Part shown: one piece after another, positions 1 to 59,190 of the stretch
Layout: the number at the start of each line of letters is the position of its first letter
How positions within the stretch are numbered: the first letter of the stretch is position 1
DNA from: Pontiellaceae bacterium B12219
GTDB taxonomy: Bacteria; Verrucomicrobiota; Kiritimatiellia; Kiritimatiellales; Pontiellaceae
DNA: 59,190 nt
Assembly: GCA_029432795.1 (NCBI GenBank)
Contig: JARNMJ010000026.1
Location: 1 to 59,190, forward strand
Reading direction: 5' to 3'
Notes under the pieces: model-generated
What the model was told of the DNA's origin: nothing
The model's input: only the letters and a program-made list of their open reading frames with translations
Databases searched by the model: none
Position numbers and translations under genes: made by a program

Positions 1-318
1 TTTAAGTCGAGTAGCCATAGACATATTCCGTTAAGACTGAATCAGTCTACATGGTATTTGTTAACTGAAAAAGGATAAGTCCGACAGACTGCTAGGCTGA
101 TTCTGCGTGCGGCGGGTTCGTCGAACCCGCCCTACCCAAACAATCCTGTTGGGCGCGCCCTGCCCAATTAGAATCCCGTCGATCAGGAATCACCTACTGC
201 CGGCACCAATTTCAAAGAAATTGCCCCCCTTTGAGGAATCTGCGCTTTTGACTGTTCTGCATTATTTTTTCAGGTAGAAACGAAGGCTAATTTAACGGAA
301 TAACCGCAGAGGATTCGA
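1..318. other. Intergenic region with REP-like repeat upstream of serB
   Basis: No gene is visible here. Positions about 101-150 hold a GC-rich dyad (GGCGGGTTCG / CGAACCCGCC) flanked by TTCTGCGTGC and CCTACCCAAACAATCCT. The same block recurs at about 1844-1892. A related GGGCGCGCCCTGCCC stretch follows at 150-165. The last 20 bases carry AGAGGA, a plausible ribosome binding site for serB. Confidence 0.6.
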
Positions 319-1551
319 ATGAAAGAGATCATACTATTGCGCATTTCCGGCAAGGATAAGCCGGGCGTCACAGCATTTATCACCTCCATTCTCGCTAAAG
401 AAGGCGCCAGCATTCTCGACATCGGGCAATCCGTGCTGCACGAGAACCTATCGCTCGGCATCCTCATCGAACTGCCCGAAAGCGCCGAATCATCGCCGGT
501 ATTGAAAGAACTGCTCTTCGCCGCGCACCAACATGATCTCCGAATCAGCTTCGACCCGATCTCGGAAAACGAGTACGAAAACTGGGTCAGCCTCCAAGGC
601 AAACCGCGCTATATCGTCAGCCTGCTTGCCCGAAAACTGTCGGCCGACCATCTGGCACGCGCCTCGAAAGCCGTTGCCGCACACGGACTCAACATCGATG
701 GTATCCGCCGCCTGTCCGGCCGCATTCCTCTCAACGAAACCGAAGCGAGCACCAACGCCTGCATCGAGCTAACCACCCGCGGTACGCCAGACGACGCCGA
801 CCTCCTCGCAGGTGAGTTGCTGAAAATATCCTCCGAAACCGGCATCGACATCGCCCTGCAGGAAGACAGCATTTACCGCCGTACCCGTCGCCTGGTCTGC
901 TTCGATATGGACTCCACCCTGATCCAGGCCGAAGTCATTGTTGAGCTCGCCAAAGCCGCCGGAGTCGGCGATCAGGTGCACGAAATCACCGAAGCCGCCA
1001 TGCGCGGCGAAATCGACTTCACCGAAAGCTTTGTCCGCCGCGTCGCCCTACTCAAGGGACTCGACGAATCCGTACTGCATGAAATCGCAAAAAAGCTGCC
1101 GCTTACGGAAGGTGCCATCAAACTGACCCATACGCTCAAAAAACTTGGTTTCAAAACCGCGATTCTTTCCGGCGGCTTTAACTACTTCGGAAACTACCTC
1201 AAAGAAATCTTCAATATCGATTATGTCTACGCCAACGAACTGGAAATCGTGGACGGAAAAGTGACCGGCCGCGTCACAGGAACCGTGGTCGACGGCCAAC
1301 GCAAAAAAGAGCTGCTACAAGAAATTGCGGCTAAAGAAAACATCCACCTCAAGCAGGTGATAGCCGTCGGCGACGGTGCCAACGACCTGCCGATGCTCAG
1401 CGTCGCCGGACTCGGCATCGCCTTCCACGCTAAACCAGTCGTGAAAGAGACCGCCAAACAATCGATCTCCAACCTCGGCCTCGACAGCATTCTCTACCTG
1501 ATCGGCGTGCGCGATCGCGACGAAATTGAATCCATCCCAAACGCCCGATAA
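319..1551 (+). CDS. serB: Phosphoserine phosphatase SerB with N-terminal ACT domains
   Basis: This enzyme dephosphorylates phosphoserine, the last step of serine synthesis, in the cytoplasm. The protein has 410 residues. Residues 1-180 look like two ACT-type regulatory domains, beginning with a GKDKPGVTAFIT ligand loop and a second copy near residue 97. The HAD phosphatase domain starts at about 190 with the nucleophile motif DMDST (Asp196 and Asp198). A GDGANDLPML motif lies near the C-terminus and binds Mg2+. The double-ACT form at about 400 residues matches the actinobacterial/PVC-type SerB rather than the shorter E. coli enzyme. The ATG is chosen because AGAGGA precedes it by 8 bases. It stands alone, convergent with the mraY end of the cell-wall cluster. 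Confidence 0.94.
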   Translation: MKEIILLRISGKDKPGVTAFITSILAKEGASILDIGQSVLHENLSLGILIELPESAESSPVLKELLFAAHQHDLRISFDPISENEYENWVSLQGKPRYIVSLLARKLSADHLARASKAVAAHGLNIDGIRRLSGRIPLNETEASTNACIELTTRGTPDDADLLAGELLKISSETGIDIALQEDSIYRRTRRLVCFDMDSTLIQAEVIVELAKAAGVGDQVHEITEAAMRGEIDFTESFVRRVALLKGLDESVLHEIAKKLPLTEGAIKLTHTLKKLGFKTAILSGGFNYFGNYLKEIFNIDYVYANELEIVDGKVTGRVTGTVVDGQRKKELLQEIAAKENIHLKQVIAVGDGANDLPMLSVAGLGIAFHAKPVVKETAKQSISNLGLDSILYLIGVRDRDEIESIPNAR

Positions 1552-1741
1552 AACCTGAACGGGGTTCGAGGAATTTGTGTCCCACTGGTCCGCACGTTCG
1601 CAGGGCTGTTCCGGCGCGGCAGATTCTGCGTGCGGCGCGCTGGGACAGCGAGCCCTACCTAATTAGAATCTAGTCGGACGGTCCGCCCGTGTTTTCCAGC
1701 CGCCGTTACAAAAGCTATGGCGCGACAGGGAGGTTGAAATT

Positions 1742-1756
1742 TTCCAACCATTGGAA
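1742..1756. repeat. 15-bp iterated palindrome, first of about 22 copies
   Basis: The sequence is TTCCAACCATTGGAA. Copies matching TTCC-R-N5-Y-GGAA, a few with one end mismatch, begin at 1742, 3876, 5887, 9368, 12441, 15454, 16825, 17723, 18797, 20423, 20882, 22593, 24179, 24216, 30733, 32279, 32303, 32479, 37658, 39018, 39052 and 44388. About half are inside genes. There they read as F-Q-x-L-E in one frame (MurF, the 22.9 kb protease, the 31.4 kb flavoprotein, the 43.8 kb sulfatase) or as P-x-x-G in another (MurE, TsaD). The eight fixed bases predict about one chance occurrence in 59 kb. Confidence 0.85.
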
Positions 1757-1843
1757 GACGATGGCCGCGTCGGAAATGCGCCAAAGGTAGGGACGGTTCG
1801 ATGAACCGTCCGCTCATCCGTAGAGCATTTCCGCCGAGACTCA

Positions 1844-1892
1844 TTCTGCGTGCGGCGGGTTCGTCGAACCCGCCCTACCCAAACAATCCTCT
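1844..1892. repeat. REP-like GC-rich dyad, second copy
   Basis: A near-exact copy of the block at about 101-150. It consists of TTCTGCGTGC, then GGCGGGTTCGTCGAACCCGCC (a self-complementary stem), then CTACCCAAACAATCCT. Both copies have the same orientation and flank serB. The dyad can fold as a strong hairpin. It could help end serB or mraY transcripts, but there is no T-tract. Confidence 0.75.
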
Positions 1893-1999
1893 CACAAAGC
1901 CACAAAGAAACACGAAGGTGCAGCAATCCATTTACGGTGATCTCAGTGCCTCTGAAGGGTCCGGCCTATGAAGTAATGTTATATCGCCTGTCTGTCGAG

Positions 2000-3139
2000 C
2001 TACCGAAGTTTGAGGGTGGCGATACCGATGAGGGCAAAGATAATGGAGAGAATCCAGAAGCGGGTCACAATGACGGTTTCGACGAGTTCAGGCGTACGGT
2101 TTTCATCCATCGCCCGCTCTTTTTCGACAAATTCAAAGTGATGATGCAACGGGGCGCATTTAAATACGCGACGGCCTTCGCCGTATTTTTTGCGGGTATA
2201 TTTAAACCACGAACTCTGAATGACCACACTGGCGGCTTCGACCACAAAAACACCTCCGACGATGACCAGCAGCAGCTCCTGTTTAATCAGAATGGCCAGC
2301 ATGGCAATGGCACCGCCGAGCGCGAGCGAGCCGGTATCGCCCATGAAAATCTTCGCCGGATGGCAATTATACCAAAGGAAACCGAGCCCCGCGCCGAGCA
2401 GCGCTCCACAGAAAACGGTCAGCTCGCCGCTTCCGCTCACAAACGGAACCTGAAGATATTCGGCAAAATTATAGTGCCCGGCCACATAGGTTAAAAAGAG
2501 ATAGGCAACGGCAACCGAGTTTGAACAGCCGATCGCCAACCCGTCGAGACCGTCGGTGAGATTCACCGCATTGGATGCGCCAACGAGTACGAAGAACATA
2601 AAGATGAAAGCAGGAATCAGCGACATCTGAAACAGCGGATTTTTCAGAAACGGCACCATAAAATCGGTTACCCGTTCTCGGGTTTCAGGAACCATCCAAA
2701 GGACAGTAAACACGATGACCGTCCAAATGAGCTGGGCTCCGAATTTCATTTTAACGCTAAGCCCGTTGCGTCGTTTAATTTTAAGCAGATCATCAGAAAA
2801 CCCGATAACGCCCATCAACACAAACGTGCCGAGCGTGATTAAAACATAGGTATTCGTCGGAATTGCCCAAAGCAAGGTGGCTCCCGATGTTGCCAGAATA
2901 ATAAGCACACCGCCCATCGTCGGGGTGCCGACTTTCTTCTTTTTATCCAACCCACCGACACGCTCATCTTCCACAAGGTCGCCGAAATTAATAATACGCA
3001 GCCGTTTGATCAGCCCGGGAGCGAGGATCAGGGAAATTACAAACGCTGTTGAGGCAGCGCCCAGCGAGCGGAAGGTGATATATTGAAAAAGGCGAAGCTC
3101 CGACAGGTAGCCTTCCAATAACGACAAATAAAATAGCAT
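2000..3139 (-). CDS. mraY: Phospho-N-acetylmuramoyl-pentapeptide transferase MraY
   Basis: MraY makes lipid I by moving phospho-MurNAc-pentapeptide from UDP onto undecaprenyl phosphate at the inner membrane. The 379-residue length fits the family. Many hydrophobic segments are visible from residue 20 on. The DGLDGL motif in NAVNLTDGLDGLAIG and the conserved PLHHHFE histidine cluster near residue 325 are present, and KKKVGTPTMGG lies in the first cytoplasmic loop. It starts 4 bases after murF ends, with AAGGAG as ribosome binding site inside the murF tail, so it is the last gene of the cluster. The usual next genes (murD, ftsW, murG) are absent, so the cluster is broken here. Confidence 0.96.
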   Translation of the reverse strand: MLFYLSLLEGYLSELRLFQYITFRSLGAASTAFVISLILAPGLIKRLRIINFGDLVEDERVGGLDKKKKVGTPTMGGVLIILATSGATLLWAIPTNTYVLITLGTFVLMGVIGFSDDLLKIKRRNGLSVKMKFGAQLIWTVIVFTVLWMVPETRERVTDFMVPFLKNPLFQMSLIPAFIFMFFVLVGASNAVNLTDGLDGLAIGCSNSVAVAYLFLTYVAGHYNFAEYLQVPFVSGSGELTVFCGALLGAGLGFLWYNCHPAKIFMGDTGSLALGGAIAMLAILIKQELLLVIVGGVFVVEAASVVIQSSWFKYTRKKYGEGRRVFKCAPLHHHFEFVEKERAMDENRTPELVETVIVTRFWILSIIFALIGIATLKLR

Positions 3140-3143
3140 TCTT

Positions 3144-4472
3144 CTAACTCTCCTTGAAACGTGTCAGGACTCGCTCGAGTTGTTCGCTGCGCGATGCTTT
3201 CAGCAGCACGCGGTCGCCCGGAGCAAGGTGGTTTTTTAAAATCTGTGCCGCTTCGTCGGTTTTCGAACATTGGAAAACCGCCTGCGGCCCGGTGCAGGAA
3301 ATAAGGCGTCCAAGTTCGCCTACCGTAACCACGCCGTCAAGACCGAGTCCATCAATAAATTGTCCGAGTGCGGCATGCTCCTCGTCGGCGGTTGAGCCGA
3401 GCTCGTGCATGCCGCCGATCACCGCCCATTTCTTTCCAGAACCCGGAAGATTATCAAACGTGCGCAGGCCGGCGCGCATGGAAAGCGGATTGGCGTTGTA
3501 GGCATCGTTAATAAAATGAATACCGTTGAATTTCGTTTCCTGCCATCGCATCGGCGGGGCCTTGAACCGCCGCAATCCTTCGGCAATGTCTTCAGGGTCC
3601 ATATTCATTTCGCGGCCGAGAGCAATAGCCCGCAGTGCGTTGCGCATAATGTGCTCTCCCGGGAGCGGCATCGTATAATTAACCCCGTCCACATTCAGCA
3701 CCCCTTCACCCACCCGGCGGCCCACATAGTCGCCAACGCCTTCGAACGAAACAGTAACAACGGTGGCGCAGGTGTGCTGGCGGATCATGGCATACCATTC
3801 CGAATCGCGATCCAGAATCACAATCCCGGATCCCGGAACCCGCTCAGCGAGCTTCATTTTTTCGCGTGCAATTTCTTCCAACGATTGGAACCGCTCGCGG
3901 TGCGCATTGCAGATGTCGGTAATGATCCCGATTTTCGGTTGGAGCAGATAGGCAAGCCCGCTGATTTCGCCGGGTTGATTCATGCCGATTTCAAATACGC
4001 CGTAGCGGGCCTTCGCCGGCATGGCAAGCATGGTAAGCGGCAGCCCGATGTGGTTATTATAATTTCCGGCGGTTCGGTGCGTTTCGCCTTTAACAGAAAG
4101 AATATCGGCGCACATTTCCTTCACCGTGGTTTTGCCGACACTTCCGGTGATCCCGACGGGAACACTGATCCATTTTTTGCGATAGCCGCTGGCCAGTTCA
4201 TGGAGCCCTTTGATGGTGTTATCCACCTTTAGAATCGGATTATCCGTCCAGCGGAAGCGGTCTTCCACCAAAGCCCCCGCGGCACCCCGCCGAAAGGCTT
4301 CGTCCACAAATTCATGGCCGTCAAAATGATCGCCGGTGATGGCAACATAGAGATTGCCCGGTTTTAAGGTCCGGGTGTCGTGACAGATGCCGGTTACCTT
4401 GCCTTCCGGCATTCCGTTTTTCCAAAGTCTGGAAACCCACTGCGACAGTTCACCTGGTCGAAATTCCGGCAT
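3144..4472 (-). CDS. murF: UDP-MurNAc-tripeptide:D-Ala-D-Ala ligase MurF
   Basis: MurF adds D-Ala-D-Ala to the UDP-MurNAc-tripeptide in the cytoplasm, using ATP. The protein has 442 residues. The N-terminal substrate domain carries HDTRTLKPGNLYVA. The ATP-binding P-loop GITGSVGKTTVKEM lies at 108-120, the central ligase motif reads GVFEIGMNQPGEI, and the C-terminal domain contains NDAYNANPLSM. The start codon overlaps the murE stop as TAATG, so the two are translationally coupled. A 15-bp palindrome at 3876-3890 is read as F-Q-S-L-E in a helix after HRER, apparently tolerated there. Confidence 0.96.
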   Translation of the reverse strand: MPEFRPGELSQWVSRLWKNGMPEGKVTGICHDTRTLKPGNLYVAITGDHFDGHEFVDEAFRRGAAGALVEDRFRWTDNPILKVDNTIKGLHELASGYRKKWISVPVGITGSVGKTTVKEMCADILSVKGETHRTAGNYNNHIGLPLTMLAMPAKARYGVFEIGMNQPGEISGLAYLLQPKIGIITDICNAHRERFQSLEEIAREKMKLAERVPGSGIVILDRDSEWYAMIRQHTCATVVTVSFEGVGDYVGRRVGEGVLNVDGVNYTMPLPGEHIMRNALRAIALGREMNMDPEDIAEGLRRFKAPPMRWQETKFNGIHFINDAYNANPLSMRAGLRTFDNLPGSGKKWAVIGGMHELGSTADEEHAALGQFIDGLGLDGVVTVGELGRLISCTGPQAVFQCSKTDEAAQILKNHLAPGDRVLLKASRSEQLERVLTRFKES

Positions 4473-5929
4473 TATTTCACAAACTCCCTGACGGTTTCGC
4501 GGTCATCGAACGGAACCACGGTTCCTTTAAATTCCTGATAGGTTTCATGCCCTTTTCCGGCCACGAGCAGAACATCTTTCCGCCCCATCATCCGAATGCC
4601 TTTTTTAATGGCATCCCGCCGATCCAGCACAACCTCAAACTGGTCCTCATTGTCGAAGCCTTCAACAATATCGGCGGCGATCACCGCCGGCTCTTCATTA
4701 CGCGGATTGTCGGAGGTGATAATACTGAAGTCGGCCAGCTCTGCGGCCACACGGCCCATTTTAAAGCGTTTTCCCTGATCGCGGTTTCCACCGCAACCGA
4801 AGACCACCAGCAGGTTTCCTTTGCAGATTTCCCGTAAGGTGGTGAGCACATTCTTTAACGCATCATCGGTATGGGCATAGTCGACAAAAATTGATTTTCC
4901 TTTGCGGTTTTTCACCAGTTCCAGTCGTCCGGGTATGGATGGAATCTGCTCCAGCGCCCGAACCATCGTCGGCAGATCAATACCGCAAAGTGCCCCGGCC
5001 GACAGAGCCGCGAGTGCGTTATGAATGTTAAAACGACCCAGCAGTTTTAAATGCACGTCAGCAGCTCCCCAGGGGGTTGAAACCGAAAAGCGGGTTCCAT
5101 CGGCGCTGACTTTCGCGTCGGACGCAAACACCATGGCGCGTTCATGAAATCCGTACGATACAATATCGGCCTGCAGGTTTTTCTCGTCGATCAGCTTTCG
5201 GCCCCACGGATCATCGATGTTGATAACGGCAGCGTGATCGTGCGTTCTTTCCAGGGTCTGGAACAATTTGGCCTTCACATTAAAATAGGTATCCATGTCG
5301 TTGTGAAAATCGAGATGGTCCTGCGTGAGATTGGTAAAGACGCTGATTTTGAATTCCATGCCATGAACGCGATGCAGCGCAATTGCATGGGAGGAAACCT
5401 CCATCACCACGGAATCACAACCGGCTTTTTTCATCTGCTGAAACATGGAATGAATATCCAGCGCTTCCGGTGTGGTACGGGCTGCCGGAATGGAACGATT
5501 CCCTATTTCATAGGCCACTGTCCCCAACAGCCCCGGCATACGGCCGCCGGCCCTCAGCAGATCGCGAATCATATAGGACGTCGTCGTTTTCCCGTTGGTA
5601 CCGGTTATTCCGATCACGGACATCGTGCGCGAAAGATCGCCAAAATACATATTGGCAATTTCAGCCAGAGCGCGCCGCGAGTGTTCCACCTGAAGATGCA
5701 CCACGCCGGAACCGAGATTCAGGTCGTTTTCCGAAACCACCGCAACCGCCCCGTTGGACACCGCCTGGGTAATGAAAACGGAGCCATCGACCTGATGACC
5801 GGCGACCGCCACAAAAAGATCCCCCGGTTTCACGACACGGGAATCGTAGGCAATACCCAGCACCTCCGGATCTTTGGATCCGTTTTTTCCAAGGATTGGA
5901 ACGCCTTCAATTAGTGTGCTCAGTTTCAT
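4472..5929 (-). CDS. murE: UDP-MurNAc-L-Ala-D-Glu:meso-DAP ligase MurE
   Basis: MurE adds the third amino acid of the peptidoglycan stem. The 485-residue protein has the N-terminal AYDSRVVKPGDLFVA motif, the P-loop TGTNGKTTT at 109-117, and a C-terminal DNPRNEEP motif. DNPR is the established signature of enzymes that select meso-diaminopimelate over lysine, so this organism probably has DAP-type peptidoglycan. The start overlaps the ftsI stop as ATGA. Near the N-terminus the iterated palindrome (5887-5901) encodes P-I-L-G. Function is clear from the motifs and the cluster context. Confidence 0.96.
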   Translation of the reverse strand: MKLSTLIEGVPILGKNGSKDPEVLGIAYDSRVVKPGDLFVAVAGHQVDGSVFITQAVSNGAVAVVSENDLNLGSGVVHLQVEHSRRALAEIANMYFGDLSRTMSVIGITGTNGKTTTSYMIRDLLRAGGRMPGLLGTVAYEIGNRSIPAARTTPEALDIHSMFQQMKKAGCDSVVMEVSSHAIALHRVHGMEFKISVFTNLTQDHLDFHNDMDTYFNVKAKLFQTLERTHDHAAVINIDDPWGRKLIDEKNLQADIVSYGFHERAMVFASDAKVSADGTRFSVSTPWGAADVHLKLLGRFNIHNALAALSAGALCGIDLPTMVRALEQIPSIPGRLELVKNRKGKSIFVDYAHTDDALKNVLTTLREICKGNLLVVFGCGGNRDQGKRFKMGRVAAELADFSIITSDNPRNEEPAVIAADIVEGFDNEDQFEVVLDRRDAIKKGIRMMGRKDVLLVAGKGHETYQEFKGTVVPFDDRETVREFVK

Positions 5930-7743
5930 TCTTCCGGCCTCGCAACATATATGCGGTTACCTTCCGGTGCAATGCGCAAATAACGGACCGCAAATTCCGC
6001 AATTTCCTTAAATGCCGGACCGCAGACCGTTCCGCCGAAGTACTTAATTTTCCGGCCGGTATCGGTATATTCACCGGGATCGTCCGCCACCACAATGATC
6101 GCGATTTCCGGGTTTTCCACCGGCAGAAATCCGACAAAGGAAGAAGTGAAGTTTTTGGAATAGTACCCGCCGCCTTCAGCGGCCGGGCGTATTTTCTGAG
6201 CCGTACCGGTTTTACCGGCCACAGTATACCCCTCCACCGCCGCCTTGGTGCCGGTGCCGCCTTCTTCGGTAACCGCCGACAGCATTTTCTGCATGCGCCG
6301 CGCCGCGTTGGGACTGAGCGGCCGGCCCAGTTCGGTAGGCTCCATTTCTTCAATCACCTCACCATCGGAACTGATTATTTTTTTAATCAGCATCGGCTGC
6401 ATCTGCACCCCGTTGTAAGCAATGGCACTCATCATGGAAACCACCTGCAATGCGGTAACCCCGATTTCGTGTCCCATGGCAATACGGGTGATACTGATTT
6501 TCGACCAGTTTTTCGGGGAATAAAAAATACCGCCTTCCTCTCCGGGAATCCCGACATTCAGCCGATCCCCGAAATGGAATTTACGCAGGCTGTTGTAAAC
6601 CATCTCATTGCCCATTTCCAAGGCGATTTTGGCCGTGCCGATATTACTGGAAACTTTAATAATTTCGGCCACAGTAATTTCCCCTTCGCCATGGCTGTCG
6701 CGCAGCGCTTTTCCGCCATAGACCCAATAGCCGTTCTCGCAATCGAAGATATCATCCTCATCCACAACATTGTTATCGAGCGCCGCCGCAACCACAGCTG
6801 CTTTCATGGTGGAACCGGGCTCATAGTTAAAGCTGATGGCCCGGTTGCGCCGCCACTCAGGCGGTGCTTTTGAATAGCGATTCAGGTCGTAGGTCGGGAA
6901 CGAGGCCATTGCCAGAATTTCGCCGGTGCGCACATGCTGCACAATGGCCCACGCGGCTTTGGCATTAAATTCGCGGCAGGTTTTTTCAACGGTTTTTTCG
7001 ACCATATACTGCAGTTGCTGATCGAGAGTGAGCATAACGGTTGCCCCGTCGCTCGGCTCAATATCCACAATTCGGGTACTGTAAATCTCGCGGCGGCGTC
7101 CATCTTTTTTAGCAACACGAAGCCCCTCCTCACCGCGCAGATATTCATCCATCCGCATTTCGACCCCGGCGGATCCGACTCCTTCCTGATTGGCAAAGCC
7201 CACCACATGCGCCATCAACGGCCCTTTGGGATAGTTGCGGATCGGGGCTTCTTCAAGACCGACTCCACGCAGATAAATATTGGTTTCAACACCATCAACC
7301 GGAAGTGCCGGCGTGTAATCGACCCCATAGGCGCGACGGCTGAAACGTTTGAGCTGATGGCCGGGAACATATTTTTTAATACGAACGTACTGACTGTTTG
7401 TATTGCTGAGTTTTTCGGCGATTTCGGCTTCCGGAATACGGAACTCCTCCGCAAGGTATTTGCTGACCTCATCCGCATTGCCGTAGCGGGAAATATAACG
7501 CGGATCGACATACACATGATACGCAGCCAGATCCATTGCCAGAATTTCACCGTTGCGGTCGACAATTCGTCCACGGCTGCCCATCGTTTTCGACTCATAC
7601 ATCCGGCCTTCTTCGATAGGCTGCAACACCCATTCCGCAGGCTGGAGATGCAGCACGGATAAACGAAAACCTATTCCGGAAAAGACCAGTAAAACTACAA
7701 CCAGCAGCAATACAACCCGGCCTTTAAAGCGTACTTCCGCCAT
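5926..7743 (-). CDS. ftsI: Division-type penicillin-binding protein (FtsI/PBP3, transpeptidase)
   Basis: A class B penicillin-binding protein that crosslinks septal peptidoglycan in the periplasm. The protein has 605 residues. One membrane anchor lies at about 9-27, and the dimerisation domain starts with SRGRIVDRNGEILA at 56-69. Transpeptidase motifs are STMK (active Ser311, Lys314), SSN (365-367) and KTG (511-513). No PASTA domains are seen. Its place between ftsL and murE makes FtsI far likelier than the elongation protein PBP2. It has a 4-base ATGA overlap with murE downstream. About 130 bases holding two hairpins separate it from the small ORF upstream. Confidence 0.94.
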   Translation of the reverse strand: MAEVRFKGRVVLLLVVVLLVFSGIGFRLSVLHLQPAEWVLQPIEEGRMYESKTMGSRGRIVDRNGEILAMDLAAYHVYVDPRYISRYGNADEVSKYLAEEFRIPEAEIAEKLSNTNSQYVRIKKYVPGHQLKRFSRRAYGVDYTPALPVDGVETNIYLRGVGLEEAPIRNYPKGPLMAHVVGFANQEGVGSAGVEMRMDEYLRGEEGLRVAKKDGRRREIYSTRIVDIEPSDGATVMLTLDQQLQYMVEKTVEKTCREFNAKAAWAIVQHVRTGEILAMASFPTYDLNRYSKAPPEWRRNRAISFNYEPGSTMKAAVVAAALDNNVVDEDDIFDCENGYWVYGGKALRDSHGEGEITVAEIIKVSSNIGTAKIALEMGNEMVYNSLRKFHFGDRLNVGIPGEEGGIFYSPKNWSKISITRIAMGHEIGVTALQVVSMMSAIAYNGVQMQPMLIKKIISSDGEVIEEMEPTELGRPLSPNAARRMQKMLSAVTEEGGTGTKAAVEGYTVAGKTGTAQKIRPAAEGGGYYSKNFTSSFVGFLPVENPEIAIIVVADDPGEYTDTGRKIKYFGGTVCGPAFKEIAEFAVRYLRIAPEGNRIYVARPEE

Positions 7744-7814
7744 GGTGGTTTTTAATCTCCTTCTTCATCGAAAATCCCGCAATGCATGGCACACGCATTA
7801 CGGGAAGAAACCAA

Positions 7815-7858
7815 GCGGGAATCCCGCATACGGCCTGCATACCCCAGGCAGACCGTAT
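7815..7858 (-). promoter_or_regulatory. Paired hairpins ahead of ftsI
   Basis: On the minus strand the spacer between the 44-codon ORF and ftsI holds two adjacent stems. The first is ATACGG..CTGC (7828-7858, loop of about 9, one internal mismatch). The second is GCGGGA-T-TCCCGC (7815-7827). No T-run follows, so it is not a standard terminator. It may be an mRNA-processing or stability element that separates ftsI expression from the upstream genes. This is inferred from base pairing alone. Confidence 0.4.
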
Positions 7859-7873
7859 TCAACAAGCCGAGAT

Positions 7874-8008
7874 TCAGTGAGCCGGCGCAAATGCCTGATC
7901 GCCCTGCGGAACCTGGTCCACCAGCCATTGGTAGAGGTCGAAGTCCATCTGAACCCGGATTGCATTACCGTTTTCATCATACATTACGTTGACCTTTTGC
8001 TTTTCCAT
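7874..8008 (-). CDS. Small 44-residue protein between ftsL and ftsI
   Basis: An ATG at 8008-8006, preceded 6 bases upstream by a near-perfect AAGGAG, opens a 44-codon frame ending with TGA at 7874. The protein begins MEKQKVNVMYDENGNA, continues through a hydrophilic stretch with FDLYQWLVDQ, and ends QAFAPAH. It has no membrane segment or signal peptide. It resembles a short beta-hairpin plus helix, and I do not recognise a family. It sits 43 bases after the ftsL stop, on the same strand, within the division cluster, so it is probably co-transcribed with ftsL and ftsI. A small regulator or adaptor of division is possible, but no function can be assigned. Confidence 0.72.
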   Translation of the reverse strand: MEKQKVNVMYDENGNAIRVQMDFDLYQWLVDQVPQGDQAFAPAH

Positions 8009-8051
8009 TGTCTGCTCCTTGTTTACTTAAATTTTTTCCAACATCCGGATT

Positions 8052-8426
8052 TTATAAACTGCCGGCATGTTTGGTTGTCATGGCCGTCTGGCGGTCATCC
8101 ACCCAGGTTCCGATACGCATCACCTGACTGTCGCGCGGCATGCTCATCGCAAGATTGTGTTTGCGAATGGCCCGTTCCAGATTGGCCGGGGAGGTGATGC
8201 TCGACCAGCGGTCCTGCTCGCTGACCAGACGCTTGTTCGCAGCAGCCAGCTCCGCTTCCTTGCTTTTAATATCGCGTCCGAGGGCATCGCAGCGGGAGCA
8301 AAGCCACATGTAGCTCAATCCCAAAACAGCAACGAGAACCAATACATTGGCCAGCAATACCGGAAACGGCACCTGCACCTGGTTCTTCTTCATGTTCTTT
8401 TTTGTCGTTTTTCGTTTTGCTGCCAT
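8052..8426 (-). CDS. ftsL: FtsL-like division protein
   Basis: A small bitopic membrane protein of 124 residues. It has a basic N-terminus (AAKRKTTKKNMKKN), one membrane segment (about LLANVLVLVAVLGLSYMWL) and a periplasmic coiled coil (DALGRDIKSKEAELAAANKRL). The topology and its place between rsmH and ftsI are those of FtsL, which bridges FtsB/FtsQ to the septal synthase. FtsL sequences are poorly conserved, so the name rests on topology and gene order. The ATG at 8426 lies one base after the rsmH stop. An in-frame TTG at 8438 would overlap rsmH and is less likely. Confidence 0.8.
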   Translation of the reverse strand: MAAKRKTTKKNMKKNQVQVPFPVLLANVLVLVAVLGLSYMWLCSRCDALGRDIKSKEAELAAANKRLVSEQDRWSSITSPANLERAIRKHNLAMSMPRDSQVMRIGTWVDDRQTAMTTKHAGSL

Positions 8427-8427
8427 T

Positions 8428-9357
8428 TTATTCCCCAATTTCCACTGCGCGTAATTTTGCCGAACGCGAACGTGGATTCACGGCCTGTTCCTCTTCCGTT
8501 GCCGTCAACGGTTTTTTCCAGACCCAGGCAATCGCCGGATCTTCATAAATTCGTTTCACGCCGCCCTGCTGCAGCGATTCCTCCCGCGGCACATGCCGAC
8601 TGAACAGCTGTTTCACCAGCCGGTCTTCCAGACTATGAAAGGTCAGCACCACAATTCGTCCGCCTTCCACCACCCGGTCCAGCATCGTTTCCAGCACCCG
8701 TTCAATACCCGCCAATTCATCGTTCACCGCCATGCGCAAGGCCTGAAACGTTTGCGTGGCCGGATGCGTTTTTTTACCTTTCCGCCCCCCCTTGGCCCGC
8801 TCCACAATGGCAGCCAGCTGCAACGTGGTTTCAATTCGGTTTTTTCCGCGCGCGTCAACAATGGCCCGCGCAATGCGGCGCGAGGCTTTGTCTTCGCCAT
8901 ACCGATAAATCAGATCGGCGAGCTCCTGCTCCGGCGCGGTATTCACCAGTTCGCCGGCCGTCTGACCGGAGGTCTGATCCATCCGCATATCAATCGGCGC
9001 GTCCTGCTGAAAACTGAATCCGCGCTCGGCAATATCCAGCTGGAAGGAACTGACCCCCAAATCCAGCAACAGACCATTCACCTGCCCGATGCCGAGGCGG
9101 TCGAGCTGCGCAGCCATATTTGCATAGTTATCGTGAACCAGTTCCACGCGTTTTCCTTCTTCGCTTTTCAGCTTACCTTTCACCCGTTCAATCGCATCAA
9201 TATCGCGGTCAAAGCCAATCAGCATGCCATCGGTATCGAGTTGCTTGAAGATTTCCGCCGAGTGCCCGCCATTACCCAGCGTCCCATCCACATAAATTCC
9301 TTTCGGATCTGTGATGAGCGCCTCAAGGCATTCATTAAGCATGACGGGAATGTGCAC
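8428..9357 (-). CDS. rsmH: 16S rRNA (cytosine-1402-N4) methyltransferase RsmH
   Basis: RsmH (MraW) methylates C1402 of 16S rRNA using S-adenosylmethionine. The 309-residue protein opens with HIPVMLNECLEAL and the SAM-binding DGTLGNGGHSAEI. It contains LLLDLGVSSFQLD and FHSLEDRLVK, all standard family motifs. The start is GTG at 9357, preceded by AAGGAA with 7 bases spacing. The first base of this GTG is the last base of a TAG that ends a dubious 66-codon frame upstream. It directly precedes ftsL. Confidence 0.95.
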   Translation of the reverse strand: MHIPVMLNECLEALITDPKGIYVDGTLGNGGHSAEIFKQLDTDGMLIGFDRDIDAIERVKGKLKSEEGKRVELVHDNYANMAAQLDRLGIGQVNGLLLDLGVSSFQLDIAERGFSFQQDAPIDMRMDQTSGQTAGELVNTAPEQELADLIYRYGEDKASRRIARAIVDARGKNRIETTLQLAAIVERAKGGRKGKKTHPATQTFQALRMAVNDELAGIERVLETMLDRVVEGGRIVVLTFHSLEDRLVKQLFSRHVPREESLQQGGVKRIYEDPAIAWVWKKPLTATEEEQAVNPRSRSAKLRAVEIGE

Positions 9358-9557
9358 TAGATTCCTTTTCCAAGGGTTGGAAACTCGTCGTTTTGCACCT
9401 GTTCACGTCCGAAGCACCAGTGCTTCCGACTTCCGTGAAGACAGGAAAAAAGATGACCGCTGTTAACCATCGCCAGGCTGAATACGCGCTCCCTATCCCG
9501 CGAATGATCAACCGACCGCGAATAACTTAAATATCGTGCAACATCCAACATGCTCAT
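9357..9557 (-). CDS. Doubtful 66-codon ORF between mraZ and rsmH
   Basis: A frame opens with ATG at 9557 behind AGAGGG (about 8 bases upstream) and ends with a TAG that shares one base with the rsmH GTG start. That arrangement suggests coupling. Against it, the predicted peptide is rich in Ser, Arg and His and resembles no domain. Nearly a fifth of the frame is a hairpin (9408-9429, CGAAGCAC / GTGCTTCC arms) plus a 15-bp palindrome (9368-9382). The stretch is more likely a repeat-bearing spacer or leader than a gene. Confidence 0.22.
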   Translation of the reverse strand: MSMLDVARYLSYSRSVDHSRDRERVFSLAMVNSGHLFSCLHGSRKHWCFGREQVQNDEFPTLGKGI

Positions 9558-9586
9558 GCTTGTCCCTCTTCCTTTGGTAATCCCTT

Positions 9587-10042
9587 TTAATATCCACCAA
9601 AAAATACATTTTCCGCCGCGGACGATTCCTGCGGCAGCGCCAAATCAAAATTTTCCGCACTCCACAACTCAATGCGGGTCAGTGCTCCTACCAATACCAG
9701 CTGATCCTTCACCTCTATATGGGCCAGCAGGTTATCGCCAATCCGTATGCGCCCCTGCGTGTCCCAAACCAGCATATCCGCGCCCGCTGTAATGGACCGG
9801 ATCGCCTGCTGATCGTTTGCGTCCATACTTCCGCCGGTTCGCAACGCATCCAGACGACGCATCATTTCAGCGGCCGTATAAAGATAGAGGCACTTTTCTT
9901 CCGGGTGCGGGAAAGCGAAGAGCTGATTCGAGTCACCCGTCAGATTTCGCCACGCAGATGGAAAAATCATACGACGCTTGGCATCAAGGGAATGCGTAAA
10001 CGATCCCACGAACAGTGCCGATGTATTTTGAGTAACAGTCAT
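9587..10042 (-). CDS. mraZ: Transcriptional regulator MraZ
   Basis: MraZ is the DNA-binding regulator that usually heads the division and cell-wall cluster and represses its promoter. The 151-residue protein has two SpoVT/AbrB-like halves. The first includes the signature SFTHSLDAKRRMIFPSAW (about residues 12-29). The second contains DTQGRIRIGDNLLAHIEV. The ATG at 10042 is chosen because GGAGGCGAAGGA precedes it and because MraZ proteins start just before this motif. An upstream in-frame start at 10096 would add an unlikely extension. It is the first gene of the minus-strand cluster. Confidence 0.93.
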   Translation of the reverse strand: MTVTQNTSALFVGSFTHSLDAKRRMIFPSAWRNLTGDSNQLFAFPHPEEKCLYLYTAAEMMRRLDALRTGGSMDANDQQAIRSITAGADMLVWDTQGRIRIGDNLLAHIEVKDQLVLVGALTRIELWSAENFDLALPQESSAAENVFFGGY

Positions 10043-10630
10043 TCCTTCGCCTCCACTTAACTCCCTTTCATGGGATTTTATGCCACCATTGATCACACAA
10101 CGTCAACGGCATTCACCTATTATTTTCAGTAATTTCACGGGAATTGGATCGAATCTAAAAACCAGAAGGCGTAATCCCACAAATGGGCAAAAACCCCACC
10201 GGCCTCCCCCAGCGAGAGAAAACAGTGTAAAAATGAGGAGCACATCCCGCCGGAACCACCCCATCAATCGGTACAATTTCAGCGATGATTCCCCGATTTT
10301 TCCCAGGGGCCCGACTTTATCCGCTGCACATTTTTCCGCGCAAAACCGCACCTCCTGAACTTTCGGAAGAAATGCTGATTTTCCGGGCGCCAAACAAAAT
10401 AAATACGGGGTTGCCCAAAACCATTATACTTGGCTTATTTCCTAAGAAATATGGGAATTAATACGATGCAAAAATACCTATATACGAGGTTGATGATAAA
10501 AATTGTTAGATTTAGGTATTTTAATGCTGAAATGCTCATAACTCTGTGATTTATATTGCCCTATCTAAGGCAAATCCTGTTAACACGGGGTATATTTCCC
10601 CCTTAACATAGGGGCCAATGGAGAAATAGA
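10043..10630. other. Divergent spacer between mraZ and the flavin/iron-sulfur oxidoreductase
   Basis: This stretch of 588 bases has no convincing gene. The mraZ-proximal half is GC-rich. On the minus strand it carries three TGGGN words at 10175-10211 that vaguely recall MraZ boxes. The half nearer 10631 is AT-rich (10430-10560), with candidate promoter words such as TTGATG at 10490-10495. A short dyad TTGCC-N8-GGCAA lies at about 10556-10573. The divergent promoters of both operons must lie here. None is strong enough to name. Confidence 0.5.
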
Positions 10631-12421
10631 GTGAAGCCAACCGACACGAACGACCCGGAATACTTCCATAAAGTGGTTGATTGCCAATACGCCTGCCCGG
10701 CACACACACCCGTCCCGGAATACATTCGCTTAATTGCGGCCGGGAAATATTCAGAAGCCTATATGGTGAACTGGGAATCCAATGTTTTTCCAGGAATTCT
10801 GGGCCGAACCTGCGACCGCCCGTGCGAACCGGCATGCCGTCGCGGACGAATTGAAGAAAAACCGGTGGCCATCTGTCGACTCAAACGCGTATGTGCCGAT
10901 AAAAAAGAAGATATCAAAAACCTGCTCCCCGAAATTCCAAAGGAGAAAAACGGCTTCAAACTCGCCATCATCGGAGCCGGTCCTTCCGCGCTGACGGTCG
11001 CTCGCGACCTGATGCCGATGGGATATGAAATCGACCTCTTTGAAGCAACCGATAAAGCCGGCGGTTTTATGCGCCAGCAAATCCCCTCTTTCCGACTCCC
11101 TGAAAAGGTGATCGACGAAGAAACCGGCTATATTCTCGATATGGGGGTTAATGCTCATTTCAACACGCGCGTTGAAAGCATGAAGGAATTACTGAGCAAA
11201 AATTATGACGCCGTCTTTGTTGGCACCGGCGCACCGACCGGACGCCAGCTTAAACTCCCGGGTTTCGAACAGGATCAGGGAAAGAGTATTCAAGTCGGCG
11301 TTGAGTGGCTGGCCCAGGTCGCCTTCGGTCATGTTACCGAAACCCCGAAAGACGTTATTGTAATCGGCGGCGGAAACACCGCAATGGATTGCTGCCGGAC
11401 CGCTCTGCGCCTGGGCGCAAAAAATGTTAAAGTACTTCTGCGCACCCCCATCTCTGCCATGGTGGCCTCTCCCTGGGAAATCGAAGACACCCTGGCGGAA
11501 GGAATTCCAATCCTCGAAAATCATAATCCGCTGGAATACATTGTTGAAGACGGCGTGCTTAAAGCGATGAAGTTTGAGCTCATCGAATACTCTATTTCGG
11601 AAGACGGACGCGAAGTATTCACCCCTACCGGACAATTTGAAACCATCGACTGCAGTCTGGTGCTGCTGGCGATCGGACAGGCCAATGCCTTCCCCTGGAT
11701 CGAACGGGACCTGGGCATTGAATTCAATAAAGTCGGACTGGCCGTAGTCGACGATGTCACCTTCCAATCCACTCTTCCGAAAGTGTTCTTCGGAGGCGAC
11801 GCCGCGTTTGGGCCGAAAAATATTATTACTGCGGTGGCTCAAGGCCATCAGGCAGCCATTTCAATCGACCTGTTCCTGCAAGGGAAAGAACTCGAGGTAC
11901 GCCCGGACCCGAGCACCAATCTGCTCAGCCAGAAAATGAGTATTCACGATTGGAGTTACGCCAGCATGGTTACCGAGGAACGGCGTCATCTGGTGCCCCA
12001 CGTGGATATGGAAGAAGCCATCAACAGCCATACCCTGGAAGTTGAACTCGGCTTTGATGCCCCCACGGCACTCGGAGAAGCGGAGCGCTGCCTGAACTGC
12101 GATGTTGAAACGGTTTTCACCGCCGATAAATGTATTGAGTGCGATGCGTGTATCGACATTTGCCCGGTGGACTGCCTGAATTTCAGCACCAACGGCGAAG
12201 AAGCCGATCTTCGGCGCAACCTGCACATCCCGGCCCTGAATCTGGCTCAACCCATCTTTGTTTCAGAACATCTGCAAACCGGCCGGGTGATGGTCAAGGA
12301 TGAAGATGTCTGCCTTCATTGCGGACTCTGCGCCGAACGCTGCCCGACATCCGCGTGGGATATGCACAAATTCCTCTACATTTCTCCAAAGGCGTACACT
12401 TCGAACCAACCCAAGGCCTAA
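10631..12421 (+). CDS. GltD-like NAD(P)H:ferredoxin-type FAD/4Fe-4S oxidoreductase
   Basis: The 596-residue protein carries an N-terminal iron-sulfur helical domain (CQYACPAHTPVPEYI; GRTCDRPCEPACRRG). Next comes an FAD-binding Rossmann motif IIGAGPSALTVARDL near 115, then an NAD(P)-binding motif VIGGGNTAMDCCRTALRLGA near 250. Two C-terminal 4Fe-4S clusters follow (CIECDACIDICP and CLHCGLCAERCP). This is the plan of the glutamate synthase small subunit/NfnB group with an added bacterial ferredoxin domain. It precedes korA and korB by a short gap. It probably passes electrons between the 2-oxoacid oxidoreductase's ferredoxin and NAD(P)H in the cytoplasm. Start is GTG with GGAG about 10 bases upstream. 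The electron partner is inferred. Confidence 0.85.
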   Translation: MKPTDTNDPEYFHKVVDCQYACPAHTPVPEYIRLIAAGKYSEAYMVNWESNVFPGILGRTCDRPCEPACRRGRIEEKPVAICRLKRVCADKKEDIKNLLPEIPKEKNGFKLAIIGAGPSALTVARDLMPMGYEIDLFEATDKAGGFMRQQIPSFRLPEKVIDEETGYILDMGVNAHFNTRVESMKELLSKNYDAVFVGTGAPTGRQLKLPGFEQDQGKSIQVGVEWLAQVAFGHVTETPKDVIVIGGGNTAMDCCRTALRLGAKNVKVLLRTPISAMVASPWEIEDTLAEGIPILENHNPLEYIVEDGVLKAMKFELIEYSISEDGREVFTPTGQFETIDCSLVLLAIGQANAFPWIERDLGIEFNKVGLAVVDDVTFQSTLPKVFFGGDAAFGPKNIITAVAQGHQAAISIDLFLQGKELEVRPDPSTNLLSQKMSIHDWSYASMVTEERRHLVPHVDMEEAINSHTLEVELGFDAPTALGEAERCLNCDVETVFTADKCIECDACIDICPVDCLNFSTNGEEADLRRNLHIPALNLAQPIFVSEHLQTGRVMVKDEDVCLHCGLCAERCPTSAWDMHKFLYISPKAYTSNQPKA

Positions 12422-12473
12422 TTCAACTCTTCAAAACCGCTTCCAACCACTGGAAGCGAAACAGGATCAATCC

Positions 12474-14321
12474 ATGAAACGTGATATTGTCGTCAATAAG
12501 TTTGTCATCAAGTTCGCAAACATCAACGGAACCGGTTCGGCCAGCGCTAACAAGCTTTTTGCCAAAGCGATCTTCCGGCTGGGCGTTCCGATCAGTCCGA
12601 AGAACATCTTTCCCTCCAATATTCAGGGCCTGCCCACCTGGTACGAAGTCCGGGTCAATGAAAACGGATTCCTCGGGCGCCGCGGCGGCATCGACATCAT
12701 GGTGGCCATGAATCCCCAGAGTATGGAGCGCGATATTAAAGAACTCGATAAAGGCGGATACTTTATCTACGACAACACCAAAGGCATTCCGCCCGAACTG
12801 ATGCGCGATGATATTGATATCATCGGACTCCCGCTCACCGACGCGTGCCGGAAGATGTACGATGACCCCCGCAAACGTCAGCTCTTCAGAAATGTCATGT
12901 ATGTCGGAGCACTGGCCGCACTTCTCGATATGGAAAAAGAAATTTTCCATCAGCTCATTTCTGATCAGTTCAGAGGTAAAACGAAGCTGATTGAACCGAA
13001 CATCCAGGCCTTGGAAGCTGGCTACAATCTTGCGAAAGAAACATATAACTGCCCGATTTCCTACCGCATCGAACGCCGCGACAATGTCGGAAATAAAATC
13101 CTGATCGACGGCAATGAAGCCTGCGGTCTGGGCGCAGTCTACGGAGGTGCAACGGTTTCCGCCTGGTATCCGATCACCCCTTCCACATCGGTGATCGACA
13201 ACTTCGCACGGTATGTCCGCAAATTCCGTATGGATCCGGAAACCGGGCAGAAAAACTATGCCATCGTACAGGCCGAAGACGAGCTCGCGGCAATCGGCAT
13301 GGTGATCGGCGCTTCCTGGAACGGCGCCCGTGCATTTACCGCCACCAGCGGACCGGGCCTCTCCCTGATGAACGAATTTCTCGGACTCGCCTACTTTGCC
13401 GAAATTCCCACGGTCCTGATCGATGTGCAGCGGGCCGGCCCCTCAACCGGTATGCCGACGCGCACCCAGCAATCGGATGTATTGGCAGCGGCCTACGCCT
13501 CCCACGGAGATACGAAACACATCTGCCTATACCCTTCCACCCCTAAGGAATGTTTTGAATACACGGCAACAGCATTTGATCTTGCGGAACGATTCCAGAC
13601 CCCTGTGCTGGTGATGTCTGATCTCGACCTGGGCATGAACGACAATATGTCTGAGCCGATGGAATGGGCGCCTGACCGCACCTACGACCGCGGAAAAGTA
13701 CACACCCGGGAAGATCTTGAAAATTTAACGGAGCGGTACGGCCGCTATCAGGATGTTGACGGCGACGGCATCCCCTATCGCACCTATCCCGGAACGCATC
13801 CGACCAAAGGCGCCTTTTTCACCCGCGGAACATCCAAAGATGAATTCGCGATTTATACCGAAATCGGCGGAAAATATATTGAGAATATGGACCGGCTTCA
13901 GAAAAAGTGGAAAACTGCGGCCAACACGGTCCCGAAGCCCATCATCCGGAAAACAGCAAAACCCTGCACCATCGGGGTCATCCACTACGGAACCTCCGAA
14001 GCCTCCACTCTCGAAGCTCTGCATCACCTGAACAGCCTGCATGGAATCTCACTGGACAGCATGGGTATTCAGGCATTTCCATTTTCCGACGAAGTGGAAC
14101 AGTTCATCAATGAACATGAATACGTCTTTGTGGTGGAACAAAACCGCGATGCCCAGATGCGCACGTTACTGATTAACGAGTTCGATTTTGAACCCGATCG
14201 TCTGGTCCCATTGCTGCACTACGACGGAAGCCCGATTACCGCCCGCTACATTCGCCATGAAATCCGTGACTGGATTCTGCAGACCACCACCTCTCCGCGC
14301 CGCCGTAGCCGTTTCTATTAA
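12474..14321 (+). CDS. korA: 2-oxoacid:ferredoxin oxidoreductase, fused gamma-alpha subunit
   Basis: The protein has 615 residues. Residues 1-190 form the gamma (CoA-related) domain, beginning KFANINGTGSASANKLFAKA and including FPSNIQGLPTWYEVRV. The alpha pyrimidine-binding domain follows, with YPITPSTSVIDNFA and TATSGPGLSLMNEFLGLA. It joins KorB to oxidise a 2-oxoacid (most likely 2-oxoglutarate or a branched-chain oxoacid) to acyl-CoA and reduce ferredoxin, a typical anaerobe reaction. ATG at 12474 is chosen as the first residue of the conserved domain. A longer frame from 12300 overlaps the previous gene. The spacer upstream carries a 15-bp palindrome (12441-12455). Confidence 0.9.
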   Translation: MKRDIVVNKFVIKFANINGTGSASANKLFAKAIFRLGVPISPKNIFPSNIQGLPTWYEVRVNENGFLGRRGGIDIMVAMNPQSMERDIKELDKGGYFIYDNTKGIPPELMRDDIDIIGLPLTDACRKMYDDPRKRQLFRNVMYVGALAALLDMEKEIFHQLISDQFRGKTKLIEPNIQALEAGYNLAKETYNCPISYRIERRDNVGNKILIDGNEACGLGAVYGGATVSAWYPITPSTSVIDNFARYVRKFRMDPETGQKNYAIVQAEDELAAIGMVIGASWNGARAFTATSGPGLSLMNEFLGLAYFAEIPTVLIDVQRAGPSTGMPTRTQQSDVLAAAYASHGDTKHICLYPSTPKECFEYTATAFDLAERFQTPVLVMSDLDLGMNDNMSEPMEWAPDRTYDRGKVHTREDLENLTERYGRYQDVDGDGIPYRTYPGTHPTKGAFFTRGTSKDEFAIYTEIGGKYIENMDRLQKKWKTAANTVPKPIIRKTAKPCTIGVIHYGTSEASTLEALHHLNSLHGISLDSMGIQAFPFSDEVEQFINEHEYVFVVEQNRDAQMRTLLINEFDFEPDRLVPLLHYDGSPITARYIRHEIRDWILQTTTSPRRRSRFY

Positions 14322-14347
14322 TCCGGAGCATCAATCAGGAAAATATT

Positions 14348-15400
14348 ATGAGTTATAAAATTCCAACCTTCCGCCATCCAAACCTCCCGAAGAACGATCT
14401 GGGCTATACCACGAAAGACTACGAGGGTGCCGTTTCCACACTGTGTGCCGGTTGCGGACATGACTCCATCAGCGCAGCCATCATTGAGGCCTGTTTTGAA
14501 ATGTCGATTGAACCGCATCGGGTTGCCAAACTTTCCGGCATCGGCTGTTCCTCTAAAACCCCGACCTATTTCCTCGGCAACTCGCACGGCTTCAACTCTG
14601 TTCACGGACGTATGCCTTCGGTTGCAACCGGCGCGAATATGGCCAACCGCAACCTGCTCTATATCGGTGTCTCCGGCGACGGCGACACCGCGTCCATCGG
14701 CATGGGCCAGTTTGTTCATGCGGTACGCCGCAATGTAAATATGGTGTACATTTGCGAAAACAACGGGGTGTACGGACTGACCAAAGGTCAGGACTCTGCA
14801 ACCACCGACCTCGGCTCCACCTCGAAAAAGGGCGAACCGAATCCGCTGGAGCCGATTGACCTCTGCTCTATTGCCCTGCAGTTGGGAGCAACCTTTGTGG
14901 CCAACAGCTTCTCCGGCGATAAACATCAGCTGATCCCGATCATCCAGGCGGCCATTGCCCACCGGGGCTTCGCCTTCATCAACGTCATTTCGCCCTGTGT
15001 GACGTTCAACAACGTGCCCGGCTCCACCAAAGCCTACGATTATATTCGCCAGCACATGGCTTCCACCAACACGGTCGACTATGTCCCGCATGCAGAAGAA
15101 ATCACAACAGACTATCCGGAAGGCACATCTGAAAATGTTACAATGCACGACGGCTCCGTGATCAGCCTGCACAAACTGGACACCGAACATGATGTTCACA
15201 GCCGTCGTTCCGCCCTGACGATGATTAAAGATTACAAAGCTCAGGACAAAGTACTTACCGGCATTCTGTTCATGGATGAGCAATCCAAAGATATTCATGA
15301 AATCATGAATACCACAACCACCCCGCTTCGGAACCTCGGCATTTCGGAACTCTGCCCCGGCACCGAACAGCTGGAGGCCATCAACGAACTGCATCGTTAA
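14348..15400 (+). CDS. korB: 2-oxoacid:ferredoxin oxidoreductase beta subunit
   Basis: The 350-residue thiamine-diphosphate-binding partner of KorA. It has the N-terminal CAGCGHDSISAAIIEA motif, the cluster- and cofactor-adjacent GIGCSSKTPTYF, and the ThDP/Mg signature GDGDTASIGMGQF with a following ICENNGVYGLTKGQDS. A long C-terminal part includes FINVISPCVTFNN. Substrate choice cannot be read with certainty: 2-oxoglutarate and pyruvate-like acids both use this architecture. It ends just before a strong terminator at 15421, so the operon is the flavoprotein, korA and korB. Confidence 0.9.
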   Translation: MSYKIPTFRHPNLPKNDLGYTTKDYEGAVSTLCAGCGHDSISAAIIEACFEMSIEPHRVAKLSGIGCSSKTPTYFLGNSHGFNSVHGRMPSVATGANMANRNLLYIGVSGDGDTASIGMGQFVHAVRRNVNMVYICENNGVYGLTKGQDSATTDLGSTSKKGEPNPLEPIDLCSIALQLGATFVANSFSGDKHQLIPIIQAAIAHRGFAFINVISPCVTFNNVPGSTKAYDYIRQHMASTNTVDYVPHAEEITTDYPEGTSENVTMHDGSVISLHKLDTEHDVHSRRSALTMIKDYKAQDKVLTGILFMDEQSKDIHEIMNTTTTPLRNLGISELCPGTEQLEAINELHR

Positions 15401-15420
15401 TGCCACACTCCACAGGAATG

Positions 15421-15449
15421 AAAAAAGGCTGCCATCAGGCAGCCTTTTT
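15421..15449. terminator. Bidirectional terminator between korB and lysS
   Basis: A perfect 12-bp stem (AAAAAGGCTGCC / GGCAGCCTTTTT) with loop ATCA. There is an A-run on the left and a T-run on the right, so it can stop both convergent operons. A 15-bp palindrome at 15454-15468 lies between it and the lysS stop. Confidence 0.92.
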
Positions 15450-15472
15450 CATTTTCCGAAGGTTGGAAGTTT

Positions 15473-16915
15473 TTAAACGCGCGGCTTGAGCTGCGGGAAC
15501 AGGATCACATCCCGAATCGCATCCGACCCGGTCAGCAGCATCACCAGACGATCGATGCCGATGCCCATGCCACCGGTCGGCGGCATACCGTATTCCAACG
15601 CCGCCAGAAAATCTTCGTCAATTTTCGATCCGTCACCGGCAGCCTGTTCTTCAAAACGCTTACGCTGTTCAATCGGGTTATTCAGCTCGCTGTATGCCGG
15701 AGCAATTTCTTTTCCGCCGATAATCAGCTCAAATACATCCACCAGTTCCGGATCGTCTGAACAGTGGTTTGCCAACGGAACAAGTTCCTTCGGCAAACGG
15801 GTGATAAAGGTCGGCTGAATCAGCGTACCTTCAATCGTCTTGTCGTAGATCTCATGCGTGACCTGTTTAAAGTCGGCCCCTTCTTCAATATGAACGTCCA
15901 GCTCATCAGCCTTGGCTTTTGCTTCATCAAGCGTCTTCTCAAACCAGTCGGCCCCCAGATGTTCTTTAATCAGATCATGATAGGCCACTTCCCTCCACGG
16001 CGCCGTCAGATCGATGACATTCCCCATCCACTCAAACTCCAGCTTTCCGAAAATCGTTTGTGCGAGATGCGTGAACAGACTCTGGATCAGCTCCTGCATG
16101 GTCCGCATATCACCGTAGGCCTGATAAATTTCAAGGGCCGTAAATTCCGGGTTGTGCGTGCGGTCGAGTCCTTCGTTCCGGAAATTCCGGTTCATTTCAT
16201 ATACCCGATCCATGCCGCCCACGATCAGACGTTTCAGATATAACTCCGGCGCAATTCGCATATAAACATCGGTGCTCAAGGCATTGTAACGCGCCATGAA
16301 CGGCTTCGCAGAAGCACCGCCGGCGATCTGATGCAGCATCGGGGTTTCCACTTCAAAATAGCCGCGGCCATCCAGGAAGTTACGAATTTCCTTCGTGATC
16401 TGTGTACGCTTCTTAAAGAGCTCCATCACTTCCGGATTGGAAATCAGATCCAGCGAACGCTGGCGGTAGCGGGTTTCCACATCGGTCAGTCCATGGAATT
16501 TTTCGGGAAGCGGGAGCAATGATTTCGACAGCAGCTCCCAGCTGCTTACACGGATAGTCTGCTCTTCGGTACGGGTGATGAACATTTCGCCCTCGACGCC
16601 GATAATATCGCCGAGATCGAGCAGTTTAACCGCTTCAAAAGAGGCTTCATCCAACAGGTCTTTTTTCAGCATCAGCTGAAATTTGGCTGATCCGTCGGAA
16701 ATGTGCGCAAAAGCCATTTTGCCCATCTTCCGCATGGCAACAATGCGTCCACAGCCTTTAACCACCTTGCCTTCCTCAAAATCGGCATGCAGTTTATCGA
16801 GCCGATCGGTCCGCTCAAACGCTTTTCCAAAGGCTGGAAAACCGGCCTCATTAAGCTTGTTCATATTTTCAATACGCTGTTGGCGGTATTCGTTTCCGGA
16901 CAGTTCTTCACTCAT
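15473..16915 (-). CDS. lysS: Lysyl-tRNA synthetase, class II
   Basis: This enzyme charges tRNA-Lys with lysine in the cytoplasm. The 480-residue protein has the N-terminal OB-fold tRNA-binding domain (GKVAMRKMGKMAFAHI-like region near 70) and class II motifs. Motif 1 is near FEVETPMLHQIAGGA, motif 2 reads FRNEGLDRTHNPEFT, and motif 3 GGMGIGIDRLVMLLT lies at the C-terminus. The ATG at 16915 follows AGGAGA. The longer frame to 16990 has no ribosome site. A palindrome at 16825-16839 falls in the N-terminus as P-A-F-G-K. Confidence 0.96.
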   Translation of the reverse strand: MSEELSGNEYRQQRIENMNKLNEAGFPAFGKAFERTDRLDKLHADFEEGKVVKGCGRIVAMRKMGKMAFAHISDGSAKFQLMLKKDLLDEASFEAVKLLDLGDIIGVEGEMFITRTEEQTIRVSSWELLSKSLLPLPEKFHGLTDVETRYRQRSLDLISNPEVMELFKKRTQITKEIRNFLDGRGYFEVETPMLHQIAGGASAKPFMARYNALSTDVYMRIAPELYLKRLIVGGMDRVYEMNRNFRNEGLDRTHNPEFTALEIYQAYGDMRTMQELIQSLFTHLAQTIFGKLEFEWMGNVIDLTAPWREVAYHDLIKEHLGADWFEKTLDEAKAKADELDVHIEEGADFKQVTHEIYDKTIEGTLIQPTFITRLPKELVPLANHCSDDPELVDVFELIIGGKEIAPAYSELNNPIEQRKRFEEQAAGDGSKIDEDFLAALEYGMPPTGGMGIGIDRLVMLLTGSDAIRDVILFPQLKPRV

Positions 16916-16984
16916 GATATTCTCCTGAAAAATTGGCCGCGAACCATAGGGTTTCGGCCCGTGCAAGTCAACCCGGCACTGGTG

Positions 16985-17062
16985 TTGCAACTGAGAAGTT
17001 TTTCACCACAGAGGCATGGAGGAACAGAGAAATTAAATACACCTCGGTGGTCTCCATGCCTC
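16985..17062. repeat. CACAGAGGCATGGAGG-type dispersed repeat
   Basis: The lysS-tsaD spacer contains CACCACAGAGGCATGGAGG near 17000 and its approximate reverse complement CCATGCCTCCGAGGTG near 17054, forming a long imperfect stem. The same style of low-complexity text (CACAAAGCCACAAAG) appears at about 1893. Such sequences are dispersed in many environmental genomes and can produce spurious ORFs. Their role is unknown. Confidence 0.55.
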
Positions 17063-17075
17063 CGAGGTGAATACC

Positions 17076-18131
17076 TTAAACCCAATCCGCCAACCGCAGA
17101 TTCGGGTTAACGTCGTTGGGTTCAATAAGGTCTTTACCCAGACGCACTTTTTCATAGGCCGCGCCGGCAATCATGGCGGCATTATCTGTGCAGAGCGACG
17201 GCGGGCACAGCAGCAACGGAACCCCTGTCTTTTCAGAAAGAGATGTAAGTTTTTCTCGCAGCACTTTGTTCAGCGAAACACCGCCCGCACAGGAAAAGCT
17301 TTTAATTTCAAATCGTCCAAATGCCCGCTCCACCCGCTGGGTCAAGGCATCGGCTACCGCTTCCTGATAGCTCGCGGCGATATCCTTGAGCTCCTGTCCG
17401 ACCGGCTCGTGGTCCAGATTCTTCACGTGGGTCAGCAGCGAGGTCTTCAATCCGCTGAAGCTGAAGCAGAGATCCCGATCGTATTTATAGACCCATTTCC
17501 CGCGATCTACGCTATCGAGTCCGCGCGGAAAACGAATGGCTTTCGGATCGCCGCCTTCGGCGGTCTTTTGAATGATCGGCCCGCCCGGATAACCGAGCTT
17601 GAGGATGGCTGCCCCTTTATCCAGCGCCTCTCCGGAAGCATCATCAATGGTGCTTCCGATAATTTCATACTGTCCGACACCCCGCATCAGCACCATGCTG
17701 CTGTCGCCTCCGGAAACCAGAAGTCCAAGCATTGGAAAAACGGTATCTTCAGACGGCGCATCTTCTTTCATGAAGACCGAATGCAGATGTCCTTCATGAT
17801 GATTCACCCCGATCAGCGGTTTATTCAGCCGCTGTGCCAGCGTTTTGGCTGCCGAGAATCCGATCAGCAAAGAACTTGCGAGGCCCGGCCCATAGGTCAC
17901 CGCAATGGCATCAATGGAGTCGTACGTTTCTCCCGCACTTTCCAGTGCATCCTCGATAATGGCCGGAAGCTTGGCCACATGATTGCGCGAGGCAATTTCC
18001 GGCACCACGCCACCATAAGGACGATGCTTGGCAATCTGGGAATAAATGGCGTTCGACAACACCTTACGGCCGTCTTCCACAATTGCGGCGGCGGTTTCAT
18101 CGCACGAACTCTCAAGACCTAATATTTTCAT
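17076..18131 (-). CDS. tsaD: tRNA threonylcarbamoyladenosine synthase subunit TsaD
   Basis: TsaD (YgjD/Kae1) transfers the threonylcarbamoyl group to A37 of ANN-decoding tRNAs, working with TsaB, TsaC and TsaE. The 351-residue length is typical. Visible motifs are the N-terminal GLESSCDETAAAIVEDG, the metal site NHHEGHLHSVF (the two outer histidines bind Fe/Zn) and the nucleotide-binding LVSGGDSSM. A second phosphate-contact motif, AGGVSLNKVLREKL, lies near the C-terminus. Within the gene a one-mismatch copy of the palindrome (17723-17737) encodes P-M-L-G. It stands after a terminator of the upstream lipoprotein gene, so it probably has its own promoter. Confidence 0.95.
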   Translation of the reverse strand: MKILGLESSCDETAAAIVEDGRKVLSNAIYSQIAKHRPYGGVVPEIASRNHVAKLPAIIEDALESAGETYDSIDAIAVTYGPGLASSLLIGFSAAKTLAQRLNKPLIGVNHHEGHLHSVFMKEDAPSEDTVFPMLGLLVSGGDSSMVLMRGVGQYEIIGSTIDDASGEALDKGAAILKLGYPGGPIIQKTAEGGDPKAIRFPRGLDSVDRGKWVYKYDRDLCFSFSGLKTSLLTHVKNLDHEPVGQELKDIAASYQEAVADALTQRVERAFGRFEIKSFSCAGGVSLNKVLREKLTSLSEKTGVPLLLCPPSLCTDNAAMIAGAAYEKVRLGKDLIEPNDVNPNLRLADWV

Positions 18132-18141
18132 GGCGCATATA

Positions 18142-18178
18142 AAACGGGACCTGAATCACAGATTCAAGTCCCGTTTTC
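18142..18178 (-). terminator. Terminator after the LPP20-like gene
   Basis: An imperfect 17-bp stem with arms AAAACGGGAC-n-TGAATC and GATTCA-n-GTCCCGTTTT and loop ACA. On the minus strand it ends in TTTTATAT, as expected for intrinsic termination downstream of the lipoprotein stop at 18200. Confidence 0.85.
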
Positions 18179-18199
18179 AAACGTTATACACAGACCGGA

Positions 18200-18775
18200 T
18201 TACATACCGAGCATGCCCTGACGCTCAGCTTCTTCGTATTCCTTGATTTCTTTATCCAGCTCTTCGAATGCTTTGGAGGCACGGAACCGTTCATAGAGTT
18301 TATTTTTGTCGTTCTTCTTCAGCGATGCATCAATCAGATCCGGATTCAGAACCATCAGGATGTAGGCGGTTGTAATACCTTCATTGACTTCATATTTCTG
18401 CATTTTCGGAACCGTGCCCTGCAGTTCCTGGGAGGTGATCTGCTTGGTGGCCGAGCTGAAGAGCTGATTGATTTCCGAGCTGCTGGCTTCGCCGACTTCT
18501 TCTACAAATGCTTTTTCCAGGTTTTCGATTTTAACAGTTACAGCCTGGGCCAGATTTTTTCGCGATTCCAGTTTTGCTTTGGCAATCGCCGTCTGTGTAT
18601 TGCGGGATTCTCCAATGCCGACAGCGGCCATTCCACCCTTTTCAGTGATTTTTGCGGCTTCTTCCTGCATATAATCGAACATGGTTTTGTCTGAATCTGC
18701 ATCCGGTACGGATTTACAGCCGGTAAAGCCAATACATACGGTGAGGGCTAATAGACCTAAGGCGAATTGTTTCAT
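18200..18775 (-). CDS. LPP20-like outer-membrane lipoprotein
   Basis: The 191-residue protein starts with a lipoprotein signal whose lipobox reads GFTGC (modified Cys near residue 20). The mature part has the LPP20/FlgP-like pattern: GGMAAVGIGESRNTQTAIAKAKLESRKNLAQ, then a helical segment and a strand YEVNEGITTAYILMVLNPDLI. The C-terminus is a charged helix. Homologues are surface or envelope lipoproteins of uncertain role. ATG at 18775 is preceded by CAGGAGAT. The frame could be extended to 18823, but this would bury the signal peptide. A palindrome lies just upstream (18797-18811). Confidence 0.75.
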   Translation of the reverse strand: MKQFALGLLALTVCIGFTGCKSVPDADSDKTMFDYMQEEAAKITEKGGMAAVGIGESRNTQTAIAKAKLESRKNLAQAVTVKIENLEKAFVEEVGEASSSEINQLFSSATKQITSQELQGTVPKMQKYEVNEGITTAYILMVLNPDLIDASLKKNDKNKLYERFRASKAFEELDKEIKEYEEAERQGMLGM

Positions 18776-18921
18776 CTCTGCATCTCCTGTTAGCATTTCC
18801 AAGGATTGGAACACCTGTTCCATTCCACTTTAAAAGATGCAATAGTATCCAAGGATTAGAAAAGCTCCGCAACTATTTTTTGCGTGTAACTCAACCGCCT
18901 GATGTTCTAGGGTTCCAGCAC

Positions 18922-20136
18922 ATGAAAATTCTGTTTTTAGCAAATCGCCTGCCGCATGCGGATGTGGCGGGAGGACATCGACTGATTCATCAACGAATGA
19001 AACAGTTGATAAATCACGGTCATTCTGTTGGATTGGCCGCGTTTGTAGCCGAAGAAAATGAGGCCTTCATCCCAGCACTTCAGCAGGAACTGTATGAAGT
19101 GAAAACCCTTCCCCTGAAAAAGCAATATCTTGCTGTACGCGTTTTTCACGACTACATCAGCAGCGCCCAGCCGGCCATTTTCTGGAAAAATTATTCCAAA
19201 TCCATGATGCGGCTCGTCGGCGATATGGTGGAACAAACCCGCTATGATGTGGTGGTGGCGGAATTCAGCGAAATGGGAATGTACCTCTATCGCAACCCCT
19301 ACCTTTCCGCTGTTCATAAAGTGGTATCCTGCCATCGCTGCCTGACCACTTCCTTCTCAAAATATATGGAAACGGCCGGTGTTCCCTGGGCACTCCGGCT
19401 GAAGAGTGCCTCACAGGTTCGTGTGCTGGAAAGATGCGAATTCGAAATGTACAGTGCCATGGACCACATCCTGACGCTCACCGCCGAAGACCGCTTCACA
19501 CTGCTCCACCATGCGCCGCAACTCCCGGTCTCTGTGATTCCGCCGGGGATCGATTTTGATTATCTGGATCGGGAAACGCACGTATCCGCCCCGGAGCCGA
19601 TCATCATGATGTGCGGTTATTTCGCCGACAAATCGAATCACGACGGAGCCATGTGGTTTTTGGAGGAAATCTGGCCGCTCGTTAAACAGAAGCATCCCGA
19701 AGCCCGCTGCCAATTCGTTGGTGCCGGCGCGAACATTGAATTGAAACGAGTGGCAAAAAAACAGGAAACTATTCAGGTGATTGATCGGGTCGACGACCTC
19801 CGGCCCTACCGGGAACAGGCCGCAATTTTTGTAAACCCGATGCGGCTCGGTTCCGGACTGCGAATTAAAATGCTCGAAGCCATGGCAACCAGTCTGCCCG
19901 TTGTGAGCACCGCACTCGGAGCCGCCGGCATCCGTGCCCAGAACGGAGAAAACTGTTTTATTGCCGACACTCCCGAACTGTTCGCTCAATCCATCGACTG
20001 GTTACTGACGGATAAAAAGCTGGCGCATTCCATGGGGCAGCACGCTCGTCAACTCGTCAAAGAACACCACGACATTCTCAACACCTCACGCGAGTTCGAG
20101 AAGGTACTCTCAGAAGTCGTTGCGGTTAAACGGTAG
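18922..20136 (+). CDS. Glycosyltransferase, GT4-like (GT-B fold)
   Basis: A 404-residue GT-B enzyme. It opens ILFLANRLPHADVAGGHRLIHQRM, the acceptor-side glycine-rich loop. The donor domain has PMRLGSGLRIKMLEAMATSLPVVST, with the usual E-x7-E nucleotide-sugar site, followed by a C-terminal helical tail. It probably transfers a sugar from a nucleotide donor to an envelope glycan or lipid. The substrate cannot be read from sequence. ATG at 18922 begins the Rossmann strand. A frame from 18880 adds 14 residues lacking conservation. It leads a plus-strand run with the DUF2164 gene 18 bases behind it. Confidence 0.82.
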   Translation: MKILFLANRLPHADVAGGHRLIHQRMKQLINHGHSVGLAAFVAEENEAFIPALQQELYEVKTLPLKKQYLAVRVFHDYISSAQPAIFWKNYSKSMMRLVGDMVEQTRYDVVVAEFSEMGMYLYRNPYLSAVHKVVSCHRCLTTSFSKYMETAGVPWALRLKSASQVRVLERCEFEMYSAMDHILTLTAEDRFTLLHHAPQLPVSVIPPGIDFDYLDRETHVSAPEPIIMMCGYFADKSNHDGAMWFLEEIWPLVKQKHPEARCQFVGAGANIELKRVAKKQETIQVIDRVDDLRPYREQAAIFVNPMRLGSGLRIKMLEAMATSLPVVSTALGAAGIRAQNGENCFIADTPELFAQSIDWLLTDKKLAHSMGQHARQLVKEHHDILNTSREFEKVLSEVVAVKR

Positions 20137-20154
20137 GAGGTATCAGGAATCCCG

Positions 20155-20382
20155 ATGGATATGGAACTCAAACCGGCCCAAAAAGAAGCACTCCGGATAA
20201 AACTCATTGCGCTCTATCTCGATACGTTCGATGAATCGCTCAGCGACTTCAAAGCCGATCAACTGCTCGATGCTTTTTTAAAGGAATTAGCGCCCTCCAT
20301 TTACAATGCTGCATTGCTGGATATGAAACAGTTCATGAACGACCGGATGGAAGATCTGGAAGCGCTCTGCTCACCCCCCTAA
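20155..20382 (+). CDS. DUF2164 family protein
   Basis: A 75-residue acidic helical protein matching the DUF2164 pattern: an opening KxxALRIKLIALYLDTFDES, then DFKADQLLDAFLKELAPSIYNAAL, then DMKQFMNDRMEDLEAL. Proteins of this family are small, cytoplasmic and uncharacterised. AGGA lies 8 bases ahead of the ATG. It is probably co-transcribed with the glycosyltransferase just upstream. No function is assigned. Confidence 0.75.
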   Translation: MDMELKPAQKEALRIKLIALYLDTFDESLSDFKADQLLDAFLKELAPSIYNAALLDMKQFMNDRMEDLEALCSPP

Positions 20383-20477
20383 ACCATTCCGCACTGAAAC
20401 CCCGTATAATTTCATACGTTTTTTCCAGACATTGGAAAAATATCCACTACTGTTTCTTCATCTAACAGGAACATCCA

Positions 20478-20879
20478 ATGTCTACGGGCTTTAAAGGAAA
20501 ATTTCATCGACAGAATATTCTTTCACGCTATGCAAAAGATCTGGTTCGCCGCTCACGGTCGAGCTGTGAACTCTGCAAAAACAGCGGTGTGCGGCTTGAA
20601 GTGAAAGAACTTCCCCCCTTCGAAGATGAACCGGTGTTTGGCCACTGCATTTTCATCTGCGAAGAGTGTCTGAAACAGATTGATTCTCCGAAAAAAATGA
20701 TTCCGCAGCACTGGCGTTGCTTAAACAATGCGCTCTATTCGGATGTGCCGGCCGTTCAGGTGATGTCGTTCCGCATCCTGCGGCGGCTCGCCGCAAAAGA
20801 AGAACACTGGGCGGAAGAGCTGCTGGAGCATGCCTATCTCGATCCCGAGCTCGAAACCTGGGCGGAACAGGCTGAATAA
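20478..20879 (+). CDS. PhnA-like zinc-ribbon protein
   Basis: A 133-residue protein with paired cysteines CELC and CEEC, separated by about 30 residues, that would bind zinc. A conserved block HWRCLNNALYSDVPAVQVMSFRILRRL follows, then HWAEELLEHAYLDPELETWAE. This matches the bacterial PhnA/YjdM-related proteins once linked with alkylphosphonate operons. Their biochemical role is unresolved, and no phosphonate gene is nearby. The ATG follows AGGAACATCC. Palindromes lie on both sides (20423-20437 and 20882-20896). Confidence 0.7.
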   Translation: MSTGFKGKFHRQNILSRYAKDLVRRSRSSCELCKNSGVRLEVKELPPFEDEPVFGHCIFICEECLKQIDSPKKMIPQHWRCLNNALYSDVPAVQVMSFRILRRLAAKEEHWAEELLEHAYLDPELETWAEQAE

Positions 20880-20959
20880 TTTTCCAGAGGCTGGAAATCG
20901 CTTCAACTTCATCCGCAACTCCGCTTATACTCTTTTTCCATTAAACAGGAGGTTCTTCT

Positions 20960-22144
20960 ATGCAGCGGGTAGTAGATAAAAAAGCCGATCAGGTTACGGT
21001 TCGGCGACTGAACATGTCGGCCATTTTACGCCTGCTGCGCGAACGCGGAACACTTGCCCGTGCAGATCTCGCCAAAGAACTGGGAATGACCCGCAATACA
21101 GCCTCCAATATTGTGACGGATCTGCTCCAGGCCGGATTAGTGATAGAAACCGAATTCCGTCGGGCCGGTGCCGGGCGCCCCGGGCTGTTGCTCGAAATTG
21201 CTCCAAACGGCGGCTTTGCCGTTGGCGTTGAAATCGACATCAGCCGCATCATTGTGATTGCCGCCGATTTTAACGGCGAAATTCTCTGGGAGCAATCCAC
21301 CGCCATTTCCAAAGAACAAACCCGGGATGCGTGCATTGCCACAGCGGAACTGCTGGTTCAGGATGTATTAACCTGGGGAAAGAGCGAGGGGTTTAAACCC
21401 CTTGGCATCGGGCTGGGTTTGGCCGGACTGGTTGACGCAGAAAACGGAATGCTCACCTATGCCCCGACGCTGAACTGGCGAGAAGTTCCCTTTAAAGCCC
21501 TCTGGGAAAAACGGTTTGAAATTCCGGTCTATCTGGACAACGAAGCCAACACCTCCGCTCTGGGCTACTTTACCTACTCCGACCGTTCCAAAGCCCGGAA
21601 TCTGGCCTATCTCAGTATCGGGATCGGCATGGCGGCAGGCCTCATGCTGGAAGCGCACCTTTTCCATGGAAGCAACGGCTTTGCCGGACAGGCCGGGCAC
21701 ATTAAGATCCGGACCGATGGCGCGGTCTGCTCCTGCGGCGACCGGGGCTGCTGGGTGACGGAAGTCAGCATTGCTGCGCTCCAGCGAAAAGCCAATCTTA
21801 CAGAAGTTGACCTGGATGCTGTGGGCAAAGCATTACGCGATAAAGACCCCAAGCTGACACCGATTGCAGATGAAATGGCGGAAATGCTAGGACTGGGCAT
21901 TGCAAATCTGGTGAACCTGCTCAATATCGATACGGTTGTACTCGGCGGAGCCATGCGCCCGATCCTGCCCTATATGCTGGAAAAAGCCCGGTCCACGGTG
22001 GATGCCCGTTCGCTGAATCAACCCCGCGCCAATACGCGCATCAAAGTGAGCGGACGCGACAACGACAGTGTATTCGGTGCCGCCTGCCTGGTGCTTGATT
22101 CGATTATGAACGATCCGGTTCCGCTGGTTCGCTCGATGCTTTAG
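20960..22144 (+). CDS. ROK-family transcriptional regulator (NagC/XylR type)
   Basis: The 394-residue protein has an N-terminal winged helix-turn-helix (about 20-65, RGTLARADLAKELGMTRNTASNIVTDLL). It is followed by a ROK sugar-kinase-like domain with a glycine-rich GLGLAGLVDAENG, a GIGMAAGLMLEAHLFHGSNGFAGQAGH motif and the zinc site CSCGDRGCW. It probably represses sugar genes and is relieved by a sugar or sugar phosphate. Target and ligand are unknown. AGGAGG precedes the ATG by 8 bases. Its 3' end overlaps the convergent tatA gene by 41 bases. Confidence 0.88.
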   Translation: MQRVVDKKADQVTVRRLNMSAILRLLRERGTLARADLAKELGMTRNTASNIVTDLLQAGLVIETEFRRAGAGRPGLLLEIAPNGGFAVGVEIDISRIIVIAADFNGEILWEQSTAISKEQTRDACIATAELLVQDVLTWGKSEGFKPLGIGLGLAGLVDAENGMLTYAPTLNWREVPFKALWEKRFEIPVYLDNEANTSALGYFTYSDRSKARNLAYLSIGIGMAAGLMLEAHLFHGSNGFAGQAGHIKIRTDGAVCSCGDRGCWVTEVSIAALQRKANLTEVDLDAVGKALRDKDPKLTPIADEMAEMLGLGIANLVNLLNIDTVVLGGAMRPILPYMLEKARSTVDARSLNQPRANTRIKVSGRDNDSVFGAACLVLDSIMNDPVPLVRSML

Positions 22145-22391
22145 GCTCCGCCGGAGTCTCCGCATCTTTCTTTTCCTGAATTTCGGCTTTCGATGCCTTT
22201 TTGAAATCGCTTTCCACATCCCGGATTTCACGTTCGAGATCCTCTTTCCCCTTTTTAAATTCACCCAGGCTGCGGCCCAGCGAGCGGGAAAGTTCCGGCA
22301 GTTTTTTTGCTCCGAATAAAAGCAGTATAATAAACAGAATCAGCAGGACCTCCGAACCGCCGGGCAGTCCCGCGAAAGCAATCGTCGTCAT
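22104..22391 (-). CDS. tatA: Twin-arginine translocase subunit TatA/E
   Basis: A 95-residue protein with one N-terminal membrane helix (GGSEVLLILFIILLLFGAKKLPELSRSLG), the conserved FG hinge and a long amphipathic charged helix. The tail is rich in Lys, Glu and Pro. It forms the pore-like part of the Tat export system for folded proteins. The sulfatase at 43.8-45.2 kb carries a Tat-type signal and is a likely client. Its last 41 bases overlap the convergent ROK gene. ATG at 22391 is chosen over a longer frame because the membrane helix must be N-terminal. Confidence 0.9.
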   Translation of the reverse strand: MTTIAFAGLPGGSEVLLILFIILLLFGAKKLPELSRSLGRSLGEFKKGKEDLEREIRDVESDFKKASKAEIQEKKDAETPAEPKASSEPAEPDRS

Positions 22392-22405
22392 CAGTTTTCT
22401 CCAAC

Positions 22406-22849
22406 TTAAAATACAGGCTGCGCGGCAGGATCCGGGCGGTAAAGGATAAATATTTCGGTAGGACCGGAGCCTTGTACACACCGAATTTCCACGTGCTCAG
22501 CTCCATGTTCCGCCAGTACGCGAAAAGATTGTTGTTCAATTTCAGTTCGCTGAATACTCCACCCCTTGGAATCGAGTACATCCAGCAGACGGTTCCGAAT
22601 ATTGGAAAGACTCAGATAGCTTCGCATACCGGCACCGACCCATTCGGTTTCGATAATTCTTCCATGCTGAAACAGCTGAAAATCAGCCAGCATCAGATAG
22701 TCCGGAAAGAGCAGCACCTCCGGCCGAAGACCGGCTTCGAGCACTTCCATGGTCGCATCCGGATCAATTACCGGCTCAGACGGTTCACTGGTTGTGCAAC
22801 CGGCCAAAAGCAGGGCCGCACCTGAAAATAAAATCAATCGTTTCATCAT
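22406..22849 (-). CDS. Predicted lipoprotein of unknown function
   Basis: A 147-residue protein with a lipoprotein signal ending LLAGC (Cys near 18). The mature part is a mixed alpha/beta domain (VLEAGLRPEVLLFPDYLMLADFQLFQHGRI...) and ends in strands such as TEIFILYRPDP. I do not recognise a family. It starts one base after the trypsin-like protease stop and runs 14 bases before tatA, so it belongs to the same minus-strand unit. A palindrome at 22593-22607 lies inside the gene. Confidence 0.7.
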   Translation of the reverse strand: MMKRLILFSGAALLLAGCTTSEPSEPVIDPDATMEVLEAGLRPEVLLFPDYLMLADFQLFQHGRIIETEWVGAGMRSYLSLSNIRNRLLDVLDSKGWSIQRTEIEQQSFRVLAEHGAEHVEIRCVQGSGPTEIFILYRPDPAAQPVF

Positions 22850-22850
22850 A

Positions 22851-24365
22851 TTACATTACAGCTTTAATCCGTTCGCGGAGCCCTTTTTCAGATTCCAGTT
22901 TCAGAAGAAGATCGCTGGAAAGTTCGTTCAACGGAACAGCGCTTTCCGCAAGATAGTCGCTCATCCAGTTCTGCTTCAGATCATCCTGCAATCGACGGAC
23001 TTTGCTCAGCAGCGTGGTTCGAATATGGTAATCCAGCCGTTCAACTTTACTGCTGCTGGTTAGCGATTTCGGATTGGTTAATTTTTCCAGGTCCCGTTTC
23101 GAAAGATCCGCCTTCCGGACCAGCTCGACAAATTCATCATAGTTCCGTTTAAAGGCTTTCACCAACAACCGCAGATCATCTTCGGTTTGCATCGAATGAA
23201 ATTCATACGGCGCGGTCACCCGGTCGCTGCGCGAAGAATAGCTTGAAAGAATCTGATTCGCAGCCTCTTCATAATCATCATCCCCGCCCCAGTACTCCAC
23301 CAGAACATGCATAATTTCCAGATAGCTGCTCATGTCGGCAATCACGTAGGTCTGCTGTAGAAACGGGCGCAGATCAACCTGTATCCAGCCGTCTTTCGGA
23401 ATCCGAACCCCATAGCGACGGGCTTTGCCAAAACGGGTTCCTTTAAAAATCTGGCTGCGTTCATCCTTTTTATCAAACTTCATCTCGAAGGCAATATAGG
23501 TGGCCACTCCAAGCACATTCCCTTCGCTGTCGAGAATCGGGCTTCCGCTGTTCCCCGAAACAATATCGGCATCCACTTCAATATCGCGCGGGCCCACACC
23601 GAGCACTTTACCTCGCAGTTCGGTGGCCACATTGGCTCCGGCACTGTTGCCATACACCACAATCGGCTGATCGATATACGGCGTTTTTTCTGACAGCTTC
23701 AGCACGCCAAGGTCCTCGACTTTTTCGGGGTTCAACGCAAAACGGACCAGATCGCGACTGCGGCAGAATTCAAAGGTATCAAAATCAACAAGCCCCGAAT
23801 GCATGGAGCGAAACTCCAGTTTATTGGCCCCCATAAAATTATGCTGATTGCTGAATAGATAGGTTTTTCCATCCTGCGCTGCAATGAAGGCCGATCCACT
23901 GCCCACGCCGGTATCCACAAAAACCAGCGCCGAATCAATATCCGTAAATTCAACCTTTCCTCCGTCATCCTTCTCATTCACCGGTTCTTCAACCACTTTC
24001 GGCTTCATGATCCGGCCAGCAGCAGGGTCCGCCAAAACGGCTGCGGTTCCGGAAAATTCCAGTTTTGTCCCGGTCGCCAAAGCCACTGCATCGAGTGCCT
24101 GAACCAGATTCATACCGTAAAAATTCACCGTCACCTTCTTGTTTTCAGCCCCTTCCAACTGCACATCGATGGAAAATCCTCCAAGGATTGGAAGTCCGCT
24201 GTTCTGCGCTGTTTTTTCCAATTGCTGGAAAATATAGCGAGACGGCATCCGGACATATTCGCCGGCCGGTGCGCTGACGGATATCAGCGCATCCTCCAGT
24301 TCGCCGGCCAACGTACTGAACCCTGTCAAAATGACTACTAAAAGAAGCTGTATCTGTTTACTCAT
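22851..24365 (-). CDS. Secreted trypsin-like serine protease
   Basis: The 504-residue protein has an N-terminal signal peptide. An STN-like segment follows (about 40-110, KVTVNFYGMNLVQALDAVALATG). A chymotrypsin-fold domain has His175 in FSNQHNFMGA, Asp205 in RSRDLVRFAL and Ser273 in SGNSGSPIL. The His and Ser contexts match degenerate S1 proteases that often lack further activation. The remainder (about 310-500) is helical and without recognised motifs. The role is unknown; envelope protein processing is possible. ATG at 24365 gives the signal peptide a normal start. Two palindromes (24179 and 24216) encode P-I-L-G and F-Q-Q-L-E in the N-terminal part. Confidence 0.75.
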   Translation of the reverse strand: MSKQIQLLLVVILTGFSTLAGELEDALISVSAPAGEYVRMPSRYIFQQLEKTAQNSGLPILGGFSIDVQLEGAENKKVTVNFYGMNLVQALDAVALATGTKLEFSGTAAVLADPAAGRIMKPKVVEEPVNEKDDGGKVEFTDIDSALVFVDTGVGSGSAFIAAQDGKTYLFSNQHNFMGANKLEFRSMHSGLVDFDTFEFCRSRDLVRFALNPEKVEDLGVLKLSEKTPYIDQPIVVYGNSAGANVATELRGKVLGVGPRDIEVDADIVSGNSGSPILDSEGNVLGVATYIAFEMKFDKKDERSQIFKGTRFGKARRYGVRIPKDGWIQVDLRPFLQQTYVIADMSSYLEIMHVLVEYWGGDDDYEEAANQILSSYSSRSDRVTAPYEFHSMQTEDDLRLLVKAFKRNYDEFVELVRKADLSKRDLEKLTNPKSLTSSSKVERLDYHIRTTLLSKVRRLQDDLKQNWMSDYLAESAVPLNELSSDLLLKLESEKGLRERIKAVM

Positions 24366-24444
24366 AGCTGAATCCTTAACCGTATCCCCCTCGGTTAGAT
24401 GACGATGATCCCCGGATGGTTCTGACAGCACTTACACCGTCTTT

Positions 24445-25095
24445 TTATTTCTTCACATCCAGACTGTCGGCCATTTCATACACGCATTGCTTCATGGATG
24501 CACGTTCCCCTTCCTGGCCAAAGCATTCAATCCAGAACGCCTCTTTCAGATCTCCAAGCAGAAATATACCTTCATAGGCCAACGTGGTCGGATTCTTCGT
24601 GAAGTAGGGTTTACTGTTCCCGCTGATATACCAACCGCGCTGCCCATTGATTTCGATCTGTTCGGAGTGGGCTTTCGTATCATTAATGATGACCAGCTTA
24701 CGATTAATCAGTTTCTGAATAATAAATTGTTTCTCAACGGAAGTCATGACTCCCCAGCCCGCCCGAAGATCGTAGGATTCACAGATAAAACTCAGCACAT
24801 AGGTTTGAGCCGGGTTTTCATACAACAGCTGATTGTAGGTAAGCGTTCCAAAATCCAGCATATCGTTGGAACGCTGGTCGTCATACCACGTCCGGATTTT
24901 ATGCTGCCGCTCCTGAGCACTTACACCGTTCTCAGCCTTTAAAGGCCCCACTCCTTTTGGAATATCGATGGTGTAGCCGTTCCAACCCACACTTGGATTT
25001 GAAATTACGCCATCCTTGACGGTAGCCGGTTGATAGGTCGAACATCCGGTAAGGAGCAGCAGCGGAAGCGTCAGTTTTTTCAATAAAGATCTCAT
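24445..25095 (-). CDS. Predicted lipoprotein, unknown function
   Basis: A 216-residue protein with a lipoprotein signal ending LLTGC (Cys near 18). The mature domain includes IDIPKGVGPLKAENG, a central LNQLLYENPAQTYVLSFIC-like strand-rich region, and EAFWIECFGQEGERASMKQCVYEMADSL at the end. No family is recognised. It is the first gene of the minus-strand group (lipoprotein, protease, lipoprotein, tatA) and diverges from ppc. Its start at 25095 lies 155 bases from the ppc start, so both promoters are in that short spacer. Confidence 0.65.
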   Translation of the reverse strand: MRSLLKKLTLPLLLLTGCSTYQPATVKDGVISNPSVGWNGYTIDIPKGVGPLKAENGVSAQERQHKIRTWYDDQRSNDMLDFGTLTYNQLLYENPAQTYVLSFICESYDLRAGWGVMTSVEKQFIIQKLINRKLVIINDTKAHSEQIEINGQRGWYISGNSKPYFTKNPTTLAYEGIFLLGDLKEAFWIECFGQEGERASMKQCVYEMADSLDVKK

Positions 25096-25250
25096 TTTTA
25101 GAACCTACCTTGGTGTGATTTTGAATACAAGCCGGTGCTTACCGGGTTTTACCGATATTGAAAAATAGTACCATTTTAATCGTGTTTAAATTGTAATCTA
25201 TCTGAAACTCATTAACGTATGCGCAGTTTTTCATCGAACGGGGAAAAAAT

Positions 25251-27911
25251 ATGCATATCCAAAATGAATTTCAGGCACCGTTACGCAAAGATATCCGCTT
25301 ATTGGGGGAAATTCTCGGCGACACGCTGAAGAAACAGGCCGGCGAACGGGTCTACGCACTTGAGGAAGAAATCCGGGCACTTTCCAAAGCAGCCCGAATC
25401 AATGGCGATCAGGAGGCCGAACATAAGCTTCGGCAGCTCATTCGATCGCTGGCGGACGAAGATACACTGCTGCTTGCCCGTGCCTTCAGTCATTTCCTGA
25501 ATATGGCCAACATCGCCGAAAACTATCACAATGTGCGTGCACACAAAAACCATGCGGAAGATGCGGTCTCCGACCAACTCAACCAGCTCGAAGTCCTGCT
25601 GCCCAAGCTGCTCGAACAAGGCGTATCCAGAACTGAAATTCTGAAAACCATCAGTAACATGGAGATTGAGCTCGTACTGACCGCCCATCCTACCGAAGTG
25701 AAGCGGCGTACACTGATCCAGAAAAGCGGCCGTATTTCCGAACTGCTTTCCCGGCGGGATACCCGCAACCTGACCCCCTTTGAAAAACGGGAAATCCGTG
25801 ACAATCTCGAAACCCTGATTACCAGCATTTGGCAAACGGATGAAATCCGTCGTGTACGTCCGACTCCCGTGGAAGAGGCTAAATGGGGTATGGCCATCAT
25901 CGAGGAAATTCTGTGGCATGCGATTCCCCGCTACATGAAAAACCTCGATGACATCGTGCTGAAAGTCCTCGATGAAGAACTGCCCATCGACTGCTGCCCC
26001 ATCAAAATTGCTTCATGGATGGGCGGCGACCGCGATGGAAACCCGAATGTGACAGCAACCGTTACCCACGAAGTCTGCCTGCTTTCCCGTTGGATGGCCG
26101 CCGATCTGTACTATCGCGAAATTGACAAACTCGTGCAGCGGCTTTCGATGGAAAGCTGCAGCGAAGAACTGCGGGCCATCGTCGGCGATGTGCGTGAACC
26201 CTACCGGGTTTATCTGCGTTCATTACGCACGAAACTTCGACTGACAAAAAGATGGTGCGAAGCGCGTCTGGCAGGAAAAAAAGGAATTGATGCCGGCAAC
26301 ATCTATCTGGATACCGAAGAGCTGCTGGACGAACTTAAAATCTGCTATCGCTCACTTCAGGAAAACAAAGGCGAGCTGATTGCCGACCGCGGCGTCCTGA
26401 ATCTGATCCGGCGGGTCTCCTGCTTTGGGCTGGCTCTGGTTAAACTCGACATCCGTCAGGAGGCACCTCGCCATAAAGATCTCATCAATGCCGTCACCGA
26501 ACATCTGGAGCTCGGATCATACAAGGATTGGAACGAAGAAGAACGGCAGGCCTTTCTGATTGCGGAATGCAGCAGCAAACGCCCGCTCATTCCAATGGAT
26601 ATGCCCTTTACACCGGATCAGCAGGAACTGATGGATACGCTGCACACCTGCGCAGCACTCCCCCCGGACAGTCTCGGGGCCTATGTAATATCAATGGCCG
26701 GATCCCCCTCCGATGTGTTGGCCGTTCGTCTGTTGCAGAAAGAGGCCGGCATCAAAAAACCATTGCGCGTGGTTCCCCTCTTCGAAACACTGGCCGATTT
26801 GGACCAGTGCGGCAGCACCATGGAAACGCTCTTTTCCATTCCGTGGTATAAAAATGATATTCGCGGCGATCAGGAGGTCATGATCGGCTATTCAGACTCC
26901 GGAAAAGATGCCGGAAAACTGGCCGCCAGCTGGGCACAGTACAAAGCACAGGAAACCCTCACTGCAATTGCCGGCAAGCACGGCATCCGCATGAATCTGT
27001 TTCACGGACGCGGCGGCTCCATCGGCCGAGGCGGCGGCCCCGTTGAACACGCATTGCTGGCGCAACCCCCCGGCACCGTCGACGGCCGCATGCGCGTGAC
27101 GGAACAGGGCGAGGTGATTCAACAGAAATATTCCATTCCTGAGGTCGCGGTCTTCAATTTGATGCAATATACCGCCGCGGTAACCGAAGCCACTCTGGCT
27201 CCCCCGCCCGTTCCCAAACCGGAATGGCGGGAACTGATGGAAAAAATGTCCGATGTTTCTTGCCGCGATTATCGCGATATCGTGCGGGGACATCCGGATT
27301 TTGTGAAGTATTTCCGACAGGTAACTCCTGAACAGGAACTGGGCAGTCTTTACATTGGAAGCCGTCCGGCAAAACGAAAAGCGGATGGCGGCATTGAAAG
27401 TCTGCGGGCCATTCCGTGGGTGTTTGCATGGACACAGATCCGCCTCATGCTTCCGGCCTGGCTGGGCATCGGTTCCGCCCTTCAAATGGCGATGGATGAC
27501 GACCAGGAACCTCTGCTGCAGGAAATGATTGAACAATGGCCGTTTTTCTATTTCTTTATGGACATGCTCGACATGGTTCTCGCCAAGGCCGACCTGCGGG
27601 TTGCAGCCTATTATGATGAATGCCTCGCCTCCGATGAAGTGAAGGAACTCGGTCGGACGCTCCGCGAAAAGCTGGCACACACCCAGAAGGTTGCTGAACA
27701 TATTGTTCAGGATCTTCCGGTTAAAGAGGAGCGGGAAATTCTGCGCTCATCCGTTCATGTCCGGAATATTTACGCCGACCCCTTAAACCTGTTGCAGGGC
27801 GAAGTGCTACGGCGCATTAAACTGGGCGAAGATCCGCGCCCCGCTGTATTAAACGATGCGTTGATGGTGACCATCGCCGGCATTTCAGCGGCAATGAAAA
27901 ATACCGGCTGA
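25251..27911 (+). CDS. ppc: Phosphoenolpyruvate carboxylase
   Basis: This cytoplasmic enzyme adds bicarbonate to PEP, giving oxaloacetate to replenish the TCA cycle and feed aspartate synthesis. The 886-residue length is typical of bacterial PEPC. Catalytic signatures are LTAHPTEVKRR near 147, GGDRDGNPNVT near 258 and FHGRGGSIGRGGGP near 585. The C-terminal WVFAWTQIRLMLPAWLG and the SDSGKDAG motif are also present. It faces lysC and hom (convergent), two aspartate-pathway genes, which suggests a functional grouping. Confidence 0.97.
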   Translation: MHIQNEFQAPLRKDIRLLGEILGDTLKKQAGERVYALEEEIRALSKAARINGDQEAEHKLRQLIRSLADEDTLLLARAFSHFLNMANIAENYHNVRAHKNHAEDAVSDQLNQLEVLLPKLLEQGVSRTEILKTISNMEIELVLTAHPTEVKRRTLIQKSGRISELLSRRDTRNLTPFEKREIRDNLETLITSIWQTDEIRRVRPTPVEEAKWGMAIIEEILWHAIPRYMKNLDDIVLKVLDEELPIDCCPIKIASWMGGDRDGNPNVTATVTHEVCLLSRWMAADLYYREIDKLVQRLSMESCSEELRAIVGDVREPYRVYLRSLRTKLRLTKRWCEARLAGKKGIDAGNIYLDTEELLDELKICYRSLQENKGELIADRGVLNLIRRVSCFGLALVKLDIRQEAPRHKDLINAVTEHLELGSYKDWNEEERQAFLIAECSSKRPLIPMDMPFTPDQQELMDTLHTCAALPPDSLGAYVISMAGSPSDVLAVRLLQKEAGIKKPLRVVPLFETLADLDQCGSTMETLFSIPWYKNDIRGDQEVMIGYSDSGKDAGKLAASWAQYKAQETLTAIAGKHGIRMNLFHGRGGSIGRGGGPVEHALLAQPPGTVDGRMRVTEQGEVIQQKYSIPEVAVFNLMQYTAAVTEATLAPPPVPKPEWRELMEKMSDVSCRDYRDIVRGHPDFVKYFRQVTPEQELGSLYIGSRPAKRKADGGIESLRAIPWVFAWTQIRLMLPAWLGIGSALQMAMDDDQEPLLQEMIEQWPFFYFFMDMLDMVLAKADLRVAAYYDECLASDEVKELGRTLREKLAHTQKVAEHIVQDLPVKEEREILRSSVHVRNIYADPLNLLQGEVLRRIKLGEDPRPAVLNDALMVTIAGISAAMKNTG

Positions 27912-27926
27912 TCAGCAGCCGGTATT
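27900..27926. terminator. Bidirectional hairpin between ppc and lysC
   Basis: A perfect 11-bp stem AATACCGGCTG / CAGCCGGTATT with loop ATCAG. It begins inside the last ppc codons and includes the ppc stop. It is followed on the + strand by GTTTAA and by an A-rich stretch near the lysC end. It probably ends both convergent transcripts. Confidence 0.8.
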
Positions 27927-27933
27927 GTTTAAA

Positions 27934-29280
27934 CTACTTGAAAAAAGCAGCGCCCAAAGCCTGTACGGCTTTGATGCGGTCGTCGTCTTTTACGGCAAAC
28001 ATCATGCTGATTTCCGACGCGCCCTGGTTGATCATCTCAAGATTCACACCAGCCTGAAGAAAGGCTCCTGTGGCTTTGGATGCCATCCCCGGCGTGTAGT
28101 GCATTCCCTCACCAACCACCATAACCAGCGAGAGACCATGCTCAACGGCAATGTTATCGGGCTGAAGCTCGGCACGGAACCGCTCAACGATGCGCTCCTG
28201 TTTTGCACCCAGTTCATCGGAACGCAGGATGATCGACATATTATCAATCCCCGAAGGCGTATGCTCGAAGGAGATATCCTCCTCTTCCAATATCTGGAGA
28301 AGACGACGCCCGAAACCGACTTCGCGGTTCATCATATATTTATCAATATAAATGGCGCAGAAGCCGGCTGAACTTGAAATACCGACCACCGAACCGTGCT
28401 CCGGTTCACGACGCGGCACCACCATGGTTCCCGGAGCGGAAGGATTGTTGGTGTTTTTAATACAAATCGGAATTTCGGCCCGCACGGCCGGAATAATGGC
28501 TTCGTCGTGAAACACACCAAAACCGGCATAAGCCAATTCCCGCATCTCACGATAGGTCATGCAATCGATGGCCGGAGGATTATCAATGACCCGCGGATCC
28601 ATGGCGCACACCGAATCCACATCGGTAAAGTTTTCGTAGACATCCGCCTTCACTGCCGCCGCAAGGATGGCCCCGGTGATGTCCGAACCACCGCGCGGAA
28701 AGGTTGCAACCTCACCCGATTTGGTGCTTCCGAAAAAGCCCGGGAAAATAATGATTTTTTCATTTTCGCTCAGTGCCGCCAATTTTCCGAACGATTCCTC
28801 CAGCACTTCGGCATTACCGAATTCATCGGATAAGAGCATGCCCGCTTCACCCGGATTCACATAAACTGCAGGATGGCCGGCTTTGGTAAAGGCTTCCGCA
28901 ATCACCTTGGCATTGTTGTCTTCGCCGGACGCTTTCATGGTGTCCATGAACTGGAGATCATTTTTTCCACGGCCTTGAATACGGCCACGTAAATCGGCCT
29001 CAATGGTTGAAACCACATCAGGCGGGAGATCCAGTGCCAGCTGAATTTCAGCATAACGCCCGACCACATCCATCAGCGCGTCTTCGTGATCTTCGCCAGC
29101 AAGCACCTTATTCGCCAGAGCAATCAGCAGATCGGTTACTTTGGTGTCCGACCCATTGCGTTTTCCCGGAGCGGAAACCACCACAATACGCCGATCTGCA
29201 TCGGCAGTCACAATATCGATAATTTTCGAAATCTGCTCTGCATTGGCGACGGAAGAACCACCGAATTTTACAACTTTCAT
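27934..29280 (-). CDS. lysC: Aspartate kinase
   Basis: It phosphorylates aspartate, the first step toward lysine, methionine, threonine and diaminopimelate. The 448-residue protein starts VVKFGGSSVANAEQI, the ATP-site lysine motif, and has FPRGGSDITGAILAAAVKADVYENFTDVDSV. Two C-terminal ACT domains (about 300-448) give feedback control. Diaminopimelate made via this route matches the DAP-type MurE of this window. It lies 62 bases downstream of hom on the same strand and is probably co-transcribed. Confidence 0.95.
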   Translation of the reverse strand: MKVVKFGGSSVANAEQISKIIDIVTADADRRIVVVSAPGKRNGSDTKVTDLLIALANKVLAGEDHEDALMDVVGRYAEIQLALDLPPDVVSTIEADLRGRIQGRGKNDLQFMDTMKASGEDNNAKVIAEAFTKAGHPAVYVNPGEAGMLLSDEFGNAEVLEESFGKLAALSENEKIIIFPGFFGSTKSGEVATFPRGGSDITGAILAAAVKADVYENFTDVDSVCAMDPRVIDNPPAIDCMTYREMRELAYAGFGVFHDEAIIPAVRAEIPICIKNTNNPSAPGTMVVPRREPEHGSVVGISSSAGFCAIYIDKYMMNREVGFGRRLLQILEEEDISFEHTPSGIDNMSIILRSDELGAKQERIVERFRAELQPDNIAVEHGLSLVMVVGEGMHYTPGMASKATGAFLQAGVNLEMINQGASEISMMFAVKDDDRIKAVQALGAAFFK

Positions 29281-29342
29281 ACCAAATCCTTATTTAGCAC
29301 CACGAAAATCATGCCTGCCGGATTGCGTGGTTTACTCAGTTT

Positions 29343-30644
29343 TTATTCAAAATCTTCGAGGCGCATGCGGATCGGTTCGCAGCAGGAAACATCAAGCGCA
29401 TTGATTTCGGTCATTGCCGCAACAAACTCTGCTTCTTTTGCGGACTGTGTCAGAATCACCACCGAAGCAACTCCGTTTTCATGCGCTTCCTTCTGCACCA
29501 CCGAAGCAATGCTGATGTTGTGCGCACCGAAAATATTCATCACTTTCGCCATGGCACCGGGTTTGTCTTGCAGACTCAGGCGAATATAACAACGCTTCTC
29601 AATGCTGTCCGCTGCACAATAGTTCAGAACATCCTTCTGCAGCATCATCGTAACGCTGACCGGAACCCCTTTACCGCTGAGTTTATCGGAAGCGGCTTCC
29701 ATGATATCGCCGATCACCGCACTGCCGGTCGGCATTCTGCCGGCACCGCGACCGTAATACATGGTGTCGTCCACAATATCGCCCTTAACAAAAACGGCAT
29801 TAAACGAGTCGCTCACCGAAGCAATCATATGCCCTTTCGGAACCAGCGCGGGCTCTACCGACAATTCCACTTCGCCATCGTTATCCTTAATGATGGCCAG
29901 CAGTTTAATCTGATATCCGAGTTCATCGGCGTTATCGATTTCTGCGGCGGAAAGACCGCGAATACCGATAGTCGGACAGGCATCCATCGGAACCGGTGCA
30001 CCATAGGCCATGGAAGCAAGCACGACCGCTTTATGCGCCGTGTCGATTCCGTCAATATCCAGATCCGGCGGTGTTTCCGCATAACCAAGCGCCTGCGCAT
30101 CGGCCAGAATTTCATCGAACGGAAGCCCTTCGCGTTCCATACGGGTGAGAATGTAGTTACAGGTTCCGTTCAAGATCCCGAAAATACTCTCAATTTTATT
30201 GCCGATCAGACCGGCTCGTTGCGCGCGCAGAATCGGAATCCCGCCGCCAACAGCCGCCTCATAATAGATGCCCGTATTGTTTTCGCGGGCGGTTTTATAA
30301 ATTTCCTCACCGTAATCGGCCAGCAGAGCCTTATTGGCCGTAATGACCGGCTTGCCTTTTTTCAGCGCCGCCAATGTGAAGGTGCGCGCAATCGTGGTCC
30401 CGCCAACGAGCTCAATAATCAGATCAATATTCTCGTCGTTAATCACAGACATGGCATCGGTGGTCAGCACGCCATCTTCAACGGTAACACCGCGATCGGT
30501 TGTGATGTCCAGATCGGCAATCTTTGCCACAACCGGTGTAATTCCGGTTCGTTCGGCCATTAATGCCCCGTTTTTCTGAATCCCTTCCACTACGCCGGCT
30601 CCAACTGTGCCGAATCCGAGAATACCGATATTAATATGTTTCAT
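29343..30644 (-). CDS. hom: Homoserine dehydrogenase
   Basis: It reduces aspartate semialdehyde to homoserine for threonine and methionine. The 433-residue protein has an NAD(P) motif ILGFGTVGAGVVEGI at the N-terminus. The catalytic domain carries YEAAVGGGIPIL and LNGTCNYILTRM. A C-terminal ACT domain (from about 350) opens with RLSLQDKPGAMAKVMNIFG. ATG at 30644 is the first residue of the Rossmann strand. The frame can be extended to 30788 but the extra peptide is not conserved-looking and crosses a palindrome. It precedes lysC. Confidence 0.95.
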   Translation of the reverse strand: MKHINIGILGFGTVGAGVVEGIQKNGALMAERTGITPVVAKIADLDITTDRGVTVEDGVLTTDAMSVINDENIDLIIELVGGTTIARTFTLAALKKGKPVITANKALLADYGEEIYKTARENNTGIYYEAAVGGGIPILRAQRAGLIGNKIESIFGILNGTCNYILTRMEREGLPFDEILADAQALGYAETPPDLDIDGIDTAHKAVVLASMAYGAPVPMDACPTIGIRGLSAAEIDNADELGYQIKLLAIIKDNDGEVELSVEPALVPKGHMIASVSDSFNAVFVKGDIVDDTMYYGRGAGRMPTGSAVIGDIMEAASDKLSGKGVPVSVTMMLQKDVLNYCAADSIEKRCYIRLSLQDKPGAMAKVMNIFGAHNISIASVVQKEAHENGVASVVILTQSAKEAEFVAAMTEINALDVSCCEPIRMRLEDFE

Positions 30645-30728
30645 AAGCCCATTCCTGTTACTGAAAAAAACGAAGCGCAACCATAGCCATTTGCCTATTC
30701 GACTCAAGCCAAAACCCCCCAATAAAAA

Positions 30729-30751
30729 GGGGTTCCAACGATTGGAACCCC
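30729..30751. repeat. Extended palindrome hairpin upstream of hom
   Basis: GGGGTTCCAACGATTGGAACCCC is a 10-bp stem on a three-base core, the longest dyad among the palindrome copies. It lies between the hypothetical membrane gene (stop 30789) and the hom start. An A-rich run on its left reads as a T-tract on the minus strand. It might therefore end the membrane-gene transcript. Confidence 0.6.
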
Positions 30752-30788
30752 GGCGGACAATCTCAGGCATAAAATGCCCGCTCTTCAC

Positions 30789-31238
30789 CTATTCAACCGT
30801 GGAAAGGTAAAAAATCAAACTGAACAAATATCCCGTCAATCCGATCAGGAGCAACAGGGTTGCAACGCGGTAAAAGCGGGTTTTGGAATCCCGCCGCCGG
30901 AGATTTTCCAGCAGCGTTTCATCCAGACTGTCCACCCGCCAGGCCGTAATCCAGCGCAACCGCAACGGTCCTGTCACAATCGCAATCACAGAGGCCAGAA
31001 CAAAGGACAGGCCGAACGCAATGAAAAAGCGGCTATACGCATTCGACTGCGCCATACGCGGGCCCGAAAATCCCGTAATCGTCAGGCAAATGGTGGCCAG
31101 ACCCAGCAGCATCTGCGCGCGCGTCTGGATCAGCGCAAAGGCTTCCTTCACCGCCCCGAACAACCTGGCATAGTCCGCTGCTCCATACAGTTCCTTCATG
31201 AACGCCAACTCTTCCTCAGGTTTCAGTTTTCTCAACAT
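30789..31238 (-). CDS. Small membrane protein of unknown function
   Basis: A 149-residue protein with about three membrane segments (LLGLATICLTITGF, FFIAFGLSFVLASVIAIV, VATLLLLIGLTGYLFSLIFYL). Between the second and third is a soluble segment WRVDSLDETLLENLRRRDSKTRF, and the N-terminus is charged. No family is recognised. The ATG at 31238 has CGGAGC 7 bases upstream. A longer reading from 31349 runs through the heptamer array and yields only a repeated peptide, so it is rejected. Expression may be affected by the array length, as the ribosome site abuts it. Confidence 0.7.
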   Translation of the reverse strand: MLRKLKPEEELAFMKELYGAADYARLFGAVKEAFALIQTRAQMLLGLATICLTITGFSGPRMAQSNAYSRFFIAFGLSFVLASVIAIVTGPLRLRWITAWRVDSLDETLLENLRRRDSKTRFYRVATLLLLIGLTGYLFSLIFYLSTVE

Positions 31239-31250
31239 TGCTTTGCTCCG

Positions 31251-31341
31251 TAATGCGTATTGCGTATTGCGTAATGCGTATTGCGTATTGCGTATTGCGT
31301 ATTGCGTATTGCGTATTGCGTATTGCGTATTGCGTATTGCG
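31251..31341. repeat. 13-copy tandem 7-bp repeat (TATTGCG)
   Basis: Thirteen tandem heptamers fill 91 bases. Eleven are TATTGCG; units 1 and 4 read TAATGCG. The array ends 13 bases upstream of the start of the membrane-protein gene, on the side holding its ribosome binding site. As 7 is not a multiple of 3, every slip shifts the frame and changes spacing. On the minus strand it would read as a repeating AIRNTQY peptide. Such heptamers are scattered in environmental genomes. The mechanism of origin is unknown. Confidence 0.93.
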
Positions 31342-31393
31342 AGGAACATTTACATTCCGAACGAGCAGGTCAATACGTAATACACAGTACGTA

Positions 31394-33355
31394 CTATTTG
31401 TAAATTTTCCCGGCGCGGAAATCCGCCCATGCCGTTTCAAACCAGAGATTGCTCTCCGGAATCGGGCGCACATTAACCCACTTGTTTTCAACCTTACCAT
31501 CTTTCAAAACACTTTCCTGAACCTTGCCTTTAAACGATTTATCCTCTGCGGCAAAACTCCACTGCACTTTATCCAACTTCCGGTGCGCCGGTGTGCCCGA
31601 CTCATCCTGCACCATCGCAGATCCCCGGGAGCCCACACCGCTCTTCACCTGAAAGAGAGTCGCTTAAAGATACACCCAGTGCGCAAAACAAAGCTGCCGG
31701 TTCCGCAACGCCTGTACCGCCTGCACAGCGTTTTCAACTTTGCAGCCGTTTTCCTCGAATGCAGCAACCTGCGCTTTCGCCTCCTTTGCCGCCTGTTTTA
31801 ATCCTTCCAACGATCGGATATGCGCGCCGGATTTACTCATCCGATCCTGCAGCTCACCACGAACCGACCGCCAGCTCACATCGGAAAATGAACAGCGTTC
31901 CAGAAACCGGAAAACCTCTTTAATTTCCGCCTTCGCCACCCGATTAAAGTCAGCCATATTCAAGTCGGCATCGTTATAGACATTGCCGATAAATTCAGCC
32001 GCCCGCAGCGATCCCACCTGACCGGAATTGAGCGCCGATCCCCCCGGACGGGCCACACCATGCGAACCATTCACTTCGCCAACCGGGAAGAGGTGTTTGA
32101 TGTTGGTCGATTCCCACCAATGATTTCCCGCAAGCCCGCCGTTGTTGTGCTGTGCACAGACCGCCACTTCGAGCGGTTCTTTGGTGATGTCGATATTATG
32201 ATCTTTATAGAGATCGATCGCACCCGGATTCATATGCTTCAAACGCGCAATCGGAGTGGCCTGAAAGGCACCGGAATTTTCCAGATACTGGAACGCCTCT
32301 TTTTCCAGAGCCTGGAAATCGAAGTCCGCCGGATTTTCGCGATAGTCGAGAAATACCCGGCGCCCCTTCTCCACCGTTTCGATGTAAACGAGAATATCGA
32401 CAATGGACGAACCGCCGACAATTTTCTTGGAGTCGAACGGCCATTGATACCCCTTCAGGAACACCTTTGAATTCATTTTTCCAGGGTTTGGAAAAAAGTC
32501 GCGCATAAATTCGCGCGGGTTGCTTTTCCCGTCGGAATCGGTCGAAATAAATTTCGGAATCACCTGCATATACGTGCCCGAAACATTCCAGCGGAATTTG
32601 GTCGAAGCCAGCCCATACTGCGCTTCCGGCAGTCCCTGCGCCATCGCCCCGGCTTTCAGTGCAATCCCGATGGCGCCGGTATGCACTGCCGGATAGACAC
32701 TCGTTTTATACAGCCCGCCCGGTCCGCCAACGGCGAACACCACATTTTCGGCGGCATAGGCCACAAGCTCACCACCGCCATTCAATGCAACGGCACCGCA
32801 CGCACGTTTTTCTTTTCCTTCGCCGGTCGTCAGCAGACTGACCACATTGGTCTTTTCCTCAACCGGAATATCGCGCCGTTTCACTTCGGCAATCAGTGCC
32901 CGGCACATATCCCGCGAGGTGTACGGCCCCACAGACGTGCCGCGCTGCGCCGGATCGTGATCCGTCTTGTAGCCGATAAACTGCCCGAACGCATCCTGTG
33001 GAAATTTCACCCCAAGATTCACTAGATTCAAAAAACCACGACCGGAAACCGCCGCCTCAATCAACGCAAGATCGCCATGCATGCTGCCCGGCGAAAAAAA
33101 GTTTTTTGCCATCGCCAGCGGCGCATCCAGATCGTTGCCGCACATCGCGGATTTATAATAGGTCTGTTTGTCGGAACCGGTATTGATCGAAGTGCCCATC
33201 TTCAGCCCTTCGGTCACAATCAGCACATCTTCAATACCCTGATTGCGCAGCTGCACCGCCGCATTCAGTCCGGCCGCACCGGAGCCGATCACCAGACTGT
33301 GCACCCGCGTTACCCGAATCGTCTTTCCCCCGACTTTCAATTCGCTTTTTTTCAT
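31394..33355 (-). pseudogene. Fumarate-reductase-like FAD oxidoreductase interrupted by in-frame TAA
   Basis: The main part (33355-31664, 563 codons) has a dinucleotide-binding motif VIGSGAAGLNAAVQLRNQ at about 23-40 and GSDKQTYYKSAMCG. It also has a fumarate/adenylylsulfate-reductase-like FAD motif, GEVNGSHGVARPGGSALNSGQ, and a helical tail. A TAA at 31666-31664 follows HWVYL. The same frame then reads on without any indel for 90 codons (ATLFQV, then GVGSRGSAMVQDES... to TAG at 31394). The continuation contains a GSRGS motif expected in the C-terminal domain of such flavoproteins. So this is a single-base nonsense change, a sequencing error or readthrough. Three palindromes lie in the gene. 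It follows the esterase and SDR in one apparent operon. Start at ATG 33355 (GGGGTG upstream). Confidence 0.75.
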
Positions 33356-33377
33356 ATTCACCCCACGCTGTTTCTAT

Positions 33378-34208
33378 CTAAAACCCCTGTCGTCGAAACC
33401 ACTGTTCGCATAGCCCGATCCACTGCCGAACCTGTTTGTGCCGGAATTTTTTCACGCCGCACAAGCCCAACCCGTGAATCCCCTCGGGAAAGATGTGCAG
33501 TTCAAATTCAACCCCGGAAGATGCCAATGCCTCAGCCATCAAAAACGTATTGGAAATCGGAACCGCCACATCGTCCGCAGTATGCCAGATAAAGGTCGGC
33601 GGCATCTGTGCGCTGATTTGTTTTTCCAGACTGAAGCATTCACGCGCTTCGTCCGAGGAGGTACCCATCAGGTTTTCCAGCGATCCTTCATTACACGCCC
33701 CCCGGGCACCGGTCACGACCGGACAGCACAGCACCGCCAGATCAGGCCTCGCAGAAATGGAATCCAGTTCATCGCCGATGGCCAGCGCTTCGTTCTCCCA
33801 CCACGCGGCCGCCGTACCGGCCAGATGCCCGCCAGCCGAAAAACCGAGAACCCCGATTCGCTTCGGATCGATATTCAACTGCGCAGCATTTTTGCGGACC
33901 CACTGAATCGCCCGCCTCACATCGTGATACGGTTTCGGATGCCGCGCCGGTGCTACGGAATAATTAAGCACAAATGCATTAATCCCGAGCCCGTTTAACC
34001 AACCGGCCACCGGGCCGCATTCATGGTCGGCATGGCGCAGATATCCGCCGCCCGGCAGCACAATCACACACGGATACGGCTCGCCGGGTTCCTGATGCAG
34101 GTGAGGAACGAGATGCGGGATGTTGTCCGCCCGCAACGCGGCCACCGATCGTTCGGTGACCTCATCCTGCCAATACAGAATATTCTGTGTGTTGCTCAAC
34201 AAAACCAT
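33378..34208 (-). CDS. Alpha/beta hydrolase, acetylxylan-esterase-like (BD-FAE type)
   Basis: The 276-residue protein has the oxyanion/PGGGY motif VIVLPGGGYLRHADHE and the nucleophile elbow GFSAGGH (Ser at about 145). The charge-relay Asp lies in HTADDVAVP and His in FPEGIHGLGL. Such enzymes remove acetyl or other acyl groups from sugars. No signal peptide is seen, so it works in the cytoplasm, presumably on imported oligosaccharides. Its start overlaps the SDR stop as TAATG. It lies upstream of the broken flavoprotein gene and is part of the 31-35 kb sugar operon. Confidence 0.82.
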   Translation of the reverse strand: MVLLSNTQNILYWQDEVTERSVAALRADNIPHLVPHLHQEPGEPYPCVIVLPGGGYLRHADHECGPVAGWLNGLGINAFVLNYSVAPARHPKPYHDVRRAIQWVRKNAAQLNIDPKRIGVLGFSAGGHLAGTAAAWWENEALAIGDELDSISARPDLAVLCCPVVTGARGACNEGSLENLMGTSSDEARECFSLEKQISAQMPPTFIWHTADDVAVPISNTFLMAEALASSGVEFELHIFPEGIHGLGLCGVKKFRHKQVRQWIGLCEQWFRRQGF

Positions 34209-34990
34209 TAGAGCCTCGGCATGGTCAGGCCGCCATCAACATAAATAGCCTGCCCGGTGGCATACGGCATGTCGCCACGCGCCATCGCCGCAGCCAGTTT
34301 CCCGATATCTTCCGGGAAGCCCCAGCGTTTTTCCACCAGCAGCTCGGTGTTGTAAATCAGGTTGTCATATTTTTCGGTCACACCCGCAGTCATATCGGTT
34401 TTGATGATACCCGGACGGATTTCATAAACCGGAATGGCGTACTCGCCGAGACGTGCGGCAAACAGCGAAGTCATCATACCGAGGCCCGCTTTCGAGATGC
34501 AGTAGTCGCCGCGGTTCGGCGAAACCACTGTGGCCGAAATGGAACCGACATTAATGATGCAGCCCGCAAATGAATCATCCGCCTGCTTCTGATCCACCAT
34601 CCATTTTGCGCATGCCTGCGTCAGGAAATACGGCCCCTGCAGGTTGATCTTCATGATCCATTCAAAACCGTCTTCGGTCGCGTTTTCTTCGTCGAGAATA
34701 TCGGCGCGGACTTTCGGCGCCACACCGGCGTTGTTCACCAGCACATCCAGACGGCCGAAACGCGCCTTGATTTCCGCCAGCATCGCCGCACGGTCTTCGG
34801 CCGAAGAAACATCGCCGGAACAATAGAGCACTTCCGCTCCCATTTTTTCCAACGCCTGAACGGAGTCCGCCACCTTGGAAACATCGCTGCGTCCGCTCAA
34901 CACCAGGTTGAACCCGTCCGCCGCCAGCTTTTCACAAATTCCCAAACCAATACCGCGACCTCCTCCGGTCACCAATGCTACTTTTTTCAT
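34208..34990 (-). CDS. Short-chain dehydrogenase/reductase
   Basis: A 260-residue classical SDR with TGGGRGIGLGICEKLA near 8, NNAGVAP near 90, and the catalytic set of Ser in NVGSISATV, Tyr and Lys in YCISKAG. The C-terminus reads VDGGLTMPRL. It would oxidise or reduce a sugar-derived hydroxyl with NAD(P). In this neighbourhood a keto-sugar or uronate intermediate is a fair guess. Translation is coupled to the esterase gene. It begins the minus-strand operon, with an inverted repeat in its upstream region. Confidence 0.88.
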   Translation of the reverse strand: MKKVALVTGGGRGIGLGICEKLAADGFNLVLSGRSDVSKVADSVQALEKMGAEVLYCSGDVSSAEDRAAMLAEIKARFGRLDVLVNNAGVAPKVRADILDEENATEDGFEWIMKINLQGPYFLTQACAKWMVDQKQADDSFAGCIINVGSISATVVSPNRGDYCISKAGLGMMTSLFAARLGEYAIPVYEIRPGIIKTDMTAGVTEKYDNLIYNTELLVEKRWGFPEDIGKLAAAMARGDMPYATGQAIYVDGGLTMPRL

Positions 34991-35050
34991 TGTTCCAATC
35001 CTTTCCTTGTCAGTTTAATCCCAGAATAATGTGCGGCAAAATATTCAGAA

Positions 35051-35108
35051 TGAATTTAGATTGCCGCCACGAACTCAACATTATGTTTGTCTAAATTCAC
35101 CCACTGAA
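35051..35108 (-). promoter_or_regulatory. Candidate promoter with 10-bp inverted operator for the SDR operon
   Basis: On the minus strand, TTCAGT (35108-35103) and CATAAT (35085-35080) are separated by 17 bases, a fair sigma-70 match. A perfect 10-bp inverted repeat TGAATTTAGA / TCTAAATTCA has one arm (35090-35099) between these elements and the other downstream (35051-35060). The 29-base gap fits a looped or two-site repressor arrangement. The SDR start is at 34990. Confidence 0.45.
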
Positions 35109-35170
35109 CACATTCTATATCTGTGTTTCCGGATACTGTTTTTTTTAGTCAAATCGTCTGAAGCCGTTCA

Positions 35171-35719
35171 TTAGAACCGCTTCTGTTTGCGGATGTGTTG
35201 AATAATGATTCGGCAATCTTCCAGCACTTCGTAAGTATGCTCAAAGACAGCATCGAATTGAAGGCACTCGCCCGCGCTCAGAACATGATTTTCATAAGGA
35301 AGATTAATCCTCAGTTTACCCTCCAGCACCCAGCAGATCTCAAACTCGTCGCGATGCGCATCCGGGTTGGAACGGGAAGCTCCTTTCGGCGCGTCGGCAT
35401 AATAACACTTCGAATTGGTATATTCGATTTGCCGAAAATGGAAGTCCCCCGCAATACGCTCGCTCTCCACCTTGCATTGCGCTGTACGCGATTCCACCAG
35501 CACCAGCAGCTCGGAAGCCGTCAGCCCGAATGCACGCGCCAGCCGGAAAAGGGTTTTGAGTTCCGCGGTGGTATGATTGCGTTCCAATTTAGAAATCACG
35601 GCGGGCGATATTCCCGTGCGTTCCGAAAGGTCGGCAATCGTCATTTGTGCACGCTTACGAAGATCGCGCAGAACGGCAAAATTATACATCTGTGAATCAA
35701 ACTCATACGGGTCAGGCAT
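35171..35719 (-). CDS. XRE-cupin transcriptional regulator
   Basis: The 182-residue protein has an N-terminal Cro/XRE helix-turn-helix (about 15-70, AQMTIADLSERTGISPAVISKLERN) followed by a C-terminal cupin (about 110-180, EFEICWVLEGKLRINLPYENHVLSAGECLQFDA). This architecture is used by regulators that sense small metabolites. It lies divergent from the GH88-like gene and ahead of the SDR operon, so it probably controls both. The promoter-overlapping repeats at 35753-35790 and the inverted repeat at 35051-35099 are candidate sites. Ligand unknown. Confidence 0.85.
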   Translation of the reverse strand: MPDPYEFDSQMYNFAVLRDLRKRAQMTIADLSERTGISPAVISKLERNHTTAELKTLFRLARAFGLTASELLVLVESRTAQCKVESERIAGDFHFRQIEYTNSKCYYADAPKGASRSNPDAHRDEFEICWVLEGKLRINLPYENHVLSAGECLQFDAVFEHTYEVLEDCRIIIQHIRKQKRF

Positions 35720-35752
35720 ACGATCGGTTCCTTTTTTTTACGAACTAACGAA

Positions 35753-35794
35753 ATGCAATATAGCGCTTGACAATGTTCTTATGCAATATATTTT
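35753..35794. promoter_or_regulatory. Overlapping divergent promoters with ATGCAATATA direct repeats
   Basis: Plus-strand TTGACA (35767-35772), spacer 16, TATTTT (35789-35794), followed by AAGGAG before the GH88 ATG. Minus-strand TTGCAT (35786-35781), spacer 18, TATATT (35762-35757) would drive the XRE gene. The words ATGCAATATA at 35753-35762 and 35781-35790 are exact direct repeats, 28 bases apart. They coincide with promoter elements, suggesting a regulator binding both promoters on the same face. Confidence 0.55.
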
Positions 35795-35824
35795 AACTCT
35801 CAATATATTTAAGGAGAAATTTTA

Positions 35825-37180
35825 ATGCATATCGATACGACAATAACTCCAAAGGATCTGCTTTCAGATCTCGAACGCTTCTGGAAGGTTTCCGGCCGGA
35901 AAATCAATGACCTTAATAAAAACTACGATCCCGCCAAAGGCTCACCGGTCTTTACTGTAGAAGGTCAATACACGACACGCGGCTGGACCGAGTGGACCCA
36001 GGGCTTCCAATATGGAGGAGAAATCCTTCAGTTTGATGCGACGGGCGATACTGCCTTCCTCGAAATGGGCAAAAAAAATACCGTTGGGAAAATGGCCCCG
36101 CACGTCAGCCACTTCGGTGTGCATGACCACGGCTTCAACAATGTCAGCACCTACGGAAACCTGTTGCGCCTGATGAATGAAGGCCGCATTCCTGAAAATG
36201 AATGGGAACGCAACTTCTATGAAATGGCACTGAAAGCTTCCGGTTCTGTGCAGGCCCGCAGATGGACCGACCTTCCCAACGATGGCGGCTACATCTATTC
36301 TTTCAACGGACCGCATTCTCTCTTTGCCGATACCATCCGCTCGCTGCGAGCACTCGCCGTGGCCCATCAGCTCGGCCATTCCTATATGGGTGAAGGCGAT
36401 AAGGAAATCTCGCTGCTCAAGCGCATCATTCAGCACGCCAAAACCACGGCCGACTATGCCGTCTATTATGGCGAAGGACGCGATTACTACGACGTCTGGG
36501 GCCGCACGGCACATGAGAGCATTTTCAATCTGAACGACGGCAACTACCGCTGCCCGAACTCCCAGCAGGGCTTTTCTCCGTTCACCACCTGGACGCGCGG
36601 CCTTTCCTGGATCATGGTCGGTGCGCCGGAACAGCTCGAATTCCTAAAAACCATCGACGATGCAGAACTCGAACCGCTCGGCGGACGCGAAACCATTGAA
36701 GCCTTTCTGCTGAAAATGGCCAAAGCCTCCTGCGATTTCTTCATTGAAAACAGTGCCGCGGACGGCATCCCCTATTGGGACACCGGCGCACTGAACACGC
36801 ACAAACTGGGCGAAGATGTCTACGAACGGGAATCGGAACCGTTCAACGATGCCGAACCGGTCGACTCCTCCGCCGCCGCCATCGGCGCGCAAGGCCTGTT
36901 GCGTCTTGGCCGCTACCTGAACGACGAGAAATACACCCAGGCCGGTCTGACCGTGATGAAAACGCTGCTGAACGATAAATACCTCAGCCTCGACGAATCG
37001 CATCAGGGCCTCATTCTTCACTCGGTTTATCACCGCCCCAACGGCTGGGACCATATTCCCGAAGGCCAGACGGTTCCCTGTGGAGAATCCAGTATGTGGG
37101 GCGACTACCATGCCCGCGAAGCCGCACTCTACATTCAGCGCCTCGCGAAGGATGAGCCATACTATAAATTTTACCTGTAA
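35825..37180 (+). CDS. GH88-like unsaturated uronyl hydrolase
   Basis: The 451-residue protein resembles glycoside hydrolase family 88 (unsaturated glucuronyl hydrolase), an (alpha/alpha)6-barrel that removes 4,5-unsaturated uronic acid from lyase-made oligosaccharides. Family-like stretches are HDHGFNNVSTYGN near 105, FNGPHSLFADTIRSLRAL near 160, WTRGLSWIMVG near 258 and DSSAAAIGAQGLLRL near 345. No signal peptide is present, so the enzyme is cytoplasmic. AAGGAG lies 9 bases from the ATG. Neighbours (cupin, Gfo/Idh, SDR) fit downstream processing of the uronate released. Exact family assignment is moderately certain. Confidence 0.78.
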   Translation: MHIDTTITPKDLLSDLERFWKVSGRKINDLNKNYDPAKGSPVFTVEGQYTTRGWTEWTQGFQYGGEILQFDATGDTAFLEMGKKNTVGKMAPHVSHFGVHDHGFNNVSTYGNLLRLMNEGRIPENEWERNFYEMALKASGSVQARRWTDLPNDGGYIYSFNGPHSLFADTIRSLRALAVAHQLGHSYMGEGDKEISLLKRIIQHAKTTADYAVYYGEGRDYYDVWGRTAHESIFNLNDGNYRCPNSQQGFSPFTTWTRGLSWIMVGAPEQLEFLKTIDDAELEPLGGRETIEAFLLKMAKASCDFFIENSAADGIPYWDTGALNTHKLGEDVYERESEPFNDAEPVDSSAAAIGAQGLLRLGRYLNDEKYTQAGLTVMKTLLNDKYLSLDESHQGLILHSVYHRPNGWDHIPEGQTVPCGESSMWGDYHAREAALYIQRLAKDEPYYKFYL

Positions 37181-37200
37181 GCCGCGTTGCGGCAGTCGAA

Positions 37201-37262
37201 TGTCAAAGGTCGCAAGGTCGAATGTCCCGACTTTCAGACCTTCGGCCTTCTGACCTTTGACA
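37201..37262. repeat. Inverted repeat TGTCAAAGGTC between GH88 and cupin genes
   Basis: A perfect 11-bp inverted pair, TGTCAAAGGTC (37201-37211) and GACCTTTGACA (37252-37262), flanks 40 bases rich in AAGGTC/GACCTT words. It can form a hairpin of moderate stability with a large loop. It does not resemble a terminator with a T-tract. Similar AAGGTCGAATGTC text is dispersed in some environmental genomes. Confidence 0.7.
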
Positions 37263-37284
37263 AGATAAACTAAGGAGAAGCACC

Positions 37285-37749
37285 ATGATTATTGGAGATC
37301 TTAACGAAATCAAAGGCCGTACCTATCCGGCCAAACGACTCACACAAAACCTCGTGGGCGGTATGTCGCCCGTGCAATGCGAAAACTTTGCCATGGGCTT
37401 TGTGACCCTCGAGCCCAACGGCGGACAGGTTCCGTGGCATAATCAGGAATCGGAGGAAGTGTACTTCGTCGTTTCCGGAACAACTGAAATGTGCCTCGGC
37501 GAAGAGCGCGTTGAAATGAAAGCCGGACAGATTGTGCAGATTCCCCCCGGTGTTTACCATCAGATGACCAACATCGGCGACGAAACCGCAACCTTCATCT
37601 ATTGCTACGGCCCGGCCGGCGACGTGGATCATTGGCGTCAGGAACTCGCAGGCACCCTTCCAAAGGCTGGAATTGATGTTCCCGCCCTGCCGGAAGGAGC
37701 CCACCCGCAATGTACTGATCTCCCCGAAGGCGGACCGATCATTATTTAG
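37285..37749 (+). CDS. Cupin-domain protein
   Basis: A 154-residue single-domain cupin. Motif 1 is about PWHNQESEEVYFVVSGTTEM and motif 2 is GQIVQIPPGVYHQMTNIG, with histidines suited to binding a metal. Small cupins in sugar loci often isomerise keto-sugars, as KdgF does in uronate catabolism, so a role like that is a reasonable guess. AAGGAG is 8 bases ahead of the ATG. A palindrome at 37658-37672 encodes L-P-K-A-G. It is flanked by the GH88-like gene and the Gfo/Idh gene on the same strand. Confidence 0.78.
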   Translation: MIIGDLNEIKGRTYPAKRLTQNLVGGMSPVQCENFAMGFVTLEPNGGQVPWHNQESEEVYFVVSGTTEMCLGEERVEMKAGQIVQIPPGVYHQMTNIGDETATFIYCYGPAGDVDHWRQELAGTLPKAGIDVPALPEGAHPQCTDLPEGGPIII

Positions 37750-37760
37750 TTTCGTAATTC

Positions 37761-37793
37761 GTGAAACGTGAGGCGTGATCCATCACGTTTCAC
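37761..37793. repeat. GTGAAACGTGA hairpin between cupin and Gfo/Idh genes
   Basis: GTGAAACGTGA (37761-37771) and TCACGTTTCAC (37783-37793) form a perfect 11-bp stem with an 11-base loop. No T-run follows. It sits in the short spacer after the cupin stop and could stabilise or separate the transcripts. The wording is again of the dispersed CGTGAAACGTGAGGCGTGA type. Confidence 0.75.
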
Positions 37794-37832
37794 GGCTCAC
37801 TCGACACTCATTCATTTATTAAGGAGAACAAC

Positions 37833-39011
37833 ATGGAAATCAAAAGAATCGGCATCATCATGAACGGCGTAACCGGACGCATGGGTACAAACCAGCATCT
37901 GGCCCGCTCCATCACCGCCATCATCAAACAAGGCGGCATCAAAGTCGGCAACGATCTGATCATTATGCCCGACCCGATCCTGACCGGACGTCGTGAATAC
38001 GCACTGCAGGCTCTTGCTGAAAAATACGGCAACGAAGCCCGCGGCGAAGCCTACAAATACACTACCGATGTGCAGGGTGCACTCGATGGAAAATACGGCG
38101 AATACGAAATCTTCTTCGATGCTTCCGGCACACTGCAGCGCGCAGGTTTCATCGAGCAGGCGGTAAAGGCCGGCAAAGCCATCTACTGTGAAAAACCGAC
38201 CGCGGTTGAAACCAAAGAAGCCGTTCGCCTTGCAAAACTCGTTGACGATGCCGGCCTCAAAAACGGCGTGGTTCAGGACAAGCTCTGGCTGCCCGGTTTC
38301 CGTAAAATTAAAATGCTCAAGGAGCAGGGCTTCTTCGGGAAAATTCTTTCCGTTAAGGGCGACTTCGGCTACTGGGTATTCACCGGCATGGACTATGACC
38401 AGCCTGCACAGCGCCCAAGCTGGAACTACCGTGCGGAAGACGGCGGCGGCATGATGATTGATATGTTCTGCCACTGGCGTTACGTGATTGACCACGTATT
38501 CGGCCCGGTTAAAAGCCTCGTTGCCTATGGAGCCACCGATCTGCCGGAACGTCGCGCAGAAGACGGCAAACCCTTCAAATGCACCGCCGATGATTCCGCT
38601 TATGCAATGTTCCTGCTCGAAGATGGAACCATGGTTCAGTTCAACAGCTCCTGGTGCACCCGCGTGCGTCGCGACGACTTGCTGACCGTGCACGTTGACG
38701 GTGTTAAAGGTTCAGCCGTGGCCGGTCTGCGCGAAGTAAAAACACAGGCCGCAGCGAACACACCGAAACCGGTCTGGAACCCGGACATCCCGCAGCCGAT
38801 CGATTTCCTCGGCGGATGGGAAGATGTGCCCAACAACATTGAATACGACAACGCCTTCAAAATTCAGTGGGAAATGTTCATCAAACACGTCGTACTCGAC
38901 GAAGAGTGGAGCTATTCCCTCATGGAAGGCGCAAAAGGCGTTCAGCTGGCCGAACTCGGCATGGAAAGCTGGAAAGAGCGCAAGTGGGTCGACGTTCCGG
39001 AACTCGGATAA
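37833..39011 (+). CDS. Gfo/Idh/MocA-family oxidoreductase
   Basis: The 392-residue protein has an N-terminal nucleotide-binding region (IGIIMNGVTGRMGTNQHLARS), the conserved CEKPTAVETKEAVRLAKL motif near 119, and a C-terminal substrate domain with GGGMMIDMFCHWRYVIDHVFG. Members oxidise or reduce sugars with NAD(P). The opening G-V-T-G-R-M-G is atypical of the usual GxGxxG and resembles a small subgroup. In this locus it probably acts on a keto-sugar or uronate from the GH88/cupin steps. AAGGAG lies before the ATG. A terminator follows at 39071. Confidence 0.85.
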   Translation: MEIKRIGIIMNGVTGRMGTNQHLARSITAIIKQGGIKVGNDLIIMPDPILTGRREYALQALAEKYGNEARGEAYKYTTDVQGALDGKYGEYEIFFDASGTLQRAGFIEQAVKAGKAIYCEKPTAVETKEAVRLAKLVDDAGLKNGVVQDKLWLPGFRKIKMLKEQGFFGKILSVKGDFGYWVFTGMDYDQPAQRPSWNYRAEDGGGMMIDMFCHWRYVIDHVFGPVKSLVAYGATDLPERRAEDGKPFKCTADDSAYAMFLLEDGTMVQFNSSWCTRVRRDDLLTVHVDGVKGSAVAGLREVKTQAAANTPKPVWNPDIPQPIDFLGGWEDVPNNIEYDNAFKIQWEMFIKHVVLDEEWSYSLMEGAKGVQLAELGMESWKERKWVDVPELG

Positions 39012-39070
39012 GTCCCCTTCCAAGGACTGGAAATTTCCGATGTCCGGATTTTTCCAACCTTTGGAAAACA

Positions 39071-39102
39071 AAAAAGGAGCGGTTTTCGAACCGCTCCTTT
39101 TT
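39071..39102. terminator. Strong terminator after the Gfo/Idh gene
   Basis: A 14-bp perfect stem AAAAAGGAGCGGTT / AACCGCTCCTTTTT with tetraloop TTCG, flanked by A and T runs, so it can work in both directions. It directly abuts the stop of the convergent DUF202 gene. Two palindromes (39018 and 39052) lie just before it. Confidence 0.95.
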
Positions 39103-39417
39103 TTATTTCCGGGCCTCCGCCTCCGCATCGGCCTCTTCAAGTTTTTCGTAGGCCACACTGATACGCTTCCTCACCTGAATGAAGCGGCATATTCCGATTG
39201 CAGCGGCCACTAAACCGACTCCGATTAATACGAATCCCAGTTTCACCATGCCCGGCTCGTCGTGCAGCAGCTTAACCAGCGTACCGCCGGCGGCAAACAG
39301 TGCAATAGCCGTCCGAAGGTACGACAGCAGTGTGCGCTCGTTCGCCAGAACGGTCCGGTCATAAGCGAGATGATCCCGCAGAATCATCTCATCAGGATCG
39401 AATTTAGCGTAAGGCAT
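39103..39417 (-). CDS. DUF202 (YidH-like) small membrane protein
   Basis: A 104-residue protein. The N-terminal block DHLAYDRTVLANERTLLSYLRTAIALFAAGGTLVKL is the DUF202 signature, and a second membrane segment reads LGFVLIGVGLVAAAIGICRF. The C-terminal end is a charged helix. Function is unknown for the family; YidH/YidG of E. coli are inner membrane proteins. It starts 12 bases after the GH57 gene ends on the same strand, so the two probably form an operon. Confidence 0.85.
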   Translation of the reverse strand: MPYAKFDPDEMILRDHLAYDRTVLANERTLLSYLRTAIALFAAGGTLVKLLHDEPGMVKLGFVLIGVGLVAAAIGICRFIQVRKRISVAYEKLEEADAEAEARK

Positions 39418-39429
39418 TTGTTCTCTTTC

Positions 39430-40971
39430 CTATTTATCTCCGGCAACCACCACCCCGCCAACCAGCTGGCGGGCATGAATCAGTGCATCGGCCCGAACTT
39501 CATATTCAGCAGGATAGAGAACCTTGGCATTCGGATCAATCGCCGAAGTATCGCGAGAACGCAAAATCAGCTCTTTCGCAAGTGCACCGTTCTTCTTTTC
39601 CTCTTCTGAACCGGACGCCATCAGCTGTTCTGCTTTTTCAAGTACAAGATCCTGCTGCATGGTAAAGATCGCCTGCATGGTGGCAATCGGATCGGTATCC
39701 AGCACAGAGCGGTCCACACCGCCGAGCAGCGTTTCGGCCATCAGCAGGTTCTGGAAGTTATAATTATAGTTGAACGGGAAGATGAAGTGCGGGGATGCTT
39801 TGGTTGTGGGCGGCCACTGTCCGTCAGAGTTGTAGGAGTTGGTCAGATGAAACCAGATGCGCTCCAGCACATCCTGCGGCAGAGAGCCTTCCTCTTCCTT
39901 CAGTTTATCCCGAACAAGCTGCTGCCACGGGCGCAGCAACCTGGCCATCGGCGTTCCCGACCAGTTAGAGGCCTGCCCGCCGTGCCACGACATATTGTCG
40001 TTAAAGTTGATCTTATCTTCCAGAGGTTGGATATCATTACATGCGGAATCGAGCGTGGTGAATTCTCCAAGTTCGCGTACAGCATTCACGAGGGAGACCA
40101 GTTTTTCCTCGGCGTCGGGCATGGCCTCAAAAATTGCATCCGGATCGTTGCAATATTTCAGATTGTACCAGGCGTTGGTACCGACATATTCCGCGTCGTC
40201 GGCATAGATGAGCATCGCACCTTCTTCCTCGCCCGGATTCTGAGCCGAGAACTTTTTAATCAGCTCGACATAGTTTTCCAGCGAGTGGCCCGGATGGCTC
40301 ATGAAATAGCGCACGCCGAAAACCGCCACACGGTCGGTACGCAGGAAAATGCGCAGCGTATCTTCTTCCATCCCCTCGAGGTTTTTAAACGGGAAGTGCA
40401 ACGCTTTTTCCGTTCCCGACAGATCGTATTTAAAATCGAAGTTATAGAACTGGGAATTATCGATTTTCTCAACATCGTAGATTTCCGGACGCAACGGATT
40501 TCCGTCGGCATCGAGCGAGCGGCTGTACTGCTCAAATTCCTGCAACAGGTTGCGGTAACCATTGTCCGCGACCTGATTTTTCACATAGCTGCGCCAGCCG
40601 CACTCCGGATTCCAGAAACTCTTCGGCTGCAGGCCCAGATATTTCCGATAGATATCATTGGAAAATTTAATCGCCCAGCGTCCGTCTTCTTCCGGAAAAT
40701 TCGGAAGCATCGGGTGCGCATAGGGCGAGCCCATAAATTCGCATTGCCCGAAGGCAATCGCGGATTTCAGTTTTTCGAGTACATCCGGCGTTTTTATGGC
40801 CATCTGTTCGACAGTAAAACCGGAAGCTTCAAAAACGTATTTGTCATTCGGAAGTTTTTCACGGTAGGTGTCGAAAATCAGCTCATAGCTGTTTCGGATC
40901 ACAAATTCATACCGGCGTTCCGGCAGATAGGCGTAGTTCAGATTCGCGTGATAGATCGATACATATTTCAT
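39430..40971 (-). CDS. Glycoside hydrolase family 57-like protein
   Basis: The 513-residue protein starts YVSIYHANLNYAYLPERRYE, which is the GH57 N-terminal strand (HxN). It continues with FEASGFTVEQMAIKTPDVLEKL, GQCEFMGSPYAHPMLPNFPEED and a large C-terminal helical part. GH57 enzymes act on alpha-glucans (amylases, branching enzymes) or related glycans, often inside the cell. No signal peptide is visible. I cannot name the substrate, and the catalytic Glu/Asp pair has not been placed with certainty. It is adjacent to the DUF202 gene. Confidence 0.75.
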   Translation of the reverse strand: MKYVSIYHANLNYAYLPERRYEFVIRNSYELIFDTYREKLPNDKYVFEASGFTVEQMAIKTPDVLEKLKSAIAFGQCEFMGSPYAHPMLPNFPEEDGRWAIKFSNDIYRKYLGLQPKSFWNPECGWRSYVKNQVADNGYRNLLQEFEQYSRSLDADGNPLRPEIYDVEKIDNSQFYNFDFKYDLSGTEKALHFPFKNLEGMEEDTLRIFLRTDRVAVFGVRYFMSHPGHSLENYVELIKKFSAQNPGEEEGAMLIYADDAEYVGTNAWYNLKYCNDPDAIFEAMPDAEEKLVSLVNAVRELGEFTTLDSACNDIQPLEDKINFNDNMSWHGGQASNWSGTPMARLLRPWQQLVRDKLKEEEGSLPQDVLERIWFHLTNSYNSDGQWPPTTKASPHFIFPFNYNYNFQNLLMAETLLGGVDRSVLDTDPIATMQAIFTMQQDLVLEKAEQLMASGSEEEKKNGALAKELILRSRDTSAIDPNAKVLYPAEYEVRADALIHARQLVGGVVVAGDK

Positions 40972-41226
40972 CTGTCATTCCTTTCATTTATTAACTCGGT
41001 ATCCGCCCATGCGGAAACCATGTAAACAAACGAACCCTGACTGACGAGATCGAACTTATCGGGGCAGCGAACCGTTGCCGGACCGCATAAAACAGCCCCC
41101 CGAAATTTATCCACAAGCCGCAGAAGTTAGCTTAGGTCCGATAGGCGATCAATCGAAAAATCCTGCGAACCCACCGCGATTCCGGTTTCCAAGTAAAGCT
41201 GAATTTATCCTGACAATTCGGCAGAT

Positions 41227-41874
41227 TCAACTATCGGAAAATTTCATTTCCCGAACAATATCCGCAACGGCCTTGGCCAGTTTTGCATGTTCGGCGGCTT
41301 CGAAATGAATACCGTCTATGCTGCTGCTTTGAATGACATCACCGGCATTCAGCCAACGGAAACCGCGCTGCTCGCTGACGGCGGAAAACCGGCTCGCGAG
41401 TTGGTGCGATTTTTCTTCGCCGCCGACAAACATATCTTTGAATTTCGTTTTTTCCAATGGAGCAAACGGCGGCGGACAAATGACCAGAATTTCAGGTACC
41501 TGACCGGTGAGCGGATAGGCACATGTACGTACAGTTTTCACGAGTTGCCACACACTGTTGGCCACATCAAGAGCCGATACCGCAAAGCGGTTCTTCAGAT
41601 CATTTGTACCGAGCATAATGATGACGAAATCGAGCGGCTCATGCGACTGAATGATGGGAACCAATTGCTGAAGGCCGTTTTTATGGCCTTCAATGGGATC
41701 GTTCCAGACCGTGGTCCGGCCGCATAACCCCTCTTCCACGACATGAAATTCTTTTCCCAGTTCCCGTTGAAGGATGCACGGCCAACGAGTGGCCCGGTCA
41801 AATCGCGGCCCGCCAGCCGGATCCGCCCCCCACGTATTAGAATCGCCAAAGCACAAGATCGTCTTTTCTTTCAT
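41227..41874 (-). CDS. SGNH-type esterase
   Basis: A 215-residue protein with the block I motif LCFGDSNTWGADPAGG (nucleophile Ser near 12), block III IIMLGTNDLKNRF (Gly and Asn) and the Asp/His pair in SIDGIHFEAAEH near the C-terminus. These are the four blocks of SGNH/GDSL hydrolases. It is close to bacterial arylesterase/acetylesterase proteins and probably cleaves acyl esters of sugars. No signal peptide is present, so it is probably cytoplasmic. It follows the subtilase gene by 8 bases on the same strand. Confidence 0.84.
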   Translation of the reverse strand: MKEKTILCFGDSNTWGADPAGGPRFDRATRWPCILQRELGKEFHVVEEGLCGRTTVWNDPIEGHKNGLQQLVPIIQSHEPLDFVIIMLGTNDLKNRFAVSALDVANSVWQLVKTVRTCAYPLTGQVPEILVICPPPFAPLEKTKFKDMFVGGEEKSHQLASRFSAVSEQRGFRWLNAGDVIQSSSIDGIHFEAAEHAKLAKAVADIVREMKFSDS

Positions 41875-41882
41875 TATAATTC

Positions 41883-43649
41883 CTATTTCTTCTTAATCCG
41901 CAGACGGAAGTAACGGTTGGAGGTGCCCCCCATGGGCAACGACGACTCAACCTGTTGAACGGATCCGCTTTCGCTGAGGATATTTTCAATAACCCCGATT
42001 GCAGACCAGTTGTTTGACATCAGATTATCCGACCAGATCATTTCGACATCGTATTCATTCGTCGAGTTTAAATTCCGAGGATACGTCAACTGGGCATCAG
42101 TCAAATCAGCCCTGAACATGAGCGGATTCACAGTGGTTTCCTTCGGCGAAGTCGCCAAACCAAACTCCAGCAGGTTGGCAATGCCATCCTCATCGAAGTC
42201 GGCATCATCCGCCATCGTACCTGACGCATTGGTTGTACCGAAATTTGCCAATCGCCAGCTTTCGAACTCGGTCAATTCCGGAGCGGTCTGGCCAGTCACA
42301 ACAAGCGAATAGATCTGCTCATCGTTGGTAAGCGTGCCGACATAGTCGACTACGATCTGATAGTCGCCGGCAACCGGTGCGGCAAGATAAACCTGCTCCA
42401 CATTATCCACATCGTTGACGCCCGTTGTGGCCTTATCATCAATCTTATTCTCATCCCAGTCGCCGTCCGCAACATACGGCATCACATAGGGATAGTGCGT
42501 TCCATCGGGGCCGATGACTTTCAGGTTGAGGTCGTTAACGAGCGCCTTTGTGCGATTATCATGGCCGTAGATCTGCGGTGAAGCCGGATCCGTCCAGCAA
42601 AGCGTCACACGCAGCGGCGATGTGCCATCCCATCCGAAAGTGTGCGTACGGGAGGTGATGTTGGTATCGACCAAGGATTCCAACAGAACTCCGCCACCGC
42701 TGCTGTCCGCGTGTGCCTTGATCACATCTGCGGCCGCCTGCGTATTCATAATTCCCCAGCCGTATTTATAATCCGGCCCGGTTGGAGAGCGATCATCCGC
42801 CGTGTGAAGAATCAACGCTTTCAGGGTGCTGGCCCGCATCGATTCCCCGGGAAAGCGGGAGGAATAGTAATCAACTAACAAGGCAGCCGAACCACAGCAA
42901 TTAGGAGAAGACATGCTGGTACCCGAGTAGCTCGCAGTCGAGGTATCGCTACCGGCGGTGCTCGACCTCAACCCCGATCCGTTTCCGTAGATATCCGGTT
43001 TAATGCGGCCGTCATCTGCCGGCCCCCGACAGCTCCACTTTTGCGCTTTTGCCTCCACTGGATCACGATTACCACCGTCATCAAGACCATCAGCGGCCCA
43101 GCCGACAGCGATGGAATTTTTCGCGAGTGTTCCGCCCTCCATATTATCCCAGCCGCCTTTATATACCGCAATCGTGACACTCGAACCATCCACTTCATTA
43201 TAGATTGCACTGGAGCGCACCTGATCGGCAGCCGTCGTGATCGCGGCATTGACGTTCTGATCTTCCTCATAAACCGGGAGCCCGTGCTCATCAAAATCGA
43301 TCAACTGGAACCCTCTTCCGTCGGAATATTTACCCTGGACCTTCCATCCCCCTGCGGCCGCACGGCGACGAACCGCGCCCATGCGCTCCTCTTCCGCATC
43401 TTTCAATTGGCGCACCACTTCGTCCCGGCTCTGCTTATCGCGCATATTGTGGCGTTTCGACAAAATATCCGCGCGCTTCTTCCGCGCATCGCGCATCGTT
43501 TTAGCGTCCAGCTCAAACATGGCTCGGGTGTAGCGTTTCGTTTTGCCGTCTTTGATTTGCTGAGTGGACTGCGGAGACGTATTGGGTTTCACCTCCTCAG
43601 CAAATGAGGCTGTGACAATAATACTTAAAGCCAATCCTATTTTTTTCAT
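41883..43649 (-). CDS. Secreted subtilase-like protein lacking catalytic Asp and His
   Basis: The 588-residue protein has a signal peptide, a basic helical propeptide (about 25-105), then an S8 fold. The motif strand VTIAV at 158-162 should lead to the DTG Asp, and an HGTHVAG block should follow. Instead it jumps directly to YKGGWDNMEGGTLAKNSIAVG, which in intact relatives comes much later. Only the Ser motif GTSMSSPNCCGSAALL (about 240) and KPDI remain. So roughly 150 residues, with the Asp and His, are missing without a frameshift (junction near 43164). The C-terminal part has a calcium-like DFDEDGIANLLEFG repeat and ends FRLRIKKK. Proteolysis is unlikely; a binding role is possible. Confidence 0.8.
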   Translation of the reverse strand: MKKIGLALSIIVTASFAEEVKPNTSPQSTQQIKDGKTKRYTRAMFELDAKTMRDARKKRADILSKRHNMRDKQSRDEVVRQLKDAEEERMGAVRRRAAAGGWKVQGKYSDGRGFQLIDFDEHGLPVYEEDQNVNAAITTAADQVRSSAIYNEVDGSSVTIAVYKGGWDNMEGGTLAKNSIAVGWAADGLDDGGNRDPVEAKAQKWSCRGPADDGRIKPDIYGNGSGLRSSTAGSDTSTASYSGTSMSSPNCCGSAALLVDYYSSRFPGESMRASTLKALILHTADDRSPTGPDYKYGWGIMNTQAAADVIKAHADSSGGGVLLESLVDTNITSRTHTFGWDGTSPLRVTLCWTDPASPQIYGHDNRTKALVNDLNLKVIGPDGTHYPYVMPYVADGDWDENKIDDKATTGVNDVDNVEQVYLAAPVAGDYQIVVDYVGTLTNDEQIYSLVVTGQTAPELTEFESWRLANFGTTNASGTMADDADFDEDGIANLLEFGLATSPKETTVNPLMFRADLTDAQLTYPRNLNSTNEYDVEMIWSDNLMSNNWSAIGVIENILSESGSVQQVESSLPMGGTSNRYFRLRIKKK

Positions 43650-43671
43650 GCGATGCAATTCCTTACCCGCT

Positions 43672-43727
43672 GAGAGCGAGGTTTAGATCATCCGCTCAAC
43701 CGGATCGTCCTTGCAGAAGGCACTCTC
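43672..43727 (-). ncRNA. Candidate structured 5' leader of the subtilase-like gene
   Basis: On the minus strand a closing stem GAGAGTG / CGCTCTC (7 bp, one G-U) encloses two hairpins, CCTT-CTGC-AAGG and ATCCG-GTTGAG-CGGAT. The result is a three-way junction. It ends 15 bases before AAGGA, the ribosome binding site of the gene starting at 43649. It matches no riboswitch class I can recall. Its fold is predicted from base pairing only and could be accidental. Confidence 0.35.
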
Positions 43728-43791
43728 TCCAGTTAGCCAGCTATAAACAATTGCATAGGGTACGACGTCCCCAAAAACTAAACGACTCCAC

Positions 43792-43815
43792 ATGGGGTTA
43801 CTTTGTTAACCCCAT
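43792..43815. terminator. Hairpin between sulfatase and subtilase-like genes
   Basis: ATGGGGTTA (43792-43800) pairs with TAACCCCAT (43807-43815), loop of six. It sits 15 bases past the sulfatase stop (43830) on the minus strand. No T-tract follows, so termination, if any, is weak or factor-dependent. Confidence 0.45.
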
Positions 43816-43829
43816 TTCTTTGGAGACCG

Positions 43830-45239
43830 TTAACTTTCGCTGTAGGTGTCGTCGGTTTTTTTCAGCCAGTCTGCGAAAAGCGCACGATGATGCTTAAGCT
43901 GTTCGGCATACTCCGGATTTTCGGCAAGGTTCCGGGTTTCGCCGGGATCGTTGATCATGTCGAAAAGCTGTTCACGGTTATCGCCCTTGCTCCAGAGATG
44001 ATACTTGTATTTCGGTGTGCGCAGCCCCCGGCCCGCAATTTCGTTATTTTTGGTGATGCGTACTTCCGCTTCACTGACGACATAGTCATGCGAAGGAGCC
44101 CGACTGTTTTTATCGAGCACAAACGGAAGCGCACTCAAACCGAAATACGGACCTTGCGGCATATCGGTACCGACGATATCGGAAATGGTCGCCATCAGAT
44201 CAATACCGACTGAGATCAGGCGGTCGTCGGTCTCATTTTCCCGCCCTTTTCCGGGATAACTGATAATGAACGGAACGCGGCAGGATTCCTCATAGAGCAC
44301 CGACTTCTGGTGCCAGCGGTGCGCGCCATAGCCATCGCCATGGTCACTGGTAAAGATCACAATGGTATTCTTCGCCAATCCATTGTCTTCCAATGATTGG
44401 AGAAGTTCTCCAATATGTCCATCCACCATTTCCACCAGTCGATTGTAGGCCCAGCGGTATTGCCGCCATTCATCTTCAGAAAAATCCATCGCCATCAGCT
44501 GTGCATTCGGCACCCCTTTACTGCTCAGGCCGCGCCGGATTTCAACGGCTTCCGATTCGTCCGGATTAATCGCATAATTTTCCGGCAGCGGAGGGCAGTC
44601 CGCAAGCGGCGGATCAACATCCACATCGCCATTGCGCATATTGATACCCTCCGTGCGCCCGGCCTTCTTCCGCCCCCACTCACAGATGTCGTGCGGATTG
44701 TAATAGGAGACGACGGCCAGAAACGGTTTATCCCGCTTCCCGGAAAAGAATTCAATCGCATTGGCCGTCATGGACTTATCTTTTCCGCCCGTATGCAGAT
44801 CAAATCCGTGGTTTGCATGATCCTTGGAGGAGAAGGTTTCGTCCTGAACATGCCACTTGCCGAAATAGGCCGTGTCGTACCCCGCAACCCGGGCCTGATT
44901 CCCGAGCGAAATCGTTGGCTTGTTATTTTCATCCGCAAAATAGCGCTGACAAGGCAGTCGCCCGGTATACATGGTGTAGCGTTCCGGCATACAGACCGGA
45001 TAATTCACATAGGCATTCGGGAAGCGTACCCCTTTTCGGGCAATTGAATCCATTGCCGGTGTTTTTACCCACTTTGATCCAGCGCAACTCATTACATCAG
45101 CAAACTGCTGATCGGTCGTAATGAAAAGGATATTGGGTTTCCCCGTCCCCTTTTTCGCCGCACTCGCATGCAATGTACCCATGGCTAAAACTGCACTTCC
45201 TGATTTCAAAAAATTCCGTCGACCGAAAGAGGGTTTCAT
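43830..45239 (-). CDS. Tat-exported sulfatase, Cys type
   Basis: The 469-residue protein starts with a Tat signal (GRRNFLKSG). The catalytic site CMPERYTMYTGR has the formylglycine Cys83, with metal-binding Asp43 in FITTDQQ and later TSDHGDG. It is an alkaline-phosphatase-fold sulfatase of the S1 family. It probably removes sulfate from a polysaccharide or oligosaccharide after activation by an anaerobic maturase (none in this window). It is exported by the Tat system, for which the window encodes TatA. The SASA gene ends 3 bases before its start, so they form an operon. A near-copy of the iterated palindrome at 44388-44402 is the last before the gap. Confidence 0.88.
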   Translation of the reverse strand: MKPSFGRRNFLKSGSAVLAMGTLHASAAKKGTGKPNILFITTDQQFADVMSCAGSKWVKTPAMDSIARKGVRFPNAYVNYPVCMPERYTMYTGRLPCQRYFADENNKPTISLGNQARVAGYDTAYFGKWHVQDETFSSKDHANHGFDLHTGGKDKSMTANAIEFFSGKRDKPFLAVVSYYNPHDICEWGRKKAGRTEGINMRNGDVDVDPPLADCPPLPENYAINPDESEAVEIRRGLSSKGVPNAQLMAMDFSEDEWRQYRWAYNRLVEMVDGHIGELLQSLEDNGLAKNTIVIFTSDHGDGYGAHRWHQKSVLYEESCRVPFIISYPGKGRENETDDRLISVGIDLMATISDIVGTDMPQGPYFGLSALPFVLDKNSRAPSHDYVVSEAEVRITKNNEIAGRGLRTPKYKYHLWSKGDNREQLFDMINDPGETRNLAENPEYAEQLKHHRALFADWLKKTDDTYSES

Positions 45240-45241
45240 AT

Positions 45242-46027
45242 CTACTTTTCCTGTTGCTGTAATTTAATCATTTGCTGTGCATAGCGCTTTCCCAGTTCCC
45301 GGGCAGCGACGGCATTGAAATGGGTGAGATCCCCTCTGTCGTTCAACCCCTCGGAAGAAACAAAGGCACAATGCGGAACCGTTTTAGCAACCTGCCGCTG
45401 CGCTTCATCCACCTTGGCACGGCCCGGAGACCACGGACGCCCTTCAAACTGCCCCAACTGTCCAATCACAAATGGAATATCCTGGGAGCCGCATTCTGCA
45501 CGTACACGTTCAATCAATTCCGCCAGTGCGACGGCATAGGTTCCCTGTTCCCCCATCTTTCCGTCGGCTTCGCCCTGATGCCAGAGAATGCCTTTTACCT
45601 CTCCGCTTTTCATGGCAATCTTCAACCGCACCAGCATATCGTCGTATGGATGTGTTTTTGTTTTGGAATCCTCTGCCCCCGGTACCCATTTGCGGATTGA
45701 GGTTCCGCCGACCGCGCAGGGAATCAGTCCAATATCCACGGTTGGATCTGCCTCGGCCATTTCAATCCCGAATGTTCGCCCCGGCCCGACTCCGGCCTGC
45801 TTTTTATCAAAATGAATCGGATCGACTGCAGGTTCCCATTCATTTGACGCGTTCAACGCAAACACACCCGGAACTTCTTTTTGGTCCTGTTTTTCCACTC
45901 CCCCCCGTCCGGCCATATTCGATTGACCAATCAACAGGTAGAGCGCCAACGGTTTTTGCGGCGCCCCCATGGCAGACGATGCCCCGATAACTGCCGCACA
46001 TAACACGGTTCCAACAGATTTCTTCAT
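45242..46027 (-). CDS. SASA-type carbohydrate acetylesterase
   Basis: The 261-residue protein has a signal peptide. Its mature domain begins LALYLLIGQSNMAGRGG, with the Ser nucleophile in GQSNMAG. It has PCAVGGTSIRKW and ILWHQGEADG and ends with LNDRGDLTHFNAVAARELGKRYA, which carries the Asp/His pair. This is the sialate-O-acetylesterase/SASA fold (DUF303). It probably removes acetyl groups from sulfated glycan side chains in the periplasm or outside. ATG at 46027 follows GGAG. It lies between the first GH50-like gene and the sulfatase, all on the minus strand. Confidence 0.85.
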   Translation of the reverse strand: MKKSVGTVLCAAVIGASSAMGAPQKPLALYLLIGQSNMAGRGGVEKQDQKEVPGVFALNASNEWEPAVDPIHFDKKQAGVGPGRTFGIEMAEADPTVDIGLIPCAVGGTSIRKWVPGAEDSKTKTHPYDDMLVRLKIAMKSGEVKGILWHQGEADGKMGEQGTYAVALAELIERVRAECGSQDIPFVIGQLGQFEGRPWSPGRAKVDEAQRQVAKTVPHCAFVSSEGLNDRGDLTHFNAVAARELGKRYAQQMIKLQQQEK

Positions 46028-46091
46028 TCTTTTCTCCAATCGTCACAGGGGCTTTTATGCTCCTGTTCGAAAATTTGTTTCCTTCAAAAAA

Positions 46092-47456
46092 CTAACGGTC
46101 CAAATAATCGATGAGCGAATACACCTGTGAATTCAACTCATTCATTTTTTCCAAAAGGGGCTCATACGATTCATACTCATTATTCACAATTCCCTTATTG
46201 GCATTTATATTGGATGCGTCAACTTTGGTGTTGCCCGGATCATTATCCTGATAGCGGAACCACTGCCACCCCACACATTTTTTGGTTTCAAGCAGGTCCA
46301 ATGCAAAATTCTGATAGAATAACCCCCGGTCCTCCTGTGTCGGCACACACCAGCCCGCACCAGACTCGTTCGACAAGCCGGGTACATCCATTCCCTTTAC
46401 ATAGAACTCGGTCACAATAAGCGGCTTTCCGATGGCTTCCGCCAGTTCCGTTGCCTTCCATGCCGGCGACCATTTTCCATAAAGATTATAAGCAAAAGCA
46501 TCCACATATTTTCCCATGACGTCCATCGAAGCATTTCGAGAGTAAAGTCGCGGCCCTAACAGCATATGATTAGGGTCCGCCTTCCTGATCGACCGGGCAA
46601 TCATTCCCATATACTTTTCGATAACCAGATCATCAAAAGCCAGAACATCATCTTCATTCAAATCGTTGATCGAAGCCTTTTTTCCTGCGCGGGACACCAT
46701 GAAATCCCGAGCAGCCTGATAGCCGTAGTCGCTCTCCGGCAATTCCAGAAAACGTTCGATCATATTTGGTTTAAGCGGCAGTTCGTTATCGAAAAAGTGT
46801 CCCACCAGATAGGGGTCGTTTTTAAATTCGGAAATATGCTGCCGCGCATGGCTTTCGCAAAAACTCTCCCAGTCGGGATCAAATACAGGAATACAGTGCG
46901 CCGGATAATCAACATGGCCCGATCCTAAAACCGTACGCCCTTTGGCGAACGTAGACATAAACTTCCAGTTCACACAATAGTTGATCCGATTCGGCGCAAG
47001 CTTCAGCAGTTCATCGTCAGACCAGGCTCCCGTTCCATTAAACCCATGTCCTTTGAGCAGCTCAACGGTTTCTGTTGCCCACTGTTTTTCCGAATCGAAC
47101 TTCCGCTGATATGCCCTCTTCTGTGTAGGCCCCTTTCCGATGTTAACAGAAACGACCGAGATGTTTATATTGAGATAACCTTCAGGATCTACAAGCCACC
47201 AGCGGCCGTTTTTCTCGATGGTGTAAAAATAACCCGTGCTTTCCTCCCGCCGGTCCATCCGGCTGCCAAATGCATTGGTTTTAATTTTCTTCGCCGTATA
47301 GCGACGAAGAGAATCCACTGTTTGAGTTTCGTACAGCGTCCAATCCCGTCCGGGATCGCGCTTCCCTTTCACTTCTATGGTTTCTGCATGCGACAACGGC
47401 ACTGCAACGGCCAGCAGCGCCAGACCTGTAACGAAGATATGGTGTATGTTCATCAT
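46092..47456 (-). CDS. GH50-like agarase-related glycoside hydrolase (copy 1)
   Basis: The 454-residue protein has a signal peptide. A pre-domain strand NGRWWLVDPEGYLNI is typical of the beta-agarase group. It is followed by a TIM barrel with the acid/base motif FDNEL (Asn224, Glu225) and nucleophile TEFYVKG (Glu350). GAGWCVPTQEDRGLFYQNFALDLLE and WQWFRYQDNDPGNTKVD are also shared with GH50. It probably cleaves a galactan such as agar or porphyran, but related GH-A families cannot be excluded. A second copy (50.7 kb) has the same layout. It starts one base before the sulfatase stop region on the same strand. Confidence 0.75.
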   Translation of the reverse strand: MMNIHHIFVTGLALLAVAVPLSHAETIEVKGKRDPGRDWTLYETQTVDSLRRYTAKKIKTNAFGSRMDRREESTGYFYTIEKNGRWWLVDPEGYLNINISVVSVNIGKGPTQKRAYQRKFDSEKQWATETVELLKGHGFNGTGAWSDDELLKLAPNRINYCVNWKFMSTFAKGRTVLGSGHVDYPAHCIPVFDPDWESFCESHARQHISEFKNDPYLVGHFFDNELPLKPNMIERFLELPESDYGYQAARDFMVSRAGKKASINDLNEDDVLAFDDLVIEKYMGMIARSIRKADPNHMLLGPRLYSRNASMDVMGKYVDAFAYNLYGKWSPAWKATELAEAIGKPLIVTEFYVKGMDVPGLSNESGAGWCVPTQEDRGLFYQNFALDLLETKKCVGWQWFRYQDNDPGNTKVDASNINANKGIVNNEYESYEPLLEKMNELNSQVYSLIDYLDR

Positions 47457-49010
47457 TTACCTCAACCAGTCCGGCACGCCGTCGGTTTTAAATTTTTCCA
47501 CGCGTTGGTCATAGCTGTCTTCGGGATAGTCAGCCGTGGCATCAGCAGCCGCTTCATTGCTCAACAGATAGTCCTTGTGCACCTTCAGCACCTCTGCAAA
47601 CTCCGGATTTCCAGCAAGGTTTGTGTGCTCACCGGGATCTTTCCGATGATCGTAAAGTTCTTCGCTTCCATCGCGGTAGCGAATGTAACGCCAATTCCGG
47701 CTCCGTACAGCGTGGTTCCCGTTATATCGGGTTGTCACAACCGGAGCACCCCGTTCCGCCTCTTCACTTTTCAGCATCGGCACAAGGCTCACACCATCCA
47801 GATCCTGCTCAGGAAGCCCGCACAGTTCTGTAAGCGTAGGGAAAATATCGAGCAGACTGACCGGCTGATCCCGCAGTTCGTCGCGCTTCGACACCCCCGG
47901 AACCGAGAAAAACAGCGGCACGCGGGTTGATTCCTCCCACAAAGCCTGTTTGCGCCAATGCCGTTTTTCGCCCAGATGCTGTCCATGGTCCGACCACAGG
48001 ACAATGATCGTATTATCGGCGTATTTACTGTTATCAAGTGCGTCCAACACCCTGCCGATTTGATCATCCACGAAAGTAGTACAGGCCAGATAAGCGCGCA
48101 CCAGCTCCTGCCAATACGTCGGACTGATCTCCAGCACCTCCCTGTGATCGCCCTTGGGCAGCGTTCCATAAATCATGGCCTTGCCGTAAAGCGGAATATC
48201 GTTCAGTTCATCCTCAGGCACTTCCGGAATCGAGATCGACTCCAGCGGATAGCGATCGAAATACTTCTTCGGTGCGGTATAGGGATTGTGCGGACGCAAA
48301 AAACCTACAGCCATAAAAAACGGTTTTTCATGTTTTTCGTTCAATTGTTCAATCGCCCAGTCTGCAATCTGTTCATCGGGCATACCCTTTGCAGGTATAT
48401 CTTCTTTTTCCAGTGCCGCCCAACAGAGAGTATCCCCCTTCACCCGGCCGCCGTTTGCCTGAAAAATCGCACCGCCATCCGGCGGGAACGGATTGAAATG
48501 ACTCGACCGGTACCCCGGCACCGACTTATCAAATCCGTAATTACTCGATAGCGTTTCATCCCACAGAGGATATTTAAAATCCTGCACGCCTTTGTGATAG
48601 ATTTTACCGGCCGCGAGGGTCTCATACCCATTGTCCCGGAACAGCGTTGGCAACGGTTTCCGCCCCGCCAGCACCTCGTCATACTCCTCCGCGTTTTTCG
48701 GAATTCCATTCACCCATCCCGAAGTGGTCGGCGCCAACCCGCTCAACAGGGACTGCCGAGATGTGGTGCAAACCGGTGCCGCACAATGCGCATTCGTAAA
48801 ATAGACTCCGCGTTTTGCGAGACGATCCAGATTCGGAGTATAGGCCTGCGGATTGCCGTCCAGCACACCCACCCAGTCATTCAAATCATCCACAGAGATA
48901 AATAACACATTCATTTTCTTCTCAGCGGACACCTGCCCCACCGCACCGACGACCCCGGCCGCCAGCAGAAGACAAATCCATCTATGTGACCTCAACATAT
49001 TCTTTTTCAT
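47457..49010 (-). CDS. Secreted sulfatase with unusual CTTSR active-site motif
   Basis: The 517-residue protein has a signal peptide, then NVLFISVDDLNDW with the metal-binding Asp pair (41-42). The catalytic motif is CTTSRQSLLSGL (Cys81). In classical sulfatases the third position is Pro or Ala; here it is Thr. SDHGQHLGEKRHWRKQALWEES lies later and belongs to the iduronate-2-sulfatase-like group. A maturase is needed to convert Cys81. The altered motif may affect recognition. It is upstream of the first GH50-like gene and probably co-expressed. The longer frame to 49037 is not favoured. Confidence 0.85.
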   Translation of the reverse strand: MKKNMLRSHRWICLLLAAGVVGAVGQVSAEKKMNVLFISVDDLNDWVGVLDGNPQAYTPNLDRLAKRGVYFTNAHCAAPVCTTSRQSLLSGLAPTTSGWVNGIPKNAEEYDEVLAGRKPLPTLFRDNGYETLAAGKIYHKGVQDFKYPLWDETLSSNYGFDKSVPGYRSSHFNPFPPDGGAIFQANGGRVKGDTLCWAALEKEDIPAKGMPDEQIADWAIEQLNEKHEKPFFMAVGFLRPHNPYTAPKKYFDRYPLESISIPEVPEDELNDIPLYGKAMIYGTLPKGDHREVLEISPTYWQELVRAYLACTTFVDDQIGRVLDALDNSKYADNTIIVLWSDHGQHLGEKRHWRKQALWEESTRVPLFFSVPGVSKRDELRDQPVSLLDIFPTLTELCGLPEQDLDGVSLVPMLKSEEAERGAPVVTTRYNGNHAVRSRNWRYIRYRDGSEELYDHRKDPGEHTNLAGNPEFAEVLKVHKDYLLSNEAAADATADYPEDSYDQRVEKFKTDGVPDWLR

Positions 49011-49422
49011 ACCTGCAATATCCCGTTTGTAATTCAAAATTCTGTGTCTTATATGCCCAGCAAAAACACCTGTTATTCAGACTCTTGCTAATAGGAATGA
49101 GCCCCCTGACCTCAAAGAAGACCTAACGGCACACTCATTTTTCGATTAAACTGATTCGGAGCATTCATTCCGGTTTGAATCATGCCGTTTGCCTGAGGCT
49201 GATGAAAAGTTTCGCCCGATCTCACCCGTTATCCATTATCAACATATGATCTTCCAGCATAAAGATTGGGACAGATTGCGCGGATTATTTCCCTAAGGTG
49301 ACCAAGCCGAAAAACGGGAATGAAACTTCCGGAGCCAGATTGCGTAAAAAAAATGCATCTGCTTAAACCGGCCCCTTGAAGGCTGTTCCGGATGCCACCT
49401 TCCCCTGACTAAAAATCAGAGT
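49011..49422. other. Upstream region of the sulfatase operon
   Basis: About 410 bases lie between the sulfatase start and the LacI stop. No gene or strong repeat is visible. It is AT-rich near the sulfatase start, with TATAAG on the minus strand near 49051, so the operon promoter is probably here. No clear LacI operator or terminator was seen. Confidence 0.45.
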
Positions 49423-50463
49423 TCAACAGTTCGTGCAATTCTGAGGAGTGGTTGTTGTCCCTCCCTGCCAGAAAGGATGTGTCATCAAAGTGAAGGGATG
49501 CTCAGGAAGCCCCTGTTCATTGCGGTCAATAAAACCGGAAAGCTGTCTGGCCGCAAGCTGCCCGAGATAGCGGGGCTGCTGATCAATCCCGGTTATCATT
49601 TCCGGTCCATCATCCTTATCCAACAGTACAAACCCTAAATCTTCGGGTATCGAAAACCCCTGGTCCAGCAAGAATTGGGCGTATGAATAGTTCAAGCCGA
49701 TTACACAGTCGGACATCGACTTGGTGAGACATTCCATAAAGGCGTCATCTGCACCGCCTACGTGCACAGTACCTTTCTTGAGAACCTCTAAGTGGTTTAC
49801 AAATCCGTTGAAGGTGGTGCTCCATCTGTTTTCGACATGGACATCACGACCAGCTGGAAATGCAAGAAGCGGTCGGGTATATCCCAGCTTAATGAGCTCT
49901 TCCAGCACCATGCGGACAATCTCAATCTGATCGCAAACCACGCGATTCAGCAAAGGGGAATTTAAACGGAATCCAAGTGTAATCGCAGAAAACTTATCCC
50001 AGTCGAAATCCTTGATTTCCTGCAACCCGGCAGGAGGAGAAACAATCAGGCCCCTTATGCCGCGATTGTATAAAACGTCCGAGAGGCGGCGAAGGTTATA
50101 CTCATAATCCTTGAGATAAAACTCATCAAACGAATAACCCAGCCGCAGTATTTCATTCTTCGCACCAAGCCGGAATTCCCTGAAGAATGGGATTTTATCC
50201 ATGTTCGCATCATCGGATGACTCAAAGCGCAGATAGGCAACGGATTCATTTTTCTCACTGGATTTCGCGTCGCGCAGGTAACTCATTAAATGCGCAAGAT
50301 GGGTATCGGGTCGATGCCCCATTTCCTCGGCAACGCGCGCAATGAGTTCCCGGGTTTCTTCTTTGATCCGCGGATCTCCACGAAGCGCGAGTGAGACCGT
50401 CGATTTATGAACACCGGTCCTCTCTGCAATATCGGATAGAGTAACTCGTCGGTTATTGCTCAT
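49423..50463 (-). CDS. LacI-family transcriptional regulator
   Basis: The 346-residue protein begins with a LacI helix-turn-helix (VTLSDIAERTGVHKSTVSLALRGDPRI, about 7-31). An effector-binding domain with LGFRLNSPLLNRVV, MVLEELIKLGYTRPLLAF and GLNYSYAQFLLDQGFSIPEDLGFVLLD follows. It sits in the middle of the polysaccharide locus and probably responds to an oligosaccharide of the imported glycan. The two TTCAACSGTTGAA palindromes at 53673 and 53881 are candidate operators. The hinge helix (HLAHLMSYLRDAK) is less typical. Confidence 0.88.
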   Translation of the reverse strand: MSNNRRVTLSDIAERTGVHKSTVSLALRGDPRIKEETRELIARVAEEMGHRPDTHLAHLMSYLRDAKSSEKNESVAYLRFESSDDANMDKIPFFREFRLGAKNEILRLGYSFDEFYLKDYEYNLRRLSDVLYNRGIRGLIVSPPAGLQEIKDFDWDKFSAITLGFRLNSPLLNRVVCDQIEIVRMVLEELIKLGYTRPLLAFPAGRDVHVENRWSTTFNGFVNHLEVLKKGTVHVGGADDAFMECLTKSMSDCVIGLNYSYAQFLLDQGFSIPEDLGFVLLDKDDGPEMITGIDQQPRYLGQLAARQLSGFIDRNEQGLPEHPFTLMTHPFWQGGTTTTPQNCTNC

Positions 50464-50658
50464 CTGGTGTAATACGGTACAGCTTCCGGGAGATGTATCA
50501 ACTCCAAATACACTGCACTTGGTTATCAGATTTAAGCAGGCCGAATCAGCCCCGGGTTTTCCACTCGGGAAAAATACAGCCTAATTGATAAGAGCAACGT
50601 TCAACCCCAAACAAAATACCACGTTCCGTTTACGCCTGGCCCTGAATGGATAGAGCCC

Positions 50659-50679
50659 CCGCCGCATCAACTGCGGCGG
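50659..50679 (-). terminator. GC-rich hairpin after the second GH50-like gene
   Basis: CCGCCGCA / TGCGGCGG form an 8-bp perfect stem with loop TCAAC, about 30 bases past the stop at 50710 on the minus strand. No T-tract follows. It could act as a transcript-end stabiliser in the 246-base gap before LacI. Confidence 0.5.
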
Positions 50680-50709
50680 CGGTGCACTGCCTACCCACCA
50701 CGGTGAGTA

Positions 50710-52140
50710 TTATTTTCCATCAAAATAGTCGATCAGGCTATATACATTGTCATTGAGCTGTTTCATAGGCTCAAGCAGTTCTGTATACGGCTTGTAGTCG
50801 TAGGTAACAACGCCTTTATTGGAATTGCGGTTTGAAGGATCAACCGACAGATCGTTTGGATCATTATCAACATATTTGAACCAATGCCAGCCGACACAGT
50901 TTTTACTCTCCATCAGTCCGAGCGAAAAGTTGTGGTAGAATCGGGCGCGGTCGGCCTGAGTCTTAACCAGCCAGCCGGCACCGGATGTATTTTCAAGTCC
51001 GGTATCATGTCCTTTGGCATACCATTCAGTGATTATAAAGGGCTTGCCCGACTGCTCGACCCACATCGCGATCTGCTCCGGATCCGGATCCCATTTGTAG
51101 TAATAATTAACACTGATTATATCGACATATTTGCCGGCTGTTTTGAGCACAAGCGGCATACGGGTTGCGGCACCATGGAGTCGTGAGCCCAGACAGAGGT
51201 GATTCGGAGCTACGTTCCGAATCGCAGCTGTAGTCAGCTGGAAATACCGGTCAAACATATAGGCGATAAATTCATCGCGATCCGCATCGTTAATATCATC
51301 CAGATTCGCCGACCCGCCTTTTCGCTCTGCCAACCAGCGATTGGCTTCCTCGACATTATATTTCATTTCCGGGTATTTCTCGAGATCAAGCTTCAGCGTA
51401 CGATCCAACATATCCACCGGCACCTGCAGCTCGTTATCGCTGAAATGGCCGATGCAATATGGATCGTCTTTTGTTCCTGCCAGTTTTTGAGCATACGTAT
51501 CACAGTATGCCTCGAAGTCAGGATGGAACACCGGCCAAACTTTGTCCGGGAATCCCATATGTCCGGAAACCTGCCAGGCAATTTCCCGCTCTTCCGCAAA
51601 ATCAGCCATAAAATCCCAGCTTTGGGTATAAACCGGCGGATGATCGGTTTCTCGCAACAAGAGAGCTTCGCTCCATCCACCACAGCCATTGAAACCGTAT
51701 TTTTGTAAAAGATCGGCACTGAAATCAGCCCAGTTTTCCTCGGAGCCGAAGACCCGGAGTGTTGTTCCCCGGCTGTAGTCGTTCAATCCCGCATAAACAC
51801 CGGCGATGGCCTTGTGAATAAACAGATTTCCGTCGGGGTCAACCAGCCACCATCGGCCATCAATTTTTTTGGGGTAGAAGAAGCCGGTTGCTTCGGTCTG
51901 CATATCGACCCGCCCGCCATACTGATCCATCTCGACCGCATTACCCGGAGTAAAGTCAGACAGTGTTTCAATGGTACGCGTTTCGCGCGGAACCCATTTG
52001 GCATCAGCAGGTTTCTTCTTAACATCCACTGTGATGCGTACCTGTTGAGTATCTGCATCTTTTGCCTGGGCCATGGCCAACGAGACTGAGCCGATGGATA
52101 CCACCCCGGAAAGTACAAACCATTTTGCACGATGAATCAT
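50710..52140 (-). CDS. GH50-like agarase-related glycoside hydrolase (copy 2)
   Basis: The 476-residue protein with a signal peptide is a paralogue of the gene at 46.1 kb. DGRWWLVDPDGNLFIHKAI precedes the barrel. The acid/base site is in FSDNEL (Glu237) and the nucleophile in TEWYAKG (Glu372). GAGWLVKTQADRARFYHNFSLGLME and WHWFKYVDNDPNDLSVDPSN are shared. It lies directly after the GPH transporter on the same strand and is probably co-transcribed with it. ATG at 52140 is chosen over an earlier GTG because of TGAGGT upstream. Confidence 0.78.
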   Translation of the reverse strand: MIHRAKWFVLSGVVSIGSVSLAMAQAKDADTQQVRITVDVKKKPADAKWVPRETRTIETLSDFTPGNAVEMDQYGGRVDMQTEATGFFYPKKIDGRWWLVDPDGNLFIHKAIAGVYAGLNDYSRGTTLRVFGSEENWADFSADLLQKYGFNGCGGWSEALLLRETDHPPVYTQSWDFMADFAEEREIAWQVSGHMGFPDKVWPVFHPDFEAYCDTYAQKLAGTKDDPYCIGHFSDNELQVPVDMLDRTLKLDLEKYPEMKYNVEEANRWLAERKGGSANLDDINDADRDEFIAYMFDRYFQLTTAAIRNVAPNHLCLGSRLHGAATRMPLVLKTAGKYVDIISVNYYYKWDPDPEQIAMWVEQSGKPFIITEWYAKGHDTGLENTSGAGWLVKTQADRARFYHNFSLGLMESKNCVGWHWFKYVDNDPNDLSVDPSNRNSNKGVVTYDYKPYTELLEPMKQLNDNVYSLIDYFDGK

Positions 52141-52169
52141 ATAATACCTCACTTAAAATTAACGCTTAT

Positions 52170-53588
52170 CTATTGATTGTTTAATTCGAGCTGTGCCCGG
52201 ATTTCAGTCATTCGCTTCTTACTTAAAGGGTAGAAGCAGCAGATCAGGCCTGCAATAAGGAATGCAACTCCCGGCACCACAGAAAAGAATACCCGCATCT
52301 GGGTCAACACCTCTGCGGACGGAACCTCTATGACTTTCTTATCAAATCCGATTTTCGCCAGAAGCAAACCGGCCACCAGTGCGCCGAGTGCAAGGCCGGT
52401 CTTGAACAGCCATCCGTAGACCGCCGCAAATACTCCCTCACGCCGACTTCCATGATTCACCTCATCATAATCACAGACATCTGCAATCATGGACTGACAC
52501 AAGAGGAACACCGAAGCATCGAGGAATGCATACAGCACCCCGTCAAGCAGCTGAAGGTAGGGACTGTTCGGTGTGTAGAGGAACCAACGCAGTCCCATTA
52601 ATCCCACGCCCCAGAACAATGCTCCCTGAAAGACGGCTTTTTTTCCGAAGCGAATTGCAAGTTTACTCACCAGCGGAACAATCAGAGCGGCAACCACATA
52701 AACTGCAGTCCAATACCATCCAATTGTCGTTGATGCCGCGGCTTTATCCCCGCCATACACATAGTAAATGTTAATGTAATAATGCAGCCCACCCACAATG
52801 GCGGAAGCCATGAGAACCAGAGTTACGGATATGCTGACGATGAGGAAAGGCGTGCAGGTCAGCGATTCCTTCAGGTTGGTAATCAACCCGCTCTTTTTCT
52901 TCTTTTTCTCGTTCTTTTTCTCAGCAAGAACCTCTGCAATATGGGGGCTTGACTCCTTTACGAAGAATACCGGCAGAAGCCCGAAAATAATTAATATGAT
53001 CCCGGTAAACAATCCCACGTACCGGACACCTTCAATGGTATCCTCGAAAAAGCTCCGCTGCGTTAAGAAGTACAGCCAGCCAACGCCGATCTGGGAAATC
53101 GGGCCGAAAAAGCTTGGAAAAGCGAAGAGTCGAGTTCGCTCATCAAAGTCATCCGTCAATTCATACCCCATCGCGTACCACGGCACGGAAAAGATGGTGA
53201 GTGCGGTATAGAACAGCAGACAGATAACCGATAGATACACCATGGAGCTCACCGGAGAGAGCCCGCGGGGAAGCAGCCAGAGTGCTGCGAAGAAAATCCC
53301 GGTCAGCAATGCCCCGCCCACAATAAAGGGCTTTCTTCTGCCGAAGCGTCCGGACCAATTATCTGAAATGTGGCCGATGAGCGGATCCGTGAACGCATCC
53401 CAAATGCGCATAAGCGAGAACAATGCGCCAATCCATGCCGTGCTTACTCCGAAGGCAAGGTTGTAAATCGGGAAACAGAGCCGCTTCGGGGCCTGCTTCG
53501 CAATCATGACAGACACATTGCCCAGTCCGTATGCCATTTTGGTTTTAAATGTCAGTTTTGCTTTTTTTCCTGCCGTATCCATACTCAT
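52170..53588 (-). CDS. GPH-family sugar:cation symporter (MFS type)
   Basis: A 472-residue integral membrane protein with about 12 hydrophobic segments. A GPH-like motif near 60-90 (RIWDAFTDPLIGHISDNWSGRFGRRKP) is shown, plus PWYAMGYELTDDFDERTRL and a central loop rich in Lys/Glu (near 215-235). This family imports glycosides, pentosides or hexuronides with Na+ or H+. It probably takes up oligosaccharides made by the exported GH50-like enzymes. The GH50-like gene follows on the same strand, and GH3 diverges. A LacI-like palindrome lies 85 bases upstream of its start. Confidence 0.9.
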   Translation of the reverse strand: MSMDTAGKKAKLTFKTKMAYGLGNVSVMIAKQAPKRLCFPIYNLAFGVSTAWIGALFSLMRIWDAFTDPLIGHISDNWSGRFGRRKPFIVGGALLTGIFFAALWLLPRGLSPVSSMVYLSVICLLFYTALTIFSVPWYAMGYELTDDFDERTRLFAFPSFFGPISQIGVGWLYFLTQRSFFEDTIEGVRYVGLFTGIILIIFGLLPVFFVKESSPHIAEVLAEKKNEKKKKKSGLITNLKESLTCTPFLIVSISVTLVLMASAIVGGLHYYINIYYVYGGDKAAASTTIGWYWTAVYVVAALIVPLVSKLAIRFGKKAVFQGALFWGVGLMGLRWFLYTPNSPYLQLLDGVLYAFLDASVFLLCQSMIADVCDYDEVNHGSRREGVFAAVYGWLFKTGLALGALVAGLLLAKIGFDKKVIEVPSAEVLTQMRVFFSVVPGVAFLIAGLICCFYPLSKKRMTEIRAQLELNNQ

Positions 53589-53672
53589 CCCCTAAAGCCT
53601 TTAAGTTACATCTGGTTACAGATCGTTCATATAAAATGCTACAAAACATCCGGCAACAAAAGACAATGTCTA

Positions 53673-53685
53673 TTCAACCGTTGAA
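53673..53685. promoter_or_regulatory. LacI-type operator candidate 1 (TTCAACCGTTGAA)
   Basis: A 13-bp palindrome, TTCAAC-C-GTTGAA, 85 bases upstream of the GPH transporter start, flanked by A/T. Together with the similar site at 53881 it brackets the divergent spacer. The symmetric CG-centred form is typical of LacI-family operators. The locus LacI regulator is the obvious candidate binder. Confidence 0.6.
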
Positions 53686-53880
53686 ATATCCATTCCAACC
53701 AGACCTTCTTCTGCTTCGGCAGAAGAATTTCGCCGCCTCTGATCGCTGCAGTCAACTGAACAGCTCACCACCCCCTCCCCCGGAATGCACCGCAAATAAG
53801 CATTCAGATGCGGCCCCAATGCTTTACCAAACCTGCCCCCCACCGGCTGTTATAGATTAATTCAATAAAAAACACCCTCA
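53686..53880. other. Divergent control region of transporter and GH3
   Basis: This stretch lies between the two palindromes and must hold regulation for the minus-strand transporter and the plus-strand GH3 gene. It is C-rich at about 53760-53840. No strong sigma-70 match was found, and no gene is visible. Confidence 0.4.
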
Positions 53881-53893
53881 TTCAACGGTTGAA
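53881..53893. promoter_or_regulatory. LacI-type operator candidate 2 (TTCAACGGTTGAA)
   Basis: The same palindrome as at 53673 except for the centre base, 115 bases upstream of the GH3 start. Centre-to-centre distance to the first is 208 bases. This spacing could allow looping or independent control of each side. Confidence 0.6.
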
Positions 53894-54007
53894 CTCTGGG
53901 TGCGTTGTGCAGTGGAGATATCAGTCGATATACATACGCAATCTTTGACTTCGCTGAGGACTTCTGGATGAGGGAAGTCGTAAACCCAAAAACAGGAAAA
54001 TAGACCA

Positions 54008-55723
54008 ATGGAAAAAAGCAGTTTTATACAAAAGCGTATGGGAGAAATGAACCTGTCCCAGAAGGTTGGACAGATGATGGTATTCGGGTTCTGCGGCCCC
54101 ATTATCACACCGGATATCAAGGAATTGATCACAAAGTACCATGTCGGCGGTCTTCGCATCAGCCAGAAATTCAGAGCGCTTTCATTGGCCCATGACGTCA
54201 AACCCGGCACCGTGCCGGATGAAAGCATTATGCGTTCGATCATGCAGCCCGAGGGAATTGCCCGCGACTACTCAAGCTTCTCCGCCGCGACCTCGGCCAA
54301 CGCTTACGATTATGCCAAGGTTCTCAATCAACTCCGGACGCTGTCCCAGGAGCGCGATCTGGGCATTCCGATTCATTTTACCGCAGACCAGGAAGGTTCG
54401 GCTTGCGATGACATTCTGGGCGGACATCGCCTGTTCCCTCACCCCAAGGGCATCGGAATGACAGGTGAGCCGGAGCTCGCCTATCAGGTCGCTCTGCAGA
54501 CAGGCCGCCAGCTTCGTGCGCTGGGCGTTAACATGATTCATTCTCCCGTCCTTGATGTAAACACCAACCCGCTCAACCCGGAGATCGGAACACGTTCCTA
54601 TTCCGCATATACCGAAGAGGTCATCACCTATGCTCGCGAAGCGATCCGTGGATATCTGGACGCCGGTCTTGTTTGCACCGGAAAACATTTCCCCGGCAGA
54701 GGGGAATCCGTGACTGATGCGCATTGGGACCTCCCCGTCGTGGATCTGGGAATCGACAAATTGACCGATGAGCATATTCGGCCCTACCGGGAAATGTTCA
54801 AAGCCGGCTTACCCGCCGTGATGACAGCACATTCCAGATACCCGGCTTTGGGCGTGAACGACATTCCCGGCTCAACCAGCAAACGAATTATCACCGAGTT
54901 GCTCCGCGAAGAACTTGGTTTCGAAGGTTTGATCACAACGGATAATATGATGATGGGCGGAATCCTCCGGATGTATCCCATGGTGGAAGCGGTCATTCGG
55001 GTGATCGAAGCCGGACATGACCTGGTGCTGTGCCGCGATGAAAGTCCAATGCGTCTCAAGATCCTCGAGGGCGTAGAAGCGGCCGTCAAATCCGGACGGA
55101 TCGCCGAAAGCCGCATCGATGAGTCGGTTGCCCGCATTCTGTCCATGCGGTATGATCAGAGTCTGTTTGAAGACTCCTGTCAGGCCAACCCCGCAGAAGC
55201 ACAGGCCATCATTGACGATCCGGACGTGGTTAGCGTCACCATCGAAGCGGCTCAGAAATCGACCGTTGTACTCCGTGACCGTGAAAACCTTCTGCCGCTT
55301 CCGACTGATCAGAAAATTATGTTGATCGAACAGATTTTCCCCACGCAGCAGTTTTCCAACAACATGTACAGTCATCCCGGATTGCTGTGGGAGTCGATGT
55401 CTAAACACTCAGACAACGTCGCCTGCATAGAAATCAACAACGCTCCGACAGAGCATGATATGGAGCGTATCGAACGCCGGATCGATGAGTCGGACCTGAT
55501 TGTCATGACGAACTACTACTACCACAAAGCGGCCTCTTCCATCAGCGAACAGGTTCGGGAACTGATTAAACGTGGCAAGCGCGTTGTGGTCGTGGCGAAC
55601 TCTCCCTTTGAGTTTGCCTCCCCCGAAGATTTCGGCTCGGTCATCCTCTGCTACCAGCCCGGCGGCCCGGAACACATGGATGCGGTTGCAGACCTCCTGT
55701 TCGGTAAAAAGGAGACGAAATGA
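54008..55723 (+). CDS. GH3-family beta-glycosidase (NagZ-like subgroup)
   Basis: The 571-residue protein has the N-terminal GH3 barrel: TADQEG near 126, the substrate motif KHFPGRG (226-232, usually KHFPGHG) with catalytic His239 in DAHWDLP, and nucleophile Asp312 in ITTDNMMMGG. The C-terminal domain (about 400-571) is a Rossmann-like extension with SSISEQVRELIKRGKRVVVV. Without a signal peptide it is cytoplasmic, so it probably splits imported oligosaccharides. The histidine-to-arginine change in the KHFPG motif departs from NagZ. The stop overlaps the HAD start as ATGA. Confidence 0.86.
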   Translation: MEKSSFIQKRMGEMNLSQKVGQMMVFGFCGPIITPDIKELITKYHVGGLRISQKFRALSLAHDVKPGTVPDESIMRSIMQPEGIARDYSSFSAATSANAYDYAKVLNQLRTLSQERDLGIPIHFTADQEGSACDDILGGHRLFPHPKGIGMTGEPELAYQVALQTGRQLRALGVNMIHSPVLDVNTNPLNPEIGTRSYSAYTEEVITYAREAIRGYLDAGLVCTGKHFPGRGESVTDAHWDLPVVDLGIDKLTDEHIRPYREMFKAGLPAVMTAHSRYPALGVNDIPGSTSKRIITELLREELGFEGLITTDNMMMGGILRMYPMVEAVIRVIEAGHDLVLCRDESPMRLKILEGVEAAVKSGRIAESRIDESVARILSMRYDQSLFEDSCQANPAEAQAIIDDPDVVSVTIEAAQKSTVVLRDRENLLPLPTDQKIMLIEQIFPTQQFSNNMYSHPGLLWESMSKHSDNVACIEINNAPTEHDMERIERRIDESDLIVMTNYYYHKAASSISEQVRELIKRGKRVVVVANSPFEFASPEDFGSVILCYQPGGPEHMDAVADLLFGKKETK

Positions 55724-56607
55724 ATTATACACAGCAATTGAGGGATGTGCCGAAAAAGCACGACTTCTTCATCGGGTTTGACAGCGATGGCTGCGTGTTC
55801 GACACCATGGAGCTCAAGCACAAAGAATGCTTCTGCCCGGCCGTCATCAAACATATGGGTTGTCAGGCCGTCAGCAAGGCCGCACGTGAAGTATGGGATT
55901 TTGTCAACCTCTACAGTAAAACACGGGGATGCAACCGCTTTGTCGCCATTCAGCACTTTCGTGATCTCCTGCGGGAGCGCAAAGACGTGCAGGACAGAAA
56001 CTTCACCGTCCTTGAACTGAAATCCCTAGACGCCTGGGTCGAACGGGAAACCAAGCTCAGCAACCCGACGCTGGCCCTGGAAGTTGAAAAGACCGGCGAT
56101 AAGGAACTCCAGCGCATGCTGAGCTGGAGCACGGAAGTGAACGCCCGGGTAACCGATATGGTATCCGGCGTATCTCCATTCCCCAAAGTCATGGATGTAC
56201 TGCAGAAAGCCGCGATTCGAGCCGACATGATCGTTGTCTCTCAGACCCCGCTCGAAGCATTGGAACGCGAGTGGGAGGAGAACAGCATGACTCCTTATGT
56301 CAGTCTGATTGCTGGTCAGGAGCACGGCACCAAATCAGAACATATTCACTTCGCCACAGAAGGCAAAGGTTACGGAACCGACAAGGTGCTGAAAGTGGGC
56401 GACGCTCCCGGCGATTTCAAAGCCGCAATGGATAACAAAGCATTGTTTTACCCGATCATTCCCGGACAGGAAGAAATGTCCTGGAAACGTCTCGCGGACG
56501 AAGGTCTCGAACGCTTTTTCAACGGAACTTTTGCTGGCGAATATCAGCAGAAGCTGATCAAAGAGTTCGACAATGCACTTCCCGAACATCCGCCCTGGTC
56601 GGCTTAA
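55720..56607 (+). CDS. HAD-superfamily hydrolase coupled to GH3
   Basis: The 295-residue protein has the HAD motif I as FDSDGCVFDTM (Asp20 and Asp22), a helical cap domain from about 30 to 150, motif II near VVSQTPLEAL and motif IV near KVGDAPGDFKAA. It probably acts as a phosphatase on a sugar phosphate or related metabolite. Its start overlaps the GH3 stop by four bases, which implies coupled translation. So the substrate may come from GH3 products. This is an inference; no phosphorylation step has been identified in the window. No signal peptide. Confidence 0.82.
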   Translation: MNYTQQLRDVPKKHDFFIGFDSDGCVFDTMELKHKECFCPAVIKHMGCQAVSKAAREVWDFVNLYSKTRGCNRFVAIQHFRDLLRERKDVQDRNFTVLELKSLDAWVERETKLSNPTLALEVEKTGDKELQRMLSWSTEVNARVTDMVSGVSPFPKVMDVLQKAAIRADMIVVSQTPLEALEREWEENSMTPYVSLIAGQEHGTKSEHIHFATEGKGYGTDKVLKVGDAPGDFKAAMDNKALFYPIIPGQEEMSWKRLADEGLERFFNGTFAGEYQQKLIKEFDNALPEHPPWSA

Positions 56608-56638
56608 AAAAGTACGTCAACTGACATAAAATAATTCC

Positions 56639-56666
56639 ATTCCCGTCACGTGACCGTGACGGGAAT
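56639..56666 (+). terminator. Hairpin terminator after the HAD gene
   Basis: A perfect 12-bp stem ATTCCCGTCACG / CGTGACGGGAAT with loop TGAC lies 31 bases past the HAD stop, followed by AAATATGACTTTAT. There is no long T-tract, but stem strength and place support a terminator for the GH3-HAD operon. Confidence 0.8.
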
Positions 56667-57012
56667 AAATATGACTTTATCTGGGATGGAACAACCAAAG
56701 AGAGAGTCATAAAAAGCTGAAAACAGAGAGGTCTTCACGGACCGGATTAAACATATTTCGATACATTGGAAGTAAAAAATGCATTGCATGGAACTGGGCG
56801 GAAAAAGGTTTAAAATCGAGCCGAAAAACATCATCGGTCATATCGTAAGCGGATGATTTACAAAATATAACGTGATTCTACCCATCAGTTTCACACCTTT
56901 TTTTGTCCCAATTATCTGTCAGCAAAACCATGCATGATTATAGCCCGAGGTCACTGGCGCGACCAATCCTCAAAACAAACGTTAAGAAAAATTCTTAAAT
57001 AAGGTAAATAAT
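56667..57012. other. AT-rich upstream region of the PA14-like gene
   Basis: About 346 bases without a convincing gene. A perfect 17-base palindrome, TTAAGAA-AAA-TTCTTAA, is at 56982-56998, about 14 bases before the GTG at 57013, so it may be an operator or part of the leader. A similar CTAAGAATATTTCTAA word lies inside the gene start. Composition is markedly AT-richer than the operons to the left. Confidence 0.5.
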
Positions 57013-58149
57013 GTGAAAAAACGTATAAAAAATTCTAAGAATATTTCTAAAGGGGCACCAAGCGGGTTTATGATTAGCCTGCTGGTTCATGCCGGTGCAT
57101 TTCTGTTGGCCGGTATGCTGGTTGTTTTTACGGTCACTCAAAAAGAAGAGAAAAAGTTTGTTCCACCGACCCCGGTGAATCGGCCGAAGATGAAGCTCAA
57201 AAAACCGAAAGTGTCGGTGAAGAAAAATGCAAAACCGAAATCTTCGAGTCGCATCGTAACGAAAGTAACTCGCGCGAATATGCCGGATATCCAGTTACCG
57301 GAAATGGCAGGTATGGGGGAAGGACTGATCGGCGGTGTAGAGTCCGGATTCGATATTATGCCTGAACTTGAAACGATCAACGCATTAGGTTCCGGCAGCA
57401 GTATTGGTAACGATTTTGAGGGAACATATTACGATCTGAAATTTAGTCGGTCCGGTGTGTATAATCCAATTTCCGAGGATGAGTGGCGGGATTATTTTTA
57501 CAAACTCTTCAGAGGAGAATGGGATACACGCATTTTATCCAGGTTTTATCGCTCACCGAAGACACTCTACACCACCTGCTTTGTACTACCGCATGTCCCT
57601 TCTGCATTGGCTCCAGTGGCATTCGGCCTGCCCGACTCGATGGCCTCCGGAGGCGAGTGGATTGTTCACTACAAAGGTGATCTCGTATATAAGGAAGATA
57701 TAACATTCCGATTTTGGGCATCATCAGACGATTCATTGGCGGTCAAAGTTGATGGTGAAGTGGTGATCGCAGATTCCTGGCAGAATATAACAGGAGAGGC
57801 AACTCGTGCGGCCCTGATGTATGGGGGATTATGGAAATCCTCATCGATGGATACAGGAAAATACTGGATAGGACATGGGAATGCCACCGTTGGCGACTGG
57901 ATTACGCTAAAAGCCGGCGTGCCCAAAAAAATGGAAGTCATAGCGACCGACAATCCGAGCCCGAATGCCTCCTTCTACCTGTTGGTGGAAGTAAAAGGAG
58001 TTGAGTATCCGCGTGGTCGTCATAACGGCCCCTTATTGCCGATCTTTAAGACGGAAGAACTTTCGCACGATCATTTGGATCTTATTTACCGAAGCGTACC
58101 CGAGGACGTAATCGATTGCGTTAACGGTCCAATCTTCCGTGATTATTAA
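57013..58149 (+). CDS. TonB-like/PA14-like envelope protein
   Basis: The 378-residue protein has one membrane segment (about 18-40, GFMISLLVHAGAFLLAGMLVVFTV). A Pro/Lys linker (PPTPVNRPKMKLKKPKVS), like that of TonB proteins, follows. A large periplasmic domain resembles PA14 in the stretches FEGTYYDLKFSRSG, FRFWASSDDSLAVKVDGEVV and MEVIATDNPSPNASFYL. No TonB C-terminal domain is evident. Start is GTG at 57013; an ATG two bases earlier is out of frame. Function is unknown; a carbohydrate-binding envelope role is possible. It is followed 36 bases later by the SHD1-like gene. Confidence 0.65.
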   Translation: MKKRIKNSKNISKGAPSGFMISLLVHAGAFLLAGMLVVFTVTQKEEKKFVPPTPVNRPKMKLKKPKVSVKKNAKPKSSSRIVTKVTRANMPDIQLPEMAGMGEGLIGGVESGFDIMPELETINALGSGSSIGNDFEGTYYDLKFSRSGVYNPISEDEWRDYFYKLFRGEWDTRILSRFYRSPKTLYTTCFVLPHVPSALAPVAFGLPDSMASGGEWIVHYKGDLVYKEDITFRFWASSDDSLAVKVDGEVVIADSWQNITGEATRAALMYGGLWKSSSMDTGKYWIGHGNATVGDWITLKAGVPKKMEVIATDNPSPNASFYLLVEVKGVEYPRGRHNGPLLPIFKTEELSHDHLDLIYRSVPEDVIDCVNGPIFRDY

Positions 58150-58185
58150 GCGATCGGAAAAGAAACAATTTGCTGAGGAAAAATC

Positions 58186-58923
58186 ATGAAAAAACTCCAC
58201 ACCATTATATTTATACTTATTTCAATGCTTTCGCTGCAGGCTTCTGTTTGTGCACAACAGCAGACCTGGACGCTTGCGGATGGAACTTCTTTCGAGGGCG
58301 AAGTGGTGAAAATATTTTCGAAAGACGTCGCATTCAAAAATGCAAAAGGAACCATAAAGAAAATTCCTTTAGATCGTTTTTCTCAGGAAAGCCTTACACG
58401 GATTGAACTGGAACATCCACCGACGTTATCTTTTAACCTCATCAAAGATCTAGAGAAGGTCAACTTTCCTTCCGGCATCCGCGACGATACACAACGTCCT
58501 GCGGAGAGACGGGGCTATTATGGTGTTAGAATCAAACAAACGAGCGCAGGAGCATACAATCATGAGCTCTTCCTTGAACTGTACATCATTGGATCGGAAC
58601 GGTACGGAGATAAGCTGATTCTATTAGACCGCCAAGAAGCCTCGTTTTTCTTAACCGAGGAAAACAACAGAGAATTTGAGTTCAGAAGTGAACATAAGGT
58701 GGTACTTCAGAATTATTTAATATTCAATGATCCTCGCGGGGAGGATTACTTCGGATATTTGGTTGTCGTGAAAGACTCTCGCGGTGAAACGATCGCATAT
58801 GACACCTCCCACAACTTCTTATTTGAAAACATCGACAATTTAAGAGAGCGGTATATATGGAACTTTATGGATAAAAACTGCGTTCGCGTATTTCCAACCC
58901 GCCCTCCCTACTATTCGAATTAA
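58186..58923 (+). CDS. Secreted SHD1-like domain protein
   Basis: The 245-residue protein has a signal peptide (KLHTIIFILISMLSLQASVCAQ). A segment of about 45 residues, WTLADGTSFEGEVVKIFSKD then AFKNAKGTIKKIPLDRFSQE, matches the SHD1 pattern known from PVC bacteria. The remainder has beta-rich stretches (FLELYIIGSERYGDKLILLD, EDYFGYLVVVKDSRGETIAYDT) without a named family. It probably acts in the periplasm or envelope with the PA14-like protein, judging by the 36-base spacing. GAGGAAA lies 7 bases before the ATG. Confidence 0.65.
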   Translation: MKKLHTIIFILISMLSLQASVCAQQQTWTLADGTSFEGEVVKIFSKDVAFKNAKGTIKKIPLDRFSQESLTRIELEHPPTLSFNLIKDLEKVNFPSGIRDDTQRPAERRGYYGVRIKQTSAGAYNHELFLELYIIGSERYGDKLILLDRQEASFFLTEENNREFEFRSEHKVVLQNYLIFNDPRGEDYFGYLVVVKDSRGETIAYDTSHNFLFENIDNLRERYIWNFMDKNCVRVFPTRPPYYSN

Positions 58924-59031
58924 ACGGATAAAACTTCAGTCAACTTTCGGCCCCGTCCAGGCCCCCGCATTAACAAAAAATGTGGATAACTGCTTTCAGG
59001 ATCAAGCAGTTGAACCACCGGGATCAGATTC

Positions 59032-59066
59032 AAAAAAAAGCAAGAGCCCGAGCGCTCTTGCTTTTT
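59032..59066. terminator. Terminator after the SHD1-like gene
   Basis: GCAAGAGC / GCTCTTGC stem with loop CCGAGC, preceded by eight A residues and followed by TTTTTT. The stem extends through A-T pairs and could work in either direction. Confidence 0.92.
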
Positions 59067-59120
59067 TATTTATTTGAGAGGCGGGATGCAATATCGCTAG
59101 TGTGCTGAGCCGTAAATAGA

Positions 59121-59148
59121 TTTACATTACAAAAAGTTATGGTATGAT
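59121..59148 (+). promoter_or_regulatory. Candidate promoter of the edge ORF
   Basis: TTTACA (59121-59126), 16 bases, TATGAT (59143-59148). The ATG at 59156 is only 8 bases past the -10, so the transcript would be leaderless. No ribosome site is present. Confidence 0.5.
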
Positions 59149-59155
59149 GGTTTGC

Positions 59156-59190
59156 ATGGGTAGACCAATTCTTCAAATAGAAATCAATGA
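59156..59190 (+). CDS. Partial ORF at window edge (unknown; possibly transposase-like)
   Basis: ATG opens a frame of at least 11 codons reading MGRPILQIEIN to the end. The M-x-R-P start with a basic-polar run is seen in several transposase and helix-turn-helix proteins, but 11 residues are too few to decide. It cannot be further assigned. Confidence 0.3.
   Translation, partial: MGRPILQIEIN

Follow-up and report, generated by a model that had tools for sequence, protein, structure and literature searches.

A single in-frame TAA interrupts a conserved fumarate-reductase-like flavoprotein gene in the genome assembly of Pontiellaceae bacterium B12219

The window analysed here is a stretch of 59,190 nucleotides (contig JARNMJ010000026.1, positions 1 to 59,190) that carries, on its minus strand, a FAD oxidoreductase gene cut by one stop codon. 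The frame runs from GTG 33361 to TAA 31666-31664, 565 codons counting the GTG, and an ATG lies two codons inside. Direct reading of the sequence bore out the original prediction that this frame ends at TAA 31666-31664 after HWVYL, the residues directly before the premature stop being ...CFAHWVYL. The residue number 563 proposed there applies from the internal ATG and becomes 565 from the GTG. Past the TAA the same frame stays open up to TAG 31396-31394, as had been seen, and the 90 open codons counted then are exactly 89 sense codons plus the stop. The tail translates as ATLFQVKSGVGSRGSAMV...ADFRAGKIYK. The interrupted gene and its neighbours are the following.

31664..33361, minus strand: FAD oxidoreductase gene, open part, 565 aa, GTG to in-frame TAA; PF00890 FAD_binding_2 at residues 22-444
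31664..31666, minus strand: in-frame TAA, codon 566; in homologues this is a sense codon (of 89 loci, 48 have Glu, 20 Asp and 21 another residue), and the closest relative has GAA
31394..31663, minus strand: C-terminal tail, conserved, 89 codons closed by TAG; it holds the end of helix 545-573, the SRGS motif, three strands (582-591, 613-620, 623-630) and a final helix (641-649)
33378..34208, minus strand: alpha/beta hydrolase (BD-FAE / Abhydrolase_3), intact, directly upstream; orthologue at the same place in G016, absent there in G005
34208..34990, minus strand: short-chain dehydrogenase (SDR), intact; several relatives also have it upstream of the FAD gene, adjoining or close by
35171..35719, minus strand: HTH_3 plus cupin regulator, intact
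30789..31349, minus strand: ORF resembling a membrane protein, downstream of the FAD gene; in G016 and G005 the FAD gene is likewise followed by an orthologue, of 148-149 aa

The gene order in the window is regulator, SDR, hydrolase, FAD gene and membrane protein, with the FAD gene alone interrupted. The closest relative, G016, has regulator, old-yellow-enzyme-like protein, SDR, hydrolase, FAD gene and small membrane protein, and the next relative, G005, has regulator, SDR, FAD gene and membrane protein. On the regulator's other side lie a GH88-like protein, a cupin and a Gfo/Idh/MocA oxidoreductase, neighbours whose predicted functions fit a cluster serving carbohydrate utilisation. The earlier view that the rest of the operon is intact holds for the immediate neighbours but not for the window at large: about 8 kb off, a subtilase (Peptidase_S8; 41883-43658, minus strand; 591 aa) is some 300 residues short in frame compared with its 893-925-aa relatives in G016 and G005. 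Its match to the 288-position profile covers only 168-288: the catalytic domain lacks its N-terminal half but keeps GTSMSSP. This gap would be an in-frame deletion or a misassembly.

Two further differences between the window and G016 were observed around the FAD gene. Between it and the next gene, the heptamer CGTATTG is present in 13 tandem copies (31249-31341), and the first ~37 residues of the downstream ORF, as listed, are translated heptamer repeat. The G016 spacer has no room for such an array (the FAD gene ends at 11654 and the next ORF starts at 11664 in L176). The old-yellow-enzyme-like gene of G016 (L176, 6590-7957), located between regulator and SDR, found no match anywhere in the window's genome, and L034 and L048 appear to encode similar proteins close to their FAD genes. 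Coupled loss of the two genes was rejected as evidence, since G005 lacks the old-yellow-enzyme-like gene at this place and yet carries an intact FAD gene.

The FAD protein matches PF00890 with an E value of 1.8e-18 and contains the N-terminal GxGxxG dinucleotide motif, with GSGA invariant at G26, S27, G28 and A29. We modelled the read-through protein with the TAA read as Glu. The model is confident (pLDDT 89.8, pTM 0.91) and has the complete SdhA/FrdA/L-aspartate-oxidase fold: E. coli FrdA (1kf6) matches residues 15-636 (Z 43.3, rmsd 3.5, 547 aligned) and L-aspartate oxidase (1knp) matches residues 6-619 (Z 40.0, rmsd 3.6, 506 aligned). 'Fumarate-reductase-like' was thus a correct description as far as fold and superfamily go. 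Identity to members of this superfamily is 18-20%, and no NCBIfam equivalog for fumarate reductase or L-aspartate oxidase was matched above its cut-off, the best score among the models shown being 111.3 bits against 718 for TfrA. With scores far under every cut-off shown, the FAD protein looks like a member of a separate, uncharacterised subfamily. This subfamily (31394-33361 in the window; loci L032-L111) is widespread and highly conserved in Kiritimatiellota, Lentisphaerae, Planctomycetes and other phyla, often adjoining an SDR, and may merit study in its own right.

The TAA falls inside a long helix of the model (545-573). The 565-residue product is without the rest of this helix, the SRGS motif, the C-terminal strands and the last helix (641-649), and its C-terminal helical domain, present in the read-through model and covered by the FrdA alignment to residue 636, is incomplete. 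As the stop lies within the helix, the short product is probably defective; judged by the model, truncation probably leaves the enzyme unable to fold or without activity, with loss of function. One could imagine a working split enzyme, in which an 84-residue tail polypeptide reinitiated at GTG 31648 would assemble with the 565-residue part, and an 84-aa ORF does have this GTG as its start, five codons past the stop. We consider this barely credible: the split would cut through a helix of the model, GTG 31648 is merely the first GTG in frame, and no relative shows a split.

We then examined the interrupted codon in homologues, searched for in 97 genomes (the window's own and relatives) and in the GTDB genome collection. 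None of the 89 homologue loci with a readable codon at this position has a stop there, a count that slightly overstates the number of independent homologues because some loci are the same genome seen twice. Of the 89, 68 encode an acidic residue (48 Glu and 20 Asp) and 21 some other residue. G016, at 89% identity, carries GAA, a single substitution from TAA, and G005 carries GAG. All 89 readable loci run on through the same C-terminal region, with at least 77 residues after the stop column in a 45-row alignment. Homologues naturally ending near residue 563, which would have spoken against an interruption, were looked for and none was present among these loci. A single continuous tblastn alignment crosses the TAA against every close homologue, in agreement with the original prediction that no indel or frameshift is involved. 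The tail of 89 codons aligns with homologues over its full length and is more than a chance open frame; its GVGSRGSAMV segment, which the original prediction placed in the C-terminal domain, contains the invariant SRGS. A stop absent from otherwise full-length orthologues (0/89) is as expected of a pseudogene by nonsense mutation. No second intact copy was found in the organism's own genome, where a genome search returned this one gene and otherwise a distant flavoprotein at 30%.

The tail itself, as judged from substitution patterns, appears to be under purifying selection and resembles conserved protein. Ten tail residues invariant in 44 homologues (S578, R579, G580, S581, R632, P635, W640, F641, E642 and W645) are all intact. 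Pairwise dN/dS against G016 is 0.053 for the tail, a rough value as tail dS is near saturation, and 0.064 for the head. On a fixed topology, the terminal branch of the tail measures 0.160 for the window, much as for the intact relative L004 (0.163) but longer than for L003 (0.018). The window's gene has undergone 8 polarised residue changes in the tail against 13 in the head, its sister L003 1 against 9. The eight derived tail changes, against one on the sister branch, hint at a slight relaxation, with a head/tail contrast that is not significant (Fisher p = 0.21). A stricter count of private changes gave 4 tail/6 head for the window versus 18/135 in the others (p 0.03), a contrast that includes distant species. 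In a simulation of neutral drift, at least 0.1 substitution per site yielded eight derived changes and no further stop in 0.6% of runs. Taken as half the pairwise dS, the window's own branch spans some 0.45 synonymous substitutions per site. Following the simulation, a neutral phase would have lasted less than about 0.1 substitution per site, at most about one fifth of this branch. Kept invariant residues, a dN/dS as low as in the head and a short neutral phase together indicate that the stop is either young or not real.

Constraint downstream of the stop is also what programmed or tolerated readthrough predicts, in which ribosomes would read the TAA as sense and complete the flavoprotein, and across prokaryotes in-frame stops show, on average, purifying selection downstream (PMC7918605). 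Here, no relative shares the stop (0/89 loci), and the constraint is therefore explained by the time before the mutation. A suppressor tRNA was looked for among 45 tRNA genes of the 96% complete genome and not found, the matches having ordinary anticodons and none of them UUA. RNA around the stop folds no better than shuffled sequences (z 0.06) and gave no Rfam match. TAA is, moreover, usually a tight terminator. Readthrough thus appears very improbable, and the stronger proposal that the TAA is decoded or bypassed to give full-length enzyme from the interrupted gene, perhaps serving as a switch for sugar utilisation, even more so. Decoding by tRNA-Sec was also rejected: no match over the cut-off was detected in the genome, weak matches coincided with ordinary Ser, Leu and Cys tRNAs, and the codon here is in any case not UGA.

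Other interrupted genes were also looked for. Orthologue comparison, covering 1.23 Mb of the genome against parts of two relatives, a small sample, returned 41 intact genes and 10 flagged ones. Read by coordinates and stop counts, the latter were 4 wrong-frame ORFs (three with 4, 13 and 16 stops, one antisense to the cupin gene), 3 partial matches without stops, 2 subtilase entries and the FAD gene. No other nonsense-split gene was therefore found in this sample. A codon-usage scan for stop interruptions was underpowered and missed the FAD gene itself; nearly all of its matches were frames in which a start codon closely follows the stop, the pattern expected of neighbouring genes that share a frame.

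Alternatively, the organism's gene may be intact and the TAA an error of the fragmented assembly, arising in base calling, in the consensus or from a mixture of strains; we regard this as possible, though somewhat doubtful. Consistent with it, the codon is one substitution from that of the closest relative in an otherwise perfect gene, the assembly is in 273 contigs with an estimated contamination of 1.56%, and the coding-strand change, G to T, is of a kind that oxidative damage in library preparation can also cause. On the other hand, consensus substitution errors are rarer than indels, and the lack of a further nonsense-split gene in the sampled comparisons argues that the assembly is not generally error-rich. 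Among the three explanations offered originally, nonsense mutation and sequencing error both stand, while programmed readthrough is unsupported (one genome, TAA, no suppressor tRNA, no RNA structure).

We infer that the TAA is probably a real, recent and isolated nonsense allele cutting a full-length gene of ~655 residues. Before the change, the gene would have encoded a full-length flavoprotein of about this size, folded like fumarate reductase, succinate dehydrogenase and L-aspartate oxidase, within a cluster for carbohydrate utilisation. A single substitution would have turned a sense codon, most likely GAA (Glu), into TAA, and translation would now stop at residue 565 within helix 545-573, with loss of SRGS, the beta hairpin and the last helix. 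The event appears isolated and recent from the retention of all invariant tail residues and the purifying selection on the tail. Annotation should flag the FAD gene as interrupted and note the intact orthologues of sister species; beyond this the finding has little significance. If real, the allele would represent the recent loss of one carbohydrate-pathway step in the lineage. The FAD gene carries an ordinary, isolated premature stop. Recent bacterial pseudogenes and segregating nonsense alleles, as surveyed in PMC7918605, display the same pattern, a conserved gene that is intact except for one in-frame stop which other species do not share, and we see no evident difference between them and the case described here.
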